DNA from: Phycicoccus avicenniae | GTDB taxonomy: Bacteria; Actinomycetota; Actinomycetes; Actinomycetales; Dermatophilaceae | Direction of reading: 5' to 3' | Length of the DNA stretch: 64,000 nt | NCBI RefSeq assembly: GCF_018139485.1 | Contig: NZ_JAGSNF010000025.1 | Span: forward strand, 1 to 64,000 | Position numbers and translations under genes: made by a program | Notes under the pieces: model-generated | What the model saw: only the letters and a program-made list of their open reading frames with translations | What the model was told of the DNA's origin: nothing | The model's database searches: none | Shown here: piece after piece, positions 1 to 64,000 of the stretch | Numbering within the stretch: position 1 is the first letter of the stretch | Layout of the letters: each line of letters opens with the position of its first letter

Positions 1-59
1 CCACGACCCGAGACGCCCGCCCACTGCGCGGCGTGAGCACCGGACGGGCGACCTCGACC

Positions 60-2975
<2,916 letters not shown>

Positions 2976-3016
2976 CTCGTCCTCGTCGTCGTCAGGTCGG
3001 GCGTCCTCGGGCCATG

Positions 3017-3041
3017 AAAAAACCCCTCGCTCAGGAGGGGT
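3017..3041 (-). terminator. Intrinsic terminator in the leuS leader (attenuator)
   Basis: Read on the minus strand, CCCCTC-CTGAGC-GAGGGG forms a 6-bp GC stem with a 6-base loop followed directly by six T residues. It lies 42 bases upstream of the leuS ATG and downstream of the small Leu-rich ORF, so it would stop transcription before leuS unless an alternative fold forms. T-tracts are otherwise very rare in this window, which makes it stand out. Confidence 0.8.
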
Positions 3042-3068
3042 CGCCGCGCGGGCCGGGGGCCGGCGCGG

Positions 3069-3095
3069 CTAGCGAAGCAGCAGGCCGCTCGTCAC
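3069..3095 (-). CDS. Candidate leuS leader peptide, MTSGLLLR
   Basis: Nine codons (GTG ACG AGC GGC CTG CTG CTT CGC TAG) encode MTSGLLLR with three consecutive leucine codons just before the stop. The GTG lies six bases after a TACCCT -10 element, so the transcript would be leaderless and begin with this ORF. The stop is followed by a GC-rich hairpin-capable segment (GCCGCGC/GCGCGGC) and then by the terminator at 3017-3041. This is the arrangement of a ribosome-mediated attenuator, known in actinobacteria for amino-acid biosynthetic genes such as leuA. Here it precedes the synthetase gene. Translation of the peptide is inferred, not shown. Confidence 0.65.
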   Translation of the reverse strand: MTSGLLLR

Positions 3096-3101
3096 GCGCT
3101 C

Positions 3102-3107
3102 AGGGTA
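3102..3107 (-). promoter_or_regulatory. -10 element of the leuS leader transcript
   Basis: TACCCT on the minus strand, six bases before the leader-peptide GTG at 3095. No convincing -35 is visible. Confidence 0.55.
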
Positions 3108-3137
3108 GCGCACGGGCCGCCGCCCCGGCCGTGGGCC

Positions 3138-3464
3138 TCAGTGCCCGCCGCCGCGGAGGTTGAGCAGGACGACCCCGGCGACGACGAGGGCGAGACCGAT
3201 GAGCCGGGCCGGGCCCAGGTCCTCGCCGAGGAAGAGGTACCCGATGACGGCGACCGCGGCCACCCCGAGGCCGGCCCACACGGCGTAGACGACCGAGACG
3301 TCCATCTGCTGCACGACGAGGGCGAGCAGCCAGATGGCGACGAGGTACCCCGCGACGACGAGCGCCGACCACCCCGGCTGGGTCAGCCCGCGGGTGCGCG
3401 GCAGGGTCGCGGTCGCCCCGACCTCGGCGGCCACGGCGAGCAGGAGCAGGACGAACGGGGGCAT
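3138..3464 (-). CDS. SMR-family small multidrug efflux protein
   Basis: A 108-residue inner-membrane protein with four hydrophobic helices, the normal size of EmrE/QacE/SugE proteins. The essential membrane-embedded glutamate of the family is Glu14 (AAEVGAT). The C-terminal half has the family's 'VVYAVWAGLG' and 'GEDLGPARLIGLALVVAGVVLLNL' features. It would export small cationic compounds in exchange for protons; the substrate cannot be read from sequence. ATG has a good ribosome-binding site (GGGAGG). It is divergent from a TetR regulator and its promoter region carries two matching palindromes, so repression by that regulator is likely. Confidence 0.9.
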   Translation of the reverse strand: MPPFVLLLLAVAAEVGATATLPRTRGLTQPGWSALVVAGYLVAIWLLALVVQQMDVSVVYAVWAGLGVAAVAVIGYLFLGEDLGPARLIGLALVVAGVVLLNLRGGGH

Positions 3465-3489
3465 CGCGGACCTCCCTCGGCGACGCGGC

Positions 3490-3507
3490 GTGTAGCGGGT
3501 GCTACAC
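3490..3507. promoter_or_regulatory. Operator palindrome 1 for the SMR/TetR pair
   Basis: Perfect inverted repeat GTGTAGCGGGTGCTACAC (7-bp arms, 4-bp centre) between the divergent efflux and TetR genes, on the SMR side. Confidence 0.75.
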
Positions 3508-3514
3508 CGCCAGC

Positions 3515-3528
3515 GTAGCAGTCGCTAC
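3515..3528. promoter_or_regulatory. Operator palindrome 2 for the SMR/TetR pair
   Basis: GTAGC-AGTC-GCTAC, the same half-site and spacer length as palindrome 1. The two centres are 23 bp apart. The right arm runs into the TACACT -10 (3526-3531) of the TetR gene, so binding would block its own transcription. Confidence 0.72.
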
Positions 3529-3531
3529 ACT
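3526..3531 (+). promoter_or_regulatory. -10 element of the TetR gene
   Basis: TACACT ends eight bases before the GTG at 3540 and overlaps operator 2; the mRNA is probably leaderless or nearly so. Confidence 0.5.
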
Positions 3532-3539
3532 CACTCCCC

Positions 3540-4088
3540 GTGGGACGCCGGGAGGAGATCGTCGAGGCCGCGACCGACCACGCCCTGGACCACGGGCTCG
3601 TCGGGCTGAGCCTGCGGCCGCTGGCCGAGGCGCTCGGGACGAGCGACCGGATGCTGCTGTACCACCTCGGGAGCAAGGACGCGCTCGTCGCCGAGGTCGT
3701 CCGATGCGCCACCGCCCGTGCGCTCGAGCGGCTCCGGGCGCTGCCGGCGAGCGCCTCCCCCGGCGCCGCCGTGCGGGACCTGCACCGGCTCTGGGAGGCG
3801 CCCGCCGTGCGCCGGTGTCAGCGGCTGCACGTCGAGGCGTCCGCGCTCGGGCTCTTCGGCCGGGAGCCGTACGCGTCGACGGTCGGGTCGGCCAACGCCC
3901 TGTGGTCCTCGGCGGTCCGCGACCACCTGGCCCGTTCGGGGGTCCCGGCGGCCCGTCTCGACGGGGTCACCCACCTCGTCGACGCCACCTTCATGGGGCT
4001 CGAGCTCGACGCCTCGTTCGGCTCCCCCGCCGGCCCGGCGCTCGAGACCCTCGTCGCCGCGGTCGAGCGCCTCTGCAGCGGCTCCTGA
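3540..4088 (+). CDS. TetR-family transcriptional regulator
   Basis: 182 residues. The N-terminal part (about residues 1-50) is a TetR helix-turn-helix: 'LSLRPLAEALGTSDRMLLYHLGSKDALVAEV', read in overlapping pieces, matches the family's GxxxLYxHFxxKxxLxxxV pattern. The C-terminal ligand domain is divergent, as usual. It is divergent from the SMR efflux gene, with two identical palindromic half-site pairs between them, so it most likely represses that gene and itself until a drug-like ligand binds. GTG was chosen as start because the HTH begins almost at once and a -10 lies eight bases upstream. Confidence 0.88.
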   Translation: MGRREEIVEAATDHALDHGLVGLSLRPLAEALGTSDRMLLYHLGSKDALVAEVVRCATARALERLRALPASASPGAAVRDLHRLWEAPAVRRCQRLHVEASALGLFGREPYASTVGSANALWSSAVRDHLARSGVPAARLDGVTHLVDATFMGLELDASFGSPAGPALETLVAAVERLCSGS

Positions 4089-4118
4089 GCGCACGTCGTG
4101 GACGTCCGACGACACGAC

Positions 4119-4150
4119 GAGGGGCCCGCCTCGACGGAGGCGGGCCCCTC
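4119..4150. terminator. Bidirectional hairpin terminator between tetR and sortase genes
   Basis: Perfect 14-bp stem GAGGGGCCCGCCTC / GAGGCGGGCCCCTC around a GACG loop, between two convergent genes. There is no T-tract, as is common in high-GC actinobacteria. Confidence 0.75.
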
Positions 4151-4174
4151 GGCCGTCGGGTCGGACACGCGGCG

Positions 4175-4864
4175 TCAGGCAGCCTGGACGACCTTCGCGT
4201 AGACGACGACGTTGTCCTCGTAGTGCCCGGTGCCCTCGTTGATGTCCCCGCCGCAGGTGATGAGGCGCAGCTCGGGACCCTCGGTGTTGCCGTAGACCGA
4301 GGCGGTCGGGAAGGCGTTCTTCGCGTAGCGGTCGATGCGGTAGACCTCGAAGGTCACGTCCTCGCCGTCCGCACGGGTCACGGTGACCTCGTCACCCTCC
4401 GCGATGCCGCCGAGCTCGAAGAACACCGACGGACCGGTGCTCACGGAGTCGACGTGGCCGAGCAGGACGCTGGGGCCGAGCTCGCCGGGCGACGGGGACC
4501 CGGTGAACCACGCGGCCTCGTCGTACTGCGGGCCGTGCTGCGGCACCTGGATCTCGCCCTCGGCGTTCAGGCCGGTCTCGTTGACGACCGAGTCGATGTC
4601 GACGCTCGGCGCCTGCACCCGGACGGCGGCGGACCGGGACATGCCGGTCGGCTCCGGCTCGGGCTCGGCGCTCGGCTCGCTCGACGGGGTGTCGGTCGGC
4701 GACGGTTCGGGCTCGCTGCGCGGCGCCGCGTCCGTCACGGGGGGTGGCTGCGGGGCGCTCTCCTGGCTCGCCAGGGCGGTCCCCAGCGCACCGGCCCCCG
4801 CGAGGACGAGCACCGCGGCCACCGCCGCCAGGAGGCGACGGTGGCCGAGGCGTGGGAGTCGCAC
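4175..4864 (-). CDS. Class F-like sortase, with altered catalytic position
   Basis: 229-residue membrane-anchored transpeptidase: N-terminal hydrophobic anchor (about 10-32), a Pro/Glu/Ser-rich linker (34-74) and a C-terminal sortase barrel. The catalytic His is His137 in 'LLGHVDS' and the catalytic Cys is Cys204 in 'LITCGG'. In class E/F sortases the next strand usually reads '(S/H)YRDNVVV', supplying the catalytic Arg; here it is 'HYEDNVVV', with Glu216 at that place. I aligned this by memory of the family, so the substitution should be treated as probable. It begins two bases after the stop of an exported CHRD-like protein, implying one operon and possibly a substrate-enzyme pair. Confidence 0.85.
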   Translation of the reverse strand: MRLPRLGHRRLLAAVAAVLVLAGAGALGTALASQESAPQPPPVTDAAPRSEPEPSPTDTPSSEPSAEPEPEPTGMSRSAAVRVQAPSVDIDSVVNETGLNAEGEIQVPQHGPQYDEAAWFTGSPSPGELGPSVLLGHVDSVSTGPSVFFELGGIAEGDEVTVTRADGEDVTFEVYRIDRYAKNAFPTASVYGNTEGPELRLITCGGDINEGTGHYEDNVVVYAKVVQAA

Positions 4865-4866
4865 GG

Positions 4867-5622
4867 TCAGGAGCGCTCGTCCGCGGTCCGGCGACGCGCC
4901 GCGAGCAGGCCGAGGCCGGCGCCACCGACGAGGAGGGTGCCGCCGAGGGCCGCGAGGCCGGCCTCCTCCATGCCGGCCGTGGAGCCGCCACCGGTCTCGA
5001 CGCCGCCACCGGGCATCTCGGTCATCTGGCCGGCGGTGAGCACGCCGCAGGCGGCCGGGTTGGTGGCCTCCTCCGGGAGGGAGTCGTCGAGGTCGGACAT
5101 GACCTCGCCGTCGTACTCGCCGCTGCCGTTCTGGTCGACACCGTGCAGGACGACGACGGCGGTGCCGTCCTCGATCGCCGCGGCGACGTCGTCGCTCACC
5201 TCGAAGCTGCGCTGGTAGGAGTCGTCACCGACCGGGAAGCGGTCGACGGCCAGTCCGCTGTCCGGGCTGGTGTCGCCCTCGGTCGTCAGCGAGGCGCCGA
5301 TCATGCCGTACTGGTCGGCGGCGTCGCTGACCTGCAGGGCCCCGTCGGCGCCGCTGCCCTCGTCGTCGTTGCTCGGGCACTGGCCCATGCCACCGATGTG
5401 GATGTGCTGGGCGTGGGGCGAGCCCGCGAGCAGGCCCTGGCTCTCGATCGAGATGTCCAGGGTGTTCCCGTCGAGCGTCGCCATCGCCGTGCTCGTCACC
5501 CCGGAGTCGTTGAGCTGGGTGAGGTTCGCCGTGTAGGTGCCGTCCGCGGCCGACGCCGGGAGGGCGGCGAGCGGGAAGGCCCCGAGGGCGAGGGCGGCTG
5601 CTGCGGGGATGGACTTTCGCAT
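4867..5622 (-). CDS. Exported CHRD-like cell-surface protein
   Basis: 251 residues with a Sec signal peptide (MRKSIPAAAALALGAFPLAA, cleavage near 'ASA-AD'), a mature domain containing 'HAQHIHIGGMGQC' and 'VVVLHGVD', typical of CHRD-like or Cu/Zn-SOD-like secreted domains, and a C-terminal tail with a hydrophobic span (about 222-243) ending in RRR. This tail resembles a cell-wall sorting signal, but no clear LPxTG pentapeptide precedes it. Its gene lies directly upstream of the sortase gene. Function is unknown; a surface-displayed protein is the safe reading. The upstream 120 bases hold a purine-rich RBS (ACGGAGAC). Confidence 0.75.
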   Translation of the reverse strand: MRKSIPAAAALALGAFPLAALPASAADGTYTANLTQLNDSGVTSTAMATLDGNTLDISIESQGLLAGSPHAQHIHIGGMGQCPSNDDEGSGADGALQVSDAADQYGMIGASLTTEGDTSPDSGLAVDRFPVGDDSYQRSFEVSDDVAAAIEDGTAVVVLHGVDQNGSGEYDGEVMSDLDDSLPEEATNPAACGVLTAGQMTEMPGGGVETGGGSTAGMEEAGLAALGGTLLVGGAGLGLLAARRRTADERS

Positions 5623-5742
5623 GGATCGTCTCCGTTCGTCTCGCCGGTGCGGGAGGGACGACGCCGTTCCACGCCGTGAGGCAGCTCCCGTCGGCGTCAG
5701 GGGTTCGGGAGGGTCCGCCCCGTGGATTGGACCGATCTGCGG

Positions 5743-7212
5743 TCAGCGCACGTCCAGGCCCTCGGCGTACCCGCCGCGGCGCATCTCGAGGACGTCCCGC
5801 GGGTAGCTCTGGACGACCCGCCACGGGCGCCGCCCGGCCTGGCGCGGCAGCAGGTGCGCGCCGCGGCGGACGTAGCCCGCCATGAGCGGCAGCAGCGGCC
5901 GGGCCTCGTCCCCCGAGCCGTCCCACCGGGGCGTGGCGACCGTGAGCCCGCGGCGGTCCATCCAGCCGAGGAGCCCGGTGACCCACCGGGCGGTGAGGTC
6001 CGAGCGCAGCGTCCAGCTCGCGTTGACGTACCCGACGGCGAGGGACAGGTTCGGCACGCCGGACAGCATGCAGCCGCGCAGGACCCAGCGTTCGCCGACC
6101 TCGACGGGCTCGCCGTCGACGGTGATGTCGGCGCCGCCGGCGACCTGGAGCCGCAGCCCCGTCGCGGTGACGACGACGTCGGCGTCCAGGACCGAGCCGT
6201 CGACGAGCCGGACCCCCTCGGGCACGACCCGGTCCAGCGCGCTCGTCACGACCTGGGCCGCTCCGGTGGACAGCGCGTCGAGGAGGTCCCCGTCGGGTGT
6301 CACGCACAGCCGCTGGTCCCACGGGTCGTACCGCGGCCCGAAGTGGGTGTCGACGGGGTAGCCCGCCGGCAGCCGCCCGAGCAGCCGGCGGCGCAGCACG
6401 CGCCGCCCGGCCCCCGGGAAGCGGCGAAGCGCCGCGTAGGACAGCCCGGACGCCACGACGTTCCGGACCCGGACGGCCCGCCCCGCGACGTCCTCGGGCA
6501 GGACGCGGCCCAGCCTCGCGGCCCCCGGGTCGCGCGAGGGGAGGGCGGCGACGTAGCCGGGGCTGCGCTGCAGCATCGTCACGTGGGCCGCGCCCCTCCG
6601 GACGAGGGCGGGGACGAGGGTGACGGCCGTCGCGCCGCTGCCGACGACGACGACCCGGCGGCCCGCGACCTCGAGGTCGGGTGGCCAGTGCTGGGGGTGC
6701 ACGACGTCGCCGTCGAGGGTGTCGAGGCCGGCGATGCCGGCGTCGTGCGGCTCGTCGTAGGAGTAGTAGCCGGTGGCGAGGTGGACGAACCGGGCCCGGT
6801 GGGTGAGGACCTCGCCGTCGGCACGGACCGCCGTCACCCGCCAGCACCGCTCGCCGGAGTCCCACGCGAGGTCGGTGACCCGTTGACCGAGGTGCAGGCG
6901 GGCGTCGACCCCGTACGCGTGGGCCGTCTCGCGGACGTAGCGCAGGATCTCCTCGCCGGTGACGATGGAGCGCTCCCCCGTCCACGGCCGGAACGGGTAG
7001 GCGAGGGTGAACATGTCCGAGTCCGAGCGGACCCCGGGGTAGCGGAAGAGGTCCCACGTGCCGCCGAGGTCCTCGCGCGCCTCCACGACCGCCCACGTCA
7101 GGTCGGGACGGTGCATGGCGAGCCGGGCCCCCGTGCCGACGCCCGAGATGCCGGCGCCGACGACGAGGACGTCGACGTCGAGCGGCTGCGGGGCCATCGG
7201 GTCGCGGGTCAC
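5743..7212 (-). CDS. ethA: EthA-like flavin-containing (Baeyer-Villiger type) monooxygenase
   Basis: FAD- and NADPH-dependent oxygenase of 489 residues, the same length as mycobacterial EthA. It shows the FAD-binding 'VVGAGISGVG', 'GGTWDLFRYPGVRSDSDMFT', the Baeyer-Villiger-like fingerprint 'LDGDVVHPQHWPPD', a second nucleotide fold 'VVVVGSGATAVTLVPAL', and 'TATGL' near the C-terminus. Enzymes of this type oxidise ketones or activate thioamides; the natural substrate is not evident. A GTG start at 7212 is chosen because TACGGT ends eight bases before it, giving a leaderless message; an ATG at 7197 is also possible. Divergent from the metallophosphoesterase gene. Confidence 0.88.
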   Translation of the reverse strand: MTRDPMAPQPLDVDVLVVGAGISGVGTGARLAMHRPDLTWAVVEAREDLGGTWDLFRYPGVRSDSDMFTLAYPFRPWTGERSIVTGEEILRYVRETAHAYGVDARLHLGQRVTDLAWDSGERCWRVTAVRADGEVLTHRARFVHLATGYYSYDEPHDAGIAGLDTLDGDVVHPQHWPPDLEVAGRRVVVVGSGATAVTLVPALVRRGAAHVTMLQRSPGYVAALPSRDPGAARLGRVLPEDVAGRAVRVRNVVASGLSYAALRRFPGAGRRVLRRRLLGRLPAGYPVDTHFGPRYDPWDQRLCVTPDGDLLDALSTGAAQVVTSALDRVVPEGVRLVDGSVLDADVVVTATGLRLQVAGGADITVDGEPVEVGERWVLRGCMLSGVPNLSLAVGYVNASWTLRSDLTARWVTGLLGWMDRRGLTVATPRWDGSGDEARPLLPLMAGYVRRGAHLLPRQAGRRPWRVVQSYPRDVLEMRRGGYAEGLDVR

Positions 7213-7219
7213 GGGGTCC

Positions 7220-7225
7220 ACCGTA
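7220..7225 (-). promoter_or_regulatory. -10 element of the ethA-like gene
   Basis: TACGGT on the minus strand with seven bases to the GTG at 7212, which decides the start. Confidence 0.5.
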
Positions 7226-7256
7226 GGTGTCGGGGCCGCGTGCGACGATGCCGCCC

Positions 7257-8408
7257 ATGAGTGTGCTCGCCGTGGTGGCACCCCTCGCCGTGACGGCCGG
7301 CTTCGTCCTGTTCCTCTGGCACCGGCTCGCGGTCGCGCCCCGGTGGCCGGTGCCCGTGCGGGTCGTCGTCGCGCTCGTCCTCGTCGGGCTCGCCGCGCTC
7401 GTCCCCGTCGGTCTCGACGGGTGGGGGGCCGCCTGGTCCCCCGCGACGATGCGGCCGTTCGCCTGGGTCGGGCAGACCTTCCTCGCGGCGTGCCTCTACC
7501 TCGCGCTCGGTCTCGGGTCGGTGTGGCTCGTGAGCGTCGGGACCTGGCTCGTGCGCCGGCGGCAGGACCACGGTGCGGCCGCCCGTCGTCGGCTCAACCG
7601 GGTGGGCTCGCTGCTCGTCGTCGCGGTCACCGTCGTCGTCACGGGGTACGGGGTGGCGGCCGCGGCCCGGCCGTCGCTCACCGAGTACGAGGTCGCCTCC
7701 CCCACGCTGCCCGCGGAGCTCGACGGCCTGCGCGTGGCCCTCGTCACCGACATCCACGCCGGGGCCGTGCGCGGGGCCGGGTTCACCCAGGGGGTCGTCG
7801 ACCTCGTCCAGGGGGCGCGTCCCGACCTCGTCGTCGTCGCCGGCGACCTCGTCGAGGGGCCCGCCGAGCGGTACGCCGCCGAGATCGCTCCCCTCGCCGG
7901 GCTCACCGCACCGCTCGGGGTGTTCGCGACGACCGGCAACCACGAGATGTACACCGGCGCCGCGGGCTGGGTCGCGGAGTTCGAGCGCCTCGGCCTCACC
8001 GTCCTGCGCGACGAGTCCGTCCGGGTCGGCAGGGACGGCGCCGCGATCCGCCTCGTTGGCCTCGACGACCTCGAGGGCACGGGCACCTTCTCGCCGGACG
8101 TCGAGGCCGCGCTCGAGGACGTCGACCCCGACGAGTTCGCGCTGCTCGCGGCGCACCAACCGCGGCAGGCGCTCGACGTCGAGGGCCGTGGCGTCGACGT
8201 GCAGCTGTCCGGGCACACCCACGGCGGCCAGCTGTGGCCCCTGCGGTACCTCGTGCCGCTCCAGCAGCCCGCGGTCGACGGGGTCGAGGTCGTCGCCGGC
8301 ACGACGGTCGTCACCTCCCGCGGCGTCGGCGCCTGGGGACCGCCGGTGCGCGTGGCCGCCGCCCCCGAGGTCCCCGTCGTCACGCTGCGCCGGGGACCCG
8401 CCCGATGA
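7257..8408 (+). CDS. Membrane-anchored metallophosphoesterase (YkuE/YaeI type)
   Basis: 383 residues. The first ~140 residues contain about four hydrophobic segments; the rest is a calcineurin-like phosphoesterase with all metal-binding blocks: 'LVTDIHAG', 'VVVAGDLVEG', 'TTGNHEMY', 'AAHQP' and 'LSGHTHGGQ'. Relatives hydrolyse phospholipid or lipid-linked phosphates at the membrane; the exact substrate here is unknown. ATG at 7257 is used because the first membrane helix begins there. It overlaps the next gene by 4 bases (ATGA), so the two are translationally coupled. Confidence 0.88.
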   Translation: MSVLAVVAPLAVTAGFVLFLWHRLAVAPRWPVPVRVVVALVLVGLAALVPVGLDGWGAAWSPATMRPFAWVGQTFLAACLYLALGLGSVWLVSVGTWLVRRRQDHGAAARRRLNRVGSLLVVAVTVVVTGYGVAAAARPSLTEYEVASPTLPAELDGLRVALVTDIHAGAVRGAGFTQGVVDLVQGARPDLVVVAGDLVEGPAERYAAEIAPLAGLTAPLGVFATTGNHEMYTGAAGWVAEFERLGLTVLRDESVRVGRDGAAIRLVGLDDLEGTGTFSPDVEAALEDVDPDEFALLAAHQPRQALDVEGRGVDVQLSGHTHGGQLWPLRYLVPLQQPAVDGVEVVAGTTVVTSRGVGAWGPPVRVAAAPEVPVVTLRRGPAR

Positions 8409-9004
8409 GCGACGTCGTCGTCGGCGAGGACGGCCTCGCCCGGCCCCGCTGGGCCGCCACCGACCCCCTGCTGCGCGACTACTACGACACCGAGTGGGGG
8501 ATGCCGGTCCGCGACGAGCGCGGGGTGTTCGAGCGGCTCTCCCTCGAGGCGTTCCAGTCCGGGCTGTCCTGGGCGACGATCCTGCGCAAGCGGCCGGCGT
8601 TCCGCGCGGCGTTCGACGGCTTCGACCCGGACGTCGTCGCCGGCTACGACGACACCGACGTCGCCCGGCTGCTCGGCGACGCGGGCATCGTCCGCAACCG
8701 CGCCAAGGTCCTCGCGACGGTGACGAACGCCCGCGCGACGGTGGCCCTGCGCGAGCACCCCGACGGCGACCTCGCGGCGTTCGTGTGGTCCTTCCGACCG
8801 GCCGACACCCCGCGTCCGCGCGCCCTCGCCGAGGTACCGACGACCTCGCCGGAGTCGGTCGCGCTGTCGAAGGCCCTCAAGCGGCACGGGTTCACCTTCG
8901 TCGGCCCGACGACGATGTTCGCCCTCATGGAGGCGCTCGGCATCGTCGACACCCACCTGCTCGGCAGCCACCGCCGCGGCACGAGCGGGGTCTGGCCCGG
9001 CTGA
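8405..9004 (+). CDS. tag: DNA-3-methyladenine glycosylase I
   Basis: Removes 3-methyladenine from alkylated DNA in base-excision repair. 199 residues, the usual length. The family's aromatic base pocket and catalytic segment are seen in 'YYDTEWGMPVRDE', 'LEAFQSGLSWATILRKR' and 'GIVRNRAKVLATV', and the C-terminal metal/active region in 'FVGPTTMFALMEALGIVDTH'. The initial Cys of the N-terminal 'RCxW' zinc motif of the E. coli enzyme is not present in this N-terminus ('ARPRW'), a variation to note. ATG overlaps the upstream phosphoesterase stop. Confidence 0.93.
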   Translation: MSDVVVGEDGLARPRWAATDPLLRDYYDTEWGMPVRDERGVFERLSLEAFQSGLSWATILRKRPAFRAAFDGFDPDVVAGYDDTDVARLLGDAGIVRNRAKVLATVTNARATVALREHPDGDLAAFVWSFRPADTPRPRALAEVPTTSPESVALSKALKRHGFTFVGPTTMFALMEALGIVDTHLLGSHRRGTSGVWPG

Positions 9005-9053
9005 CCGGTCGGCGTCACCCGGCGCCCCCGTCTCCCCCGGACTGCAACCGCCC

Positions 9054-9097
9054 GCGTGGAGGATCCTCGGGGTCCACGCCCCGGGGATCCTCCACGC
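9054..9097. terminator. Hairpin downstream of tag
   Basis: Long stem: GCGTGGAGGATCC pairs with GGATCCTCCACGC, with an inner CGGGG/CCCCG pairing in the loop. It lies 50 bases after the tag stop and is probably its terminator. Confidence 0.6.
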
Positions 9098-9134
9098 GAC
9101 GCGGCCGGCCCCCACGGACGAGCCCGGGAACGAG

Positions 9135-9168
9135 GAACGGGCCCGGCGAGTACTCGCCGGGCCCGTTC
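9135..9168 (-). terminator. 34-bp perfect palindrome after tRNA-Ala
   Basis: Arms GAACGGGCCCGGCGAGT / ACTCGCCGGGCCCGTTC meet without a spacer seven bases beyond the tRNA 3' end. Likely the tRNA terminator; it may also end transcripts coming from tag. Confidence 0.65.
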
Positions 9169-9175
9169 GACCACG

Positions 9176-9248
9176 TGGAGCTGAGGGGATTCGAACCCCT
9201 GACCCCCTCCATGCCATGGAGGTGCGCTACCAACTGCGCTACAGCCCC
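9176..9248 (-). tRNA. tRNA-Ala (anticodon GGC)
   Basis: 73 bases on the minus strand fold into a full cloverleaf: acceptor GGGGCTG/CAGCTCC with discriminator A, D-arm GCGC-AGTTGGTA-GCGC, anticodon arm CCTCC-ATGGCAT-GGAGG with anticodon GGC, and T-arm AGGGG-TTCGAAT-CCCCT. It reads GCC codons, which dominate alanine in this genome. The 3' CCA is not encoded. Confidence 0.97.
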
Positions 9249-9315
9249 GAGTGGGATGCCCCCGAAGGGGCGACGTGGAGTCTACCCACGCCCGAACCGC
9301 TCCCCCAAATCGGCC

Positions 9316-9972
9316 TCAGGGCACGAAGGTCCCGTCCGCCGGGCCCGGCGCGCCGGTGACGTTCCACGTCCGCAGCCGCCAGCCGTGGGCCCCCTCGACG
9401 ACCTCGCCCCAGTGGCAGTTGCCGAGCGCCCCGAGCATCCGCCAGGCGTCCATGACCTCGATCCCGAGCAGCCACGACACGGCCGCCCGGCCCGCCGCCC
9501 CGTGGGTCGACAGCACGACGCACTCCCCCGCCGCCGTCGCCGCGAGCGCGTCCTCGATCGCCGCGCCGGTGCGGCGCCGCACGTCGGCCAGGGACTCCCC
9601 GCCGCCGGGACGCGGGACGTCCTCCCCGGCCCGCAGGCGGGCGTGCTCGTCGGGCCAGCGGGCCACGATCTCGTCGTTCGTCAGCCCCTGCCAGGACCCG
9701 GCGTGGATCTCGCGGAGCCGGACGTCCTCGGTGATCGGGACACCGGCCGCGGCGGCGACGCTCTCGCCGGTCCGCCGGGCGCGCTGCAGGTCCGAGGTCA
9801 CGACCCGGGCGGGGCCGAGGGCGGCGACGGCCGCACCGGCCGCCTCGGCCTGCTGCACGCCGAGGTCGGACAACGGGCTGTCCAGCTGCCCCTGCCACAC
9901 CCCGGCGGCGTTGTACGTCGTCTCGCCGTGGCGCAGGACGACGACCCGGCGCGGACCCGCGCCGGCGCTCAC
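9316..9972 (-). CDS. Histidine phosphatase (phosphoglycerate mutase-like)
   Basis: 218 residues with the phosphohistidine motif 'LRHGETTYN' near the N-terminus and the second active-site His in 'VVLSTHGAAGR'. Members dephosphorylate small phosphate esters; which one is unknown (glucosyl-3-phosphoglycerate phosphatase and cobalamin phosphatases are related). The GTG start overlaps the stop of rsfS (GTGA), so it is co-translated with nadD and rsfS. In actinobacteria this triplet is a common order, but the functional link is not clear. Confidence 0.88.
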   Translation of the reverse strand: MSAGAGPRRVVVLRHGETTYNAAGVWQGQLDSPLSDLGVQQAEAAGAAVAALGPARVVTSDLQRARRTGESVAAAAGVPITEDVRLREIHAGSWQGLTNDEIVARWPDEHARLRAGEDVPRPGGGESLADVRRRTGAAIEDALAATAAGECVVLSTHGAAGRAAVSWLLGIEVMDAWRMLGALGNCHWGEVVEGAHGWRLRTWNVTGAPGPADGTFVP

Positions 9973-10349
9973 CGTCCGCCCTGCTCGGTCCCGACGACGC
10001 CGAGGTCGATCGCCGGGCAGTCCTTCCACAGCCGCTCGAGCTCGTAGAACTCGCGCTCCTCGTCGTGCTGGACGTGGACCACGATGTCGCTGAAGTCGAT
10101 GAGGACCCAGCGGCCGTCGCGCTGGCCCTCCCGGCGGACGGGCTTGGCCCCGCGCTCGCGCAGGACGTCCTCGACCTCGTCGACGATCGAGCCGACCTGG
10201 CGCTCGGACTCGGCGGAGACGATGACGAAGACGTCGGTCAGCGCGAGCTGGTCCGAGACATCGATCCCGGTGATGGTCGTGGCGAGCTTGTCGGACGCGG
10301 CGGTCGCCGCGGCGCGGGCCAGCTCGAGGGCGCGGTCGGTGGCGGTCAC
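9969..10349 (-). CDS. rsfS: Ribosomal silencing factor RsfS
   Basis: 126 residues of the RsfS/YbeB/iojap family, which binds ribosomal protein L14 on the 50S subunit and blocks subunit joining in starved cells. Recognised by '[27 protein letters not shown]' (read in parts), '[12 protein letters not shown]', and '[15 protein letters not shown]' near residues 80-92. GTG start overlaps the nadD stop and its own stop overlaps the phosphatase start, giving a tightly coupled three-gene operon. Confidence 0.95.
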
Positions 10350-10930
10350 GGTGCTCCTGTGTAGAGGTGGTGCTTCGAGATGTACTGGACGACGCCGTCG
10401 GGGACGAGGTACCAGACCGGGTGGCCGTCCCGGACCCGCTCGCGGCAGTCGGTCGAGGAGATCGCCATCGCGGGGACCTCCTGGAGGGTGACCCGGTCCT
10501 CGGGCAGCCCCGACTCGCTGAGCGGGTACCCGGGGCGGGTGACCCCGACGAAGTGGGCGAGGTCCCAGAGGTCGTCGGCGTCCTTCCACGACAGGATCTG
10601 GGCCAGGGCGTCGGCGCCGGTGATGAAGAACAGCTCGGCGTCGGGGCGGGCGGCCCGCAGGTCGCGCAGGGTGTCGACGGTGTACGTCGCCCCCTCCCGG
10701 TCGAGGTCGACCCGGGAGACGGTGAACCGGGGGTTCGAGGCGGTCGCGACGACGGTCATGAGGTAGCGGTGCTCGGCCGGCGTGACGTCGGACTCGGCCT
10801 TCTGCCACGGCCGGCCGGTCGGGACGAAGAGCACCTCGTCGAGCCCGAGGAGGGACTGCACCTCCGACGCCGCGACGAGGTGGCCGTGGTGGATGGGGTC
10901 GAACGTGCCGCCCATCACCCCGAGCCGCAC
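10346..10930 (-). CDS. nadD: Nicotinate-mononucleotide adenylyltransferase
   Basis: Makes deamido-NAD from nicotinate mononucleotide and ATP. The 194-residue protein begins '[18 protein letters not shown]', holding the nucleotidyltransferase GGTFDPxHxGH motif at residues 7-17, and has the C-terminal '[10 protein letters not shown]' motif (the family's ISSTxIR). GTG at 10930 is the only start that leaves the short N-terminus of the family. It follows the small membrane protein by 11 bases and overlaps rsfS by 4. Confidence 0.96.
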
Positions 10931-10941
10931 GCGGCGCTCGC

Positions 10942-11181
10942 TCAGTGGTGGTCCGTGTGCTCGGGCCAGTGCGGGGCGTCGCTCGTCCCGCCCTCGGCGG
11001 CGCCCTTGGCACCCTGGGCGGGCGGGGCGTACTTGTGGTGGGTGCCCCGGAAGGACCAGGTGACCCCGAGGAGGGCGAGGAAGACCAGGAGGGCGATGAG
11101 CCCGATGCTCCACGCGGGCAGCGGCAGCTCGGTACCGCCGGCCTCCTCGGCCGCGGCGAGGGCGACGACGATGCTCGACAT
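10942..11181 (-). CDS. Small single-pass membrane protein
   Basis: 79 residues: a short outside N-terminus, one hydrophobic helix (about 25-42, '[18 protein letters not shown]') and a His/Gly/Lys-rich cytoplasmic tail ending [10 protein letters not shown]. No enzymatic motif. Similar small proteins sit upstream of nadD in other actinobacteria, so it is probably a real conserved gene of unknown function. The ATG at 11181 is the first gene of the operon. Confidence 0.8.
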
Positions 11182-11216
11182 GGCGGTCAGCCTACCGGGT
11201 GGCTGTCCACCGATTT

Positions 11217-11268
11217 CGTCCACAGGGCTGTGCACGACGGGGGTGTCGTGCGCGGCGGCCTGTGGACG
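11217..11268. repeat. Nested inverted repeat near the nadD operon promoter
   Basis: Outer 10-bp arms CGTCCACAGG / CCTGTGGACG enclose inner 7-bp arms GCACGAC / GTCGTGC. The outer arms are part of TCGTCCACA on each strand, one mismatch from the actinobacterial DnaA box TTGTCCACA. Confidence 0.6.
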
Positions 11269-11632
11269 ACACGCCGCCCGGACCGACGACGCCGGAAAAC
11301 CCCCCGAACAGGTTGCGACGACCCTCGCCGGACGGCTAGAACAGTCCCCACGCCCGCTGCGCGGAGCAGGCCCGGACCCCGAGAACGGTCCGTGCCCGTG
11401 ACGCCCAGGGGTGGGTCGATCGGATAACGGTACGACGCCCTGCGTCCCGGAGACGGGCGCAGGCCGTGCGCCGCCCTCGGGGGGTGCACGCCGCGTGCGA
11501 CGGCGCGGGTACCGCGGCCGACGGCCCGGGAGAAGTCCGTCCCTCGGGGCGGCACCATCGTCGCGTGGTTCACCTCGTGCGGCTCGCCGCAAGGGTCCAC
11601 CGGCCCGCGGGCCGGTGGTTCCGCCGCCGGCC

Positions 11633-11664
11633 GAGGGCCCCCGGTCTCGTACTCGGGGGCCCTC
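11633..11664. terminator. GC-rich hairpin, possible terminator
   Basis: GAGGGCCCCCG / CGGGGGCCCTC with a 10-base loop; no T-tract. No annotated gene ends here, which hints at an unannotated transcript. Confidence 0.45.
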
Positions 11665-11737
11665 CGGCCGCACCTCGGGGGTCGGGTGGGACCTCCCCCA
11701 CCCGCCCGAACGGGTCGATGCCGGGCGCCGCGACGCC

Positions 11738-11743
11738 TACCCT
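11738..11743 (+). promoter_or_regulatory. -10 element of the GT2 gene
   Basis: TACCCT six bases before the ATG at 11750; the message is probably leaderless. Confidence 0.55.
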
Positions 11744-11749
11744 GGGCGC

Positions 11750-12754
11750 ATGCCGGAGCCGGAGCTGTCGGTCGTCGTCCCGATGTACGACGAGCAGGAC
11801 GTCATCCCCCTGTTCGTCGACCGCCTCCGCCCGCTCGCCGAGGCCTGGGGCGTCACGTACGAGATCCTCTGCGTCGACGACGGCTCGAGCGACGCGACCC
11901 CCGTCCTGCTCCAGCGGCTGCGCCGCGAGTGGGACGCCGTGCGGGTCGTGCGGCTGCGGGCCAACGCCGGCCACCAGGCCGCCATCTCCGCGGGCCTGGA
12001 CCGGGCCCGGGGGCGCTACGTCGTGACGATCGACGCCGACCTGCAGGACCCGCCGGAGACCATCGCCGAGATGCTCGCCGTCGCCCGCGAGCAGGACGTC
12101 GACGTCGTCTACGGGGTGCGGGAGGACCGCTCGAGCGACACCGCCTTCAAGCGGGTCACCGCCCGCGCCTTCTACCGCTCCATCCGTGCCCTGTCCGACG
12201 TCGACTCCCGGGTCGACGCCGGCGACTTCCGGCTCATGTCCCGGGCCACCGTCGACGCCGTCAACGCCCTCCCGGAGCAGAACCGGGTGCTGCGGCTCGT
12301 CGTCCCCGCCCTCGGCTTCCCCAGCGCCTCCGTGGGCTACACCCGGGCCGAGCGGGCAGCGGGCGACTCGAAGTACCCCCTCGGCAAGATGCTCCGGCTC
12401 GCCGTCGACGGGGTCACCGGGTTCTCCATCGCCCCGCTGCGGTTCGCGACGTGGCTCGGCCTCCTCGGCGGCGTCGCGGCGCTCGCCGTCCTCGTGTACG
12501 CCGTGGCCGCGATGCTCCTCGGCAACACCCTCCCCGGCTGGACCTCGACGGTGGTCGTCGTCGCCGCCGTCGGCGCCGTGCAGCTGCTCGCCCTCGGCAT
12601 CCTCGGGGAGTACGTGAGGCGCACCTACGCGGCGCTGCAGGCCCGTCCGACGTACTTCGTCGCGCACGACAGCCTCACCGGCGGCGAGGAGCGCGCCGAC
12701 GCCCGGGTCACCCCGCTCCCCCGGCGGGACGCCTCGGGCGGCACGGGCGGCTGA
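11750..12754 (+). CDS. GT2 family glycosyltransferase, GtrB/DPM1-like with two membrane helices
   Basis: 334 residues. The N-terminal GT-A catalytic domain shows 'SVVVPMYDEQDVI', 'LCVDDGSSDAT', the 'ANAGHQAAISAGL' segment and the metal-binding 'IDADLQDPP', followed by 'DAGDFRLM'. Two transmembrane helices (about 230-255 and 265-290) follow. Such enzymes move a sugar from a nucleotide donor to polyprenyl phosphate at the inner membrane face, for wall polymer or protein glycosylation; donor and acceptor are not evident. Upstream in-frame sequence is open but has no coding character, and the TACCCT -10 element supports the ATG at 11750. Confidence 0.9.
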   Translation: MPEPELSVVVPMYDEQDVIPLFVDRLRPLAEAWGVTYEILCVDDGSSDATPVLLQRLRREWDAVRVVRLRANAGHQAAISAGLDRARGRYVVTIDADLQDPPETIAEMLAVAREQDVDVVYGVREDRSSDTAFKRVTARAFYRSIRALSDVDSRVDAGDFRLMSRATVDAVNALPEQNRVLRLVVPALGFPSASVGYTRAERAAGDSKYPLGKMLRLAVDGVTGFSIAPLRFATWLGLLGGVAALAVLVYAVAAMLLGNTLPGWTSTVVVVAAVGAVQLLALGILGEYVRRTYAALQARPTYFVAHDSLTGGEERADARVTPLPRRDASGGTGG

Positions 12755-12812
12755 CCGCCCGCCGGGCGGGCCGCGTCGGCGGCGCCAGACGCGTCCGACC
12801 CGGACGACGCGG

Positions 12813-14102
12813 TCAGGTCCGGACCTGGCCGTCCCCCTCGACGACCCACTTCGTCGTCGTGAGCTCCGGCAGCGCCATCGGCCCGCGGGCGTGCAGCTTC
12901 TGGGTCGAGATGCCGATCTCCGCGCCGAACCCGAACTCGCCGCCGTCGGTGAACCGGGTGCTCGCGTTGACCATGACGGCGGCGGCGTCGACCTCGGCGG
13001 TGAACCGGCGGGCGGCCGCCCGGTCCTCGGTGACGATCGCCTCGGTGTGCCCCGACCCGTGCCGGCGGATGTGGGCGAGGGCGGCGTCGAGGTCGTCGAC
13101 GACCCCGACGGCCATCTCGAGGCCGTGGAACTCCGTCGCGAAGTGCTCGTCGGTCACGGCGTCGTGCACGACCCCGGCGGCCGCGGCCCTCTCCCCTGCG
13201 ACGTCGTCGGTGTGCAGCGTGACGCCCTCGGCGGCGAGCGCCGGGAGCACCCGCGGCAGGAAGGCCGCGGCGACGTCCCGGTGGACGAGGAGGGACTCGG
13301 CGGCGTTGCAGACGCTCGGCCGGTGCGTCTTGCTGTTGACGGCGATGGCGAGCGCACGGTCGAGGTCGGCCGCGGCGTCGACGTACACGTGGCAGTTGCC
13401 GACGCCGGTCTCGATGACCGGGACGGTCGAGCCGGTGACGACGGCCTCGATGAGGTCGGCCCCACCCCGCGGGATGAGGAGGTCGACGAGGCCGCGGGCC
13501 GTCATGAGCGCCCGGACGACCCCGTGCCCGCCCTCGAGGAGCGTCACGGCGTCCGCGGGCAGGCCGTGCCCCTCGAGGGCCGTCCGGAGGACGCCGACGA
13601 GGGCGCCGTTGGTCTCGGCGGCGGCGCTGCCACCGCGCAGGAGGACGGCGTTGCCGGACTTCAGACCGAGGCCGGCGGCGTCGACCGTGACGTTCGGGCG
13701 GGCCTCGTAGATCATCCCGACGACGCCCATCGGCACCCGCACCTGGCGGATCTGCAGGCCGTTGGCGAGGGTCGAGCCGCGCACGACCTCCCCGACCGGG
13801 TCGGGCAGGCCGGCGACGTCGCGCAGCGCCCCGGCGACGGCGGCGACGCGGTCCGGGTCGAGCCGCAGCCGGTCGCGCAGGCTCTCGGCCATCCGCTGCT
13901 GCGCGCCCCGCTCGAGGTCGAGGGCGTTCGCGGCGACGACCTCCTCGGTCGCGGCGTCGAGGGCGTCCGCGAGGACGTGCAGCGCGGCGTCCTTCTCGGC
14001 CCGCGACAGGAGGGCAAGACGCCGGGAGGCGGCGCCGGCGCCCTCGGCGGCGGTCCGGACGGCCTCGACGTCGGCGGGGTCCACGGCGGTGTGCTCGGCC
14101 AT
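12813..14102 (-). CDS. proA: Glutamate-5-semialdehyde dehydrogenase (gamma-glutamyl phosphate reductase)
   Basis: Second step of proline synthesis: NADPH reduction of gamma-glutamyl phosphate made by ProB. 429 residues, normal length, with '[18 protein letters not shown]', '[12 protein letters not shown]', the Cys-containing active-site region '[14 protein letters not shown]' and '[19 protein letters not shown]'. Start ATG at 14102 is supported by TACGCT six bases upstream, suggesting a leaderless mRNA. It is not in one transcript with proB, which lies about 1.9 kb away across pdxY and an amidohydrolase gene. Confidence 0.97.
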
Positions 14103-14108
14103 GGCGTC

Positions 14109-14114
14109 AGCGTA
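14109..14114 (-). promoter_or_regulatory. -10 element of proA
   Basis: TACGCT (minus strand) six bases before the proA ATG. Confidence 0.55.
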
Positions 14115-14163
14115 GGACGGAGCGGCCGTGCGTCGCGGCGGCGTCCGGTGCGAGGATGGCGCG

Positions 14164-15018
14164 GTGACGACGATCCTCTCCATCCAGTCCTCCGTCGCGT
14201 ACGGCCACGTCGGCAACTCCGCGGCGGTATTCCCGCTCCAGCGCCTCGGCGTCGAGGTGTGGCCGGTGCACACCGTCCACTTCTCGAACCACACCGGCTA
14301 CGGCGCCTGGCGCGGCCCGCTCATGCCGCCGGAGGACGTGCGCGAGGTCGTCACCGGGGTCGAGGAGCGCGGCGCGCTCGGCGAGGTCGACGCGGTCCTG
14401 TCCGGCTACCAGGGCGGGGAGCAGATCGGCGAGGTGGTCCTCGACGCCGTCGCCCGGACCAAGGCCGCGAACCCGTCGGCGATCTACGCCTGCGACCCGG
14501 TGATGGGCAACGCGACGTCCGGCTGCTTCGTCCACCCCGCCATCCCGGTGCTCCTGCGCGAGAAGGTCGTCCCGCAGGCCGACCTCATCACCCCGAACCA
14601 GTTCGAGCTCGGCTTCCTCACCGGGACCGAGCCGGACGACCTCGACTCCACGCTCGCCTCCGTCGAGGCGGCCCGCGCGATGGGCCCCTCGACGGTGCTC
14701 GTGACGAGCGTCCTGCGCCCGGACCGGCCGGAGGACACCATCGAGATGCTCGCCGTCCACGGGGACGGTGCGTGGATCGTGCGGACGCCGCGGCTGCCGC
14801 TCAAGGCCAACGGGTCGGGCGACGTCACCGCCGCGCTCTTCACCGCGCACCTGCTCGAGACGGGTGACGCGGGCGTGGCGCTCGGGCGCACCGTCTCGAG
14901 CGTCTTCGACCTCCTGGAGACGACGCACCGGTCCGGCCGGCGCGAGCTGCAGCTCGTCCAGAGCCAGGAGACGATCGCGACCCCGCGGATGCAGTTCGAG
15001 GTCGAGCGCCTGCACTGA
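14164..15018 (+). CDS. pdxY: Pyridoxal kinase
   Basis: Phosphorylates pyridoxal to pyridoxal 5'-phosphate in the B6 salvage pathway. 284 residues beginning '[20 protein letters not shown]', the hallmark of the PdxY/PdxK ribokinase-like family. Further motifs: 'VLSGYQGG', 'YACDPVMGN', '[13 protein letters not shown]' and the anion-hole/catalytic '[13 protein letters not shown]' (the family's GTGD; here GSGD with the catalytic Asp kept). GTG at 14164 begins exactly at the conserved N-terminus; a GAGGAT motif six bases upstream may be a -10 or a weak ribosome-binding site. Divergent from proA. Confidence 0.93.
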
Positions 15019-15053
15019 CCCCGCCCGACCGCCGGCGCCGGAGGGGCCGGAGG

Positions 15054-15968
15054 TCAGGCGCCCTCGACGAGCCGGCGCGGGGTCTCCCAGCACACCTGGC
15101 GCAGCCACGCGTCGTCGAGCCGGGGCTCCCGGTCACGCAGCCGTGCGAGCGCCTCGAGCTGGTGGGCGTACGGGTACGGGATCGTCGGGAAGTCCGACCC
15201 GAGGAGCACCTTCGGGCCGAGGTCGGCGAGCCGGGGCAGGAGGTCGTCCGGGAAGGCCCCCGCCTCCTCGATCGCCGAGAAGAAGTCGGTCCACACCATC
15301 GTCGTGTCGAGGTGCGTCCGCTCGAACCGCTCGGCGAGGTCGAGGAACCCCGCGTACTCCGGCGCCCCGAGGTGGGCGACGACGACGGTGAGGAGCGGGT
15401 GCCGCTCGAGGACCCGGCGCAGCGGGACCGGCCCGGTGAAGGCGTTGCCGACCGGCCCGGACCCCGCGTGGACGACGACCGGGGTGCCGGCGGCGGCGAG
15501 CACCTCCCACGCGGGGTCGAGCAGCGGGTCGTCGAGGGCGAACTCTCCGACCTGCACGTGCACCTTCCAGACCTGCGCGCCCGCCGCGACGAGGTCGGGG
15601 ACGTAGCGCGCCGCCTCCGGCTCGGGGTAGAGCGTCGCGGACCACAGGGCCTCCGGCACCTCGCCGGCGAACGTGCGGGCCCAGTCGTTGAGGAAGGTCG
15701 CGACGCCGGGCTTGTGCGCGTACGGCAGCGTCCCGAAGCGGCGCACCCCCATCGCCCGCAGGTGCTCGACCCGCTCCTGCACGCTCCCGCGGTACCGGAT
15801 GGGCCAGGGGCGGCCGATCTTCGGGCCGGCGTCGTCGAAGACCGCCCACACGGCGCGCTGGATCCGCGGCGGGAGGAAGTGGACGTGGACGTCGTAGAGG
15901 CCCGGCAGACCGAGCGCCCGCCAGAACGCGGGGACGTCCTCGTCGGTGCGCGGCGGGACGGCGGGCAC
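15054..15968 (-). CDS. Amidohydrolase family 2 (ACMSD-like) protein
   Basis: 304 residues of the metal-dependent TIM-barrel amidohydrolases. Metal ligands are visible: 'YDVHVHF' (HxH), 'VVVHAGSG', 'VVVAHLGAPEY' and 'LLGSDFPTIPY' (Asp). Relatives decarboxylate or hydrolyse aromatic and small carboxylic compounds; the substrate is unknown. GTG start lies 11 bases beyond the proB stop, so it is probably the last gene of the rplU-rpmA-obgE-proB unit. No pathway partner is adjacent. Confidence 0.8.
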   Translation of the reverse strand: MPAVPPRTDEDVPAFWRALGLPGLYDVHVHFLPPRIQRAVWAVFDDAGPKIGRPWPIRYRGSVQERVEHLRAMGVRRFGTLPYAHKPGVATFLNDWARTFAGEVPEALWSATLYPEPEAARYVPDLVAAGAQVWKVHVQVGEFALDDPLLDPAWEVLAAAGTPVVVHAGSGPVGNAFTGPVPLRRVLERHPLLTVVVAHLGAPEYAGFLDLAERFERTHLDTTMVWTDFFSAIEEAGAFPDDLLPRLADLGPKVLLGSDFPTIPYPYAHQLEALARLRDREPRLDDAWLRQVCWETPRRLVEGA

Positions 15969-15979
15969 GGTCGCCCCGC

Positions 15980-17143
15980 TCAGAGGACGACGAGGTCGTC
16001 ACGGTGGACGACCTCGCGCTCGTAGCCCGGCCCGAGGTCGCGGGCGAGGTCCTTCGTCGAGCGGCCGAGCATCCGCGGCAGCTCGCCGGAGGAGTACGTG
16101 ACGAGACCGCGGGCGACGACCCGGCCGTCGGGGGCGCAGACGTCGACCGGGTCGCCCGCGGCGAAGGTGCCGACGACGTCGGTGACCCCGGCGGGCAGCA
16201 GGGAGGTGCGCCGCTCGGTGACCGCCCGCACGGCGCCGTCGTCGAGGACGAGCCGTCCCCGCGCGGTCGTCGCGTGCGCGAGCCAGCGCTTGCGGGAGCC
16301 GGTCGTCGCAGCGGCCGGCGCGAAGAGCGTGCCACGGTCCTCGCCGGCGAGCGCCCCCGCGAGGTCGGCGAGGCGGGTGAGCAGCGTCGGGGCGCCCGCG
16401 GTGCCGGCGATGCCGGCCGCCTCAACCTTCGTCACCATCCCCCCGGACCCGACCGAGGACCCGGTCCCGCCGATCGTCACGGCGTCGAGGTCCTCGCTCG
16501 TCCCGACGTAGGGCACCCGTCGGGAGCCGCCCTGGGACGGCGGCCCGTCGTAGAGCGCGTCGACGTCCGTGAGCAGCACGAGCCCACCGGCGCCGACGAG
16601 GTCGACGACGAGGGCCGCGAGCCGGTCGTTGTCGCCGAACCGGATCTCGTGGGTCGCGACGGTGTCGTTCTCGTTGACGATGGGGACGATGCCGAGGTCG
16701 AGCAGCCGTTCCAGGGTGCGCCGGGCGTTCGTCCAGTGCCTGCGGCGGGTCGTGTCGTCCGCGGTGAGCAGGACCTGCCCGACGCTGAGCCCGTGCCGGG
16801 CGAAGGCCGCCTGGTAGGCGGCGACGAGCGCACCCTGGCCGACACTCGCGGCGGCCTGCTGGGTCGCGAGGTCGGTGGGCCGGTGGGTCAGCCCGAGCGG
16901 GCCGATCCCGGCGGCGATGGCCCCGGAGGAGACGAGGACGACCTGGTCACCGGCGAGCCGGCGCGCGGCGAGGACGTCGACGAGCGCGCCGAGGGCGTCC
17001 ACGTCGAGGGCTCCGCCGTCGGCGCTCGTCAGCGACGACGAGCCGACCTTGACGACGAGCCGCCCGGCGCCGCGCAGCGAGTCACGCAGCCCGGCGGCGG
17101 CGTCGCTCGTCGCCGGGCCCCTCTCAGCGCCGCGTGTGGTCAC
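15980..17143 (-). CDS. proB: Glutamate 5-kinase
   Basis: First step of proline synthesis. 387 residues: an amino-acid kinase domain with 'VVKVGSSSLT', 'VVLVSSGAIAAG', 'VNENDTVAT' and 'FGDNDRLAALVV', then a C-terminal PUA domain (about 285-375). The PUA-containing form is normally feedback inhibited by proline. GTG start, 13 bases after the obgE stop, as in many actinobacteria. ProA is elsewhere in the window under its own promoter. Confidence 0.96.
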   Translation of the reverse strand: MTTRGAERGPATSDAAAGLRDSLRGAGRLVVKVGSSSLTSADGGALDVDALGALVDVLAARRLAGDQVVLVSSGAIAAGIGPLGLTHRPTDLATQQAAASVGQGALVAAYQAAFARHGLSVGQVLLTADDTTRRRHWTNARRTLERLLDLGIVPIVNENDTVATHEIRFGDNDRLAALVVDLVGAGGLVLLTDVDALYDGPPSQGGSRRVPYVGTSEDLDAVTIGGTGSSVGSGGMVTKVEAAGIAGTAGAPTLLTRLADLAGALAGEDRGTLFAPAAATTGSRKRWLAHATTARGRLVLDDGAVRAVTERRTSLLPAGVTDVVGTFAAGDPVDVCAPDGRVVARGLVTYSSGELPRMLGRSTKDLARDLGPGYEREVVHRDDLVVL

Positions 17144-17156
17144 GCGCGGTGCCCGC

Positions 17157-18686
17157 TCACGCGTCGTCCTCGCCGCCGGTCCACCGGCCGGCCCGGCGCT
17201 CGGCCGCGAGCTCGTCGCGGGCCGCGGTCTGGGCGTCCTTGCGGGAGTGGAACTCCTCGCGCTTCTCCCCGCGGGTCTTGCGGGTGGACTCCCCGAGCCG
17301 CAGGTCGGTGCCGCGCGGGCCGGTGAGGTGCTCGGCCCCGGCGCTCATCGTCGGCTCCCAGTCGAAGACGACGGCGTCGTCCTCCGGGCCGATGAGGACC
17401 GTGGACCCGCTGACCGCCCCGGCCTCGAGCAGCTGCTGCTCGACCCCGAGCCGGGTGAGCCGGTCGGCGAGGTAGCCGACGGCCTCGTCGTTGGAGAAGT
17501 CGGTCTGGCGCACCCAGCGGGTGGGCCGCTCGCCGACGACGCGGAAGACCTCGCCGTCCGGGGTGTTCTCCCGGCGGACGAGGAACCCGCTGTCGTCGAC
17601 GCCCTTCGGCCGGAGCACGATGCGCGGTCGGGGCTGCTCGGCGGCCTCGCGCTCGGTCTCGGCGCGGGCGGCGGCGACGTGTCGGGCGAGGGCGAAGGTC
17701 AGCTCCTTGAGGCCCTGGTGGGCGACCGCGGAGACGACGTGCACCTCGAGGCCACGCTCCTCGAGCATCGGGCGGACCATCTCGGCGAGGTCGCGGGCGT
17801 CCGGGACGTCGGCCTTGTTGAGCACGACGACGCGGGTGCGCTCGGACAGCGGCCGGCCGCCGAGGCTGTCGTCGGTGACGTAGGCGGCGAGCTCGTCCTC
17901 GATGACGTCGAGGTCGGTGAGCGGGTCGCGGCCCGGCTCGAGCGTCGCGCAGTCGACGACGTGGACGAGGACCGAGCAGCGCTCGACGTGCCGGAGGAAC
18001 TCCAGGCCGAGGCCCTTGCCCTGGCTCGCCCCCGGGATGAGGCCGGGGACGTCGGCGACGGTGTACCGCTCGGCGCCGGCGGTGACGACGCCGAGGTTCG
18101 GGACGAGGGTCGTGAACGGGTAGTCGGCGATCTTCGGCTTCGCCGCCGACAGCACGGACACGAGCGAGGACTTGCCCGCCGACGGGAACCCGATGAGGGC
18201 GACGTCGGCGAGCGACTTCAGCTCGAGGACGACGTCGCGGCTCTCCCCCGGCTCGCCGAGCAGCGCGAACCCCGGCGCCTTGCGGCGCGGGCTCGCGAGC
18301 GCCTTGTTGCCGAGCCCGCCACGACCGCCCTGGGCGAGGACGAAGCGGGCGCCCGGACCGACGAGGTCGGCGAGGACGTCGCCGGCGGCGTCCTTGACGA
18401 CCGTCCCCTCGGGCACCGGGAGGACGAGGTCGCCCCCGTCGCCGCCGTTGCGCTCGTCACCGGCGCCGGGCTTGCCGTTGTCGGCGCGGCGGTGCGGGCT
18501 GTGGTGGTAGTCGATGAGCGTCGTCGACTGCGGGTCGACCTCGAGGACGACCGAGCCGCCCCGCCCGCCGTTGCCGCCGTCGGGGCCGCCGAGCGGCTTG
18601 AACTTCTCGCGGCGGACGGAGGCGACCCCGTGGCCGCCGTTGCCCGCGGTGACGTGGAGGACGACGCGGTCGACGAAGGTCGCCAT
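17157..18686 (-). CDS. obgE: Obg-family GTPase
   Basis: 509 residues. N-terminal glycine-rich Obg fold (1-160, many 'GGxGG' turns such as '[12 protein letters not shown]'), central GTPase domain with G1 '[10 protein letters not shown]', switch '[11 protein letters not shown]', G3 'DVPGL', G4 'NKAD', and a C-terminal OCT domain followed by an acidic/basic tail. Binds the 50S ribosome, acting in assembly and ppGpp response. ATG at 18686 with GGAGCAACCCCC upstream (weak RBS). Two GC-rich hairpins separate it from rpmA and may lower its expression relative to the ribosomal proteins. Confidence 0.97.
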
Positions 18687-18721
18687 GGGGGTTGCTCCTG
18701 GGGTGCGGGTGGGGATGCGTC

Positions 18722-18753
18722 GAGGGGCGGGCCGTTCAGCCGGCCCGCCCCTC
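18722..18753. terminator. Hairpin between rpmA and obgE
   Basis: 13-bp stem GAGGGGCGGGCCG / CGGCCCGCCCCTC with a 6-base loop, without T-tract; probably a partial terminator or RNA-processing barrier within the operon. Confidence 0.6.
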
Positions 18754-18769
18754 GGCGGCGTGGTGCGTG

Positions 18770-18791
18770 GTGCCGGGCGACGGCCCGGCAC
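18770..18791. terminator. Second hairpin between rpmA and obgE
   Basis: 9-bp stem GTGCCGGGC / GCCCGGCAC directly behind the rpmA stop, in tandem with the larger hairpin at 18722-18753. Confidence 0.5.
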
Positions 18792-18794
18792 GGC

Positions 18795-19067
18795 TCACTC
18801 GGCGGCGGCGGTCTCCGCGGCCGGGGTGATGTTCACGGTCTTGCGTCCGCGCTTGCTGCCGAAGGTCACCGCTCCGGGGACGAGCGCGAAGAGCGTGTCG
18901 TCGCCGCCCCGGCCGACGCCGTCGCCCGGGTGGAAGTGGGTGCCGCGCTGACGGACGAGGATCTCGCCCGCCTTGACGGTCTGGCCGCCGAAGCGCTTGA
19001 CGCCGAGGAACTGTGCGTTCGAGTCACGACCGTTGCGGGTCGAGGACGCACCCTTCTTGTGTGCCAT
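18795..19067 (-). CDS. rpmA: Ribosomal protein L27
   Basis: 90-residue 50S protein near the peptidyl-transferase centre. Starts '[20 protein letters not shown]', so no leader peptide is cleaved off as in Firmicutes, followed by 'LGVKRFGGQ', '[13 protein letters not shown]' and '[11 protein letters not shown]'. The Ala-rich C-terminal tail is lineage specific. It follows rplU by 36 bases. Confidence 0.98.
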
Positions 19068-19103
19068 GTCTGTCTGTCCTGTCCGTGAGGTCCGAGCGTG
19101 GGC

Positions 19104-19412
19104 TCAGGCGTCGATCGCGGTGATCTTGACCTGGGTGAGCGGCTGGCGGTGGCCCTGGCGCTTCCGGTAGCCGGTCTTGTTCTTGTACTTGAGGATCGTG
19201 ATCTTGGGGCCCTTGGCGGGCTTGACGACCTCCGCGGTGACGGTGACCTTCGCGAGCTTGGAGGCGTCGCTGGTGACCGAGCCGCCGTCGACGACGAGGA
19301 GCGGCTGCAGCCGGATGGTGTCGCCGGCCTGGCCGGTCTGCTTGTCGATGAGCAGGGTGTCGCCCACGGAGACCTTCTCCTGGCGACCGCCTGCGCGCAC
19401 AATCGCGTACAC
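19104..19412 (-). CDS. rplU: Ribosomal protein L21
   Basis: 102-residue 50S protein: '[18 protein letters not shown]' at the start, the '[19 protein letters not shown]' rRNA-binding stretch near the end. GTG at 19412 is chosen over the in-frame GTG at 19424 because it matches the usual (M/V)YAIVR start and has GGAAG about 11 bases upstream. A TACGCT motif at 19514-19519 may be the operon promoter, giving a 5' leader of about 100 bases. Confidence 0.96.
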
Positions 19413-19513
19413 GTTCGTACTCACTTCCTGTTCGGGTGCGCTCGCTCGTGACCGGCCGATAGCGACCCCGTGGACGACACGGGACACCGACGCGGTGGGC
19501 GCACCGACCCACC

Positions 19514-19519
19514 AGCGTA
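19514..19519 (-). promoter_or_regulatory. Possible -10 of the rplU-rpmA-obgE-proB operon
   Basis: TACGCT on the minus strand about 100 bases before rplU, in the gap behind the RNase E/G gene. The long leader would allow autoregulation, but no L21-type structure was identified. Confidence 0.35.
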
Positions 19520-19569
19520 CCGGCGGGCGGCGGGCCCCTCCAAATCAGGCGGGCCCGCCCACCCTGAGG

Positions 19570-22545
19570 TCAGGACCCGTCGCTGTCGGGCTCGGCCGGT
19601 GCGTCCGCCTCGGCCGCCGGGGCGTCACCGGCCTCGCCGCCCTGCGGCGGACCCGCCGGGGCGACGACGCGCCCGCGCTTGCGGCGGCGGCGCGGCTGCT
19701 CGGGCTCCGGCTCGCTGACCGGGAGCGCCGGAGGCACGACCGGCTGCTCGGCGACGGGCTCGGGGACGTCGGTGGGGGGCGTCGCCTCGGCGGGGGCCGT
19801 CGTGGCGCCGGGGTCCGGCGAAGGGGCCGCCTCGACCGGCGGGTCCTTCGGCGCGGTGTCGGCGGCCTCGACGGCCGCGGCACCGACCGCGTCCGGGTCG
19901 ACGACGACGTCGCCGTGCTCGGTGTGCTTGATGGCGGCCGCGTGGGCGGCGGCGGCGATCTGCGCCGCGGTGGGGCCGGAGCGCTCGGGGTGCTCCTCGG
20001 CCTGCCCGGACCCGCCGCCGGAGGACCCGTTCGAGCCGGAGCCCTTGCCACCGGAGCCGCTGGGGCCATTCGAGCCACCGTTGCCGGATCCACCGGACCC
20101 GCCGCGCCGGCCACGACCGCGGCCACCGCCGGAGTCACCGCCGCCGTTGGTCTTCTCGACCGGCTCGGCGTGCACGACGATGCCGCGCCCGGAGCAGTGC
20201 TCGCACGCCTCGGAGAAGACCTCGATGAGGCCCGAGCCGACCCGCTTGCGGGTCATCTGGACGAGCCCGAGCGAGGTGACCTCGGCGACCTGGTGCTTCG
20301 TGCGATCCCGCCCGAGGCACTCTAGGAGGCGGCGGACGACGAGGTCGCGGTTGGACTCCAGGACCATGTCGATGAAGTCGATGACGATGATGCCGCCGAT
20401 GTCGCGCAGCCGCAGCTGGCGGACGATCTCCTCCGCGGCCTCGAGGTTGTTCTTCGTCACCGTCTCCTCGAGGTTGCCGCCCGAACCGACGAACTTGCCC
20501 GTGTTGACGTCGACGACGGTCATCGCCTCGGTGCGGTCGATGACGAGCGACCCACCGGAGGGCAGCCAGACCTTGCGGTCCATCGCCTTGGCGATCTGCT
20601 CGTCGATCCGGTGCGCGGCGAAGACGTCCTGCTCGTCGGTCCACCGGGTCAGGCGCTGCGCGAGGTCGGGCGCGACGTCCTCGACGTACTCGCTCACCTC
20701 GGACCACGCCTTGTCGCCGGAGACGACGAGCTTCGTGAAGTCCTCGGTGAAGACGTCGCGGATGACGCGGATCGTGAGGTCCGGCTCGCCGTGGAGCAGC
20801 TGGGGCGCTCCCCCGCCGCCGGACTTCTTCGCGGTGGCCTTGTCGGCCTTGCCCTTGATCCGCTCCCACTGCTTCGTGAGGCGCTCGACGTCGGCCGTCA
20901 GCTCCTCCTCGGAGGCGCCCTCGGCCGCGGTGCGCACGATGACGCCGGCGCTGTCCGGGACGACCTGCTTGAGGATGCCCTTGAGCCGCGAGCGCTCGGT
21001 GTCCGGCAGCTTGCGGGAGATGCCCGTCATCGAGCCCTCCGGCACGTAGACGAGGTACCGGCCCGGGAGGCTGATCTGGGAGGTGAGCCGGGCGCCCTTG
21101 TGCCCGATCGGGTCCTTCGTCACCTGGACGAGGACGGTGTCGCCGGACTTGAGCGCGTTCTCGATCCGCTTGGGCTGGTTGGCCTCGAGGCCGGCGGCGT
21201 CCCAGTTGACCTCGCCGGCGTAGAGCACCGCGTTGCGGCCCTTGCCGATGTCGACGAAGGCGGCCTCCATCGACGGCAGGACGTTCTGCACGCGGCCGAG
21301 GTAGACGTTGCCGGCCATCGACGCGGTCGTCTCGCGGGAGACGTAGTGCTCGACGAGGACGTCGTCCTCGAGCACGCCGATCTGGGTCCGCCCCTCGCGG
21401 CCGCGGACGACCATCGTGCGCTCGACGGACTCCCGGCGGGCGAGGAACTCGGCCTCGGTGATGATCGTGCGGCGTCGCCCGGCCTCCCGGCCCTCGCGGC
21501 GGCGCTGCTTCTTGGCCTCGAGGCGGGTCGAGCCCTTGACGGCGGTCGGCTCGTCGCGGTCGGCCCGCGGCTGGCGGACCTTGGTCACGGTGCCGGGCGG
21601 GTCGTCCGAGTCGCCCCCGGACGCGCCGCGACGGCGGCGACGGCGACGGCGGCTGCTCGAGGAGCCCGAGCCGTCGTCGTCGGAGTCGTCGGAGTCGCCC
21701 TCGCCGGGGCCGTCGCCGGAGTCCTTCTCCCGGTCGTTCCCGGCGTCGCCGGAGCCGGCCTTGGACCGGCCGGAGCGGCGTCCCCGACGGCGGCCGCCGG
21801 ATCCGGAGCCCTCGCCGTCGTCGTCGGAGGAGTCGTCCGAGGAGGCGCTCTCGTCGGAGTCCGACCCCTGCTCGTCACCGGTCTGGTCCTCGCCGGACCG
21901 GCTGCGCCCACGCCGTCCGCGGCCGCCGCGGCGCCGGCGGCGCGAGCCGCCCTCGTCCGCGTCGTCGCCGTCGTCCGCAGCGTCCCGGGCGGGCTCGGAC
22001 GACTCCGCCGCGTTCGGGGCCTCGTCCTCGGAGCGGTCCTGTCGGGGGGCCTCGGATGGGCTCTGCGCCGGGGCGCTGGCCCGGCGTCGGGGCTTGGCGG
22101 CCTCCGGGTCGGGGGCCTGGAAGAGCAGCCCCAAACCGGGGCCGCCGGCTGCCGGGGCCTCCGCGGCACCGGTGGCCGCGTCGGGGCCGGGCGCTGCGGC
22201 CGGCTCGGCGAGGGCTGCGTCGGTGGACGCGGCCGTGGGTGCCTCGTCCGCCGGGCTCGCGGCCTTCTTCGACGCGCGCTTGCGGGTCGCCTTCTTCGCG
22301 GGCGCGGCCTTCGGCTGCTCGGCGGGGGCGTCCGTGGCGGCGGCGTCGGCGGGCCCGTCGTCCGGTCCGGCGGGCGCCGCCGGCTCGGCGGCGGGGGCGC
22401 TGGCCTTCTTCGTCGCGCGCTTGCGGGTCGCCTTCCTCGCGGGCGCAGCCGTCGGCTGCTCGGCGGGGGCGTCCGTGGCGCCGGCGGTGTCGGTCGTCGC
22501 CGGTTCGACGGTGGCGGGCGTGGTCGGTTCGTTCTCCGAAGCCAT
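19570..22545 (-). CDS. rne: Ribonuclease E/G family endoribonuclease
   Basis: 991 residues. Residues 1-355 are disordered: Ala/Pro/Lys-rich with a ~29-residue duplication, then alternating Arg-rich and Asp/Ser-rich blocks. The S1 RNA-binding domain follows (about 405-500: 'GNVYLGRVQNVLPSMEAAFVDIG' in parts), then the 5'-sensor/DNase-like catalytic core with 'VVDVNTGKFVG' and 'GGIIVIDFIDM' (catalytic Asp residues), and the zinc-link 'CEHCSGRG' near residue 790. The C-terminal ~190 residues are Gly/Ser-rich then Ala/Pro-rich, ending in a basic patch. Initiates mRNA decay and rRNA/tRNA processing. Flanking disorder on both sides of the core is the actinobacterial layout. ATG has AAAGGAG upstream. 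Confidence 0.95.
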   Translation of the reverse strand: MASENEPTTPATVEPATTDTAGATDAPAEQPTAAPARKATRKRATKKASAPAAEPAAPAGPDDGPADAAATDAPAEQPKAAPAKKATRKRASKKAASPADEAPTAASTDAALAEPAAAPGPDAATGAAEAPAAGGPGLGLLFQAPDPEAAKPRRRASAPAQSPSEAPRQDRSEDEAPNAAESSEPARDAADDGDDADEGGSRRRRRGGRGRRGRSRSGEDQTGDEQGSDSDESASSDDSSDDDGEGSGSGGRRRGRRSGRSKAGSGDAGNDREKDSGDGPGEGDSDDSDDDGSGSSSSRRRRRRRRGASGGDSDDPPGTVTKVRQPRADRDEPTAVKGSTRLEAKKQRRREGREAGRRRTIITEAEFLARRESVERTMVVRGREGRTQIGVLEDDVLVEHYVSRETTASMAGNVYLGRVQNVLPSMEAAFVDIGKGRNAVLYAGEVNWDAAGLEANQPKRIENALKSGDTVLVQVTKDPIGHKGARLTSQISLPGRYLVYVPEGSMTGISRKLPDTERSRLKGILKQVVPDSAGVIVRTAAEGASEEELTADVERLTKQWERIKGKADKATAKKSGGGGAPQLLHGEPDLTIRVIRDVFTEDFTKLVVSGDKAWSEVSEYVEDVAPDLAQRLTRWTDEQDVFAAHRIDEQIAKAMDRKVWLPSGGSLVIDRTEAMTVVDVNTGKFVGSGGNLEETVTKNNLEAAEEIVRQLRLRDIGGIIVIDFIDMVLESNRDLVVRRLLECLGRDRTKHQVAEVTSLGLVQMTRKRVGSGLIEVFSEACEHCSGRGIVVHAEPVEKTNGGGDSGGGRGRGRRGGSGGSGNGGSNGPSGSGGKGSGSNGSSGGGSGQAEEHPERSGPTAAQIAAAAHAAAIKHTEHGDVVVDPDAVGAAAVEAADTAPKDPPVEAAPSPDPGATTAPAEATPPTDVPEPVAEQPVVPPALPVSEPEPEQPRRRRKRGRVVAPAGPPQGGEAGDAPAAEADAPAEPDSDGS
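22249..22476 (-). repeat. Internal duplication in the RNase E N-terminus
   Basis: Residues 24-52 (TDAPAEQPTAAPARKATRKR...) and 71-99 (TDAPAEQPKAAPAKKATRKR...) are near-identical, 47 residues apart, and the DNA is correspondingly repeated at 22390-22476 and 22249-22335. Each copy carries a lysine/arginine cluster like H1-type tails. Confidence 0.8.
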
Positions 22546-22633
22546 CGAGGGCTCCTTTCGTCACCCGACGGCCGACGTCCACACCGGCCCCCGCCGGAGC
22601 GGGTCCACGCCGACCGCGGTGTGCGATCGCATC

Positions 22634-22651
22634 GTGCGGCGTGTGCCGCAC
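22634..22651 (-). promoter_or_regulatory. Hairpin in the rne 5' leader
   Basis: GTGCGGC-GTGT-GCCGCAC, next to the palindrome TGCGATCGCA at 22622-22631, in the 149-base gap before rne. RNase E leaders often carry autoregulatory structures; that role is only inferred here. Confidence 0.35.
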
Positions 22652-22694
22652 GGAAGTCAGCAGCTACCCCGGCGCGGCTCGCGCGGGCGGCGCG

Positions 22695-23453
22695 TCACCG
22701 GTCGGAGCCGACGGCTTCCCGGTCGGTGGCCAGTGGGTCGGCCACCCCGCTCTCTCCCTCGAGCAGCGGGCCCTGCGCCAGCCGGGTCACCAGGGGCGGG
22801 ACCGGCGGGGCGAACCCCGTGACTGCGTGGAGCGCGGTCAGGACGTCGTCGGGGCGCACGGACGGTGTGGTGTGCCGTACGACCAGTCGCAGTATCGCAC
22901 ACCCCTCGGGGTCGACCCCCTCGACCACCATCCGACACACCGGCTCGCGGGTGTCGAACGTCTTCGGTCCGCGCTTGAAGGTGCGGGTCGTCTCGGCCCG
23001 CTCGAGCGCGAGGTAGGCGGCGACGGCCTCCTCGAGCGCGGCCCGCTCGGCGCCGCGGACGACGATCCGCCAGTCGCTGGCCTCGAGCCGGTCCGCGAGC
23101 GTCCCGGGACCCGCCTCGACGACCTCGACGACGGCGAGCTCGGCCGGGAGCGCCTCGTCGAGCGCCTCCCGCAGGGCGTCGGTGTCGACCCGCTCGGTCA
23201 CCCGGATCTCGAAGTACTCGGCCTCGCTGGCCGTCCCGGTCGGGGCGGCGTTGGCGTAGGAGATGAGCGGGTGCGGGTGGAACCCGGCGGAGAAGGCCAT
23301 CGGCACCCCGGCCCGTCGCAGCGCCCGCTCCAGGGCCCGGGAGAAGTCACGGGTCGAGGAGAACCGGAGCCGGCCGCGCTTGGCGTAGCGGATCCGCAGC
23401 TTCTGCACGGCGGGGGGAGGCGGGGGTCCCTCGGGGGTGCGCTGTCGGGCCAT
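22695..23453 (-). CDS. DUF2344 / TIGR03936 family protein
   Basis: 252 residues, recognised by 'QKLRIRYAKRGRLRFSSTRD', 'RALRRAGVPMAFSAGFHPHPLISYANA' (in parts), the typical opening of TIGR03936 proteins. In many genomes this domain is fused or adjacent to the TIGR03960 radical-SAM protein, which here lies 3.7 kb upstream on the same strand. Probably an RNA-related partner of that enzyme and of RNase E/G, but the molecular function is unknown. ATG at 23453 lies eight bases from a TACCCT element. Confidence 0.88.
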   Translation of the reverse strand: MARQRTPEGPPPPPAVQKLRIRYAKRGRLRFSSTRDFSRALERALRRAGVPMAFSAGFHPHPLISYANAAPTGTASEAEYFEIRVTERVDTDALREALDEALPAELAVVEVVEAGPGTLADRLEASDWRIVVRGAERAALEEAVAAYLALERAETTRTFKRGPKTFDTREPVCRMVVEGVDPEGCAILRLVVRHTTPSVRPDDVLTALHAVTGFAPPVPPLVTRLAQGPLLEGESGVADPLATDREAVGSDR

Positions 23454-23461
23454 GGCAAGCA

Positions 23462-23467
23462 AGGGTA
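23462..23467 (-). promoter_or_regulatory. -10 element of the DUF2344 gene
   Basis: TACCCT eight bases upstream of the ATG at 23453. Confidence 0.45.
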
Positions 23468-23524
23468 GGCGGGGCCCGGCCGGGGACCGAATCCCGACGG
23501 CCTGCCCAGGTCCCGCCGGAGGGG

Positions 23525-24475
23525 CTACTGCTCGAAGCGCGCCCGGATCGCCACGAGCTCGACGGCGTGCGCGTCGAGTGCGGCGTCCTCGTCCGAGACC
23601 GGGCGCCACGGCGGGGTCGGCACCGCCCGGCGGTCGTCGTCGAGCCCGACGAAGACGGTGCGGCAGAAGGTCGTGAGCTCCATCGAGTCCGCGCCGTCGG
23701 CGTGGTCGCCGGAGCGGACGTGCACGCCGACGTGCATCGAGGTCCGGCCGGTGTGGAGCAGCCGGGCCTCGACCTCGACGAGGTGGCCGATCCGCAGCGG
23801 CCGGTAGAAGCGGACCCCTCCGGTGAAGATCGCGACGTTGTTCGCGTCGCCCGACCACCGGGTGGCGAGGACGTGCGCCGCCTCGTCGACCCAGCGCATG
23901 ACGATCCCGCCGTGCACCTTGCCGCCCCAGTTGACGTCGGTCGGGGCGGCGAGGAAACGCATCGTCACCCGCGGGGCGGTACCGGCGTCGGTGTAGACCT
24001 GACGCTCCATCGCGGCCTCGACCTCGGCCCGCAGGTCGGCGCGGCGCACCGCCCACCGCTGCTGCAGCTCCTCGGCCAGCGTCGTCGGCACGAGCGGCGG
24101 GACCGGCGTGGACCGGCCGTCGCCGTCGACCGCGACGAAGACGATGAGGCAGCGGGTGGCGGGCTCGAGGTCGCCCGTCCGCGGCTGGCCGGAGGCGACG
24201 TCGACCGTGATGTGCATCGAGCTGCGGCCGGTGTGGACGACCGTCGCGGTCACCTCGACGAGGTCGCCGACCTCGACCGGCCGGGTGAACCGGACGTTGC
24301 CGACGTACGCGGTGACGCAGTACGTCCCGCTCCAGCCGGCGGCGGCCGCGTACCCCGCCTTGTCGATCCACTCGAGCACCCGGCCGGCGGACACCGACCC
24401 GGAGTGTCCGGCGTCGGTCGGGGCGGCGAGGAAGCGGAGGGTGACCCGGGGGCGGGGCCGGTGCTGGGCGTCCAC
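23525..24475 (-). CDS. Double-hotdog acyl-CoA thioesterase
   Basis: 316 residues made of two tandem hotdog domains (about 10-125 and 168-290). Each repeats the same blocks: 'VTLRFLAAPTDAGHSGSV..GRVLEWIDKAGYAAA' and 'VTMRFLAAPTDVNWGGKVHGGIVMRWVDEAAHV' (read in pieces), then 'VGDLVEVTATVVHTGRSSMHI' and 'IGHLVEVEARLLHTGRTSMHV'. The second copy keeps the HGG and Asp of the YciA/BFIT-type active site; the first has SAG in place of HGG, so the two halves may share one active site. Hydrolyses acyl-CoA in the cytoplasm. GTG start; GGGAGGAT upstream can act as a ribosome-binding site. Confidence 0.88.
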   Translation of the reverse strand: MDAQHRPRPRVTLRFLAAPTDAGHSGSVSAGRVLEWIDKAGYAAAAGWSGTYCVTAYVGNVRFTRPVEVGDLVEVTATVVHTGRSSMHITVDVASGQPRTGDLEPATRCLIVFVAVDGDGRSTPVPPLVPTTLAEELQQRWAVRRADLRAEVEAAMERQVYTDAGTAPRVTMRFLAAPTDVNWGGKVHGGIVMRWVDEAAHVLATRWSGDANNVAIFTGGVRFYRPLRIGHLVEVEARLLHTGRTSMHVGVHVRSGDHADGADSMELTTFCRTVFVGLDDDRRAVPTPPWRPVSDEDAALDAHAVELVAIRARFEQ

Positions 24476-24519
24476 GGGTCGATCCTCCCGGATCGGGCGG
24501 TCCCGTGCGCGCCCGTCCG

Positions 24520-24896
24520 TCAGGGGACCCCCACGTAGACGTGCTTCACGCCGGGCCCGTCGCAGGTGACCTCCCCCGGCGGCTGCAGCCCCTCGACCTG
24601 GGCGACCACCCAGAGGTCGGTGTCCCCGAGGGCCGTGTTCGAGGCGGTGGGCTCGACGAGGGTCGGCACACCGCCGCCGGTCACCTGGCACATCGCCGGC
24701 GACGGCACCCCGCCGGGGCGCGGGTCGGACCCGTCCTGCGACGACACCCACACCGTCGGTGCCCCCTCGACCTCGAGGACCGGCACCGCCGCGCCCGCCA
24801 TCGAGTCGCCGAGGAGCATCGGCTCGGGCGACGCCCCGCACGCCGCGAGCGCCAGGACGAGGGTCGTGGCGCCGAGCCCGGGCCCCGGGCCGTCAC
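24520..24896 (-). pseudogene. Lipoprotein gene with a probable frameshift in the signal peptide
   Basis: From 24819 to 24520 the frame encodes a 99-residue C-terminal part ('MLLGDSMAGAAVPVLEVEG...VKHVYVGVP'). The same frame upstream reads 'GATTLVLALAACGASPEP', a perfect lipobox (Cys at 24838-24840), but it meets a stop before any start codon. A GTG at 24896, overlapping the previous gene's TGA, is one base out of frame. A single-base change within the GC run at about 24873-24892 would restore a normal lipoprotein. It may be a sequencing error or a recent mutation. Function unknown; probably part of the OmpA/lipoprotein operon. Confidence 0.65.
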
Positions 24897-25483
24897 GGGC
24901 GCGTCACCTCGAGGACGATCGGCTCCTCGAAGCCGTCCTGGCGCACCCGGACCTCGGTCAGGTCCTCGGGGAGGGCGGGGTACATCGCGGTCCGGACCTG
25001 GGGCGGGTCCCCGACGCGCACCACGTCGGTGCACAGGCAGCGGGTCGTCCCCTCGAAGTCCGTGTACGTCAGGGGCTCGTACACCCGCCCGGCGTCGGTG
25101 TCGACGAGGGTGGGGAAGGTCTCCCAGTTGGCGTTGCCCCGGCGGACGGGCGCCGCGTCGCCGCCGGAGTACCAGAACGTGAGGAGGGTCGCCGTCGCCG
25201 AGGCGCGGACCTCGGCGACCTCCAGGGTCGCGCTCGCGCCGTCGACGGTCCCGTCGGACGAGCCCCTCGACTCCGGCAGGGTGGCGCCGAGGACGCTGTC
25301 GCTGAGGTCGCGGGGGGTGAACGACGGGCTCGGGCTCGCCGCGGACGTGTCCGCGGCGGTGCCGTCGCCGTCCGACGTCGGTGCGGTCTCCGTCGGGGTG
25401 TCCCCGCTGCATCCGCCGAGAAGCCCGACGGCGAGCAGGGCGGCGAGGGTGGTGGCCGCGGTGCGGAGGGGTCGACGGGCCAT
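24893..25483 (-). CDS. Secreted lipoprotein with RCLC motif
   Basis: 196 residues: lipoprotein signal peptide with lipobox 'LLGGCSG' (Cys25), a Thr/Ser/Asp-rich linker (26-60) and a globular domain with 'VYEPLTYTDFEGTTRCLCTD' then 'YPALPEDLTEVRVRQDGF'. The same blocks ('VYRPLVADDGSGRCVC', 'APLPADVTTVDV') occur in the OmpA-domain protein encoded one base upstream, so the two share a homologous extracellular module. Function unknown. ATG follows the upstream stop after a single base. Confidence 0.75.
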   Translation of the reverse strand: MARRPLRTAATTLAALLAVGLLGGCSGDTPTETAPTSDGDGTAADTSAASPSPSFTPRDLSDSVLGATLPESRGSSDGTVDGASATLEVAEVRASATATLLTFWYSGGDAAPVRRGNANWETFPTLVDTDAGRVYEPLTYTDFEGTTRCLCTDVVRVGDPPQVRTAMYPALPEDLTEVRVRQDGFEEPIVLEVTRP

Positions 25484-25484
25484 G

Positions 25485-26543
25485 TCAGCCACCGTTCCCG
25501 AACGAGACCGTGACGCGGCGGTTCTTCGCCTTGCCGGACTCGCTCCGGTTGTCGGCGATCGGCTCGGACTCGCCGCGGCCCTCGGTCCGCAGGGTGTAGT
25601 CCGCGCCGAGCTCACGGCCGAGGGCGGTCGCGACCGCCTCGGCCCGCTGCCGCGAGAGCCGGTCGTTGTAGCTCGCGGAGGCGTCCGAGTCCGTGTGCCC
25701 GACCACGGTGAGCCTCGTCCCCTCGGGGGCCGAGTCGCGGATCGTGGCCGCGGCCTCGCGGATCGTGGACGCCGCCCGGCGGGTGAGACGTGCGGAGTCC
25801 TTCGCGAAGAGGACGTCGGCGGCGAGGTCGACCTCCTCCTGCGACGTCGTCACCGACTGCTCGAGGTTGGCGACGCGCTCGGTGATCTCGAAGGCCGCCG
25901 GGTCGAGGGAGGCCGCGTCCGCGAGCTCGTCGGCCGGGATGTCGGGCCAGCCGGTCCCGAGGACGAGCGGGAGGTCCTGGTCCTCGGCCACCGGCTCGAG
26001 GAGTCCCTCCTCGACGGGGACGTCGGGGAGCACCTGCTCCGCGATGACGACGTCGACGGTCGTGACGTCCGCCGGCAGCGGGGCGACCCCGGCCCAGAGC
26101 ACCCCGGCCTGGCCGGGCTCCAGCCCGTAGAGGGCCTGGTTCGCCGGGCAGACGCACCGGCCGGATCCGTCGTCGGCCACGAGCGGCCGGTACACGAGCC
26201 CTGCCGCGGCGTCGACGAGACCGACGTCACCGATCTGGGGGCCCGTGAGGCTGTCGTAGAAGGCGGTCGTGCTGCCGCCCAGCGGGTTGCCGTTCCCACC
26301 CTCGGCGCCCTCGGGGACGCCGAAGGACCAGTAGACGACCGTCGCGTCCTCCGTCCGCGCCACGCGGTGGACGGTGACGACGCCGGGCGTGCCCCCACGC
26401 TGGGACCCGAGGGTGACGACCTGGCCGCGGACCGGGATCTCCAGGTCCCCGGGATCGGCCGCCCGCGAGGCCGGCGCCACGACCACCGCGGCGAGGACCG
26501 CAGCGGCGCCGGCGGCGAGGACCGACGTCGTCCCTCTCGTCAT
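25485..26543 (-). CDS. Exported OmpA-domain protein
   Basis: 352 residues: Sec signal peptide (1-28, ending 'ASRA-AD'), an extracellular module with 'GRCVCPANQ' (about 120-180), and a C-terminal OmpA/MotB peptidoglycan-binding domain (about 240-350) with 'DVLFAKDSARLT', 'LTVVGHTDSDASASYNDRLSRQRAEAV' (parts) and 'RGESEPIADNRSESGKAKNRRV', keeping the Asp and Arg that bind diaminopimelate. It probably anchors non-covalently to the wall, with the two downstream lipoprotein genes forming an envelope operon. ATG has GGGGAG nine bases upstream. Confidence 0.85.
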   Translation of the reverse strand: MTRGTTSVLAAGAAAVLAAVVVAPASRAADPGDLEIPVRGQVVTLGSQRGGTPGVVTVHRVARTEDATVVYWSFGVPEGAEGGNGNPLGGSTTAFYDSLTGPQIGDVGLVDAAAGLVYRPLVADDGSGRCVCPANQALYGLEPGQAGVLWAGVAPLPADVTTVDVVIAEQVLPDVPVEEGLLEPVAEDQDLPLVLGTGWPDIPADELADAASLDPAAFEITERVANLEQSVTTSQEEVDLAADVLFAKDSARLTRRAASTIREAAATIRDSAPEGTRLTVVGHTDSDASASYNDRLSRQRAEAVATALGRELGADYTLRTEGRGESEPIADNRSESGKAKNRRVTVSFGNGG

Positions 26544-26650
26544 CACGAACCACTCCCCGGCGCCCACCGGCGCATCGCCTCCCCGTGCGTCCGTGACCCC
26601 CACGGACCGGACCCGAGCGTACCGAAGGACCGTCCGCCCCGGGCGACGGG

Positions 26651-27115
26651 TCAGAGGTCGAGGCGCATGAGGTCGTCGGCCGGCCGGAACCCGAGCCCTC
26701 GGTACAGCGGCAGCGAGACCTCGCTCGGGTTGAGGACGACCCGCTCCATCCCCTCCTCGCGGCACCAGCCGAGCACCTCACCCATGAGCAGCAGTCCGAC
26801 CCCACGCCGTCGGTGCTCCGGTGCGGTCCAGACGTTCGCGACGTAGGCCCACCGCGCGTCGGGGAGGCCGGGACGCGGCATCCGCTCGAAGACCTGGAGG
26901 TTCGCCGTCCCGAGCGGTGCGTCGTCCGCCGAGCGGGCGACCCAGGCGTGCCGCGCCCCGCCTTGCCGTCGCCACCAGCCCTCGAGCCGGTCGGCGAAGC
27001 CCTCCTCGAGCCCCTCGGTCCGTTCCCGGGTCCACGCGGTCCGCATCGCGGCGAGGTCGGCGAGGTCCGCCGGGTCGTCGGGGTCGAGCCGCGCGACGCG
27101 GTACGGGCTGGTCAC
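26651..27115 (-). CDS. GNAT-family N-acetyltransferase
   Basis: 154 residues with the acetyl-CoA pyrophosphate loop 'EHRRRGVGLLLMG' and C-terminal 'VVLNPSEVSLPLYRGLGFRPADDLMRLDL', standard for GNAT proteins. Substrate unknown. GTG at 27115 is supported by TACCGT six bases upstream (leaderless), so it is expressed separately although it lies 28 bases after the radical-SAM gene. Confidence 0.87.
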   Translation of the reverse strand: MTSPYRVARLDPDDPADLADLAAMRTAWTRERTEGLEEGFADRLEGWWRRQGGARHAWVARSADDAPLGTANLQVFERMPRPGLPDARWAYVANVWTAPEHRRRGVGLLLMGEVLGWCREEGMERVVLNPSEVSLPLYRGLGFRPADDLMRLDL

Positions 27116-27121
27116 CGCACC

Positions 27122-27127
27122 ACGGTA
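27122..27127 (-). promoter_or_regulatory. -10 element of the GNAT gene
   Basis: TACCGT, six bases before the GTG at 27115. Confidence 0.5.
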
Positions 27128-27143
27128 GGCCCGACGACGGGTG

Positions 27144-29111
27144 TCAGTGGGCGTGCTCGGCCATCCGCTCCCGGCCGGAGCCGAGGACGGTGAGCGGCAG
27201 GAGCGTCTTGCCCGTCGGGCCGATCTCGATGTCGGTACCCATCTGCGGGCACACGCCGCAGTCGAAGCACGGCGTCCACCGGCAGTCCTCGACCTCGGTC
27301 TCGTCGAGGGCGTCGAGCCAGTCCTGCCAGAGCCACTCCTTGTCGAGCCCGGAGTCGATGTGGTCCCACGGCAGGACCTCGGACTCCTCGCGCTCGCGGG
27401 TGGTGTACCAGTCGAGGTCGACGCCCTGCGCCGGCAGCTCGCGCTCGGCGGCGGCGACCCAGCGGTCGTAGGAGAAGTGCTCGGACCAGCCGTCGAACCG
27501 GCCACCGTCGCGCCACACGGCCTCGATGACCCGCCCGACGCGCCGGTCGCCGCGCGAGAGCAGGCCCTCGATGACACCGGGCTTGCCGTCGTGGTACCGG
27601 AAGCCGATGGACCGGCCGAAGCGCTTGTCGGAGCGGATGGCGTCGCGCAGCTTCTCGAGCCGGGCGTCGGTCTCCTCGGCGCCGAGCTGCGCGGCCCACT
27701 GGAACGGGGTGTGCGGCTTGGGGACGAACCCGCCGATCGAGACGGTGCACCGGATGTCCTTGCGGCCGCTCACCTCGCGGCCGGTCTCGATGACCTTCTT
27801 CGCGAGCTCGGCGATCTGGAGGACGTCCTCGTCGGTCTCGGTCGGCAGGCCGCACATGAAGTACAGCTTCACCTGACGCCAGCCGGCACCGTAGGCCGCG
27901 GCGACGGTGCGGATGAGGTCATCCTCGGACACCATCTTGTTGATGACCTTGCGGATCCGCTCCGACCCGCCCTCGGGGGCGAAGGTCAGCCCGGACCGGC
28001 GCCCGTTCCGGGTCAGCTCGTTCGCGAGGTCGATGTTGAAGGCGTCGACGCGGGTCGACGGCAGCGACAGGCCGGTGTTCGAGCCCTCGTAGCGGTCGGC
28101 GAGCCCCTTCGTGAGGTCGGCGATCTCGGAGTGGTCGGCCGAGGACAGCGACAGCAGGCCGACCTCCTCGAACCCGGTCGCGGACAGGCCCTGCTCGACC
28201 ATCTCGCCGATGCCGGTGATGGAGCGCTCGCGGACCGGGCGGGTGATCATCCCGGCCTGGCAGAACCGGCACCCGCGGGTGCAGCCGCGGAAGATCTCGA
28301 CCGACATCCGCTCGTGCACCGACTCCGCGAGCGGCACGAGCGGCTGCTTCGGGTACGGCCAGGCGTCGAGGTCCATCACGGTGTGCTTGCTGACCCGCCA
28401 CGGGATGCCCGCCGCGGACGGGGCGACGCGCCGGATGCGCCCGTCGGGCAGGTAGTCGACGTCGAAGAAGCGCGGGACGTAGACGCCCCCGGTGCGGGCG
28501 AGCCGCAGCAGTAGCTCCTCGCGGCCGCCGGGACGACCCTCGCGCTTCCAGTCCCCGACGATGTCGGTGATCGCGAGGACGGCCTCCTCGCCGTCGCCGA
28601 CGACGGCGCAGTCGACGAAGTCGGCGACCGGCTCGGGGTTGAAGGCGGCGTGCCCCCCGGCGACGACGAGCGGGTGGCTCTCGTCCCGGTCGCGGGCGTG
28701 GAGCGGGATCCCGGCGAGGTCGAGCGCGGTGAGCATGTTCGTGTACCCGAGCTCGGTGGCGAAGGACAGCCCCAGCAGGTCGAAGTCCCCGACCGGGCGG
28801 TGCCCGTCGACGGTGAACTGCGGGACGCCGTGCTCCCGCATGAGCGCCTCGAGGTCGGGCCACACGGCGTACGTGCGCTCGGCGAGGGCGTCCTCGCGCT
28901 CGTTGAGGACCTCGTAGAGGATCATGACGCCCTGGTTGGGGACGCCGACCTCGTACGCGTCGGGGTACATGAGCGACCACCGGACGGTCTCGTCCCCGGC
29001 GACGTCCCAGGGCTTGACCGTCGAGTTGAGCTCGCCCCCGACGTACTGGATGGGCTTGCTCACCTGCTCGAGCAGCGGCTCGAGGGCGGGGAAGACGGAC
29101 TCTCCGGGCAT
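27144..29111 (-). CDS. TIGR03960 family B12-binding-type radical SAM protein
   Basis: 655 residues. An N-terminal cobalamin-binding-like region (about 40-200, 'VGVPNQGVMILYEVLNERED', 'DLLGLSFATELGYTN', 'VVAGGHAAFNPEP') precedes a radical-SAM core with the 4Fe-4S motif CTRGCRFC near residue 280 and 'FAPEGGSERIRKVINKM'. The C-terminus has a Cys cluster 'CRWTPCFDCGVC'. The family co-occurs with TIGR03936/DUF2344 and RNase E/G; it is suspected to act on RNA or ribosomal components, but no reaction is proven. ATG 29111 lies six bases after TACCCT, implying a leaderless mRNA. Confidence 0.92.
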   Translation of the reverse strand: MPGESVFPALEPLLEQVSKPIQYVGGELNSTVKPWDVAGDETVRWSLMYPDAYEVGVPNQGVMILYEVLNEREDALAERTYAVWPDLEALMREHGVPQFTVDGHRPVGDFDLLGLSFATELGYTNMLTALDLAGIPLHARDRDESHPLVVAGGHAAFNPEPVADFVDCAVVGDGEEAVLAITDIVGDWKREGRPGGREELLLRLARTGGVYVPRFFDVDYLPDGRIRRVAPSAAGIPWRVSKHTVMDLDAWPYPKQPLVPLAESVHERMSVEIFRGCTRGCRFCQAGMITRPVRERSITGIGEMVEQGLSATGFEEVGLLSLSSADHSEIADLTKGLADRYEGSNTGLSLPSTRVDAFNIDLANELTRNGRRSGLTFAPEGGSERIRKVINKMVSEDDLIRTVAAAYGAGWRQVKLYFMCGLPTETDEDVLQIAELAKKVIETGREVSGRKDIRCTVSIGGFVPKPHTPFQWAAQLGAEETDARLEKLRDAIRSDKRFGRSIGFRYHDGKPGVIEGLLSRGDRRVGRVIEAVWRDGGRFDGWSEHFSYDRWVAAAERELPAQGVDLDWYTTREREESEVLPWDHIDSGLDKEWLWQDWLDALDETEVEDCRWTPCFDCGVCPQMGTDIEIGPTGKTLLPLTVLGSGRERMAEHAH

Positions 29112-29117
29112 CCCTCA

Positions 29118-29123
29118 AGGGTA
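29118..29123 (-). promoter_or_regulatory. -10 element of the radical SAM gene
   Basis: TACCCT six bases upstream of the ATG at 29111. Confidence 0.55.
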
Positions 29124-29196
29124 GGCGCCGCCCACCTCCTGCCCAAAAGACCTGGGGACCCGTGCGTGACCTGCACGGACGTGCTTGGCTGGACCC

Positions 29197-30567
29197 ATGA
29201 GCGATGACCAGCACGTCGACCTCGTCGTCCTCGGCCTCGGACCCGGCGGCGAGTCCGTCGCGACGCAGGCCGCGCAGGCCGGGATGAGCGTCGTCGGGAT
29301 CGACGAACGGCTCGTCGGCGGCGAGTGCCCGTACTTCGGCTGCATCCCGAGCAAGATGATGATCCGCGCCGCCGGCACCCTCGCCGAGGCCCGCCGCGTC
29401 GGCACCTACGCGGGCAGCGCGGAGGTCTCCCCCGACTTCTCCGTCGTCGCCCGCCGCATCCGCGAGGAGGCGACGACCGACTGGGACGACGCCGTCGCCG
29501 TGCAGCGGCTCGAGGACGCCGGGGTGCGGTTCGTCCGCGGCCACGGCCGGCTCGCCGGACCCGGGGTCGTCGAGGTCGGCGGCACCCGGTTCGTCGCGTC
29601 CGTCGGGGTCGTCCTCAACACGGGGACCTCCCCCGCCGCTCCCCCCGTCGACGGTCTCGCGGGCACTCCCTACTGGACCAACCGCGAGGCCCTGCAGGCC
29701 ACCGAGGCCCCGAACTCGCTCGTCGTCGTCGGCGGCGGCCCCATCGGCGCCGAGCTCGCCCAGGCCTACGCCCGCTTCGGGTCCCGGGTCTCGCTCGTGC
29801 AGTCCGGCCCGCGCATCCTGCCCGCCGACGAGCCGGAGGCCTCCGAGGTCGTCGCCGCCGCCTTCGCCGACGAGGGTATCCAGCTCCTCACCGGCGCCAC
29901 CGTCGGGTCGGTCGCCCACGCCGACGGACGGTTCGCCGTCCACGTGACCGACGACGGCGGGACGGACGTCGAGCTCGACGCCGACCGGCTGCTCGTCGCC
30001 GCGGGCCGCCGGCCGAACCTCGCCGACATCGGCCTCGACACCGTCGGGCTCGACCCGCGGGCCCGGTCGGTCGACGTCGACGAGCGGATGCGTGCCGGCG
30101 AGAAGCTGTGGGCCATCGGCGACATCACGGCGAAGGGCCCCTTCACCCACATGTCGATGTACCAGGCGGGCATCGCCGTCCGTGACCTCACCGGGGCCGA
30201 CGGTCCCTGGGCGAGCTACCACGCGGTCCCCCGCGCGACGTACACCGACCCGGAGGTCGGGGCCGTCGGGATGACCGAGCAGCAGGCGAGGGACGCCGGG
30301 GCCGACGTGCGGACCGGCGTCACGAGCTCCCTCGGGACCCGCGGCTGGATCCACGGCGGGCCCGGGCTCGTCAAGGTCGTCGAGGACCGGAGCGCCGGGC
30401 ACCTCGTCGGCGCTACCGCCGTCGGGTCGACGGGCGGTGAGATCCTCGCGATGCTCGCCACCGCCGTCCACGCACGGATCTCCACCGCGGTCCTGCGCGA
30501 ACAGGTCCTCGCCTACCCCACGTTCCACCGGGCCGTCTCCGACGCCCTCGCCGACCTGGACCGGTGA
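29197..30567 (+). CDS. Pyridine nucleotide-disulfide oxidoreductase (Lpd/MerA-like)
   Basis: 456-residue FAD flavoprotein. FAD-binding 'VVLGLGPGGESVA', redox-active disulfide 'GGECPYFGCIPSKMM', NAD(P)-binding 'VVVGGGPIGAELAQAYARFG', second FAD motif 'LWAIGDITAKGPFTH' and a dimerisation domain. The C-terminal His-Glu pair typical of lipoamide, glutathione and mycothione reductases ('HPTxxE') is missing: this protein has 'LAYPTFHRAVSD'. It therefore may use another electron acceptor than a disulfide substrate. It overlaps pcm by 4 bases (GTGA), an unusual partner. Confidence 0.87.
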   Translation: MSDDQHVDLVVLGLGPGGESVATQAAQAGMSVVGIDERLVGGECPYFGCIPSKMMIRAAGTLAEARRVGTYAGSAEVSPDFSVVARRIREEATTDWDDAVAVQRLEDAGVRFVRGHGRLAGPGVVEVGGTRFVASVGVVLNTGTSPAAPPVDGLAGTPYWTNREALQATEAPNSLVVVGGGPIGAELAQAYARFGSRVSLVQSGPRILPADEPEASEVVAAAFADEGIQLLTGATVGSVAHADGRFAVHVTDDGGTDVELDADRLLVAAGRRPNLADIGLDTVGLDPRARSVDVDERMRAGEKLWAIGDITAKGPFTHMSMYQAGIAVRDLTGADGPWASYHAVPRATYTDPEVGAVGMTEQQARDAGADVRTGVTSSLGTRGWIHGGPGLVKVVEDRSAGHLVGATAVGSTGGEILAMLATAVHARISTAVLREQVLAYPTFHRAVSDALADLDR

Positions 30568-31151
30568 GCCGGACCGCCGCGGGGGCCCTCGACATCGCCT
30601 TCGCCGCCCAGCCCCGGGAGCACTTCCTGCCCCGGGCGGTCGTCGGGGACGCCGGGACCGACGGCCCGCTCGCCATCGGGTTCGGCCAGACGAACAGCCA
30701 GCCCCGGACGGTGCGCGCGATGCTCGAGCTGCTCGACGTCCGGCCCGGGCAGCGGGTGCTGGACGTCGGCGCCGGGTCCGGCTGGAGCACCGCGCTGCTC
30801 GCCGAGCTCACCGGCGCGTCCGGCAGGATCGTCGGCGTCGAGCTCGTCCCGGACCTCGCGAGCCGCGCCGCGGCCGCCGTGGGAGCCGCCGGCGTCCCGT
30901 GGGCGAGCGTCCGCGAGGCCGACCCGCACCGCCTCGGCGCCCCCGACGACGGGCCCTTCCACCGGATCCTCGTCTCGGCGATGTCGACCGAGGTCCCGGG
31001 CGAGCTCCTCGACCAGCTGCGTCCCGGCGGCGTGCTCGTCGCCCCCGTCGCCGGGGTCATGCTGCGGGTCGTGAAGGGCGAGGACGGGGACGACGCTCCG
31101 ACCGTCACCGAGCACGGCGCCTACCGCTTCGTCCCGCTCGTCACCGACTGA
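30564..31151 (+). CDS. pcm: Protein-L-isoaspartate O-methyltransferase-like
   Basis: 195 residues. Shows the PCMT family's early 'PREHFLPRAVV', substrate-binding 'QTNSQPRTVRAML' (normally GQTxSxP), SAM site 'VLDVGAGSGWSTALLAEL' and 'LRPGGVLVAPVAG'. It would repair isoaspartyl residues in ageing proteins using SAM. Compared with E. coli Pcm it is slightly short and has Asn instead of the usual Ile/Thr in GQTxS; I consider the assignment good. GTG overlaps the stop of the upstream flavoprotein. Confidence 0.83.
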   Translation: MSRTAAGALDIAFAAQPREHFLPRAVVGDAGTDGPLAIGFGQTNSQPRTVRAMLELLDVRPGQRVLDVGAGSGWSTALLAELTGASGRIVGVELVPDLASRAAAAVGAAGVPWASVREADPHRLGAPDDGPFHRILVSAMSTEVPGELLDQLRPGGVLVAPVAGVMLRVVKGEDGDDAPTVTEHGAYRFVPLVTD

Positions 31152-31224
31152 CCGGAGCGACCGATCCCGCCGCGTCGCGCCCTCGGAGGTGACACACTCC
31201 TGCCACTGCCGGACAGGGGAGGAC

Positions 31225-31803
31225 GTGGACGAGAACGCCGGGGGCCGGCACGACGCACAGGACGCGCAGCTCTTCCGCGACCTCCACGACGCGGTGCTCA
31301 CCGACCTCGAGCGTTTCGTGCGCCGACGAGTCGCGCCGTCGGCGGCCGAGGACGTCGTCGCCGACGTCCTCCTCGTCGTCTGGCGGCGGCTCGCCGACCT
31401 GCCCGCGGACCGCGACGCCCGCCGCGCCTGGGTGTTCGGGATAGCCCGGAACACCCTGCTCACGGCCCGCCGCGGCGAGCGGCGTCGCGAGGCGCTGGCC
31501 GTCCGGGTCGGTACCGAGCGCGGCGGGCAGGAGTCGGTCGTCGACGACCCGGAGGTGCTCGCCCGGCGCCTCGACCTCGTCCGGGCCTGGCCACGGCTGT
31601 CCGCCGAGGACCAGGAGGTGCTCGCCCTCACGTACTGGGAGGACCTCACGAGCGCCCACGCCGCCGCGGTCCTCGGGGTGACTCCGGTGGCACTGCGGCT
31701 GCGTCTCACCCGGGCCCGACGGCGACTGCGTCGCCACCTCGACCCGACGGTCCCGGGGCCGTCCCCCTCCCCGAGCGCGCTGGCGGAAGGACGCACACCA
31801 TGA
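31225..31803 (+). CDS. ECF-type RNA polymerase sigma factor
   Basis: 192 residues. Sigma region 2 spans about 15-85 ('FRDLHDAVLTDLERFVRRRV', 'EDVVADVLLVVWRRL', 'RAWVFGIARNTLL'), and region 4 about 120-172 ('LSAEDQEVLALTYWEDLTSAHAAAVLGVTP', in parts, ending RLRLTRARRRLRR). GTG at 31225 has AGGGGAGG directly before it; an in-frame GTG at 31189 would add 12 residues. Its stop overlaps the next gene (ATGA), which encodes a membrane protein, the normal sigma/anti-sigma layout. The regulon and signal are unknown. Confidence 0.9.
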   Translation: MDENAGGRHDAQDAQLFRDLHDAVLTDLERFVRRRVAPSAAEDVVADVLLVVWRRLADLPADRDARRAWVFGIARNTLLTARRGERRREALAVRVGTERGGQESVVDDPEVLARRLDLVRAWPRLSAEDQEVLALTYWEDLTSAHAAAVLGVTPVALRLRLTRARRRLRRHLDPTVPGPSPSPSALAEGRTP

Positions 31804-32630
31804 CCCGCACCGGACTCGACCGACCCACCGAGAAGGCCCTCAGGTCCCTCGACCCCGCACCCTCCGCCCCCGACGCTCCCCGACGGGCCCGTGCCGACGC
31901 CGTGCTCGAACGCGTCCTGCGCGAGCACGGGGTCGACCGCTCGCGCGTCGGGAGTCCGAGCGACGGGGCCGGACCGGGACGGCGGCGGGTCCGAGGTCGT
32001 CGTCGCCTCGTGCTCGCCACACTGGCCGCGGCGAGCAGCGTCGCGCTCGTCGTGCTGCCCACGCTCGGCGGCGACGACGTCGCGTACGCGGGGTGGACCG
32101 CCGCACCGCAGGACCCGAGCACACCGGACCAGGTGTCCGCGGCCGCCTCCTGCCGGGACACCCTCGCCGAGCACCTCGATGCGGCGGGGTCGGAGACCGG
32201 TCAACTGACGGCGTCGGCCGTGCGCTCCGCAGGGCTCGTCCTCGCCGAGGACCGCGGGCCGTGGACCCTCGTCGTCCTCGCCGGCGACCCCGGGCTGTCG
32301 GGGGTCTGCGTCCTGGAACGTCCGGGCTGGTTCGGCCGGCTCACCGTCTTCGCGTCCGCCGCCGCGGACGGCGGGAGCGGGCCCGGGCCACGGGACGTCC
32401 TCGCCTCGGGCGTGGGGGGCGGGAGCTCGGGCGAGGGGATCTCGGTGGCCACGGGGACGGTCGGCGAGGAGGTCGCCGCCGTGACCCTGCACACCTCGGC
32501 CGGTGACGTCGAGGCCACGGTGCACGACGGCCGGCTCGCCGCCTGGTGGCCGGGGGACCCGGGCCGCGAGCGCTCGATCCCGACGACGGTCACGTTCTCC
32601 GACGGGACGAGCCGGTCCGGCACCTTCTGA
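31800..32630 (+). CDS. Single-pass membrane protein, probable anti-sigma factor
   Basis: 276 residues: a charged cytoplasmic N-terminus (1-68), one transmembrane helix (about 70-88, 'LVLATLAAASSVALVVLPTL') and an extracytoplasmic domain with 'VAYAGWTAAPQDPS', two Cys ('ASCRDT' and 'SGVCVLE') and a C-terminal 'VTFSDGTSRSGTF'. No zinc-binding HxxxCxxC is present, so it is not a ZAS-type anti-sigma. The assignment rests on the 4-base overlap with the sigma gene and topology. It would hold the sigma factor at the membrane until an envelope signal acts. Confidence 0.68.
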   Translation: MTRTGLDRPTEKALRSLDPAPSAPDAPRRARADAVLERVLREHGVDRSRVGSPSDGAGPGRRRVRGRRRLVLATLAAASSVALVVLPTLGGDDVAYAGWTAAPQDPSTPDQVSAAASCRDTLAEHLDAAGSETGQLTASAVRSAGLVLAEDRGPWTLVVLAGDPGLSGVCVLERPGWFGRLTVFASAAADGGSGPGPRDVLASGVGGGSSGEGISVATGTVGEEVAAVTLHTSAGDVEATVHDGRLAAWWPGDPGRERSIPTTVTFSDGTSRSGTF

Positions 32631-32642
32631 CCGACGCGCCAC

Positions 32643-32676
32643 GGCCGGGCCCGCGACGGAGGTCGCGAGCCCGGCC
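32643..32676. terminator. Bidirectional hairpin between the anti-sigma and fadD genes
   Basis: GGCCGGGC..GCGAC pairs with GTCGC..GCCCGGCC, with two-base internal bulges and a short loop, between two convergent genes. Confidence 0.65.
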
Positions 32677-32703
32677 GGAGTGCGTGTCGGGACCGTGGGT
32701 GGT

Positions 32704-34578
32704 TCAGGATCCGCTGTAGTGCGCGTCGAGCAGCGGCTTGTACTTCTCCGCGACGACCTTGCGCTTGAGCTTCAGGCTCGGGGTCAGCTCGCCGTCCTCG
32801 ACCGAGAGGTCGTGCTCGAGGATCGTGAACTTCTTGATCGTCTCCCAGCGGTTCAGCTGGCCGTTGAGCTGGTCGACGTACCCCTGGACCATCTCGCGGC
32901 AGGCGTCCGAGGTGACGACCTCGGTGTACGAGCGGCCGGCCATGCCGTTCGCCTCGGCCCAGCCGGCGATCGCGTCCGGGTCGAGGGTGACGAGGGCGGA
33001 GACGAAGTTGCGGTCGGCGCCGTGGACGATGAGCTGACTGGCGTACGGGCACAGGCCCTTGAACATCGACTCGATGGCGCCCGGCGCGACGTACTTGCCG
33101 CCGCTCGTCTTGAAGAGGTCCTTCTTGCGGTCGGTGATCTTGAGGAACCCGCGCTCGTCGAGCTCACCGATGTCACCGGTGTGCAGGAAGCCCTCGGCGT
33201 CGATCGTCTCGTCGGTCGCCTCGGGGTTGTTGTGGTACCCCTGCATGTTGCCCGGCCCGCGCATGAGGATCTCGCCGTCGTCGGCGATCTTCACCTCGAT
33301 GCCGGGCAGCGGCCAGCCGACGGTGCCGTACCGGTAGGCCCGGGTGCGGTTGACGAACGACGCCGCGGAGGTCTCGGTGAGGCCGTAGCCCTCGGCGATG
33401 AGCATCCCCATCGCGTCGAACCAGCGGGCGACGTCCTGGTTGAGGGCCGCGGAGCCGGAGATGAAGAAGCGCACCCGCCCCCCGAAGCGGTCGCGGATCT
33501 TGGTCCCGACCAGCTTGTCGAGGACGGCGTGCTTGCGGGCGAGCATCCCGCTCGGCTCCTTGCCCTGCTCGCGCAGGATGCTCACCTCGCGGCCGGTGGA
33601 GCTGGCGGCCTTGAAGAGCTTGGCCTTCAGGCCGCCCTCGGCCTCCATCATCATGTGGACCCGCGCGTGCGCCTTCTCGAAGATGCGGGGGGCGGCGCCC
33701 ATGAAGGTCGGCTTCACGACGGCGAGGTTGTCGACGATCTTGTCGATCCTGCCGTCGATCGCGGTGCAGAAGCCGATCTGCAGCGGCAGGGTGAGGAGGT
33801 TCTTGCCGAAGACGTGCGCGAGCGGCAGCCACAGGTACTGCAGGTCGTCCTCGTGGATGATGTCGATCGCCGCGACGGCCGCGCCCTCGTAGGTCCACGC
33901 GCTGTGCAGCAGGCGCACGCCCTTGGGCCGACCGGTCGTGCCCGAGGTGTAGATGATCGTCGCGAGCCGGTCGGGGGTGATCGCGTCGATCCGCGCGTCG
34001 ACGGCGCCCGGGTCGCCCTCGAGGTACTCGCGGCCGAGCTGCCGCAGCTCGTCGAGGGTGAGGGTCCAGTCGTCGCCGTCGGGCGAGCCGTCGACGAGGA
34101 CGACCCGGGAGACGCCGGGGATCTGCGGCCGGACCGAGCGCAGCTTCTCCAGCTGCTCCTCGTTCTCGGCGAAGACGACCTTCGTCGCGGAGTCGGAGAG
34201 GATGAAGGCGACGTCGTCGGCGATCGTCGTCGGGTAGATCGTCGTCGTGGCGGCGCCGGCGACCATGATCCCCAGGTCGGCGATGGCCCACTCGTACCGG
34301 GTCCCGGAGGCGATGGCGACGCGGTCCTCGGGCTCGACGCCGAGGGCGACGATGCCGGCGCCGACCTCGCGGACGACCGTGTCGGCCTCGTCCCACGAGA
34401 CGGTGACCCACTCCTCTCCGGACCCGGAGGCGACGGCGTGCATGAAGGCGGGCTTCGGTCCGGAGGCGGCGACCCGGTCCCGGAAGAGGTGCGCGACGCT
34501 CTGCGCGCGCCCGTCGAGGACGGCCTGGTCGACCGGCTCGTCGGCGGGGGTGTGGATCGTGGGGCTCGCGGTGGTCAT
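32704..34578 (-). CDS. fadD: Long-chain acyl-CoA synthetase (FadD15-like)
   Basis: 624-residue AMP-forming ligase that activates fatty acids as acyl-CoA. Motifs: ATP/AMP P-loop 'TIIYTSGTTGRPKG', 'MGAAPRIFEKAHARV', 'ISGSAALNQDVARWFDAMG', 'EGYGLTETSAASFVN', 'GWPLPGIEVKIADDGEILMRG', and the hinge/C-terminal 'DIGELDERGFLKITDRKKDLFKTSGGKYV' (read in pieces). ATG at 34578 has GAGGACAG upstream. It sits 123 bases behind rodA with a hairpin in between, so it is likely transcribed separately. Confidence 0.95.
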   Translation of the reverse strand: MTTASPTIHTPADEPVDQAVLDGRAQSVAHLFRDRVAASGPKPAFMHAVASGSGEEWVTVSWDEADTVVREVGAGIVALGVEPEDRVAIASGTRYEWAIADLGIMVAGAATTTIYPTTIADDVAFILSDSATKVVFAENEEQLEKLRSVRPQIPGVSRVVLVDGSPDGDDWTLTLDELRQLGREYLEGDPGAVDARIDAITPDRLATIIYTSGTTGRPKGVRLLHSAWTYEGAAVAAIDIIHEDDLQYLWLPLAHVFGKNLLTLPLQIGFCTAIDGRIDKIVDNLAVVKPTFMGAAPRIFEKAHARVHMMMEAEGGLKAKLFKAASSTGREVSILREQGKEPSGMLARKHAVLDKLVGTKIRDRFGGRVRFFISGSAALNQDVARWFDAMGMLIAEGYGLTETSAASFVNRTRAYRYGTVGWPLPGIEVKIADDGEILMRGPGNMQGYHNNPEATDETIDAEGFLHTGDIGELDERGFLKITDRKKDLFKTSGGKYVAPGAIESMFKGLCPYASQLIVHGADRNFVSALVTLDPDAIAGWAEANGMAGRSYTEVVTSDACREMVQGYVDQLNGQLNRWETIKKFTILEHDLSVEDGELTPSLKLKRKVVAEKYKPLLDAHYSGS

Positions 34579-34651
34579 CGGCTCTGTCCTCGGCGTCGGT
34601 GACGGGGTCGAAGAATGGTGACACACAGGGGTGCTCGTGGGTAGGCCATCG

Positions 34652-34676
34652 GCGACGCACGACTCCGTGTCGTCGC
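34652..34676. terminator. Hairpin between rodA and fadD
   Basis: GCGACG.CACG pairs with CGTG.CGTCGC around a 4-base loop; probably ends the ribF-rodA transcript. Confidence 0.5.
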
Positions 34677-34701
34677 TGACATCGGTGTCGCGCAGGCTCG
34701 T

Positions 34702-35841
34702 TCAGCGGCGGTGGGTGCCCACCCAGGCCGCGTCGACGAGGCCGACGGCCAGCCAGGACGCGAGCATCGACGACCCGCCGTAGGAGACGAACGGCAGGGG
34801 GATGCCCGTCACCGGGAGCAGCGCGAGGTTCATCCCGACGTTCTGCACGACCTGCACGGCGAGCCAGACCGCCACCCCGACCCCGACGAGGCGTCCGAAG
34901 GTGTCCTCGGAGCGCGCCGCGACGACGAGGACCCGCACGACGAGGACGCCGAGCAGCAGCACGAGGCCCGCGGCGCCGACGAACCCCAGCTCCTCGGCCG
35001 CGACGGAGAAGACGAAGTCGTTGAGCTGGAACGGCACGAACCCGCCCTGGGTGCGCGGACCCTCCATGAAGCCCTGGCCGAACGCGCCGCCGCCACCGAC
35101 CGCGAGCCGGACCTGGCGGACCTGGTAGCCCGCCCCCTGCGGGTCGCCGGCGGGGTCGAGGAACCCGGTGATCCTCGCCCGCTGGTAGGCGCTGAGCAGC
35201 GGGGCGGTCCACGCGAGCACCGCGAGGACCACCGCCGCGAGCACCGTGGCGAGCACCCACCGTGCCGGCGCGCCGCCGACCGTGACGACGGCGAACCCGG
35301 CGGCGAGCAGGACGAGCGCCGTCCCGAGGTCGGGCTGGAGGACGACGAGGGCCGTGGGGACCCCGACGAGGAGCGCCGCGGCACCGAGCGTGCGGACGCC
35401 GGGGACCTGGCCGCGGTCGAGCCGACCAGCGAGCGTGGCGGCGAGCGCCACGACGATGCCCGCCTTGGCGAGCTCGGCCGGCTGGAGGGTGAACCCGGCG
35501 AGGAGGGGGATCCAGGAGCGGGCGCCGTTGACCGTCGTCCCGAGCGGGGTCGGGACGAGCAGCAGGAGCAGGACGGACCCGGCCCACAGCCACGGCGCCG
35601 CGACCCGCAGTCGCTCACGGCCGGCCCGGCTCACGAGGACCGCTCCCACGAGCCCCACGGCCGCCGTCAGGAGGTGCCGCACGAGGTAGGCGTTCCCCGC
35701 CGTGGACACCGTCGCCGACCACACGAGGAGCGCCCCGACGAGCGAGGTGCCGGCGGCCGCGACGTAGAGCCCCACGTCGTGCCGGGCGAAGGGGCCCGCC
35801 ACCCCGGACCCCCGGCGGGTGCGGGTCGGGCCCGCGCGCAT
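34702..35841 (-). CDS. rodA: SEDS peptidoglycan glycosyltransferase (RodA/FtsW family)
   Basis: 379-residue integral membrane protein with about ten hydrophobic segments. The SEDS catalytic Asp lies in 'VVLQPDLGTALVLL'; other family blocks are 'GARSWIPLLAGFTLQPAELAKAGIV' (in parts), 'GGGGAFGQGFMEG', 'NDFVFSVAAEELGFVGA' and 'GIPLPFVSYGGSSMLASW'. Polymerises lipid II for wall elongation with a class B PBP, which is not encoded here. The RodA rather than FtsW assignment is favoured by 'YQVRQVRLAVGGGG' but not certain. Its ATG shares one base with the ribF stop (TGATG). Confidence 0.93.
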   Translation of the reverse strand: MRAGPTRTRRGSGVAGPFARHDVGLYVAAAGTSLVGALLVWSATVSTAGNAYLVRHLLTAAVGLVGAVLVSRAGRERLRVAAPWLWAGSVLLLLLVPTPLGTTVNGARSWIPLLAGFTLQPAELAKAGIVVALAATLAGRLDRGQVPGVRTLGAAALLVGVPTALVVLQPDLGTALVLLAAGFAVVTVGGAPARWVLATVLAAVVLAVLAWTAPLLSAYQRARITGFLDPAGDPQGAGYQVRQVRLAVGGGGAFGQGFMEGPRTQGGFVPFQLNDFVFSVAAEELGFVGAAGLVLLLGVLVVRVLVVAARSEDTFGRLVGVGVAVWLAVQVVQNVGMNLALLPVTGIPLPFVSYGGSSMLASWLAVGLVDAAWVGTHRR

Positions 35842-36803
35842 CAGCCCGGGACGATCCGGGCGAGCAGCTCGCGGCAGCGCTCGACGTCCCCGGCCATCGC
35901 CTCGGTCAGCTCCTCGACGCTCTCGAAGCGCAGGGTCGGCCGGACGTGCTCGACGAACTCGACCATGACGACCTCCCCGTAGAGGTCCAGGTCGTCACGG
36001 CCGAGGACGTAGGCCTCCACGGTGCGCCGGTCGCGGGTGTCGAAGGTGGGGTTGGTGCCGACGCTCACCGCGGCCGGCATCGTGCGGTCGGGGCTGTCCG
36101 GCGGCTGGTCCACCCGGGTCAGCCAGCCCGCGTACACCCCTTCCTCCGGCACGAGGCCCAGCGCGTCGGCGGCGAGGTTCGCCGTCGGGTACCCGAGGTC
36201 GCGGCCGCGGTGGTTGCCGTGGACGACGGTGCCGACGACCCGGTGCGGACGGCCGAGGACGCGTGCCGCCTCGGCGACGTCGCCGGCGACGAGGGCGCGC
36301 CGCACCGCGGAGGAGGACCAGCGCTCGCCGTCGCCGACGTCCTCGAGCGCCACGACCTCGAAGCCGTGCTCCTCACCGAGCGCGGTGAGCGTCCCGACGT
36401 CGCCGGAGTTGCGGACGCCGAACCGGGTGTCCGCGCCGACGACGACCGCCCGGGCGTCGAGGTCGCGCACGAAGAGGTCCCGGACGAAGTCCTCCGGGCT
36501 CTGCTGGGCGAACTCGCGGGTGAACGGCAGGACGAGCAGTCCGTCGAGCCCGGCGTCCTCGAGGAGGTCGTCGCGCACGGCGCCCGGGGCGATGAGGTCC
36601 GGGGCGCGGTCGGGGTGCAGGACGGCGAGCGGGTGCGGCTCGAAGGTCACCGCGACGGTGGGCAGGTCGAGCCGGGCCCCCACCTCGGCGAGGGCGGCGA
36701 GGACGGCCTTGTGACCTCGGTGGACGCCGTCGAAGTTGCCGAGGGTCACCACGCACGGGCGCAGCTGCTCGGGCGTCCGGTTCGGCTCGGTCCATCGGTG
36801 CAC
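35841..36803 (-). CDS. ribF: Bifunctional riboflavin kinase / FAD synthetase
   Basis: 320 residues. N-terminal FAD synthetase (about 15-185) with 'VVTLGNFDGVHRGHKAVL' and 'SSSAVRRALVAGDVAEAARVLGR' (in parts); C-terminal riboflavin kinase (about 190-315) with 'GRDLGYPTANL' and 'YAGWLTRV'. Makes FMN then FAD. GTG at 36803 is chosen because TAGAGT lies seven bases upstream, inside the tail of truB; an in-frame GTG at 36812 lies within that promoter. It overlaps rodA at its end. Confidence 0.96.
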   Translation of the reverse strand: MHRWTEPNRTPEQLRPCVVTLGNFDGVHRGHKAVLAALAEVGARLDLPTVAVTFEPHPLAVLHPDRAPDLIAPGAVRDDLLEDAGLDGLLVLPFTREFAQQSPEDFVRDLFVRDLDARAVVVGADTRFGVRNSGDVGTLTALGEEHGFEVVALEDVGDGERWSSSAVRRALVAGDVAEAARVLGRPHRVVGTVVHGNHRGRDLGYPTANLAADALGLVPEEGVYAGWLTRVDQPPDSPDRTMPAAVSVGTNPTFDTRDRRTVEAYVLGRDDLDLYGEVVMVEFVEHVRPTLRFESVEELTEAMAGDVERCRELLARIVPG

Positions 36804-36810
36804 GGGTGCC

Positions 36811-36816
36811 ACTCTA
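36811..36816 (-). promoter_or_regulatory. -10 element of ribF-rodA
   Basis: TAGAGT, seven bases before the GTG at 36803 and overlapping the truB stop region. Confidence 0.5.
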
Positions 36817-37785
36817 CGGACGGGCCGGAGCGAAGACGACGAGGGAGCGCGCGGTGGACGAGGACTCGTCGAGCATCGCGACGAGGGAGCCGTCCGGGGC
36901 GAACGCGGCGACGGGCACGGAGCGCCCGGGAGCGGCCGACGCGATGCGCTGGCCGTACCCGAGGGCCCGCGCCTCGGCGGCCTCGAGCGAGCGGGCGAGG
37001 AACCCCGCGCGGGCCGCCTCCGCGAGCGGGAGGACGGGCATCGGGGCGCCCTGTCGGGCCTCGAGGTCGGCGAGCGGGTGGGCCACGTCGAGCCCGTAGC
37101 CGCCGACCCGCGTCCGGCGCAGCGCGGTGAGGTGGCCCCCGGTCCCGAGGGCGGCGCCGAGGTCGCGGGCGAGGGCCCGGACGTACGTGCCCGAGGAGAC
37201 GGTGACCGCGACGTCGACGTCGACGACGGGCAGGTCCGCGACGCGGGTGGGTCGCACGTCGAGCACCTCGAACCGGTCGACCCGGACCGGGCGGGCGGGC
37301 AGGTCGACCTCCTCCCCCGCGCGGACGCGGTGGTAGGACCGCTCCCCCTGGACCTTGACGGCGCTCACGGCGCTCGGCACCTGGTCGATCGCGCCGGTGA
37401 GGTCGGCGACCGCCGCGTCGAGAGCGGCGCGGTCGAGGTCGGTGGCCCCCGCCGCGGTCGTCACCTCGCCTTCCGCGTCGTCGGTGAGGGTGTCCTGGCC
37501 GAGCCGGACGGTCGCCGTGTAGTCCTTGTCCGCGCCGACGAGGAAGGTCAGCAGCTTCGTCGCGCGCCCGACACCGAGCACGAGGACCCCCGTGGCCATC
37601 GGGTCGAGGGTGCCGGCGTGCCCCACCTTCCGCGTGCCGCAGAGCCGCCGGGAGCGCGCGACGACGTCGTGGCTCGTCCAGTCCTGCGGCTTGTCGACGA
37701 CGAGGAGGCCGTCCGGGGTCGCGGCGGGGCGCGGGGCGTCGGGACGCTGGGGGTCGCGGCGCGGGGCGTCAGCGCTCGGCGGCAC
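36814..37785 (-). CDS. truB: tRNA pseudouridine-55 synthase
   Basis: 323 residues. 'GLLVVDKPQDWTSHDVV', the catalytic Asp in 'VGHAGTLDPMATGVLVLGVG', 'YTATVRLGQDT', 'QVPSAVSAVKVQGERSYHRVRAG' (in parts) and 'SSGTYVRALARDLG' identify it; a C-terminal PUA-like domain follows. Modifies U55 in the T-loop of tRNAs. GTG start lies within the last 17 bases of rbfA with GAGG upstream, so translation is coupled. Confidence 0.96.
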   Translation of the reverse strand: MPPSADAPRRDPQRPDAPRPAATPDGLLVVDKPQDWTSHDVVARSRRLCGTRKVGHAGTLDPMATGVLVLGVGRATKLLTFLVGADKDYTATVRLGQDTLTDDAEGEVTTAAGATDLDRAALDAAVADLTGAIDQVPSAVSAVKVQGERSYHRVRAGEEVDLPARPVRVDRFEVLDVRPTRVADLPVVDVDVAVTVSSGTYVRALARDLGAALGTGGHLTALRRTRVGGYGLDVAHPLADLEARQGAPMPVLPLAEAARAGFLARSLEAAEARALGYGQRIASAAPGRSVPVAAFAPDGSLVAMLDESSSTARSLVVFAPARP

Positions 37786-38242
37786 CCGGCGCCTCGACGT
37801 CGTCGGCGTCCTCGAGGTCCTCCGCCCGCTCCTTGCGGTACGGGTCGGCCTCGCCGGCGTAGTGGGCGCCGGCGGAGGTCCGGGCGACCTCGGCGTCCCG
37901 CTCGCGGGCCTCGCGCAGCAGGTCCTCCAGGTGCGCGGCGTTCTCGGGGATGGCGTCGGCGACCCACTCGAGGGTCGGGGTGAGCCGGATGCCGAGCTGC
38001 TTGCCGACGAACGAGCGCAGCCGGCCCTTGTTCGCCTCCAGGAGGCGGGCGGTCGTCTCGCGCTGCTCCTCGTCGCCGAAGACGGTGTAGAAGAGGGAGG
38101 CGTGCTGGAGGTCGCCGGTGACCCGGACGTCGGTCACCGTGACGAATCCCAGGTCGGGGTCCTTGACGATGGCCTCCAGGTTCGCGGCGGTCACCGTCTT
38201 GATGCGGTCGGCGACCCGGCGGGCACGTGCTTCGTCGGCCAC
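37769..38242 (-). CDS. rbfA: Ribosome-binding factor A
   Basis: 157-residue KH-like protein for 30S (16S 5' end) maturation. 'ARRVADRIKTVTAANLEAIVKDPDLGFVTVTDVRVTGDLQHASLFYTVFG' (read in segments) is the canonical core; the C-terminus is an acidic extension. GTG at 38242 follows a strong ribosome-binding site GAAGGAGGA. It is separated from infB by 222 bases holding two hairpins, so infB read-through is likely reduced. Confidence 0.96.
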   Translation of the reverse strand: MADEARARRVADRIKTVTAANLEAIVKDPDLGFVTVTDVRVTGDLQHASLFYTVFGDEEQRETTARLLEANKGRLRSFVGKQLGIRLTPTLEWVADAIPENAAHLEDLLREARERDAEVARTSAGAHYAGEADPYRKERAEDLEDADDVEAPGAAER

Positions 38243-38369
38243 GGCTCCTCCTTCGTTCGGGCGGGCTGGTCGTCCTCGGCTGGGACGGCTCCTCAGCGTA
38301 GTCATCCGCGCTCGACCGGCGCGCACCGCGGTCGGCTCTGCCGAGCGCGGCCGCTCGAGGCAAGGGAAC

Positions 38370-38431
38370 GCCCCGTGAGGCAAGACAACCGATGTCTTGC
38401 CTCACGGGGCATTTCGGGGTGACCCCGAAAT
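38370..38431. repeat. Paired-hairpin element between infB and rbfA
   Basis: First hairpin: 18-bp arms GCCCCGTGAGGCAAGACA (38370-38387) and TGTCTTGCCTCACGGGGC (38393-38410), loop ACCGA. Directly after it, the second: ATTTCGGGGT (38411-38420) and ACCCCGAAAT (38422-38431) around one base. A partial direct repeat GAGGCAAG occurs at 38357-38364. It is more AT-rich than its surroundings and looks like a REP-type intergenic element or a strong bidirectional terminator. Confidence 0.7.
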
Positions 38432-38464
38432 GTCGAGGTCAGTGGGGCGGGTGGGACCAGGGGG

Positions 38465-41275
38465 TCAGGCCCGCGGCTTCTCCCTCATCTCGTAGGTGCT
38501 GATCATGTCGCCGAGCTGCAGGTCGTTGTGGCTGCCGAGGTTGATACCGCACTCGTAGCCCTCGCGGACCTCCGTGACGTCGTCCTTGAACCGGCGCAGA
38601 CCGGCCACCTCGACGTTCTCGGCGATGACGACGCCGTCGCGGGTGATGCGGGCCTTGGAGCCCCGCTTGATCTCCCCGCCGCGGACGATCGACCCGGCGA
38701 TGTTGCCGAACTTGCTGGACCGGAAGATCTCGCGGATCTCCGCGGTGCCGAGCTCGACCTCCTCGTACTCCGGCTTGAGCATGCCCTTGAGCGCCTGCTC
38801 GATCTCCTCGATCGCCTGGTAGATGACCGAGTAGTACCGGATCTCGACGCCCTCGCGCTCGGCGACCTCCGCGTTCTGGCCCTCGGCCCGCACGTTGAAG
38901 CCGAGGATGATCGCGTCGGACGCCATCGCGAGGTTGATGTTGTTCAGCGTGATGGCGCCGACACCGCGGTCGATGATCCGCAGGTCGACCTCGTCGCCGA
39001 CGTCGATCTGCAGCAGCGCGTCCTCGAGGGCCTCGACCGAACCCGACACGTCACCCTTGAGGATGAGGTTGAGGGTGTCGACCTTGCCCTGCGCGAGGGC
39101 CTCGTTGAGGTCCTCGAGCGAGATGCGCTTGCGGGCCTTGGCGAGCGACGCCTGCCGGTCCGCGGCCTCCCGCTTCTCGGCGATCTGACGCGCCGTCCGG
39201 TCGTCCGGCGCCACGATGAACGTGTCACCGGCCCGCGGGACCGAGGACAGCCCGAGCACCTGGACCGGACGCGACGGCCCGGCCTCGTCGAGGTTGTTGC
39301 CGTGCTCGTCGAGCAGGGCGCGGACGCGACCGTGCGAGGCACCGGTGACGATGGCGTCGCCGACCCGGAGCGTGCCGGACTGGATGAGCACCGTCGCCGT
39401 GGCGCCGCGGCCCTTGTCGAGGTTGGCCTCGATGGCGACCGCGCGGGCGTCCCGGTCCGGGTTGGCCCGCAGGTCCAGGGCCGCGTCGGCGGTGAGCAGC
39501 ACCGCGTCGAGCAGCGAGTCGATGTTCTGACCCTGTCGCGCGGACACGTCGACGAACATCGTCTCGCCGCCGTACTCCTCGGCGATGAGGTTGTACTCGG
39601 TGAGCTGCTGACGCACCTTCTGCGGGTTCGCACCGTCGACGTCGACCTTGTTGACCGCGACGACGATCGGGACGTCCGCCGCCTGGGCGTGGTTGAGCGC
39701 CTCGATGGTCTGCGGCATGACGCCGTCGTCGGCGGCGACGACGAGGATCGCGATGTCCGTCACCTTGGCACCACGGGCACGCATGGCGGTGAACGCCTCG
39801 TGACCCGGGGTGTCGATGAAGGTGATGGCGCGCTCGACGCCCTCGTGCTCCTTGTGGATCTGGTAGGCACCGATGTGCTGCGTGATGCCACCGGACTCGC
39901 CACCGGCGACGTCCTCGTTGCGGATGGCGTCGAGGAGCCGCGTCTTCCCGTGGTCGACGTGACCCATGACGGTGACGACCGGCGGCCGCGCCTCGAGGGT
40001 GTCGTCGTCCTCGGCGTCGACGCCGTACTCCATGTCGATCTCGAACGAGTCGAAGAGCTCGCGCTCCTCCTCCTCGGGGGAGACCATCCGGATGTCGTAG
40101 CCGAGCTCGGAGCCGAGGAGCTTGAAGGTGTCCTCGTCGAGGCTCTGCGTCGCCGTCGCCATCTCACCGAGGTGGAACAGCACGGTGACGAGCGACGCGG
40201 GGTTCGCGTCGATCTTGTCCGCGAAGTCGGTGAGCGAGGCGCCCTGACGGACCTGGACGATCGTCGAGCCGTCGCCGCGCGGGACGCTGACGCCACCGAT
40301 CGACGGCGCCTGCATCTGCTCGAACTCCTGGCGCTTCGCGCGCTTGGACTTGCGGCCTCGCTGCGGACGGCCACCACCGCGCCCGAAGGCGCCCTGGGTG
40401 CTGCCACGACCGCCACGGCCACCGGGGCCGGGACGACCACCGAAGCCGCCGCGGGGACCGCCGCCACCGCCGCCGGGGCCACCGCGACCGCCACCACGGG
40501 CGGGACGGTCACCGGGACGCGCGACCGCGCTGCGGTCGGGCATCATCCCGGGGCTCGGACGGGCGCCGCCACCACCGGGGCGCGGACCCGCCGGACCCTG
40601 CGACCCACCGGGACGCGGTCCCGGGCCGGAGCGCGGCTTCGGCATGCCCTGGCTCGACGCGAACGGGTTGTTGCCCGGACGGGTGGACTCACCCCCGCGG
40701 GAGCGGCCCATGCCCTGGCTCGAGGCGTACGGGTTGTTGCCCGGACGCGGACCGGCCGGGCGCGGGCCCGGACGCGGGGAACCGCCCTGGCGACCGCCAC
40801 CCTCGCGGCCGCCGCCCTCACGGGCGGCCGGCGCGGACGGCGCGGCGGGCGCCGGGGCGGACGGGGTCGGGGCGGCCGGCCTCGCCGGACCGGGGGTCGG
40901 CGCGGCCGGGGCGGCCGGCGTGGAGTCCGCCGCGGGGGCGGAGGGCGCCGGTGCGGACGGCGTCGGCTCGGCGGGGGCCGGAGCCGGCGTCGGGGCGGCG
41001 GACGGGGCCTGCGGCGCGGGGGCCGACTGCTCCGGGGCCGCGGGCGCGGCGGAACCCGGCTTCGCGGCGGGGGCCTTCTTCGCCGGCGCCTTCTTGGCGG
41101 GCTTGGCCGCGGCCTCCTCGGCCGGGTACTTCTCGTTGTAGCGCCGGACCACCGGCGCCTCGATCGTCGAGCTGGCGCTCTTGACGTACTCGCCCATCTC
41201 GTTCAGGCGGGCGAGGACGACCTTGCTCGTCTCACCGCGCTCCTTCGCGAGGGCGCTCACACGGACTTTCGACAC
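38465..41275 (-). CDS. infB: Translation initiation factor IF-2
   Basis: 936-residue GTPase that brings fMet-tRNA to the 30S. Short N-terminal IF2_N helix region '[49 protein letters not shown]' (in parts), a long Pro/Ala then Gly/Arg-rich disordered segment (about 55-310), a second IF2_N domain, and the GTPase with G1 '[12 protein letters not shown]' (about 440), 'DTPGHEAF', '[10 protein letters not shown]', followed by EF-Tu-like domains and the fMet-tRNA-binding C-terminal domain. GTG start with AGGAG close upstream. Confidence 0.98.
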
Positions 41276-41333
41276 ATCTCTCCTGTCCAGGTCCGTGCCG
41301 CGCGGCGCGGACCGTCGTTACAGCTGGGGGGAA

Positions 41334-41365
41334 CTCATCGCTGAGTACTCATCGGGTGCTCATCG
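41334..41365 (-). repeat. Three CTCATCG repeats in the infB leader
   Basis: CTCATCG occurs at 41334-41340, 41348-41354 and 41359-41365 (CGATGAG on the coding strand), with the palindrome TGAGTACTCA at 41342-41351 between copies, in the 93-base gap between ylxR and infB. Confidence 0.55.
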
Positions 41366-41368
41366 CGT

Positions 41369-41704
41369 TCAGACCCGCTTCCGGTTCTCGATCTCGTGAC
41401 GGTTGTCCTCCTGCGCCCGGGCCCTGACCCAGTCGGCCACCGCTGCGGTGTCCGGGCCGGCGCCGCTGCGCAGCGCGCGACCGAACGCCCGACGGCGGAC
41501 GGCGAGGTCGAGGCACGTGGGGTCGGCGTGCAGCCACGCCCCGCGCCCCGGGAGACGGCGCTGCGGGTCGGGGACGACCGTGGGGCCGCTCTCCCCCTGC
41601 CCGAGCACCACTCGCAGGAGTGTCGACCGGCTATCCACCCGACGACACCCGATGCACGTGCGCACCGGGGCCGACGGACGGGGTCCAGTCCGGTCGATCC
41701 CCAC
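41369..41704 (-). CDS. ylxR: YlxR (DUF448) RNA-binding protein
   Basis: 111 residues with the family signature 'VRTCIGCRRV' (two Cys of a CxxC) at about 14-23, 'GRGAWLHADPTCLDLAVRRRAFGRAL' (parts). YlxR proteins lie between nusA and infB and bind RNA, probably RNase P RNA. The GTG at 41704 follows the nusA stop; a second GTG directly at 'VRTCIGC' (41665) is a possible alternative start. Confidence 0.9.
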   Translation of the reverse strand: MGIDRTGPRPSAPVRTCIGCRRVDSRSTLLRVVLGQGESGPTVVPDPQRRLPGRGAWLHADPTCLDLAVRRRAFGRALRSGAGPDTAAVADWVRARAQEDNRHEIENRKRV

Positions 41705-41715
41705 CAGTCTAACGC

Positions 41716-42780
41716 CTACGCGGGTTCGGGCGTGTCGCCGGCGTCGACGGACGTGCCCGACCCGGGTCCGGTGTCGGGTCGGATGTCGATCCGCCAGCCC
41801 GTCAGCTTCGCCGCGAGCCGGGCGTTCTGCCCCTCCCGGCCGATGGCGAGCGAGAGCTGGTAGTCCGGGACGACGACGCGCGCGGCCCGCAGCGACGGGT
41901 CGACGACCTCGACGGAGGCGACCCGGGCGGGCGAGAGCGCCGCGGCGATGAACTCGGCCGGGTCGGAGGACCAGTCGACGATGTCGATCTTCTCGCCCTG
42001 GAGCTCGGCCATGACCGCGCGCACCCGCTGACCCATCGGCCCGATGCAGGAGCCCTTGGCGTTCAGGCCGGGGACGGTCGAGTGCACCGCGATCTTCGTC
42101 CGGTGACCCGCCTCGCGCGCCAGCGCGGCGATCTCGACGCTGCCGTCGGCGATCTCGGGGACCTCGAGGGCGAAGAGCTTGCGGACGAGGTTCGGGTGGG
42201 TCCGCGAGAGCCCGATCTGCGGGCCGCGCGGACCACGGCGCACCGACACGACGAAGGTCCGCAGCCGCGCCCCGTGGGGGTAGGTCTCGCCGGGGACCTG
42301 CTCGGCGGCCGGCAGGATCCCCTCGACCGTCCCGAAGTCGACGGTGACGTGCCGCGGGTCCGGGCTCTGCTGGACGACACCGGCGACGATGTCCCCCTCA
42401 CGGCCGCGGAAGTCGCCGAGGATCGCATCGTCCTCGATGTCGCGCATCCGCTGCACGATGACCTGACGCGCGGTCGCGGCGGCGACCCGGCCGAAGCCGG
42501 TCGGGGTGTCGTCGAACTCGGGGCCGAGCTCGCGACGCGGACGGGCGGGGGCACCCTCCTCGTCGACCTCGCCCTCCGGTGCCGGGACCTCGGTCTCCTC
42601 GCGGGCCCAGATGACGACGTGCCCACTCCCCCGGTCCAGCTCGGCGCGGGCGTTGCGGTAGTGCCCCTCGGTGCGCTGGTAGGCGAGGAGCAGGGCCTGC
42701 TCGATGGCCGGGACGATGACGTCGAGCGAGATGCCGCGCTCCCGCTCCAGGGCGCGCAGGGCCGCGAGGTCGATGTCCAC
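41716..42780 (-). CDS. nusA: Transcription termination/antitermination factor NusA
   Basis: 354 residues: N-terminal RNA-polymerase-binding domain ('[20 protein letters not shown]', residues 1-100 with an actinobacterial Glu/Ala-rich insertion), S1 domain (about 120-185, '[11 protein letters not shown]'), and two KH domains with '[30 protein letters not shown]' (parts) and '[24 protein letters not shown]'. Short without the C-terminal AR repeats, as in other actinobacteria. GTG start three bases after the rimP stop. Confidence 0.97.
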
Positions 42781-42783
42781 GTC

Positions 42784-43299
42784 TCAGCTCTCCTTCGTCT
42801 CGGTCGGACGCCCGAACTCGACCTCGACGACGGCACGCTGCACGTCGTCGTAGCCCAGGGTCCGCTCGGTGGTGGGGGTCTTCGGGCCGCCCGACGCGAG
42901 GGTGAGGCCGGCCCGGTCGGCGGCCACGAGCCGCCCGGCCACGTCCCCCTCGGCGGTCGTCACGGTGAGGAGGCGGCCGACGTTGCGCTGGAAGTGCCGC
43001 GGCTCGGTGAGCGGTCGACCGACGCCCGGCGAGGACACCTCCAGGGTGTACGGCTGCTCGCCGAGGACGTCGGCGGTGTCGAGGGCGTCCCCGACGAGGC
43101 CGGTCGCGTCGCCCACCTCGTCGAGCGAGAGCGGGGGGACGACCTCGGTCACGGTGTCGACGTCGCCGAGGTCGCGGTCGACGAGCACGCGGACGACGCG
43201 GCGCTTGCCGGCGGGGGTCACGGTGACGTCCTCGAGGACGAGACCGGAGCCGGTGAGGGCCTCGCGGAGCACGGGCAGGACGCGGTCGACGGTGGCCAT
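42784..43299 (-). CDS. rimP: Ribosome maturation factor RimP
   Basis: 171 residues. 'GLVLEDVTVTPAGKRRVVRVLVDRD' at about 20-44 and 'YTLEVSSPGVGRPLTEPRHFQRNVGRLLTV' (parts) identify the RimP N-domain; an Sm-like C-domain follows with 'TLGYDDVQRAVVEVEF'. Needed for 30S maturation; first gene of the rimP-nusA-ylxR-infB unit. ATG has AGGGAGGA upstream and a TAGGGT -10 (43354-43359), with a leader of about 50 bases. Confidence 0.95.
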   Translation of the reverse strand: MATVDRVLPVLREALTGSGLVLEDVTVTPAGKRRVVRVLVDRDLGDVDTVTEVVPPLSLDEVGDATGLVGDALDTADVLGEQPYTLEVSSPGVGRPLTEPRHFQRNVGRLLTVTTAEGDVAGRLVAADRAGLTLASGGPKTPTTERTLGYDDVQRAVVEVEFGRPTETKES

Positions 43300-43353
43300 G
43301 ACGGATCGGTCCTCCCTGTGCAGTTCTCGTCCGGCGGGCGCCGGGGGAACCCC

Positions 43354-43363
43354 ACCCTAGGGC
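43354..43363. promoter_or_regulatory. Divergent -10 elements of rimP and the DUF4439-like gene
   Basis: ACCCTAGGGC: TAGGGT on the minus strand faces rimP and TAGGGC on the plus strand faces the lipoprotein gene. The two promoters would overlap. Confidence 0.35.
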
Positions 43364-43402
43364 ACCCGTGCGGGGTCGGTGCACCGTGGGAGGATGCCGT
43401 CC

Positions 43403-44380
43403 ATGCCGGCCGCCGAGACCCCGCGTCCGCGCCGGCGCCCCGTCGTGCTGGCCGTCGCGGGCACGGCCCTGCTCACGGGCTGCGGCATCCGGCTCGAGGA
43501 CGACGCCCCGCGGGTCCCGCTCGTCCCGGTCCGCACCCCGCTGCCCGCCGAGGACCTGCTCGTCCGGCTCGTCGCGGACAGCGCGGCGCTCGCCGGACTG
43601 GCCGGCGACACCGACGGTCCGCTCCCGAGCGCGCTCGCCGCGCTGCACCGGCGCCAGGTCACCGTCGTGCGCACGGCCCTGCTGCGCGGCGGGATGCCGC
43701 CGGAGCGCCTCGCCGACCCCGGGCCGGACGGACCCCGGCCCTCGACGAGTGTTCAAACGCCGGCCGCCCCTGCCCCGACGCCGTCCGGGAGCCCGTCCGG
43801 CACGCCCGCGGTCCCGGCCCGGCGGCGGCTCGCCGCGGCGGAGGCGGTCGTCCTCGACGACCTCGCCGCGGTCGCGGACGTCGGCGAGGACCTGCGCGGA
43901 CCGGTCACGACCCTGCACGCCCAGCGGTGGGCCGCCGCCGTCCTGCTCGGGGGCGCTCCCCCGGTGCTCGTCGACGACGTCGTCGACGCCGCGCCGGTCG
44001 CCCGGCTCGCCGAGGCCGCGGGGGCGGCGCGCTACTTCCTCGAGGTCGCGGCCGCCCGCTCCTCGGGGTCCCGACGCGACCGGGCGGCGCGGACCCTCGG
44101 GACGCTCGACACCCTGCACGCCGACCTGTCCCGCGACGTCCCGGACGGCGCGGTCCTCGGCCGCCCCCTCCCGGGCCCCGTCGAGACCGGCCGCGACGTC
44201 GACCGCCTCGTCCTCGACACCCTCCTCGCGCTGCGGGCCACGATCGGCGGGGCCGCCGCCGAGGTCGTGTCGGGCGACGGCGCCACGGGGGTGGCCGGGG
44301 TCGTGCGCTGGCTCGGTCCCGTCGAGGTCGAGGTCCACCGCTGGGGGGCGGACCTCCAGCCGTTCCCCGGGCTCGCGTGA
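43403..44380 (+). CDS. DUF4439-like lipoprotein (ferritin-like fold)
   Basis: 325 residues: signal peptide with lipobox 'LLTGCG' (Cys22 or so), a region with 'EDLLVRLVADSAALAGLAG', a Pro/Thr/Ser-rich linker (about 110-135), then a helical domain 'RRLAAAEAVVLDDLAAVADV' to 'YFLEVAAARSSGSRRD' with regular Ala/Leu/Glu heptads. It resembles actinobacterial DUF4439 proteins, which occur beside rimP. Function unknown. ATG at 43403 has GGGAGG eight bases upstream; an earlier ATG at 43394 abuts that site. Overlaps the kinase pseudogene (GTGA). Confidence 0.7.
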   Translation: MPAAETPRPRRRPVVLAVAGTALLTGCGIRLEDDAPRVPLVPVRTPLPAEDLLVRLVADSAALAGLAGDTDGPLPSALAALHRRQVTVVRTALLRGGMPPERLADPGPDGPRPSTSVQTPAAPAPTPSGSPSGTPAVPARRRLAAAEAVVLDDLAAVADVGEDLRGPVTTLHAQRWAAAVLLGGAPPVLVDDVVDAAPVARLAEAAGAARYFLEVAAARSSGSRRDRAARTLGTLDTLHADLSRDVPDGAVLGRPLPGPVETGRDVDRLVLDTLLALRATIGGAAAEVVSGDGATGVAGVVRWLGPVEVEVHRWGADLQPFPGLA

Positions 44381-45282
44381 CGGCGCTCGACCTCGCGGCA
44401 CTGCCCGAGGCGTGGCGGACGGGGGTCCCGGAACTTCCCGCGGAGGACGGCCCGAGCGGTGCGGCGTGGCTGTCCGCACTGCCCGGGCACGTCGCCGAGG
44501 CCCTGGACCGGTGGACGCTCACCGTCGACGGACCGCCGACCGCGGCGCCGCAGGCCCTCCTGCTGCCGGTGCGACGGCGGGACGAGCCGTTGACCCTCGT
44601 GGCGCACCGGCCGCGTCGGGCCACCCGGACCGCCCAGGTCGCCCTCCGGACGTGAGACGGGGTGGCCGCCGCCGCCCTCGTCGCGGCGCTGCCCTCCCGG
44701 GGCCTCCTCCTGCACCCGCGGCTCGAGCCGCTCGACGACGCGTGGTGGGACGACCCGGTGTGCGAGGCCGTCGGGGCGCTGTTGCGACGGCTGCGCGTCC
44801 CCGCCCCGCCGTCGGTGCCCACGATCGCCACGGTGGTCCCCCCGCTGCTGGAGCGGCTGCCCCACCTGCCCTCGGTCCCCCGTCGGGTCGCCACCCGCAC
44901 CCGGGGGCTCGCGGCCGACCTGCTCGGCTCCGAGGGCACGCTCCCTCGGCTGCTGCACGGGGCCCTCGACGACCGTGCGCTGCGCCTCGACCACGGTGAT
45001 CCGGTCGCCGTGCTGCCGGAGCCGCTCGCCGGTCATCCCGCGTGGGACGTGTGGCCCGCGGTACGGATGCGGCCGGCCGACCTCGGCACGGGCACGGCTC
45101 TGCGCTGGTCGGTCCGGCACCGGCTCGCCCTTGTCGCCGACGCGGCGGGGCTGGACCCCGAGGAGGCCCGGGCCTGGACCCTGCTGCGCGCCGGGGTCGA
45201 GGTCGCCCGCACGGCCGAGTCGGGGGCCGACGAGACCGCGTTGAGCCTCGACCTCGCCGTCATGAAGGCGCTCGACGACTGA
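44377..45282 (+). pseudogene. Decayed aminoglycoside/hydroxyurea-resistance-type kinase gene
   Basis: One continuous frame of about 301 codons is interrupted by a single TGA at 44653-44655. The parts read 'WLSALPGHVAEALDRWTLTV..ASLLLPVRR'-like start and, after the stop, 'DGVAAAALVAALPSRGLLLHPRLEPLDD..AVGALLRRLRVPAPP..ARAWTLLRAGVEVA', matching the APH(6)/hydroxyurea phosphotransferase family. The TGA stands where that family has the Trp of 'LRxWDG'. Key residues are also gone: the catalytic loop 'HGDL' is HGAL, the metal site 'DPKP' is 'LPEP' and the ATP-binding Lys is missing. So it is a pseudogene or pseudokinase, not a resistance enzyme. Two separate small proteins are the alternative. Confidence 0.75.
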
Positions 45283-45333
45283 CCGCGTCGTGCGGTCGGG
45301 GGCGCCCGACGGGCGGGCGCCCCCGGCCGGGCG

Positions 45334-45810
45334 TCACATCCGCTCGGCGCCGTCCTTCACGGCCTCGCGGATGCGGGTGTACGTGCCGCACCGGCAGATG
45401 TTGCGGATCGTGTCGAGGTCGTCGTCGGTGACGGTGCGGCCCTCCTCGCGGACCGCCCGCACGAGCGCGACGGCGGCCATGATCTGGCCGGGCTGGCAGT
45501 AGCCGCACTGGGCGACGTCGCGCTCGACCCACGCCTGCTGCATCGGGTGCAGGTCGTCATCGACGGTGTCCGCGAGGCCCTCGATCGTCGTCACCTCGTC
45601 GTCGGGGCCGAGGTCGCCGACCCGCACCGAGCACGGGTTGAAGGCGCGGCCGTTGACGTGCGACGTGCAGGCCTTGCAGACGTTGATCCCGCACCCGTAC
45701 TTCGGGCCGGTGATCCCGAGGACGTCCCGCAGGACCCAGAGCAGGCGGACGTCGTCCTCGACGTCGACCGTGACGGTCTCTCCGTTGACCCGGAAGGTGT
45801 GCTGTGCCAT
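45334..45810 (-). CDS. 2Fe-2S subunit of a molybdenum hydroxylase (IorA-like)
   Basis: 158 residues with two [2Fe-2S] clusters: plant-type motif Cys40, Cys45, Cys48, Cys60 ('GCGINVCKACTSHVNG...PC') and the second at Cys102, Cys105, Cys139, Cys141 ('CGYCQPGQ', 'NICRCGTY'). Passes electrons from the molybdopterin subunit encoded 11 bases upstream to an acceptor. ATG start. No FAD subunit is present, as in isoquinoline 1-oxidoreductase-type enzymes. Confidence 0.93.
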   Translation of the reverse strand: MAQHTFRVNGETVTVDVEDDVRLLWVLRDVLGITGPKYGCGINVCKACTSHVNGRAFNPCSVRVGDLGPDDEVTTIEGLADTVDDDLHPMQQAWVERDVAQCGYCQPGQIMAAVALVRAVREEGRTVTDDDLDTIRNICRCGTYTRIREAVKDGAERM

Positions 45811-45821
45811 CGGTGTGCTCC

Positions 45822-48182
45822 TCAGGACGTGAGGTCGAGCCCGTTGACGGGCGACGCGGGGACGGACGGGACGAACGACTTCGGCTCGAAGGCCAGCGGG
45901 CCGTCGTGGTTGATCGGGAAGCGGGTCGGCACGGTGCCGGTGGCCCGGGCGTACGCGCAGGCGACGGCCGAGACCGACGCGGCGACGCCCGCCTCGCCGG
46001 CGCCGCCGGGCAGCTCGTCGTCGGAGTCCATGACGACGCACTCGAACTCCGGCGGGGTGTTCCACTGCCGGGTGTAGAAGTAGTTGTCCCAGCTCGCCTC
46101 GAGGAAGTGCCCGTCCTCCAGGTGGCAGCTGCTCGTGAGCGCGAGGGCGATGCCGTCGGCGACGCCGCCCATCATCTGCGCCTCGAGCCCCCGGGGGTTG
46201 ACGACGAAGCCGGCGTCGACGGCGATGACCGCCTTCGTGACCCGCGGGCCGGTCACCGCGTTCCGGATCCGCCGGCCGACGGTCTCCGGCCGGGTGTCGA
46301 GCTCGACGAGGACGGCGGTCGCGCCCTTGTACTCGGCGTGGACCGCGATCCCCTGGGTCACCCCGTCCGGCAGTGAGCGGCCCCAGCCGCCGACCTCGGC
46401 GACGGTGTCGAGGCAGCGGCGCACCTTCTCGTTGCGGACGAACTCCTTGCGGAAGCGGTACGGGTCCTTGCGGACGCGGCGCGCGAGCAGGTCGGTCATG
46501 AGCTCACGGGCGACCGCGACGTCCGGTGAGTAGATGTTGCGCATGCTGCCGGTGTTGAAGCGGGTGTCGACCTCGCTGAGCAGCTGGGTCACGACGCCGT
46601 AGTCGTACGGCGTCTCCTGGGTCAGGGTGAAGATCGACTGCGACAGGGTGAGCCCGCCGAGGTTCGCCGGCAGCTCCGCGGCGAGCGCCGTGAGGCGCTC
46701 CCCGAGCCCGTGCCCGAAGTCGGTGACGACGCTCGTGTGCCGCTGCTCGTAGGTGAGCACCTGCCCGGCGAGGGTCGTCGCCCGCACCCGCGAGGTGGCC
46801 ATCGGGTGCAGCCGGCCCTGGCGCGGCTCGTCGGCGCGGTGCCACAGCAGCTTGACCGGCTTGCCCATCGCCTTCGACACGACCGCGGCCTCCACCGCGG
46901 CGTCGCCGAAGAGCTTGTGCCCGAAGGAGCCGCCGCCGGTGACGACGTTGACCTCGACGGCGGACTGCGGCAGCCCCACGGCCTTCGCGACGTCGCGCTG
47001 CGCGACGATCGGGGCCTTGAGCCCGGACCACACGGTCGCCCGGTCGGGCCGCACGTCGGCGATCGCGCAGTTCGGCTCGAGCGCGGCGCTGCTGCGGAAC
47101 ATGAACTCGACCTCGAGGTCGAGCGTCGTCGCGAGCAACGGGACCTTCGGCACGACCATCGGGATCTCGGCCCGCTTCAGCTCGGCGAGGATCGAGGCGT
47201 CGTCCTCCCCGTCGACCGGCCCACCCTCCCAGTCGACGTCCATCGCACGGACGGCGTCGATGCACTGGCCGAAGGTCGCGGCGCGCACGGCGACCCCGGT
47301 GTCGACGACGGCGACGTCGGTGACGCCCGGCATCGCCTCGACCTGCGCCCGGTTGCGCAGCGATCGCGGCGAGCCGTTGAGGGTCGGCGGCCGGCACAGC
47401 ATCGTGGGCAGGGCGTCCGGCACGTCGAGGTCCATCGTGAACTGCTTGCGGCCGGTGACCGCGGCGAGCGCGTCGTCGCGGGAGCGGGGGGTGCCGAGGA
47501 CGTCGAAGCCGTCCCGGGCCTTGAGCCCGACCTCGACGGCGACGGTCTCGTCGCTCGCCGCCGCGGCGGACAGCTCGCCGTACGTCACGGACGCGCCGTC
47601 GGTGCGCGTGACGACGCCGGCCTTCGTCGTGAGACCCGAGACCTGCGCCCCGAGCGCGGTCGCGGCCGCGGCGAGCAGCCTGCCCTTGGCGACCGAGGCG
47701 GCGACCCGGATCGGGGTGAACATCGACTGCATCGTGTTCGAGCCACCGGTCAGCTGGTTGAAGACGAGCTCGGGGCGGGCGGGGGCCAGGGTGACCCGCA
47801 CGTCCTCGACCGCCATGTCGAGCTCCTCGGCGATGATCATCGCCGCCGCGGTCGTGATGCCCTGGCCGACCTCCATCCGCGGCATCGCGAAGTGCGCGAG
47901 ACCGTCCTCGTCGACGGTGATCGTGATGAGCTGCGACGTCGGGAGGGCCGACTGGGTCTGGAGGTCCCCGAGGTCGTAGAGCTCCGGGACCTGCGGCGGG
48001 GTGGGCACCGCGGCCTGCGCCGGCTGCGCACCCGTCGTGAGGTCCGCGGCGACCGCGAGGGTGCTGCCCGCGAGGACCCAGCCGACGAAGCCGCGCCGGC
48101 TCACCCCCCTTCCCGGTGGCGAGCCGTCCGTGGATCGCATGGTCCGGGTCCCGTCGGCGTCGTGGTCGTGGGCAGTCGTCAT
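45822..48182 (-). CDS. Molybdopterin subunit of an aldehyde/isoquinoline-type oxidoreductase, Tat-exported
   Basis: 786 residues. The N-terminus has a twin-arginine signal ('VSRRGFVGWVLAGSTLAVA', about 28-46, ending 'AQA'). The body shows the Mo-binding blocks of the xanthine dehydrogenase superfamily: 'MPRMEVGQGITTAAAMIIAEEL', 'GGSNTMQSM', 'TGGGSFGHKLFGDAA', and the catalytic Glu in 'GGAGEAGVAASV'. It fits the IorB-like group (soluble periplasmic, two-subunit). Substrate unknown: aldehydes or N-heterocycles. Transported with its small subunit, presumably as a folded complex. A palindrome lies just upstream. Confidence 0.92.
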   Translation of the reverse strand: MTTAHDHDADGTRTMRSTDGSPPGRGVSRRGFVGWVLAGSTLAVAADLTTGAQPAQAAVPTPPQVPELYDLGDLQTQSALPTSQLITITVDEDGLAHFAMPRMEVGQGITTAAAMIIAEELDMAVEDVRVTLAPARPELVFNQLTGGSNTMQSMFTPIRVAASVAKGRLLAAAATALGAQVSGLTTKAGVVTRTDGASVTYGELSAAAASDETVAVEVGLKARDGFDVLGTPRSRDDALAAVTGRKQFTMDLDVPDALPTMLCRPPTLNGSPRSLRNRAQVEAMPGVTDVAVVDTGVAVRAATFGQCIDAVRAMDVDWEGGPVDGEDDASILAELKRAEIPMVVPKVPLLATTLDLEVEFMFRSSAALEPNCAIADVRPDRATVWSGLKAPIVAQRDVAKAVGLPQSAVEVNVVTGGGSFGHKLFGDAAVEAAVVSKAMGKPVKLLWHRADEPRQGRLHPMATSRVRATTLAGQVLTYEQRHTSVVTDFGHGLGERLTALAAELPANLGGLTLSQSIFTLTQETPYDYGVVTQLLSEVDTRFNTGSMRNIYSPDVAVARELMTDLLARRVRKDPYRFRKEFVRNEKVRRCLDTVAEVGGWGRSLPDGVTQGIAVHAEYKGATAVLVELDTRPETVGRRIRNAVTGPRVTKAVIAVDAGFVVNPRGLEAQMMGGVADGIALALTSSCHLEDGHFLEASWDNYFYTRQWNTPPEFECVVMDSDDELPGGAGEAGVAASVSAVACAYARATGTVPTRFPINHDGPLAFEPKSFVPSVPASPVNGLDLTS

Positions 48183-48208
48183 CGGCCTGTCCTTCCCGGG
48201 CGGGGGCC

Positions 48209-48226
48209 GGTCACGACGTCGTGACC
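48209..48226. promoter_or_regulatory. Perfect palindrome upstream of the molybdenum hydroxylase
   Basis: GGTCACGACGTCGTGACC, 18 bp with full dyad symmetry, 26 bases before the start of the molybdopterin-subunit gene. Looks like an operator; no regulator gene is next to it. A smaller TACCC-GT-GGGTA repeat is at 48241-48252. Confidence 0.55.
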
Positions 48227-48317
48227 CAGAGGGGGCCCGTTACCCGTGGGTACGAAACGTTCGGAGACCTCCCCGGGGGCGGATGGGCCGGACCCGCCCC
48301 GTGGGACGACCGGTCCG

Positions 48318-48323
48318 TACGGT
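48318..48323 (+). promoter_or_regulatory. -10 element of the thioredoxin-domain gene
   Basis: TACGGT six bases before the ATG at 48330. Confidence 0.5.
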
Positions 48324-48329
48324 GGGTGG

Positions 48330-50327
<1,998 letters not shown>

Positions 50328-50363
50328 GCGGTCCGCGCCGGTCGGGGCGGGGCGGACGGCAGA

Positions 50364-50404
50364 ACGCCCCCGGGGCGTGGGGTGCGGCCACGCGCCGGGG
50401 GCGT
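50364..50404. terminator. Hairpin terminator after the thioredoxin-domain gene
   Basis: ACGCCCCCGG pairs with CCGGGGGCGT, extended by GCGTGG/CCACGC inside, 36 bases beyond the stop. Confidence 0.65.
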
Positions 50405-50449
50405 CCCACGGAGCCGGACGGCACAGAGGGAAGGTGACCCGCGAGCGGG

Positions 50450-50689
50450 TCACCGCCGTCCGGCCTCCGCCGGTCCGTCGATGACGAGCACCGACGGACC
50501 GGACGCGTCGCGCCTGAGCACGACACGCCGGGTCTGGAGGTGTCCCCCGCCCCGGTGGCGCACCGGAGGCGGGTGCAGGGACGACGGGGTGGGATCCGGT
50601 CCGGGCACGAACCCGGACCCCGACGGGCCCGAGGGCGCGGACCGACCGCGAGACGGTCGGCGGCCGTGGACCTGGGGAGGTCGGGACAT
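50450..50689 (-). CDS. Hypothetical small basic protein (weak)
   Basis: A 79-residue frame: 'MSRPPQVHGRRPSRGRSAPS...RHRGGGHLQTRRVVLRRDASGPSVLVIDGPAEAGRR'. It has GAGG a few bases before ATG and a TACCTT element at 50747-50752, giving a ~60-base leader. Pro/Arg/Gly composition resembles non-coding GC-rich frames, so this is a weak candidate. The rest of the 50328-50894 gap shows the hairpin at 50364-50404 and nothing else recognisable. Confidence 0.35.
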   Translation of the reverse strand: MSRPPQVHGRRPSRGRSAPSGPSGSGFVPGPDPTPSSLHPPPVRHRGGGHLQTRRVVLRRDASGPSVLVIDGPAEAGRR

Positions 50690-50882
50690 GATCGGCCTCG
50701 AGTGCTCTCACCGACGTCCCCTGCTGAACATCGGCTGAACGGCACCAAGGTAGCAGCGGCGGCCCCGCCTGCACAGGGCCGGACCGTCGTCGTCCCACGG
50801 CGCCCGAGGTCCGGACGAGGGTGGCGGTGCTCCGCGTCCCCCCGGGGCCGGTACCCGGTGGTGCTCCGGGGCCGGACTCCGG

Positions 50883-50888
50883 GATGAT
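50883..50888 (+). promoter_or_regulatory. Possible -10 of the GH13 gene
   Basis: GATGAT six bases upstream of the GTG at 50895; leaderless arrangement but a weaker match. Confidence 0.35.
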
Positions 50889-50894
50889 CGGGCC

Positions 50895-52856
50895 GTGCCC
50901 GGACGCCTCCCGCCCCCACCGCCGCTGCCCGCCGACCCCGGGGGCCGGGACGAGATGCTCCGGGCGCGGCTCGAGCGCTGGTGGCCGGACCTCGTCGAGG
51001 GGCTCGAGGCGGTCCACCCCGGCCGCTCCGCCGAGGTGGGCGCCCGTCTCGTCGCGCTGGCCGCCGAGGCCTTCGCCCGCCGCCCGGACCGGCTGCACCG
51101 CCGCGACCTGGAGCGGATGCTGCGCCCGGACTGGCTCCAGGACCCCGGCATGGTGGGGTACGCCGCGTACACCGAGCGCTTCGCCGGGGACCTGCACGGC
51201 GTCGCGGCCCGGGTGCCCTACCTCGAGGAGCTCGGCGTGCGCTACCTGCACCTCATGCCGCTCCTGCGGACGCGCGAGGGCGACAGCGACGGCGGCTACG
51301 CGGTCGTCGACCACCGCGAGGTCCGTCCCGACCTCGGGACGACGCAGGACCTCGCCGACCTCGCCGACGTCCTCCACGACCACGACATGAGCCTGGTCCT
51401 CGACCTCGTGCTCAACCACGTCGCGCGGGAGCACGACTGGGCGGTCCGGGCCCGCGCCGGCGACCCCCGCTACCGGGCGTACTTCCACGTCTTCCCCGAC
51501 CGCACGGAGCCGGACGCCTACGAGCGGACCCTGCCGGAGGTCTTCCCGGACTTCGCACCCGGCAGCTTCACGTGGGACGACGAGCTCGACGGGTGGGTCT
51601 GGACGACCTTCAACTCCTTCCAGTGGGACCTCGACTGGGGCAACCCGGACGTGCTCGCCGAGCTCGTCGGGGTCGTCCTGCACCTGGCGAACCTCGGCGT
51701 CGACGTCCTGCGGCTCGACGCCGTCGCGTTCCTGTGGAAGCGGCTCGGCACCGACTGCCAGGGGCAGCCCGAGGTGCACGCGCTGACCCAGGTGCTACGG
51801 GCGGTGACGCGGATCGCGTGCCCGTCGGTCGCGTTCAAGGCCGAGGCGATCGTCGCGCCGGCCCAGCTGCTCGCCTACCTCGGACAGGGTCGCCACACCG
51901 GCAAGGTGAGCGACCTCGCGTACCACAACTCCCTCATGGTCCAGGTGTGGTCGATGCTCGCGACCCGCGACGTCCGGCTCGCGGTGCAGGCCCTCGGGTC
52001 GCTGCCCCCGGCGCCGTCGACCGCGACGTGGGTGACCTACCTGCGCTGCCACGACGACATCGGCTGGGCCGTCTCCGACGAGGACGCCGCAGCCGTCGGT
52101 CTCTCCGGGCACGCCCACCGCGCCTTCCTCGCGGACTGGTTCACCGGGGGCTTCCCCGGCTCCCCCGCCCGCGGGCTGACCTTCCAGCTGAACCCCGTGA
52201 CCGGGGACCGGCGGACGTCGGGGACGGCGGCCTCGCTCGTCGGGCTCGAGGCGGCGAGGACGCCCGCCGAGGTCGACGGCGCCCTCGCGGCCCTGCGCCT
52301 CGCCCACGCGGTCGTCCTCGGCTGGGGCGGGGTCCCGGTGATCTGGAGCGGCGACGAGCTCGCCCAGCCGAACGACCCGCACTGGGCCGGCGAGCCCGGG
52401 CACGAGGACGACAACCGGTGGGCGCACCGCCCCCGGCTGGACCCGGACCGGGTCGCGGCGCGGCACGACCCCGCGACCGTCCCGGGGCGCGTGTTCGGGG
52501 ACCTGCGGCACCTCGTCCGCACCCGGTCGGCGCTGCCGCACCTGCACGCGTCGGTGGCGACCGTGCTCGGCCCCGTCGACGACCCCGGGGTCCTCGTGAC
52601 CCTGCGCGACCACCCCCTCGGCCGGTTCGCCGGGGTGTACAACGTGACCCCGGGGGAGCGGACGTGGCCGGGGTGGCGGGTCCGTGACCTCGGGCTCGCG
52701 TCGGCGGTCGACGCGCTCACCGGCTCCGCACCCTCCTGGGACGCCGAGCACGACCTCGTCCGGCTCCCGCCCCACGCCGTGCTCTGGCTCGTGCCCGAGG
52801 AGGCGGCCCGCGAGGCCGTCGCGCACGCCGCGGCGGTGCCCGTGCCCCCGTCCTGA
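50895..52856 (+). CDS. Amylosucrase-like GH13 alpha-glucan enzyme
   Basis: 653 residues, a size typical of amylosucrases. (Beta/alpha)8 blocks: 'GVRYLHLMPLLRTREGDSDGGYAV' (parts), 'LVLDLVLNHVAREHDWA', the nucleophile in 'LRLDAVAFLWKR' (Asp275), acid/base in 'FKAEAIVAP' (Glu317) and the third acid in 'YLRCHDDIGW' (about 387). These positions and the 'PDFAPGSFTWDD' loop match the GH13_4 amylosucrase/sucrose hydrolase group. Probably makes or breaks alpha-glucosidic bonds with sucrose as donor; polymerase or hydrolase cannot be told apart. No signal peptide, so cytoplasmic. No neighbouring sugar genes. Confidence 0.85.
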   Translation: MPGRLPPPPPLPADPGGRDEMLRARLERWWPDLVEGLEAVHPGRSAEVGARLVALAAEAFARRPDRLHRRDLERMLRPDWLQDPGMVGYAAYTERFAGDLHGVAARVPYLEELGVRYLHLMPLLRTREGDSDGGYAVVDHREVRPDLGTTQDLADLADVLHDHDMSLVLDLVLNHVAREHDWAVRARAGDPRYRAYFHVFPDRTEPDAYERTLPEVFPDFAPGSFTWDDELDGWVWTTFNSFQWDLDWGNPDVLAELVGVVLHLANLGVDVLRLDAVAFLWKRLGTDCQGQPEVHALTQVLRAVTRIACPSVAFKAEAIVAPAQLLAYLGQGRHTGKVSDLAYHNSLMVQVWSMLATRDVRLAVQALGSLPPAPSTATWVTYLRCHDDIGWAVSDEDAAAVGLSGHAHRAFLADWFTGGFPGSPARGLTFQLNPVTGDRRTSGTAASLVGLEAARTPAEVDGALAALRLAHAVVLGWGGVPVIWSGDELAQPNDPHWAGEPGHEDDNRWAHRPRLDPDRVAARHDPATVPGRVFGDLRHLVRTRSALPHLHASVATVLGPVDDPGVLVTLRDHPLGRFAGVYNVTPGERTWPGWRVRDLGLASAVDALTGSAPSWDAEHDLVRLPPHAVLWLVPEEAAREAVAHAAAVPVPPS

Positions 52857-52869
52857 CGCCGGGGCCGCC

Positions 52870-53649
52870 TCACCAGAGGCCGAGGAGGTCCCCGCCGATC
52901 CGCACGACGAACGCCCCGACGACGACCACGAAGATGCCGCGGACGAACCGGCTCCCGCGCGCCACGGCGGTCCGTGCGCCGACGTACCCCCCGACGACGT
53001 TCGTCGCGGCCATGACGAGCCCGGCCTCCCACAGGACGTGGCCGCCGGGGAGGAAGACGGTGAGCGCCCCGAGGTTCGTCGCGAGGTTGACGATCTTCGC
53101 CGTCGCGCTCGCCTCGAGGAACGCGTAGCCGAGCAGCCCGACGAGCGCGAACACGAGGAAGCTCCCCGTCCCCGGGCCGAGCGCCCCGTCGTAGGCGCCG
53201 ATCGCGAAGCCGGTGAGGACGGCGGCGGTGGTGTGCCGGGCACCGCTCCAGCGCAGCGCCGTGAGCTCGCCGGCCGAGGGCTTGAGCAGGGTGTAGGCCC
53301 CGACGACGACGAGCATGACGAGGATGACCGGGTTGAACGCGCTCTTGGGCACGTGGAGCCCGAGGAGCGCTCCGCCGACGGCGCCGAGGTAGGCGATCCC
53401 CGCCATCGGGAGCGCCGTCCTCAGGTCCGGGCGCACCCGCCTGTAGTAGGTGGCCGACGAGACGGCCGTTCCCCACACCGCCGCGATCTTGTTCGTCGCC
53501 AGCACCTGCGCGGGCGTCGCCCCGGGCACGCCGACGAGCAGGGCCGGCAGCTGGACGAGCCCGCCGCCGCCGACGACGGCGTCGACCCAGCCGGCGACGA
53601 ACCCTGCGAGAGCGAGGAGCAGCAGGACGGTGAGGTCGGGGTCAGCCAC
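52870..53649 (-). CDS. TSUP family transporter (TauE/SafE, DUF81)
   Basis: 259 residues with eight hydrophobic segments and the paired TSUP motifs 'GFVAGWVDAVVGGGGLVQLPALL' (parts) near the start and 'GFAIGAYDGALGPGTGSFLVFALV' in the middle. Exports small anions such as sulfite, sulfoacetate or related acids; substrate unknown. GTG at 53649 lies 29 bases after the HAD gene stop, so it is likely in the proS-HAD unit. Confidence 0.9.
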   Translation of the reverse strand: MADPDLTVLLLLALAGFVAGWVDAVVGGGGLVQLPALLVGVPGATPAQVLATNKIAAVWGTAVSSATYYRRVRPDLRTALPMAGIAYLGAVGGALLGLHVPKSAFNPVILVMLVVVGAYTLLKPSAGELTALRWSGARHTTAAVLTGFAIGAYDGALGPGTGSFLVFALVGLLGYAFLEASATAKIVNLATNLGALTVFLPGGHVLWEAGLVMAATNVVGGYVGARTAVARGSRFVRGIFVVVVGAFVVRIGGDLLGLW

Positions 53650-53678
53650 CGGTGGGGGTCCCCGCGGCGGCACGACGC

Positions 53679-54440
53679 TCAGCCACGGCCGCACCACGCG
53701 TCGACGACGTCGAGCACCTCGCGCAGCTCCTGGACCTGCGCGTCGGGAACGGCGTCGACCTCGACCTTCTGGTCGGCCGGCAGGACCGAGTGCGGCACCC
53801 ACACCGCGCGCATCCCGACCTGCTGCGGGCCGTGGACGTCCTCGAAGAGCCGGTCACCGACGTAGACGGCGTGCTCGGGGGCGACGTCGACGGCCCGGCA
53901 CGCCGCGCGGAAGACCTCGGGGTGCGGCTTCACGTGGTCGAGCTCGCTGGAGTACAGGTCGGCGTCGACGAGGTCGAGGACGCCGTCCCGCGCGAAGATC
54001 TCGCGGTGGTAGTCGCGGCTCCAGATGGTGTTCGACAGGACGCCGACGGCGATCCCCCGCTCCCGCAGCCCCTCCCAGAGCGGGCGGACCTGCGGGTCGG
54101 TGTGCGTGTGCGGCTCCCAGAACCGGCGGTACGCGGCGAGCGCGAGGTGGTGCCGGTCGTGCTCGGCGTCGACGCCGGCGGCGTCGAGGATGTCCGCGAG
54201 CGCGGCGGAGGAGTGCTCGTCGCGCCCCCGGGCCCACGCGGCGCCCTCGGCCGCGAGGATCCGGTCGGCGAGGTCGTGGGCGGCGTCGAGGTCCTCCTGC
54301 GGGACCTCGTCGGAGCCGACGGGGACGCCGTGCACCTCCCGGGCGAAGACGCGCCACTGCTCGGGCAGGTCGACGTCGTGCCACGGGGTGAGGGTGCCGC
54401 CCCAGTCGAAGACGACGGCCTCGACGGGCCGGGCGGTCAT
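53679..54440 (-). CDS. HAD-superfamily phosphatase
   Basis: 253 residues. Motif I '[13 protein letters not shown]' (Asp nucleophile, with Gly in place of the second Asp), a helical cap (about 30-110), motif II 'VGVLSNTIW', motif III Lys in '[14 protein letters not shown]' and motif IV '[14 protein letters not shown]'. Acts on a small phosphorylated metabolite; substrate unknown. ATG overlaps the proS stop (ATGA). Confidence 0.92.
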
Positions 54441-56206
54441 GCGCGGCCGATCTCGCGCAGGACCTCCTCGACGGCGCCGTCGGAGGGCACCTCCCGGCGC
54501 TCGCCCGAGCGCCGGTCCTTGATCTCGACGGTGCCCTCGGCGAGCCCGCGGCCGACGACGACGATCGTCGGGACGCCGACGAGCTCGGCGTCCTTGAACT
54601 TCACGCCGGGGCTCGCCTGCTTCCGGTCGTCGAGGAGGACCTCGACCCCGCGGGCGTCGAGGGCCCGGGTCAGCTCCTCGGCGTAGTCGTACACCGCCTG
54701 GTCCTTGCCGGTGGCGACGAGGTGGACGTCGGCCGGGGCGAGCTCGCGCGGCCAGACGAGGCCGAGCTCGTCGTGGTTCCCCTCGGCGACGCACGCGACG
54801 GCCCGGGAGACCCCGACGCCGTACGAGCCCATCGTCACCGTGCGCAGCTTGCCGTTCTCGTCGAGGACCTGCAGGTCCAGGGCCTCGGCGTACTTGCGGC
54901 CGAGCTGGAAGATGTGGCCCATCTCGATGCCGCGGGCGGACTCGAGGGCGTGCCCGCACGAGGGGCACGCGTCGCCGTCGCGGACCTCGGCGGCCTCGAT
55001 CGTGCCGTCCGCGGTGAAGTCGCGGCCGGCGACGAGGTCGAGGACGTGCCGGCCGGTCTCGTCGGCTCCGGTGACCCAGGCCGTGCCGTCGACGACCCGC
55101 GGGTCGAGGAGGTAGCGGATGCCGCTCGACCGCTCGGAGCCGAGCACGCCGGGGCCGATGTAGCCCTTGGCGAGGACCGGGTGCGCGGCGAAGTCCTTCT
55201 CGTCGAAGGCCTGGACGACCGCCGGCTCGACCTGGGCGGCGAGCCGCTTCTCGTCGACGTCGCGGTCGCCGGGCACGCCGATGGCGAGCGGCTCGCGGGT
55301 GCCGTCGGGGTGGACGAGGGTGACGACGACGTTCTTCAGCGTGTCCGCCGCGGTCCAGGCCCGCCCGTCCCCGCGGGGGAAGGCCTGCTCGAGGTGGGCG
55401 ACGAGGGTGTCGATCGTCGGGGTGTCGGGGGTGTCCTCGACGTGCGCCGCCGGCACGCCGGAGGCGTCGACGGGGTCGGGCACCGGCACGCGCACGGCCT
55501 CGACGTTCGCGGCGTACCCGCAGCCCGGGCAGTGGACGTAGGTGTCCTCGCCGTTCTCGGCCGTCGCGAGGAACTCCTCGGACTTCGACCCGCCCATCGC
55601 ACCGGCCATCGCCTGGACGATGACGTAGTGGAAGCCGAGCCGGTCGAAGATCCGGACGTAGGCGTCGCGGTGCAGCTGGTAGCTCTTGTCCAGCCCGGCC
55701 TCGTCGAGGTCGAAGGAGTAGCTGTCCTTCATGACGAACTCGCGCCCGCGCAGCAGTCCGGCCCGCGGCCGTGCCTCGTCGCGGTACTTCGTCTGGATCT
55801 GGTAGATCGACAGCGGAAGGTCCTTGTAGGAGCTGAAGAGGTCCTTGACCGCGAGGGTGAACATCTCCTCGTGCGTCGGGCCGAGGAGGTAGTCGTCGCC
55901 GCGCCGGTCCTTGAGGCGGAAGACGTTCGGGCCGTACTCCTCCCAGCGGCCGGAGGCCTCGTAGGGCTCGCGCGGCAGCAGCGCGGGGAAGAGCAGCTCC
56001 TGGGCACCGATGGCGTCCATCTCCTCGCGGACGACCGCCTCCACGCGGCGGAAGACCCGCAGGCCGAGCGGCAGCCACGTGTAGATGCCGGGGCTCACCC
56101 GGCGGACGTAGCCCGCCCGCACGAGCAGCCGGTGGCTCGGCACCTCCGCGTCCGCCGGGTTCTCGCGAAGGGTTCGCAGGAACAGGGACGACATGCGCAT
56201 GGCCAC
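54437..56206 (-). CDS. proS: Prolyl-tRNA synthetase (bacterial type with editing insertion)
   Basis: 589 residues. Class II motifs: motif 1 '[33 protein letters not shown]' (parts), motif 2 '[28 protein letters not shown]' (parts), an editing INS domain (about 225-400), motif 3 '[16 protein letters not shown]', and an anticodon-binding domain with '[31 protein letters not shown]' (parts). GTG at 56206 has AGGAG well placed upstream; ATG codons two and four codons later are alternatives. Confidence 0.97.
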
Positions 56207-56314
56207 GGGGAGGCTCCTGGGGGCGTCGGGGTGCGGGACCCGGCAAGGATAACGACGCGGCCGACCGGTCCGCCGCGCGGTTTCCCCCGGTCCCCGCCGC
56301 GCGGTCACCCCCGG

Positions 56315-57160
56315 TCAGAGCAGGACGGTCGTGAACTCGCCCTCGGCACGGAAGCCGAGGCGCTCGTAGGTCGCGCGGGCCGGGGCGTTGAAGGCGTTGA
56401 CGTAGAGGCTGACGAGCGGCGCCGGACCGACCATGAGGTGCTCGAGGACGGCGGCGAGCATCGGGACGGCCAGGCCCTGGCCGCGCAGCCGGGGCGTCAC
56501 CCACACCCCCTGGAGCTGGGCGCAGCCGAGGGCGAGGCTGCCGATGTCGGTCTTGAAGACCACCTCGCCGTCCTCGACGACGACGTAGGTGTGGCCGCGC
56601 CCGACGAGCGAGGCGAGGGAGGCCCGGTAGCCCCGGCTGCTCCCCGTGTAGGGCGGGTAGCCGATCTCGGCGGTGAACATGTGCTCGGCGGCCGGCAGCA
56701 CGAGGTCGACCTCGTCCCGCCGTGCGAGCCGCACCCGGGGGTCGGGCTCGACCCCGAGCGTCGAGGGCGGGCGGTCGGCGACGAGCAGCGGCTGGTGGGC
56801 GCGGACCGCGCGGGCCGGCCCCCAGTGCGGCTCGAGGTGCTGCCAGAGCCCGACGACCTCCTCGCGGGGGCCGAACACCGACGCGCACCGGCCGCGCCAG
56901 CGCCGCAGGCGCTCGGCGAAGAGCGGGCGGCTCGCCTCGGTCGTGCCGACCGGGACGACGTTCGCGCTCGCCCAGCAGATCCCGTCGAGGACGCCGTCCT
57001 CCCGGTGGCCGAGCACCGACGACAGCGACCCCGCGGCCGACCCCTCGAGGATGCGGGCCGCGGCGAACACCCCCACGGCCGGCTCGCGGGCGCACACCTC
57101 GAGGGCGGCGTCACGGTCGGCGACCGACAGCGGCCGGACCGGGGAGCGGGTGCGCAGCAC
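56315..57160 (-). CDS. GNAT acetyltransferase with DUF4081 domain
   Basis: 281 residues. The N-terminal half is a DUF4081-like non-catalytic GNAT fold ('DAALEVCAREPAVGVFAAARI', 'GICWASANVVPV'); the C-terminal half is a GNAT domain with 'VWVTPRLRGQGLAVPMLAAVL' (acetyl-CoA loop RxxGxG/A) and 'LYVNAFNAPARATYERLGFR'. In mycobacteria the same gene lies between gcpE/ispG and neighbouring genes. Substrate unknown. GTG at 57160 follows TACGCT by seven bases (leaderless). Confidence 0.9.
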   Translation of the reverse strand: MLRTRSPVRPLSVADRDAALEVCAREPAVGVFAAARILEGSAAGSLSSVLGHREDGVLDGICWASANVVPVGTTEASRPLFAERLRRWRGRCASVFGPREEVVGLWQHLEPHWGPARAVRAHQPLLVADRPPSTLGVEPDPRVRLARRDEVDLVLPAAEHMFTAEIGYPPYTGSSRGYRASLASLVGRGHTYVVVEDGEVVFKTDIGSLALGCAQLQGVWVTPRLRGQGLAVPMLAAVLEHLMVGPAPLVSLYVNAFNAPARATYERLGFRAEGEFTTVLL

Positions 57161-57167
57161 GCCTCTC

Positions 57168-57173
57168 AGCGTA
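57168..57173 (-). promoter_or_regulatory. -10 element of the DUF4081/GNAT gene
   Basis: TACGCT, seven bases before the GTG at 57160. Confidence 0.5.
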
Positions 57174-57215
57174 GGGCCCGTGCGGACGCGGCGTCTGCGT
57201 CCCGGGTCGACGGTC

Positions 57216-58376
<1,161 letters not shown>

Positions 58377-58382
58377 GTTTCC

Positions 58383-58388
58383 AGGGTA
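58383..58388 (-). promoter_or_regulatory. -10 element of ispG
   Basis: TACCCT six bases upstream of the ATG at 58376. Confidence 0.55.
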
Positions 58389-58431
58389 GTCCGGTACCTG
58401 GACGTCCCCTGAACCCGCGGGTCGCCCCCGG

Positions 58432-59793
58432 TCAGCCGCCGAGGTCGACCGGGTTGACGAGGTCGGCGTAGATGAGCAGCGCGGACATCCCGATGAGGAC
58501 GACGGCGACGGAGTACGCCACCGGGAGCGCCTTCGCCACGTCGACGTACCCCGGGTCGGGGCGTCCCCGCAGCCGGGCGACCTGACGCTTCAGCCCCTCC
58601 CACAGGGCCCCGGCGACGTGCCCGCCGTCGAGCGGCAGGAGGGGGACGAGGTTGAAGACGAAGAGCATGAAGTTGAGCGCCGCGAGCAGCGTGACGAGCG
58701 TCCACATCCGGTCGGCGGGCGTGCCCCCGAGCAGGTCGTCGTACTGCCCGGCGCTCACCTCACCGGCGACCCGGCCGACGCCGACGACCGACATCGGCCC
58801 CTCGGCGTCGCGCTCGGCACCACCGAAGGCGGCGTTCCACACCCCGACCATCCGCTGCGGCACCTGGACCAGCGCCTGCGCGGTGCGGGTCGTGTAGTCC
58901 CACACGTACCCGGGGACGGCCGTCGCCGGCTGGCGGACGAGCTCGGTGGGCTGGCGCGTCGTCACCCCGAGGAAGCCCGCCTCGGTCGTGCGAATGCTGC
59001 CGTCCTCGGCCGTCACGGGGATGCCGTCGGCGTCGACCTCGGGCAGCAGGTTGCGGATGGGGGTCGCCGTGAGGGTGAGCGTCGCGCCGTCGCGCTCGAC
59101 GACGATCGGCACCTCGGTGCCCGTCTCGGGCCGGATGAGCCGGCCGACGTCGCCGATCGCCTCGACGGGCTCCCCCGCGATCGAGACGATCGTGTCGCCG
59201 GGCTGCACCCCCGCGGCGAGCGCGGGCGTCTCGGGGCGTCCGTCGCACGACGTCGTCGCCGTCGCCTCGGTGGCGGGGACGACGCAGCGGGACACCTCGG
59301 CGACGACTGCTCCGGGCTGCGCGGTCGGCACCCCGTGCGCGGTGAGCAGGAGGGTGAGCAGCACGACCCCGATGAGGAGGTTCATCGTCGGGCCGCCCAT
59401 CATGATGACGACCTTCTGCCAGACCTTGAGCCGGTAGTAGACCCGGTTCTCGTCGCCCGGGCGGACCTCCTCGAGGCTCGCGGCGCGCGCCTCGTCCATG
59501 AGCTGGCTGAACCGTCCGGTGCTCGAGGCCCGCAGCCGTCCGTCGTCCCCGGGGCGCGGCGGGAACATCCCGATCATCCGGATGTAGCCGCCGAGCGGGA
59601 TGGCCTTGACGCCGTACTCGGTCTCCCCGCGCCGCCGGGACCACAGCGTCGGACCGAACCCGACCATGTACTGCGGCACCCGCAGGCCGAACCGCTTCGC
59701 CGGCACGAGGTGGCCGATCTCGTGCAGGGCGATGGACAGCGCGAGCCCGACGGCCATGAAGAGCACGCCGAGGACGAACGCGAGTGTGGTCAC
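58432..59793 (-). CDS. rseP: M50 site-2 metalloprotease (RseP/Rip1 type)
   Basis: 453-residue intramembrane zinc protease. HEIGH at residues 24-28 in the first membrane helix, a PDZ domain (about 190-270, '[16 protein letters not shown]'), and the third zinc ligand in '[15 protein letters not shown]' near residue 395, with four hydrophobic segments. Homologue of mycobacterial Rip1, which cleaves anti-sigma factors; the window's ECF/anti-sigma pair would be a candidate substrate (inference). GTG start four bases after the dxr stop. Confidence 0.95.
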
Positions 59794-59797
59794 GCGG

Positions 59798-61015
59798 TCA
59801 CTCCCTGGGGTCGGTCCCACCGGTCCCGACGACCTGCCGGGCCTGCTTCCGGGCCCACCGGTCCGCGGCGAGCACCGAGTCGACGCTCGAGGCGTCGAGT
59901 TCCCCTCCATTGTGCGCCTCCCGGTCGTGGTGCGCGGCCACGACCCGGGAGACGGTGTCGACGATCCCGACGAACGGCAGCGCCCCGTCGTGGAAGGCGT
60001 CGACCGCGACCTCGTTCGCCGCGTTGTAGACCGCGGGGGACGCCCCGCCGGCCTCCCCCACCTCGCGGGCGAGCCGCACGGCCGGGAACGCCTCGTCGTC
60101 GAGCGGGTGGAAGTCCCACGACTGCGGCGCGGACCAGTCGCACGGCACGTCGACGTCCTCGAGCCGCTCCGGCCAGGACAGCCCGAGCGCGATCGGGACG
60201 AGCATCCGCGGCGGGCCGGCCTGGGCGATCGTCGACCCGTCGTGGAACTCGACCATCGAGTGGATCCACTGCTGGGGGTGGACGACGACGTCGATCCGGG
60301 CGAAGGGGACGTCGAAGAGCAGGTGGGCCTCGATGACCTCGAGCCCCTTGTTGACGAGCGTCGCCGAGTTCGTCGTGATGACGCGCCCCATCGAGAAGTT
60401 CGGATGGGCGAGCGCCTGCTGCGGGGCGACGTCGGCCAGCTCGGCGCGCGTACGGCCGCGGAAGGGACCCCCGCTCGCGGTGACCACGAGGCGGCGCACC
60501 TCCTCCGCCCGGCCGCCGCGCAGGCACTGGGCGATGGCGCTGTGCTCGGAGTCGACCGGCACGATCTGACCGGGCGCCGCCGCGGCGCGCACGAGCGGTC
60601 CCCCGACGATGAGCGACTCCTTGTTCGCCAGCGCCAGAGTGGACCCGGCCTCCAGCGCGGCCAGCGTGGGCCGCAGCCCGATCGAGCCGGTGATCCCGTT
60701 GAGGACGACGTCGGCGCCGCGGGAGGCGGCCTCGGTCGCCGCGTCCGGGCCGACGACCACCTCGGGGGTCCCGGACCCGCCACCGGCGGCGCGCCCGTGC
60801 TCGGCGACGGCGGCCCCGAGGTCCTCGGCGTCACCGCTCGCGGCGGCGACGAAGCCCGCCCCGGTGGCGGCGGCCTGCCTGGCGAGGAGGTCGGTGTTGC
60901 CGCCCGCCGCCAGGGCGACGACGCGGAAACGGTCCGGGTGACGGGCGATGACCTCCAGGGCCTGGGTCCCGATGGAGCCGGTGGACCCGAGGACGGCGAC
61001 GGTGCGGATGCTCAC
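59798..61015 (-). CDS. dxr: 1-deoxy-D-xylulose-5-phosphate reductoisomerase
   Basis: 405 residues. NADPH-binding '[15 protein letters not shown]' at residues 6-20, '[15 protein letters not shown]', metal/substrate-binding '[12 protein letters not shown]', '[31 protein letters not shown]' (parts) and '[12 protein letters not shown]'. Converts DXP to MEP, the first committed MEP step. GTG at 61015 was chosen because it begins at the Rossmann fold and has GACAAT six bases upstream. Confidence 0.97.
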
Positions 61016-61021
61016 CGCCCC

Positions 61022-61027
61022 ATTGTC
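61022..61027 (-). promoter_or_regulatory. -10 element of dxr
   Basis: GACAAT six bases before the dxr GTG, a variant of the TAnnnT pattern. Confidence 0.4.
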
Positions 61028-61106
61028 CGTGCCGACGGTCACCGCCGACGTCCGGGCCGGTCCGGCGGTGCGTCGGCGGGCAGCTCGGAGGACGGCTCGC
61101 CGGGCG

Positions 61107-62150
61107 TCACGTCGTGAACACCCGCTCCTCGATGAGCCGCTCGGCGACGACCCGCGCCTTGGGGTGGAAGCGGCCGTGCTCGAAGTCCTTCTGCACCTCG
61201 AGCTCGACGGAGTCGGCCCCGTGCCTGTTCTTCTCCACCGTGACGACCGACCAGCGGCGGAACACCTTCGCGGCGCCGAGGTCGTAGACGAGGTGCTCGC
61301 GGGAGACGATCGCCTCCTTGCTCGCGAGGATGAGGACGACGTCGGCCTCGTAGGCGAGCGCCGAGGACCCGCGCAGGTCGCGGGTGCGCATCCGGCGGCC
61401 GGACGCGAGGCTCTCGCGGTCGGCCGCGGCGATGGCGACGACCGGGCAGTGCAGCTCCATCGCGAGGTTCTTCAGGCTCTCGGTGACGATCGTCACCCGG
61501 GTCTCCTCGTCCTCACCGGCAACGGGCCGCGGGACCTTCTGCAGGTAGTCGACGAGCACGATCGGGGGCTCGCCGGTCTCGTCCGCGACGGTGAGGACGA
61601 CGTTCGCCATCTCCTCGATCGTCGTGTGGCTGTTCGACTCGTGCAGGTGCAGCCGCTCGGCGTAGCCGTCCATCATCGTCAGCGCCGCCCGCCCGTACGC
61701 GAGCCGGCCCAGCGCCTCGGCGAGGCCCTTGCGGTGCGGGTCCTCGGCCTCGAAGACCCCGCGGAAGGCGTGCGCGTTCGCGGCGGTCGAGACCGGCTGC
61801 TCGGACGCCTCGGCCGCGAACGCCGCCTCGAGCCCGAGGAGGCGCTGGATGACGGTCTGCGCCTCGTGCTCGAAGGAGAAGACGACGGCGCTGCGCCCAC
61901 CGAGGACGGCGTTGCGGATCATCTGCACCGCGAGCGTCGTCTTGCCCGACCCCTCGCTGCCGCCGAGCAGGACGAGCTCGCCGGAGCGCAGCCCGCCGCC
62001 GAGCGTCGTGTCGAGCAGGTCGAAGCCGGTCGGCCACACGACGGCGCCCGGCCGGGCCCCCAGCCGCAGCGACTCGTCGGTCTCGTCGAGCAGGGAGCGC
62101 ACGGTGCGGTGCCGGTCGACGTGGTCGGTCCGACGGCGGCGTTCGGTCAT
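61107..62150 (-). CDS. Stand-alone DnaB/RecA-type ATPase
   Basis: 347 residues. Resembles the C-terminal helicase domain of DnaB: Walker A '[16 protein letters not shown]' (63-78), '[19 protein letters not shown]', Walker B '[12 protein letters not shown]', and an arginine/DNA-loop part '[22 protein letters not shown]'. The DnaB N-terminal domain that binds primase is absent. So it is not the replicative helicase; a RadA/KaiC-like role or a specialised helicase is possible. ATG at 62150; an in-frame ATG at 62168 is an alternative. Conserved motifs are intact, and its neighbours are housekeeping genes, not phage genes. Confidence 0.8.
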
Positions 62151-62229
62151 GGGCACAAAGGAAACCATCCGAGGAGCCCGTTCGTCCCGGCATCGACGCG
62201 TTTCCGGGTCACGAGGTGCGGTCGCGGGG

Positions 62230-63690
62230 TCAGGTCGCGAGACCGACGTACTTGACCTCGAGGTACTCCTCGATGCCCTCCGCGCCGCCCTCGCGCCCGA
62301 ACCCGGAGTGCTTGACGCCGCCGAAGGGCGCGGCCGGGTTCGACACGATCCCCGTGTTCACCCCGACCATGCCGAACTCCAGGCCCTCCGCGACCCGCCG
62401 GACCCGTCCCTCGTCCCGGGCGTACACGTAGGCGACCAGGCCGTACTCGGTGTCGTTGGCGCGCGCCAGCGCCTCGTCGTCGTCCGCAACCGTGGTCACC
62501 GGGGCGACCGGTCCGAAGATCTCCTCGGACAGGCACCGGCTACCGGCCGGGACGTCCGCGAGGACGGTCGGCGGGTAGAAGTGCCCGCGCCCGGACGGCA
62601 CCTCTCCCCCGGTGACCACGCGGGCGCCGCGCTCCACCGCGTCGGTGACGAGGGCGTGCACGCCCTCCCGGGCCTCGGCGGTGATGAGCGGACCGACGTC
62701 GACGCCCTCGTCCGTCCCCGCCCCGACGGTGAGCGCCGCCATCCGGGCGGCGAGCTTCTCGGTGAACTCCTCCGCCAGGGACGCGTGGACGAGGAAGCGG
62801 TTGGCCGACGTGCAGGCCTCCCCGATGTTGCGCATCTTCGCCTGCATCGCCCCGTCGACGGCGTCGTCGACGTCGGCGTCCTCGAGGACGAGGAAGGGGG
62901 CGTTGCCACCCAGCTCCATCGACACCCGGAGAAGCTGCTCGGCGGACTGGGCGACGAGCACCTTGCCGACCGCCGTCGAGCCGGTGAAGGTCAGCTTGCG
63001 CAGCCGCGGGTCCCGGACGATCGGCTCGCAGACGCCGGCCGCGTCGGTCGTCGTCACGACGTTGAGGACCCCGGGCGGCAGCCCGGCGTCCTCGAGGATC
63101 CGGCCGAGCAGCAGCATCGTCAGCGGTGTCTCGGCCGCGGGCTTGAGCACCATCGTGCAGCCGGCCGCGACGGCCGGCCCGATCTTCCGGGTACCCATCG
63201 CGAGCGGGAAGTTCCATGGCGTGACCATGAGCGTCGGGCCGACGGGCTGGCGCATCGTGAGCACCCGGGTCGTCCCCTCCGGCGCGACGCCGTACTCCCC
63301 CCGCACCCGGACCGCCTCCTCGGAGAACCAGCGGAGGAACTCCGCGCCGTAGGCGACCTCGCCGGCCGACTCCTCGAGGCTCTTGCCCATCTCGAGCGTC
63401 ATGAGGAGCGCGAGGTCCTCGGTCCGGGCGGTCACCGCCTCGAAGGCGGCCCGCAGGACGTCGGAGCGCTCGCGCGGGGCCGTCGCGGCCCAGGCCGGCT
63501 GCGCCTCGTGGGCGGCGGCGAGCGCGGCGAGCCCGTCCTCCGGTGTGGCGTCCGCGCACGACGCGAGGACGTCACCGGTCGCGGGGTCCTGCACGTCGAA
63601 GCGGGCCCCACCGCTCGCGGGGCGCCAGGCGCCCCCGACGAGCAGGTCGGTGGGGACGGACCCCAGGAGCGCGGTCCGGGTCGTGGCCAT
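62230..63690 (-). CDS. gabD: NAD(P)-dependent succinate-semialdehyde dehydrogenase-like aldehyde dehydrogenase
   Basis: 486 residues of the ALDH superfamily. 'TPWNFPLAMGTRKIGPAVAAGCTMVLKPA' (parts), 'LTFTGSTAVGKVLV', catalytic Glu in 'VSMELGGNAPFLV', catalytic Cys in 'NIGEACTSANRFLVH' and 'EIFGPVAPV'. The sequence matches GabD-type enzymes that oxidise succinic semialdehyde to succinate in GABA breakdown. No other gab gene is present, so the in-vivo substrate is inferred. ATG has GGAGGACACC upstream. Confidence 0.9.
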   Translation of the reverse strand: MATTRTALLGSVPTDLLVGGAWRPASGGARFDVQDPATGDVLASCADATPEDGLAALAAAHEAQPAWAATAPRERSDVLRAAFEAVTARTEDLALLMTLEMGKSLEESAGEVAYGAEFLRWFSEEAVRVRGEYGVAPEGTTRVLTMRQPVGPTLMVTPWNFPLAMGTRKIGPAVAAGCTMVLKPAAETPLTMLLLGRILEDAGLPPGVLNVVTTTDAAGVCEPIVRDPRLRKLTFTGSTAVGKVLVAQSAEQLLRVSMELGGNAPFLVLEDADVDDAVDGAMQAKMRNIGEACTSANRFLVHASLAEEFTEKLAARMAALTVGAGTDEGVDVGPLITAEAREGVHALVTDAVERGARVVTGGEVPSGRGHFYPPTVLADVPAGSRCLSEEIFGPVAPVTTVADDDEALARANDTEYGLVAYVYARDEGRVRRVAEGLEFGMVGVNTGIVSNPAAPFGGVKHSGFGREGGAEGIEEYLEVKYVGLAT

Positions 63691-63804
63691 GGTGTCCTCC
63701 GTCGGCGTCGGGGGTGCGGTCGGGTCCGTCCGCACCTCGTCCCACCACCGTATGCCCCTGACCAGCGCCGACGCCCGCCCCCGGACGGCCACCGGTGGGC
63801 CGGG

Positions 63805-63810
63805 TAGGTT
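63805..63810 (+). promoter_or_regulatory. -10 element of the LOG-like gene
   Basis: TAGGTT six bases before the ATG at 63817. Confidence 0.5.
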
Positions 63811-63816
63811 CACGGG

Positions 63817-64000
63817 ATGCGCGAGATCGAGACCCTCGCCGCGCTCGACGCGGCCCTCGAGGACGGCGGCACGCTGCGCGGGCTGCGGCTGCAGGACCTC
63901 GACCTCGGCACCAGGGCGGACCGCCTGCTCGGCCGCGCCGACGTCGAGGGGATGGTCGTCCTCGGCGGCCGGCTGCCCCCGTCGCTCGGCGACCACCTCC
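63817..64000 (+). CDS. N-terminus of a LOG/lysine-decarboxylase-like protein (partial)
   Basis: Reads 'MREIETLAALDAALEDGGTL..LRLQDLDLGTRADRLLGRADVEGMVVLGGRLPPSLGDHL' (61 residues visible) before the window ends. The opening resembles the N-terminal segment of actinobacterial LOG-family nucleotide phosphoribohydrolases (TIGR00730-like), but the diagnostic PGGxGTxxE motif is outside the window, so this is only tentative. The ATG is supported by a -10 six bases upstream. Confidence 0.5.
   Translation, partial: MREIETLAALDAALEDGGTLRGLRLQDLDLGTRADRLLGRADVEGMVVLGGRLPPSLGDHL

Follow-up and report, generated by a model that had tools for sequence, protein, structure and literature searches.

The leucyl-tRNA synthetase gene (leuS) of the 64,000-nucleotide stretch of Phycicoccus avicenniae DNA analyzed here (the window) is preceded on the minus strand by a compact element comprising a promoter-like hexamer, a leader ORF with a run of leucine codons, a stem-loop (P1), and an intrinsic terminator. 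We infer, with a probability of about 80%, that through this element leuS is subject to ribosome-mediated attenuation of transcription, as has been predicted for leuS in Streptomyces; the conservation of leader, leucine run, stem, and terminator in front of leuS supports this reading well. The parts are arranged as follows:

3102 to 3107, minus strand: -10 hexamer TACCCT, six bases before the leader GTG
3069 to 3095, minus strand: leader ORF from GTG to TAG, encoding MTSGLLLR; predicted to be leaderless, with its start codon at the expected 5' end of the transcript
3075 to 3083, minus strand: putative control codons CTG CTG CTT, the final CTT at 3077-3075 ending five bases before P1
3043 to 3069, minus strand: stem-loop P1, identified by folding, with arms at 3069-3063 and 3049-3043 and an inner GGCC/GGCC helix
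3017 to 3042, minus strand: intrinsic terminator, with arms at 3042-3035 and 3028-3021, loop CTGAGC, and a six-T run at 3022-3017
60 to 2975, minus strand: leuS, leucyl-tRNA synthetase of 971 aa, with its ATG at 2975 (TIGR00396, 846 bits against a cut-off of 548)

The leader (3095-3069, minus strand) reads GTG ACG AGC GGC CTG CTG CTT CGC TAG, i.e., eight sense codons and a stop codon, the latter 93 bases from the leuS start. The TACCCT hexamer, the GTG-started ORF for MTSGLLLR, and the CTG-CTG-CTT run (3107-3069, minus strand) are all located where the preliminary description had placed them, and of the features that it reported before leuS, the GC hairpin segment was recovered by folding and the six-T terminator by both scanning and folding. 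The scan of positions 2900-3600 returned two overlapping terminator-like sites, both at the position and on the strand of the element (shuffle mean 0.0), and an intrinsic terminator is present between leader and gene by sequence criterion. Positions 3095-3015 fold at -45.7 kcal/mol, compared to -34.4 kcal/mol (sd 3.4) for shuffled sequences (z -3.3), and none of 200 shuffles was as low. A sigma-70-type promoter scan of 2900-3600 found none, and hence no consensus -35. A T-box riboswitch is absent: positions 1-12000 of the window gave four matches to Rfam at E <= 1, none of them a T-box and none in the leader. Another Rfam family was likewise rejected, given that 15 loci with leuS, leuA, cimA, or ilvB elements yielded only one partial tmRNA at E <= 0.1. 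The gene upstream of the element (3138-3464, minus strand) encodes a small multidrug efflux protein of the SMR family, is co-directional with leuS, and ends at 3138, 43 bases ahead of the leader GTG; it scores under the curated cut-offs of specific resistance families.

Conservation was assessed in a set chosen by LeuS similarity, for which the best 80 of 186 relatives were retained; the upstream region was present in 79 of these and missing in one (L044). Leader, stem, and terminator were found together in 56 of 80 leuS upstream regions (the window plus 79), or 55 of 79 without the window. The carriers include Intrasporangiaceae (the nearest named being Phycicoccus sonneratiae and P. jejuensis), Ornithinimicrobium, Serinicoccus, Arsenicicoccus, Micromonospora, Actinoplanes, Asanoa, Saccharopolyspora, Amycolatopsis, Brachybacterium, and others. 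The preliminary description had named beforehand a lack of conservation of the leucine codons or terminator in relatives as grounds for its refutation, and had suggested asking whether the ORF and leucine run are kept while the flanks vary; leader, leucine run, and terminator are conserved in the 56 regions, so that this test did not refute it, and the sequence upstream of the element is entirely different between relatives. A TANNNT hexamer lies 6-7 bases upstream of the leader start codon in 53 of the 56 elements (exceptions L021, L024, and L025), a spacing that by itself would put the start codon at the expected end of the transcript.

The element is missing in 24 of the 80 regions, mostly from Actinomycetaceae, Mycobacteriales, Dermacoccus, and Brevibacterium (L006, L013, L016, L027, L028-L033, L038, L051, L052, L054, L059, L065-L069, L071, L077, L081, and L083). 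Janibacter melonis (L006; identical sequence in L190) keeps TACCCT; the short ORF that follows has no leucine codons, and a terminator is absent. Knoellia aerolata (L011) retains the element, whereas Knoellia remsis (L016) does not; Phycicoccus elongatus (L013) also lacks it. In Rhodococcoides (L077 and L081), where the element is absent, a TACGCT hexamer lies six bases before the leuS GTG, and leuS itself looks leaderless.

A covariance model (R1) was made from 37 elements. At E <= 1e-6 it gave 60 matches in 198 genomes of the order, and all 60 lie just upstream of leuS on the same strand (59 placed by LeuS similarity in the DNA and one, G080, by coordinates; of the 59, 57 were confirmed by script, and L132 and L133 via an N-terminal LeuS match 56 and 48 bases away, respectively). 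LeuS identity to that of the window is at least 60% in 29 of the 59 matched loci and lower in the other 30; as judged from these comparisons, the element precedes two LeuS types. It has been lost in some close relatives, for example Janibacter melonis, Phycicoccus elongatus, and Knoellia remsis. Genome G175 has two LeuS genes of different type, and the R1 match is before the more distant one (L126, 39% identity), not the closer one (L127). Outside the class, the element was found before leuS at five loci (genomes G280, G497, G505, G573, and G209). R1 matched 86 of the order's 198 genomes at E <= 0.01, and within the phylum it matched 31 of 396 genomes. The weaker matches are of several kinds: among those whose DNA was read, some are assigned by the next ORF to leuA (L106, L111, L116, L122, and L123), ilvB (L109 and L114), or cimA (L117 and L119), and others look like chance (L107, L108, L110, L112, L113, and L118). 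A family relative (L115; 1395-1292, minus strand) has a leader-like ORF (MARQLVILSSRGEFR) and a GC stem approximately 300 bases before leuB, with a short ORF between the leader-like ORF and leuB. At the leuS loci L120, L121, and L124 the leader is retained with no recognizable U-tailed terminator; the P1 stem is also kept in L120 and L121.

P1 and the terminator coevolve. Among 73 model-aligned matches, six of the seven lower-stem pairs of P1 and two of the four terminator pairs are changed on both sides somewhere. In an alignment fitted to the model structure, 97.0% of cells are paired, compared to 39-64% when the alignment is slid, and none of 500 shuffles reached any of the measures. The lower-stem GCCG is more constant than pairing requires. 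A terminator hairpin with at least three T in the next eight bases was parsed in 122 of 127 distinct elements (the five others being L120, L124, L126, L172, and L176), and the length of the P1 loop varies between 3 and 52 bases. There is no overlap between P1 and the terminator, which fold together, with a spacer of 0-1 base in 99 of the 122 parsed elements, the upper limit of spacing being set by a parser that admitted only 0-5 bases between them.

The last leucine codon of the run is nearly fixed. It is CTT in 55 of the 56 elements of the LeuS-similarity set and in 116 of 127 distinct elements of both sets, the sequences being related and so not independent, and the second set leaning toward CTT because R1 was built from CTT-bearing elements. 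A further 14 model matches before leuS, missed by the leader finder and outside the 127, were read individually and have CTT in 12 cases, giving 128 of 141 in total. Eight of these 14 have single-leucine leaders (L102, L125, L182, and L184-L188), in which that codon adjoins the stem; seven carry CTT, and L182 carries CTC. CTT followed by five bases and GCCG occurs in 118 of the 127 distinct elements, while the leader stop codon varies (TAG two codons past CTT, or TGA five codons past it); it is therefore the distance to the stem that is conserved, not the peptide tail. In the leuS genes, CTT accounts for 7 of 3756 leucine codons (56 genes, 55 of them over the first 2700 bases), and for none of the 80 in the leuS of the window. 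Among 40 of the genome's 41 tRNA matches, ARAGORN identified leucine anticodons UAG, CAA, GAG, CAG, and UAA, with no AAG, so that CUU would be read by wobble. Low-usage control codons are expected to increase sensitivity, the Salmonella leu attenuator is weakened by CUA to CUG changes (PMC1183508), and CUU and GUA are named as conserved control codons of the Corynebacterium glutamicum ilvBNC attenuator (PMC11857589). The motif CTNCTNCTTN5GCCG alone is not specific, occurring at seven sites in the genome of the window, compared to 56 for the reversed control pattern, and when the six sites besides the leuS leader were read, none had a leader context; the complete arrangement is informative, not the leucine motif alone. 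The near-fixed CUU and the fixed five-base distance amount to a simple, testable rule for the site at which a ribosome would wait.

Under the proposed attenuation of leuS, transcription would begin at the leader GTG, and a ribosome would load straight onto the 5' end of the transcript and translate MTSGLLLR. With ample charged tRNA-Leu, the ribosome would clear the leucine run and depart at the stop codon, upon which P1 would fold and the terminator would halt most transcripts ahead of leuS. Scarcity of charged tRNA-Leu would make the ribosome wait with CUU in its A site. With five bases between the end of this codon and P1, the paused ribosome is modeled to cover the lower 5' arm of P1, such that P1 could not form and more polymerases would get past the terminator. 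For mycobacterial ilvB1, a 26-base footprint centered on the codon has been used (PMC13236596); applied here, it has a ribosome on CUU reaching over the first six bases of P1, and one on the first leucine codon leaving P1 uncovered. Since a ribosome paused at the stop codon would likewise sit over P1, the model calls for its quick release. Against the model stand the lack of a visible antiterminator and the 24 leuS regions without the element. The leucine attenuation of leuS put forward in the preliminary description is supported as regards the conserved leader, leucine run, stem, and terminator, whereas no competing antiterminator was demonstrated for the step from a stalled ribosome to read-through.

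Two alternative readings concern that step. The element may operate by classical attenuation with a true antiterminator, in which a ribosome blocking the 5' arm of P1 leaves the 3' arm (GCGCGG) free to pair with the loop of the terminator (CCUGNG); we consider this unlikely, though not far-fetched. When partial transcripts of 25 selected elements were folded with a ribosome on the final leucine codon, this pairing appeared in some; in several it belongs to the best partial fold before the 3' arm of the terminator is made, for example in L004, L008, L011, L012, L019, and L064. Antiterminator hairpins are also named for Streptomyces leuS in the 2005 study (Seliverstov et al., PMC1262725), although such a hairpin could not be confirmed here: native pairing was no better than in the controls, its energies being lower than those of shuffled loops in 38 of 92 elements (p 0.14) and lower than those of swapped arms in 47 of 92 (p 0.09), the arm-swap test having low power because both the 3' arm of P1 and the terminator loop are nearly constant. 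Furthermore, the loop of the window (CTGAGC) has a mismatch, and several loops have no complement. A systematic search of six upstream regions against three terminator regions, in 68 representatives of the 122 parsed elements, found four of the 18 region pairs slightly better natively, none significantly (p >= 0.458), and five significantly less complementary natively than between elements (p 0.003-0.036). The positive controls of this search scored 61 of 68 (P1 arms) and 68 of 68 (terminator arms); the third control, the P1 loop halves, scored 56 of 68, its mean being meaningless because some duplex energies failed. No antiterminator pairing with coevolution was found, and the switching step from stall to read-through is thus putative; the lack of a visible antiterminator makes it a testable question.

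Alternatively, P1 may itself be the antiterminator, as modeled for C. glutamicum ilvBNC and mycobacterial ilvB1, with a ribosome stalled upstream permitting it and one at the stop codon blocking it. P1 occupies the interval from just past the control codons to the terminator, as does the antiterminator hairpin described for ilvBNC (PMC11857589), and a ribosome at the stop codon masks the antiterminator in the ilvB1 model (PMC13236596). We nevertheless regard this as improbable, in view of the compatibility of P1 with the terminator (no overlap, short spacer, both folding together) and of the 26-base footprint, by which a ribosome on CUU would already cover the start of P1, leaving the preferred stall codon misplaced. 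Because P1 and the terminator can coexist, P1 cannot act as an antiterminator simply by excluding the terminator, and we take it to be a putative pro-termination element that the waiting ribosome would break. Two readings that dispense with leucine sensing are far weaker. It is very improbable that the terminator merely ends the transcript of the SMR-type efflux gene, with a leuS promoter further down and the small ORF arising by chance: the co-directional gene does end close to the leader ORF, but the terminator sits in a unit with its own -10 hexamer and leader ORF that is kept before leuS across many lineages even where the upstream sequence is completely different, and a chance ORF would not preserve the CTT spacing rule. 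A role of the leader in boosting leuS translation by ribosome loading (reinitiation), with no amino-acid sensing, has a precedent in a similar function suggested in general terms for the leader genes of actinobacteria (PMC4833913), but is scarcely credible here, as the leucine codons, the rare CTT, and the terminator would need no conservation and the leader stop codon is far from the leuS start for reinitiation.

Attenuation of leuS is itself already known. Predictions of classical attenuators ahead of leuS and trpS in Streptomyces date from 2005, those for leuS covering S. coelicolor and S. avermitilis (Seliverstov et al., PMC1262725), and RNA-seq of S. lividans in 2021 identified a leaderless leader peptide, LeuL2 (MRAVRLLLSEPR), with a hairpin and a U-stretch terminator before leuS (PMC8079986). 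The view in the preliminary description that a synthetase under such control is less usual is therefore not sustained. Like the element of the window, the Streptomyces leuS attenuator and LeuL2 are situated before leuS and comprise a short leader with leucine codons, a stem, and a U-tailed terminator; LeuL2 has the same anatomy, with its RNA-seq start at the leader (PMC8079986). The exact LeuL2 peptide was read in several family f21 genomes matched by R1, and one covariance model scores the window at 82.7 bits and genomes with this leader at 67-77 bits; by sequence, the window element, directly before leuS, is homologous to the Streptomyces-type leuS attenuator. The leaders differ in length (8 residues in the window, 12 in LeuL2), with an early TAG in the window where LeuL2-type leaders have GAG. 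The present analysis adds breadth, the rule of CTT plus five bases, the cimA and ilvB units and related leuA leader described below, and the negative antiterminator result, and shows that the leuS attenuator of two Streptomyces genomes and S. lividans is widely retained among actinobacteria, where it would control an essential synthetase.

The enterobacterial leu attenuator precedes a biosynthetic operon and has a Shine–Dalgarno leader start and an overlapping antiterminator. The window element differs in preceding a synthetase gene and in its predicted leaderless start, and resembles it in the use of rare leucine sensing codons, CUA there and CUU in the window (PMC1183508). C. glutamicum ilvBNC, for which a three-hairpin attenuator model has been tested, likewise has a near-leaderless leader peptide with CUU among its control codons, a hairpin right after, and a terminator; its antiterminator and terminator overlap by a boundary GCC, whereas P1 and the terminator in the window do not overlap (PMC11857589).

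Leaders of similar layout precede other genes in the genome of the window. The citramalate synthase gene (cimA) is preceded by a putatively leaderless leader ORF (MTFRDAATTAIIIG) with the isoleucine codons ATC ATT ATC, a stem, and a terminator (L198, G000:C2, upstream of 67259, minus strand). At 30 cimA loci, chosen as the best from the 47 cimA-bearing genomes among 79, 20 such leaders were found by script and three more were read by eye (L198, L203, and L206), so that leader, stem, and terminator precede cimA at L197, L198, L200, L202, L203-L213, L215, L217, and L220-L225. ATT occurs at least once in all 21 cimA leaders considered (L203 and L210 left out), compared to 0 of 369 isoleucine codons in 39 long ORFs of the window; this leucine and isoleucine codon background is biased against CTT and ATT, the ORFs having been picked for GC3 >= 0.85. 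The stem begins exactly five bases past the final isoleucine codon in 14 of the 21. No description of a cimA attenuator was found in the open-access literature searched, and the shared layout points to a further target of isoleucine control. The ilvB leader (MARVLVLRQRA; L234, G000:C2, upstream of 82260, minus strand) is followed by a stem and a terminator, and its final control codon is CTT, five bases before the stem.

We tentatively posit, as a possibility short of an even chance, a family of tiny leaderless actinobacterial attenuators that share a single layout at leuS, cimA, and ilvB, and in part at leuA, and that work without a classical antiterminator. In such a family the start codon would be at the transcript end, and control codons including a rare wobble NNU codon (CUU for leucine, AUU for isoleucine) would be followed by exactly five bases, a GC-clamped stem, and a terminator directly abutting the stem. 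The stem would promote termination, perhaps through stacking with the terminator, and would be disrupted by a ribosome waiting at the final control codon; if so, the cimA switches would represent a new regulated target.

The genome of the window also encodes a leuA leader (MRSSRLLLRRRGGA; L194, G000:C24, upstream of 152657, minus strand), with no T-run terminator seen in the 150 bases read. The leuA leaders L194, L122, L123, L116, and L111 share with the leuS element a CTT-ended leucine run and a GC stem and show no T-run terminator over the part that was read, and R1, a leuS model, weakly matches four of them (L111, L116, L122, and L123). The LEU element of actinobacterial leuA likewise has a leucine run ending in CTT and then a GCCGCG-type stem; it is described as a pseudoknot near the leuA Shine–Dalgarno box without a terminator, whereas in the window a terminator follows the stem (PMC1262725). 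These leuA leaders possibly represent the same sensor as the leuS element, connected to another output.
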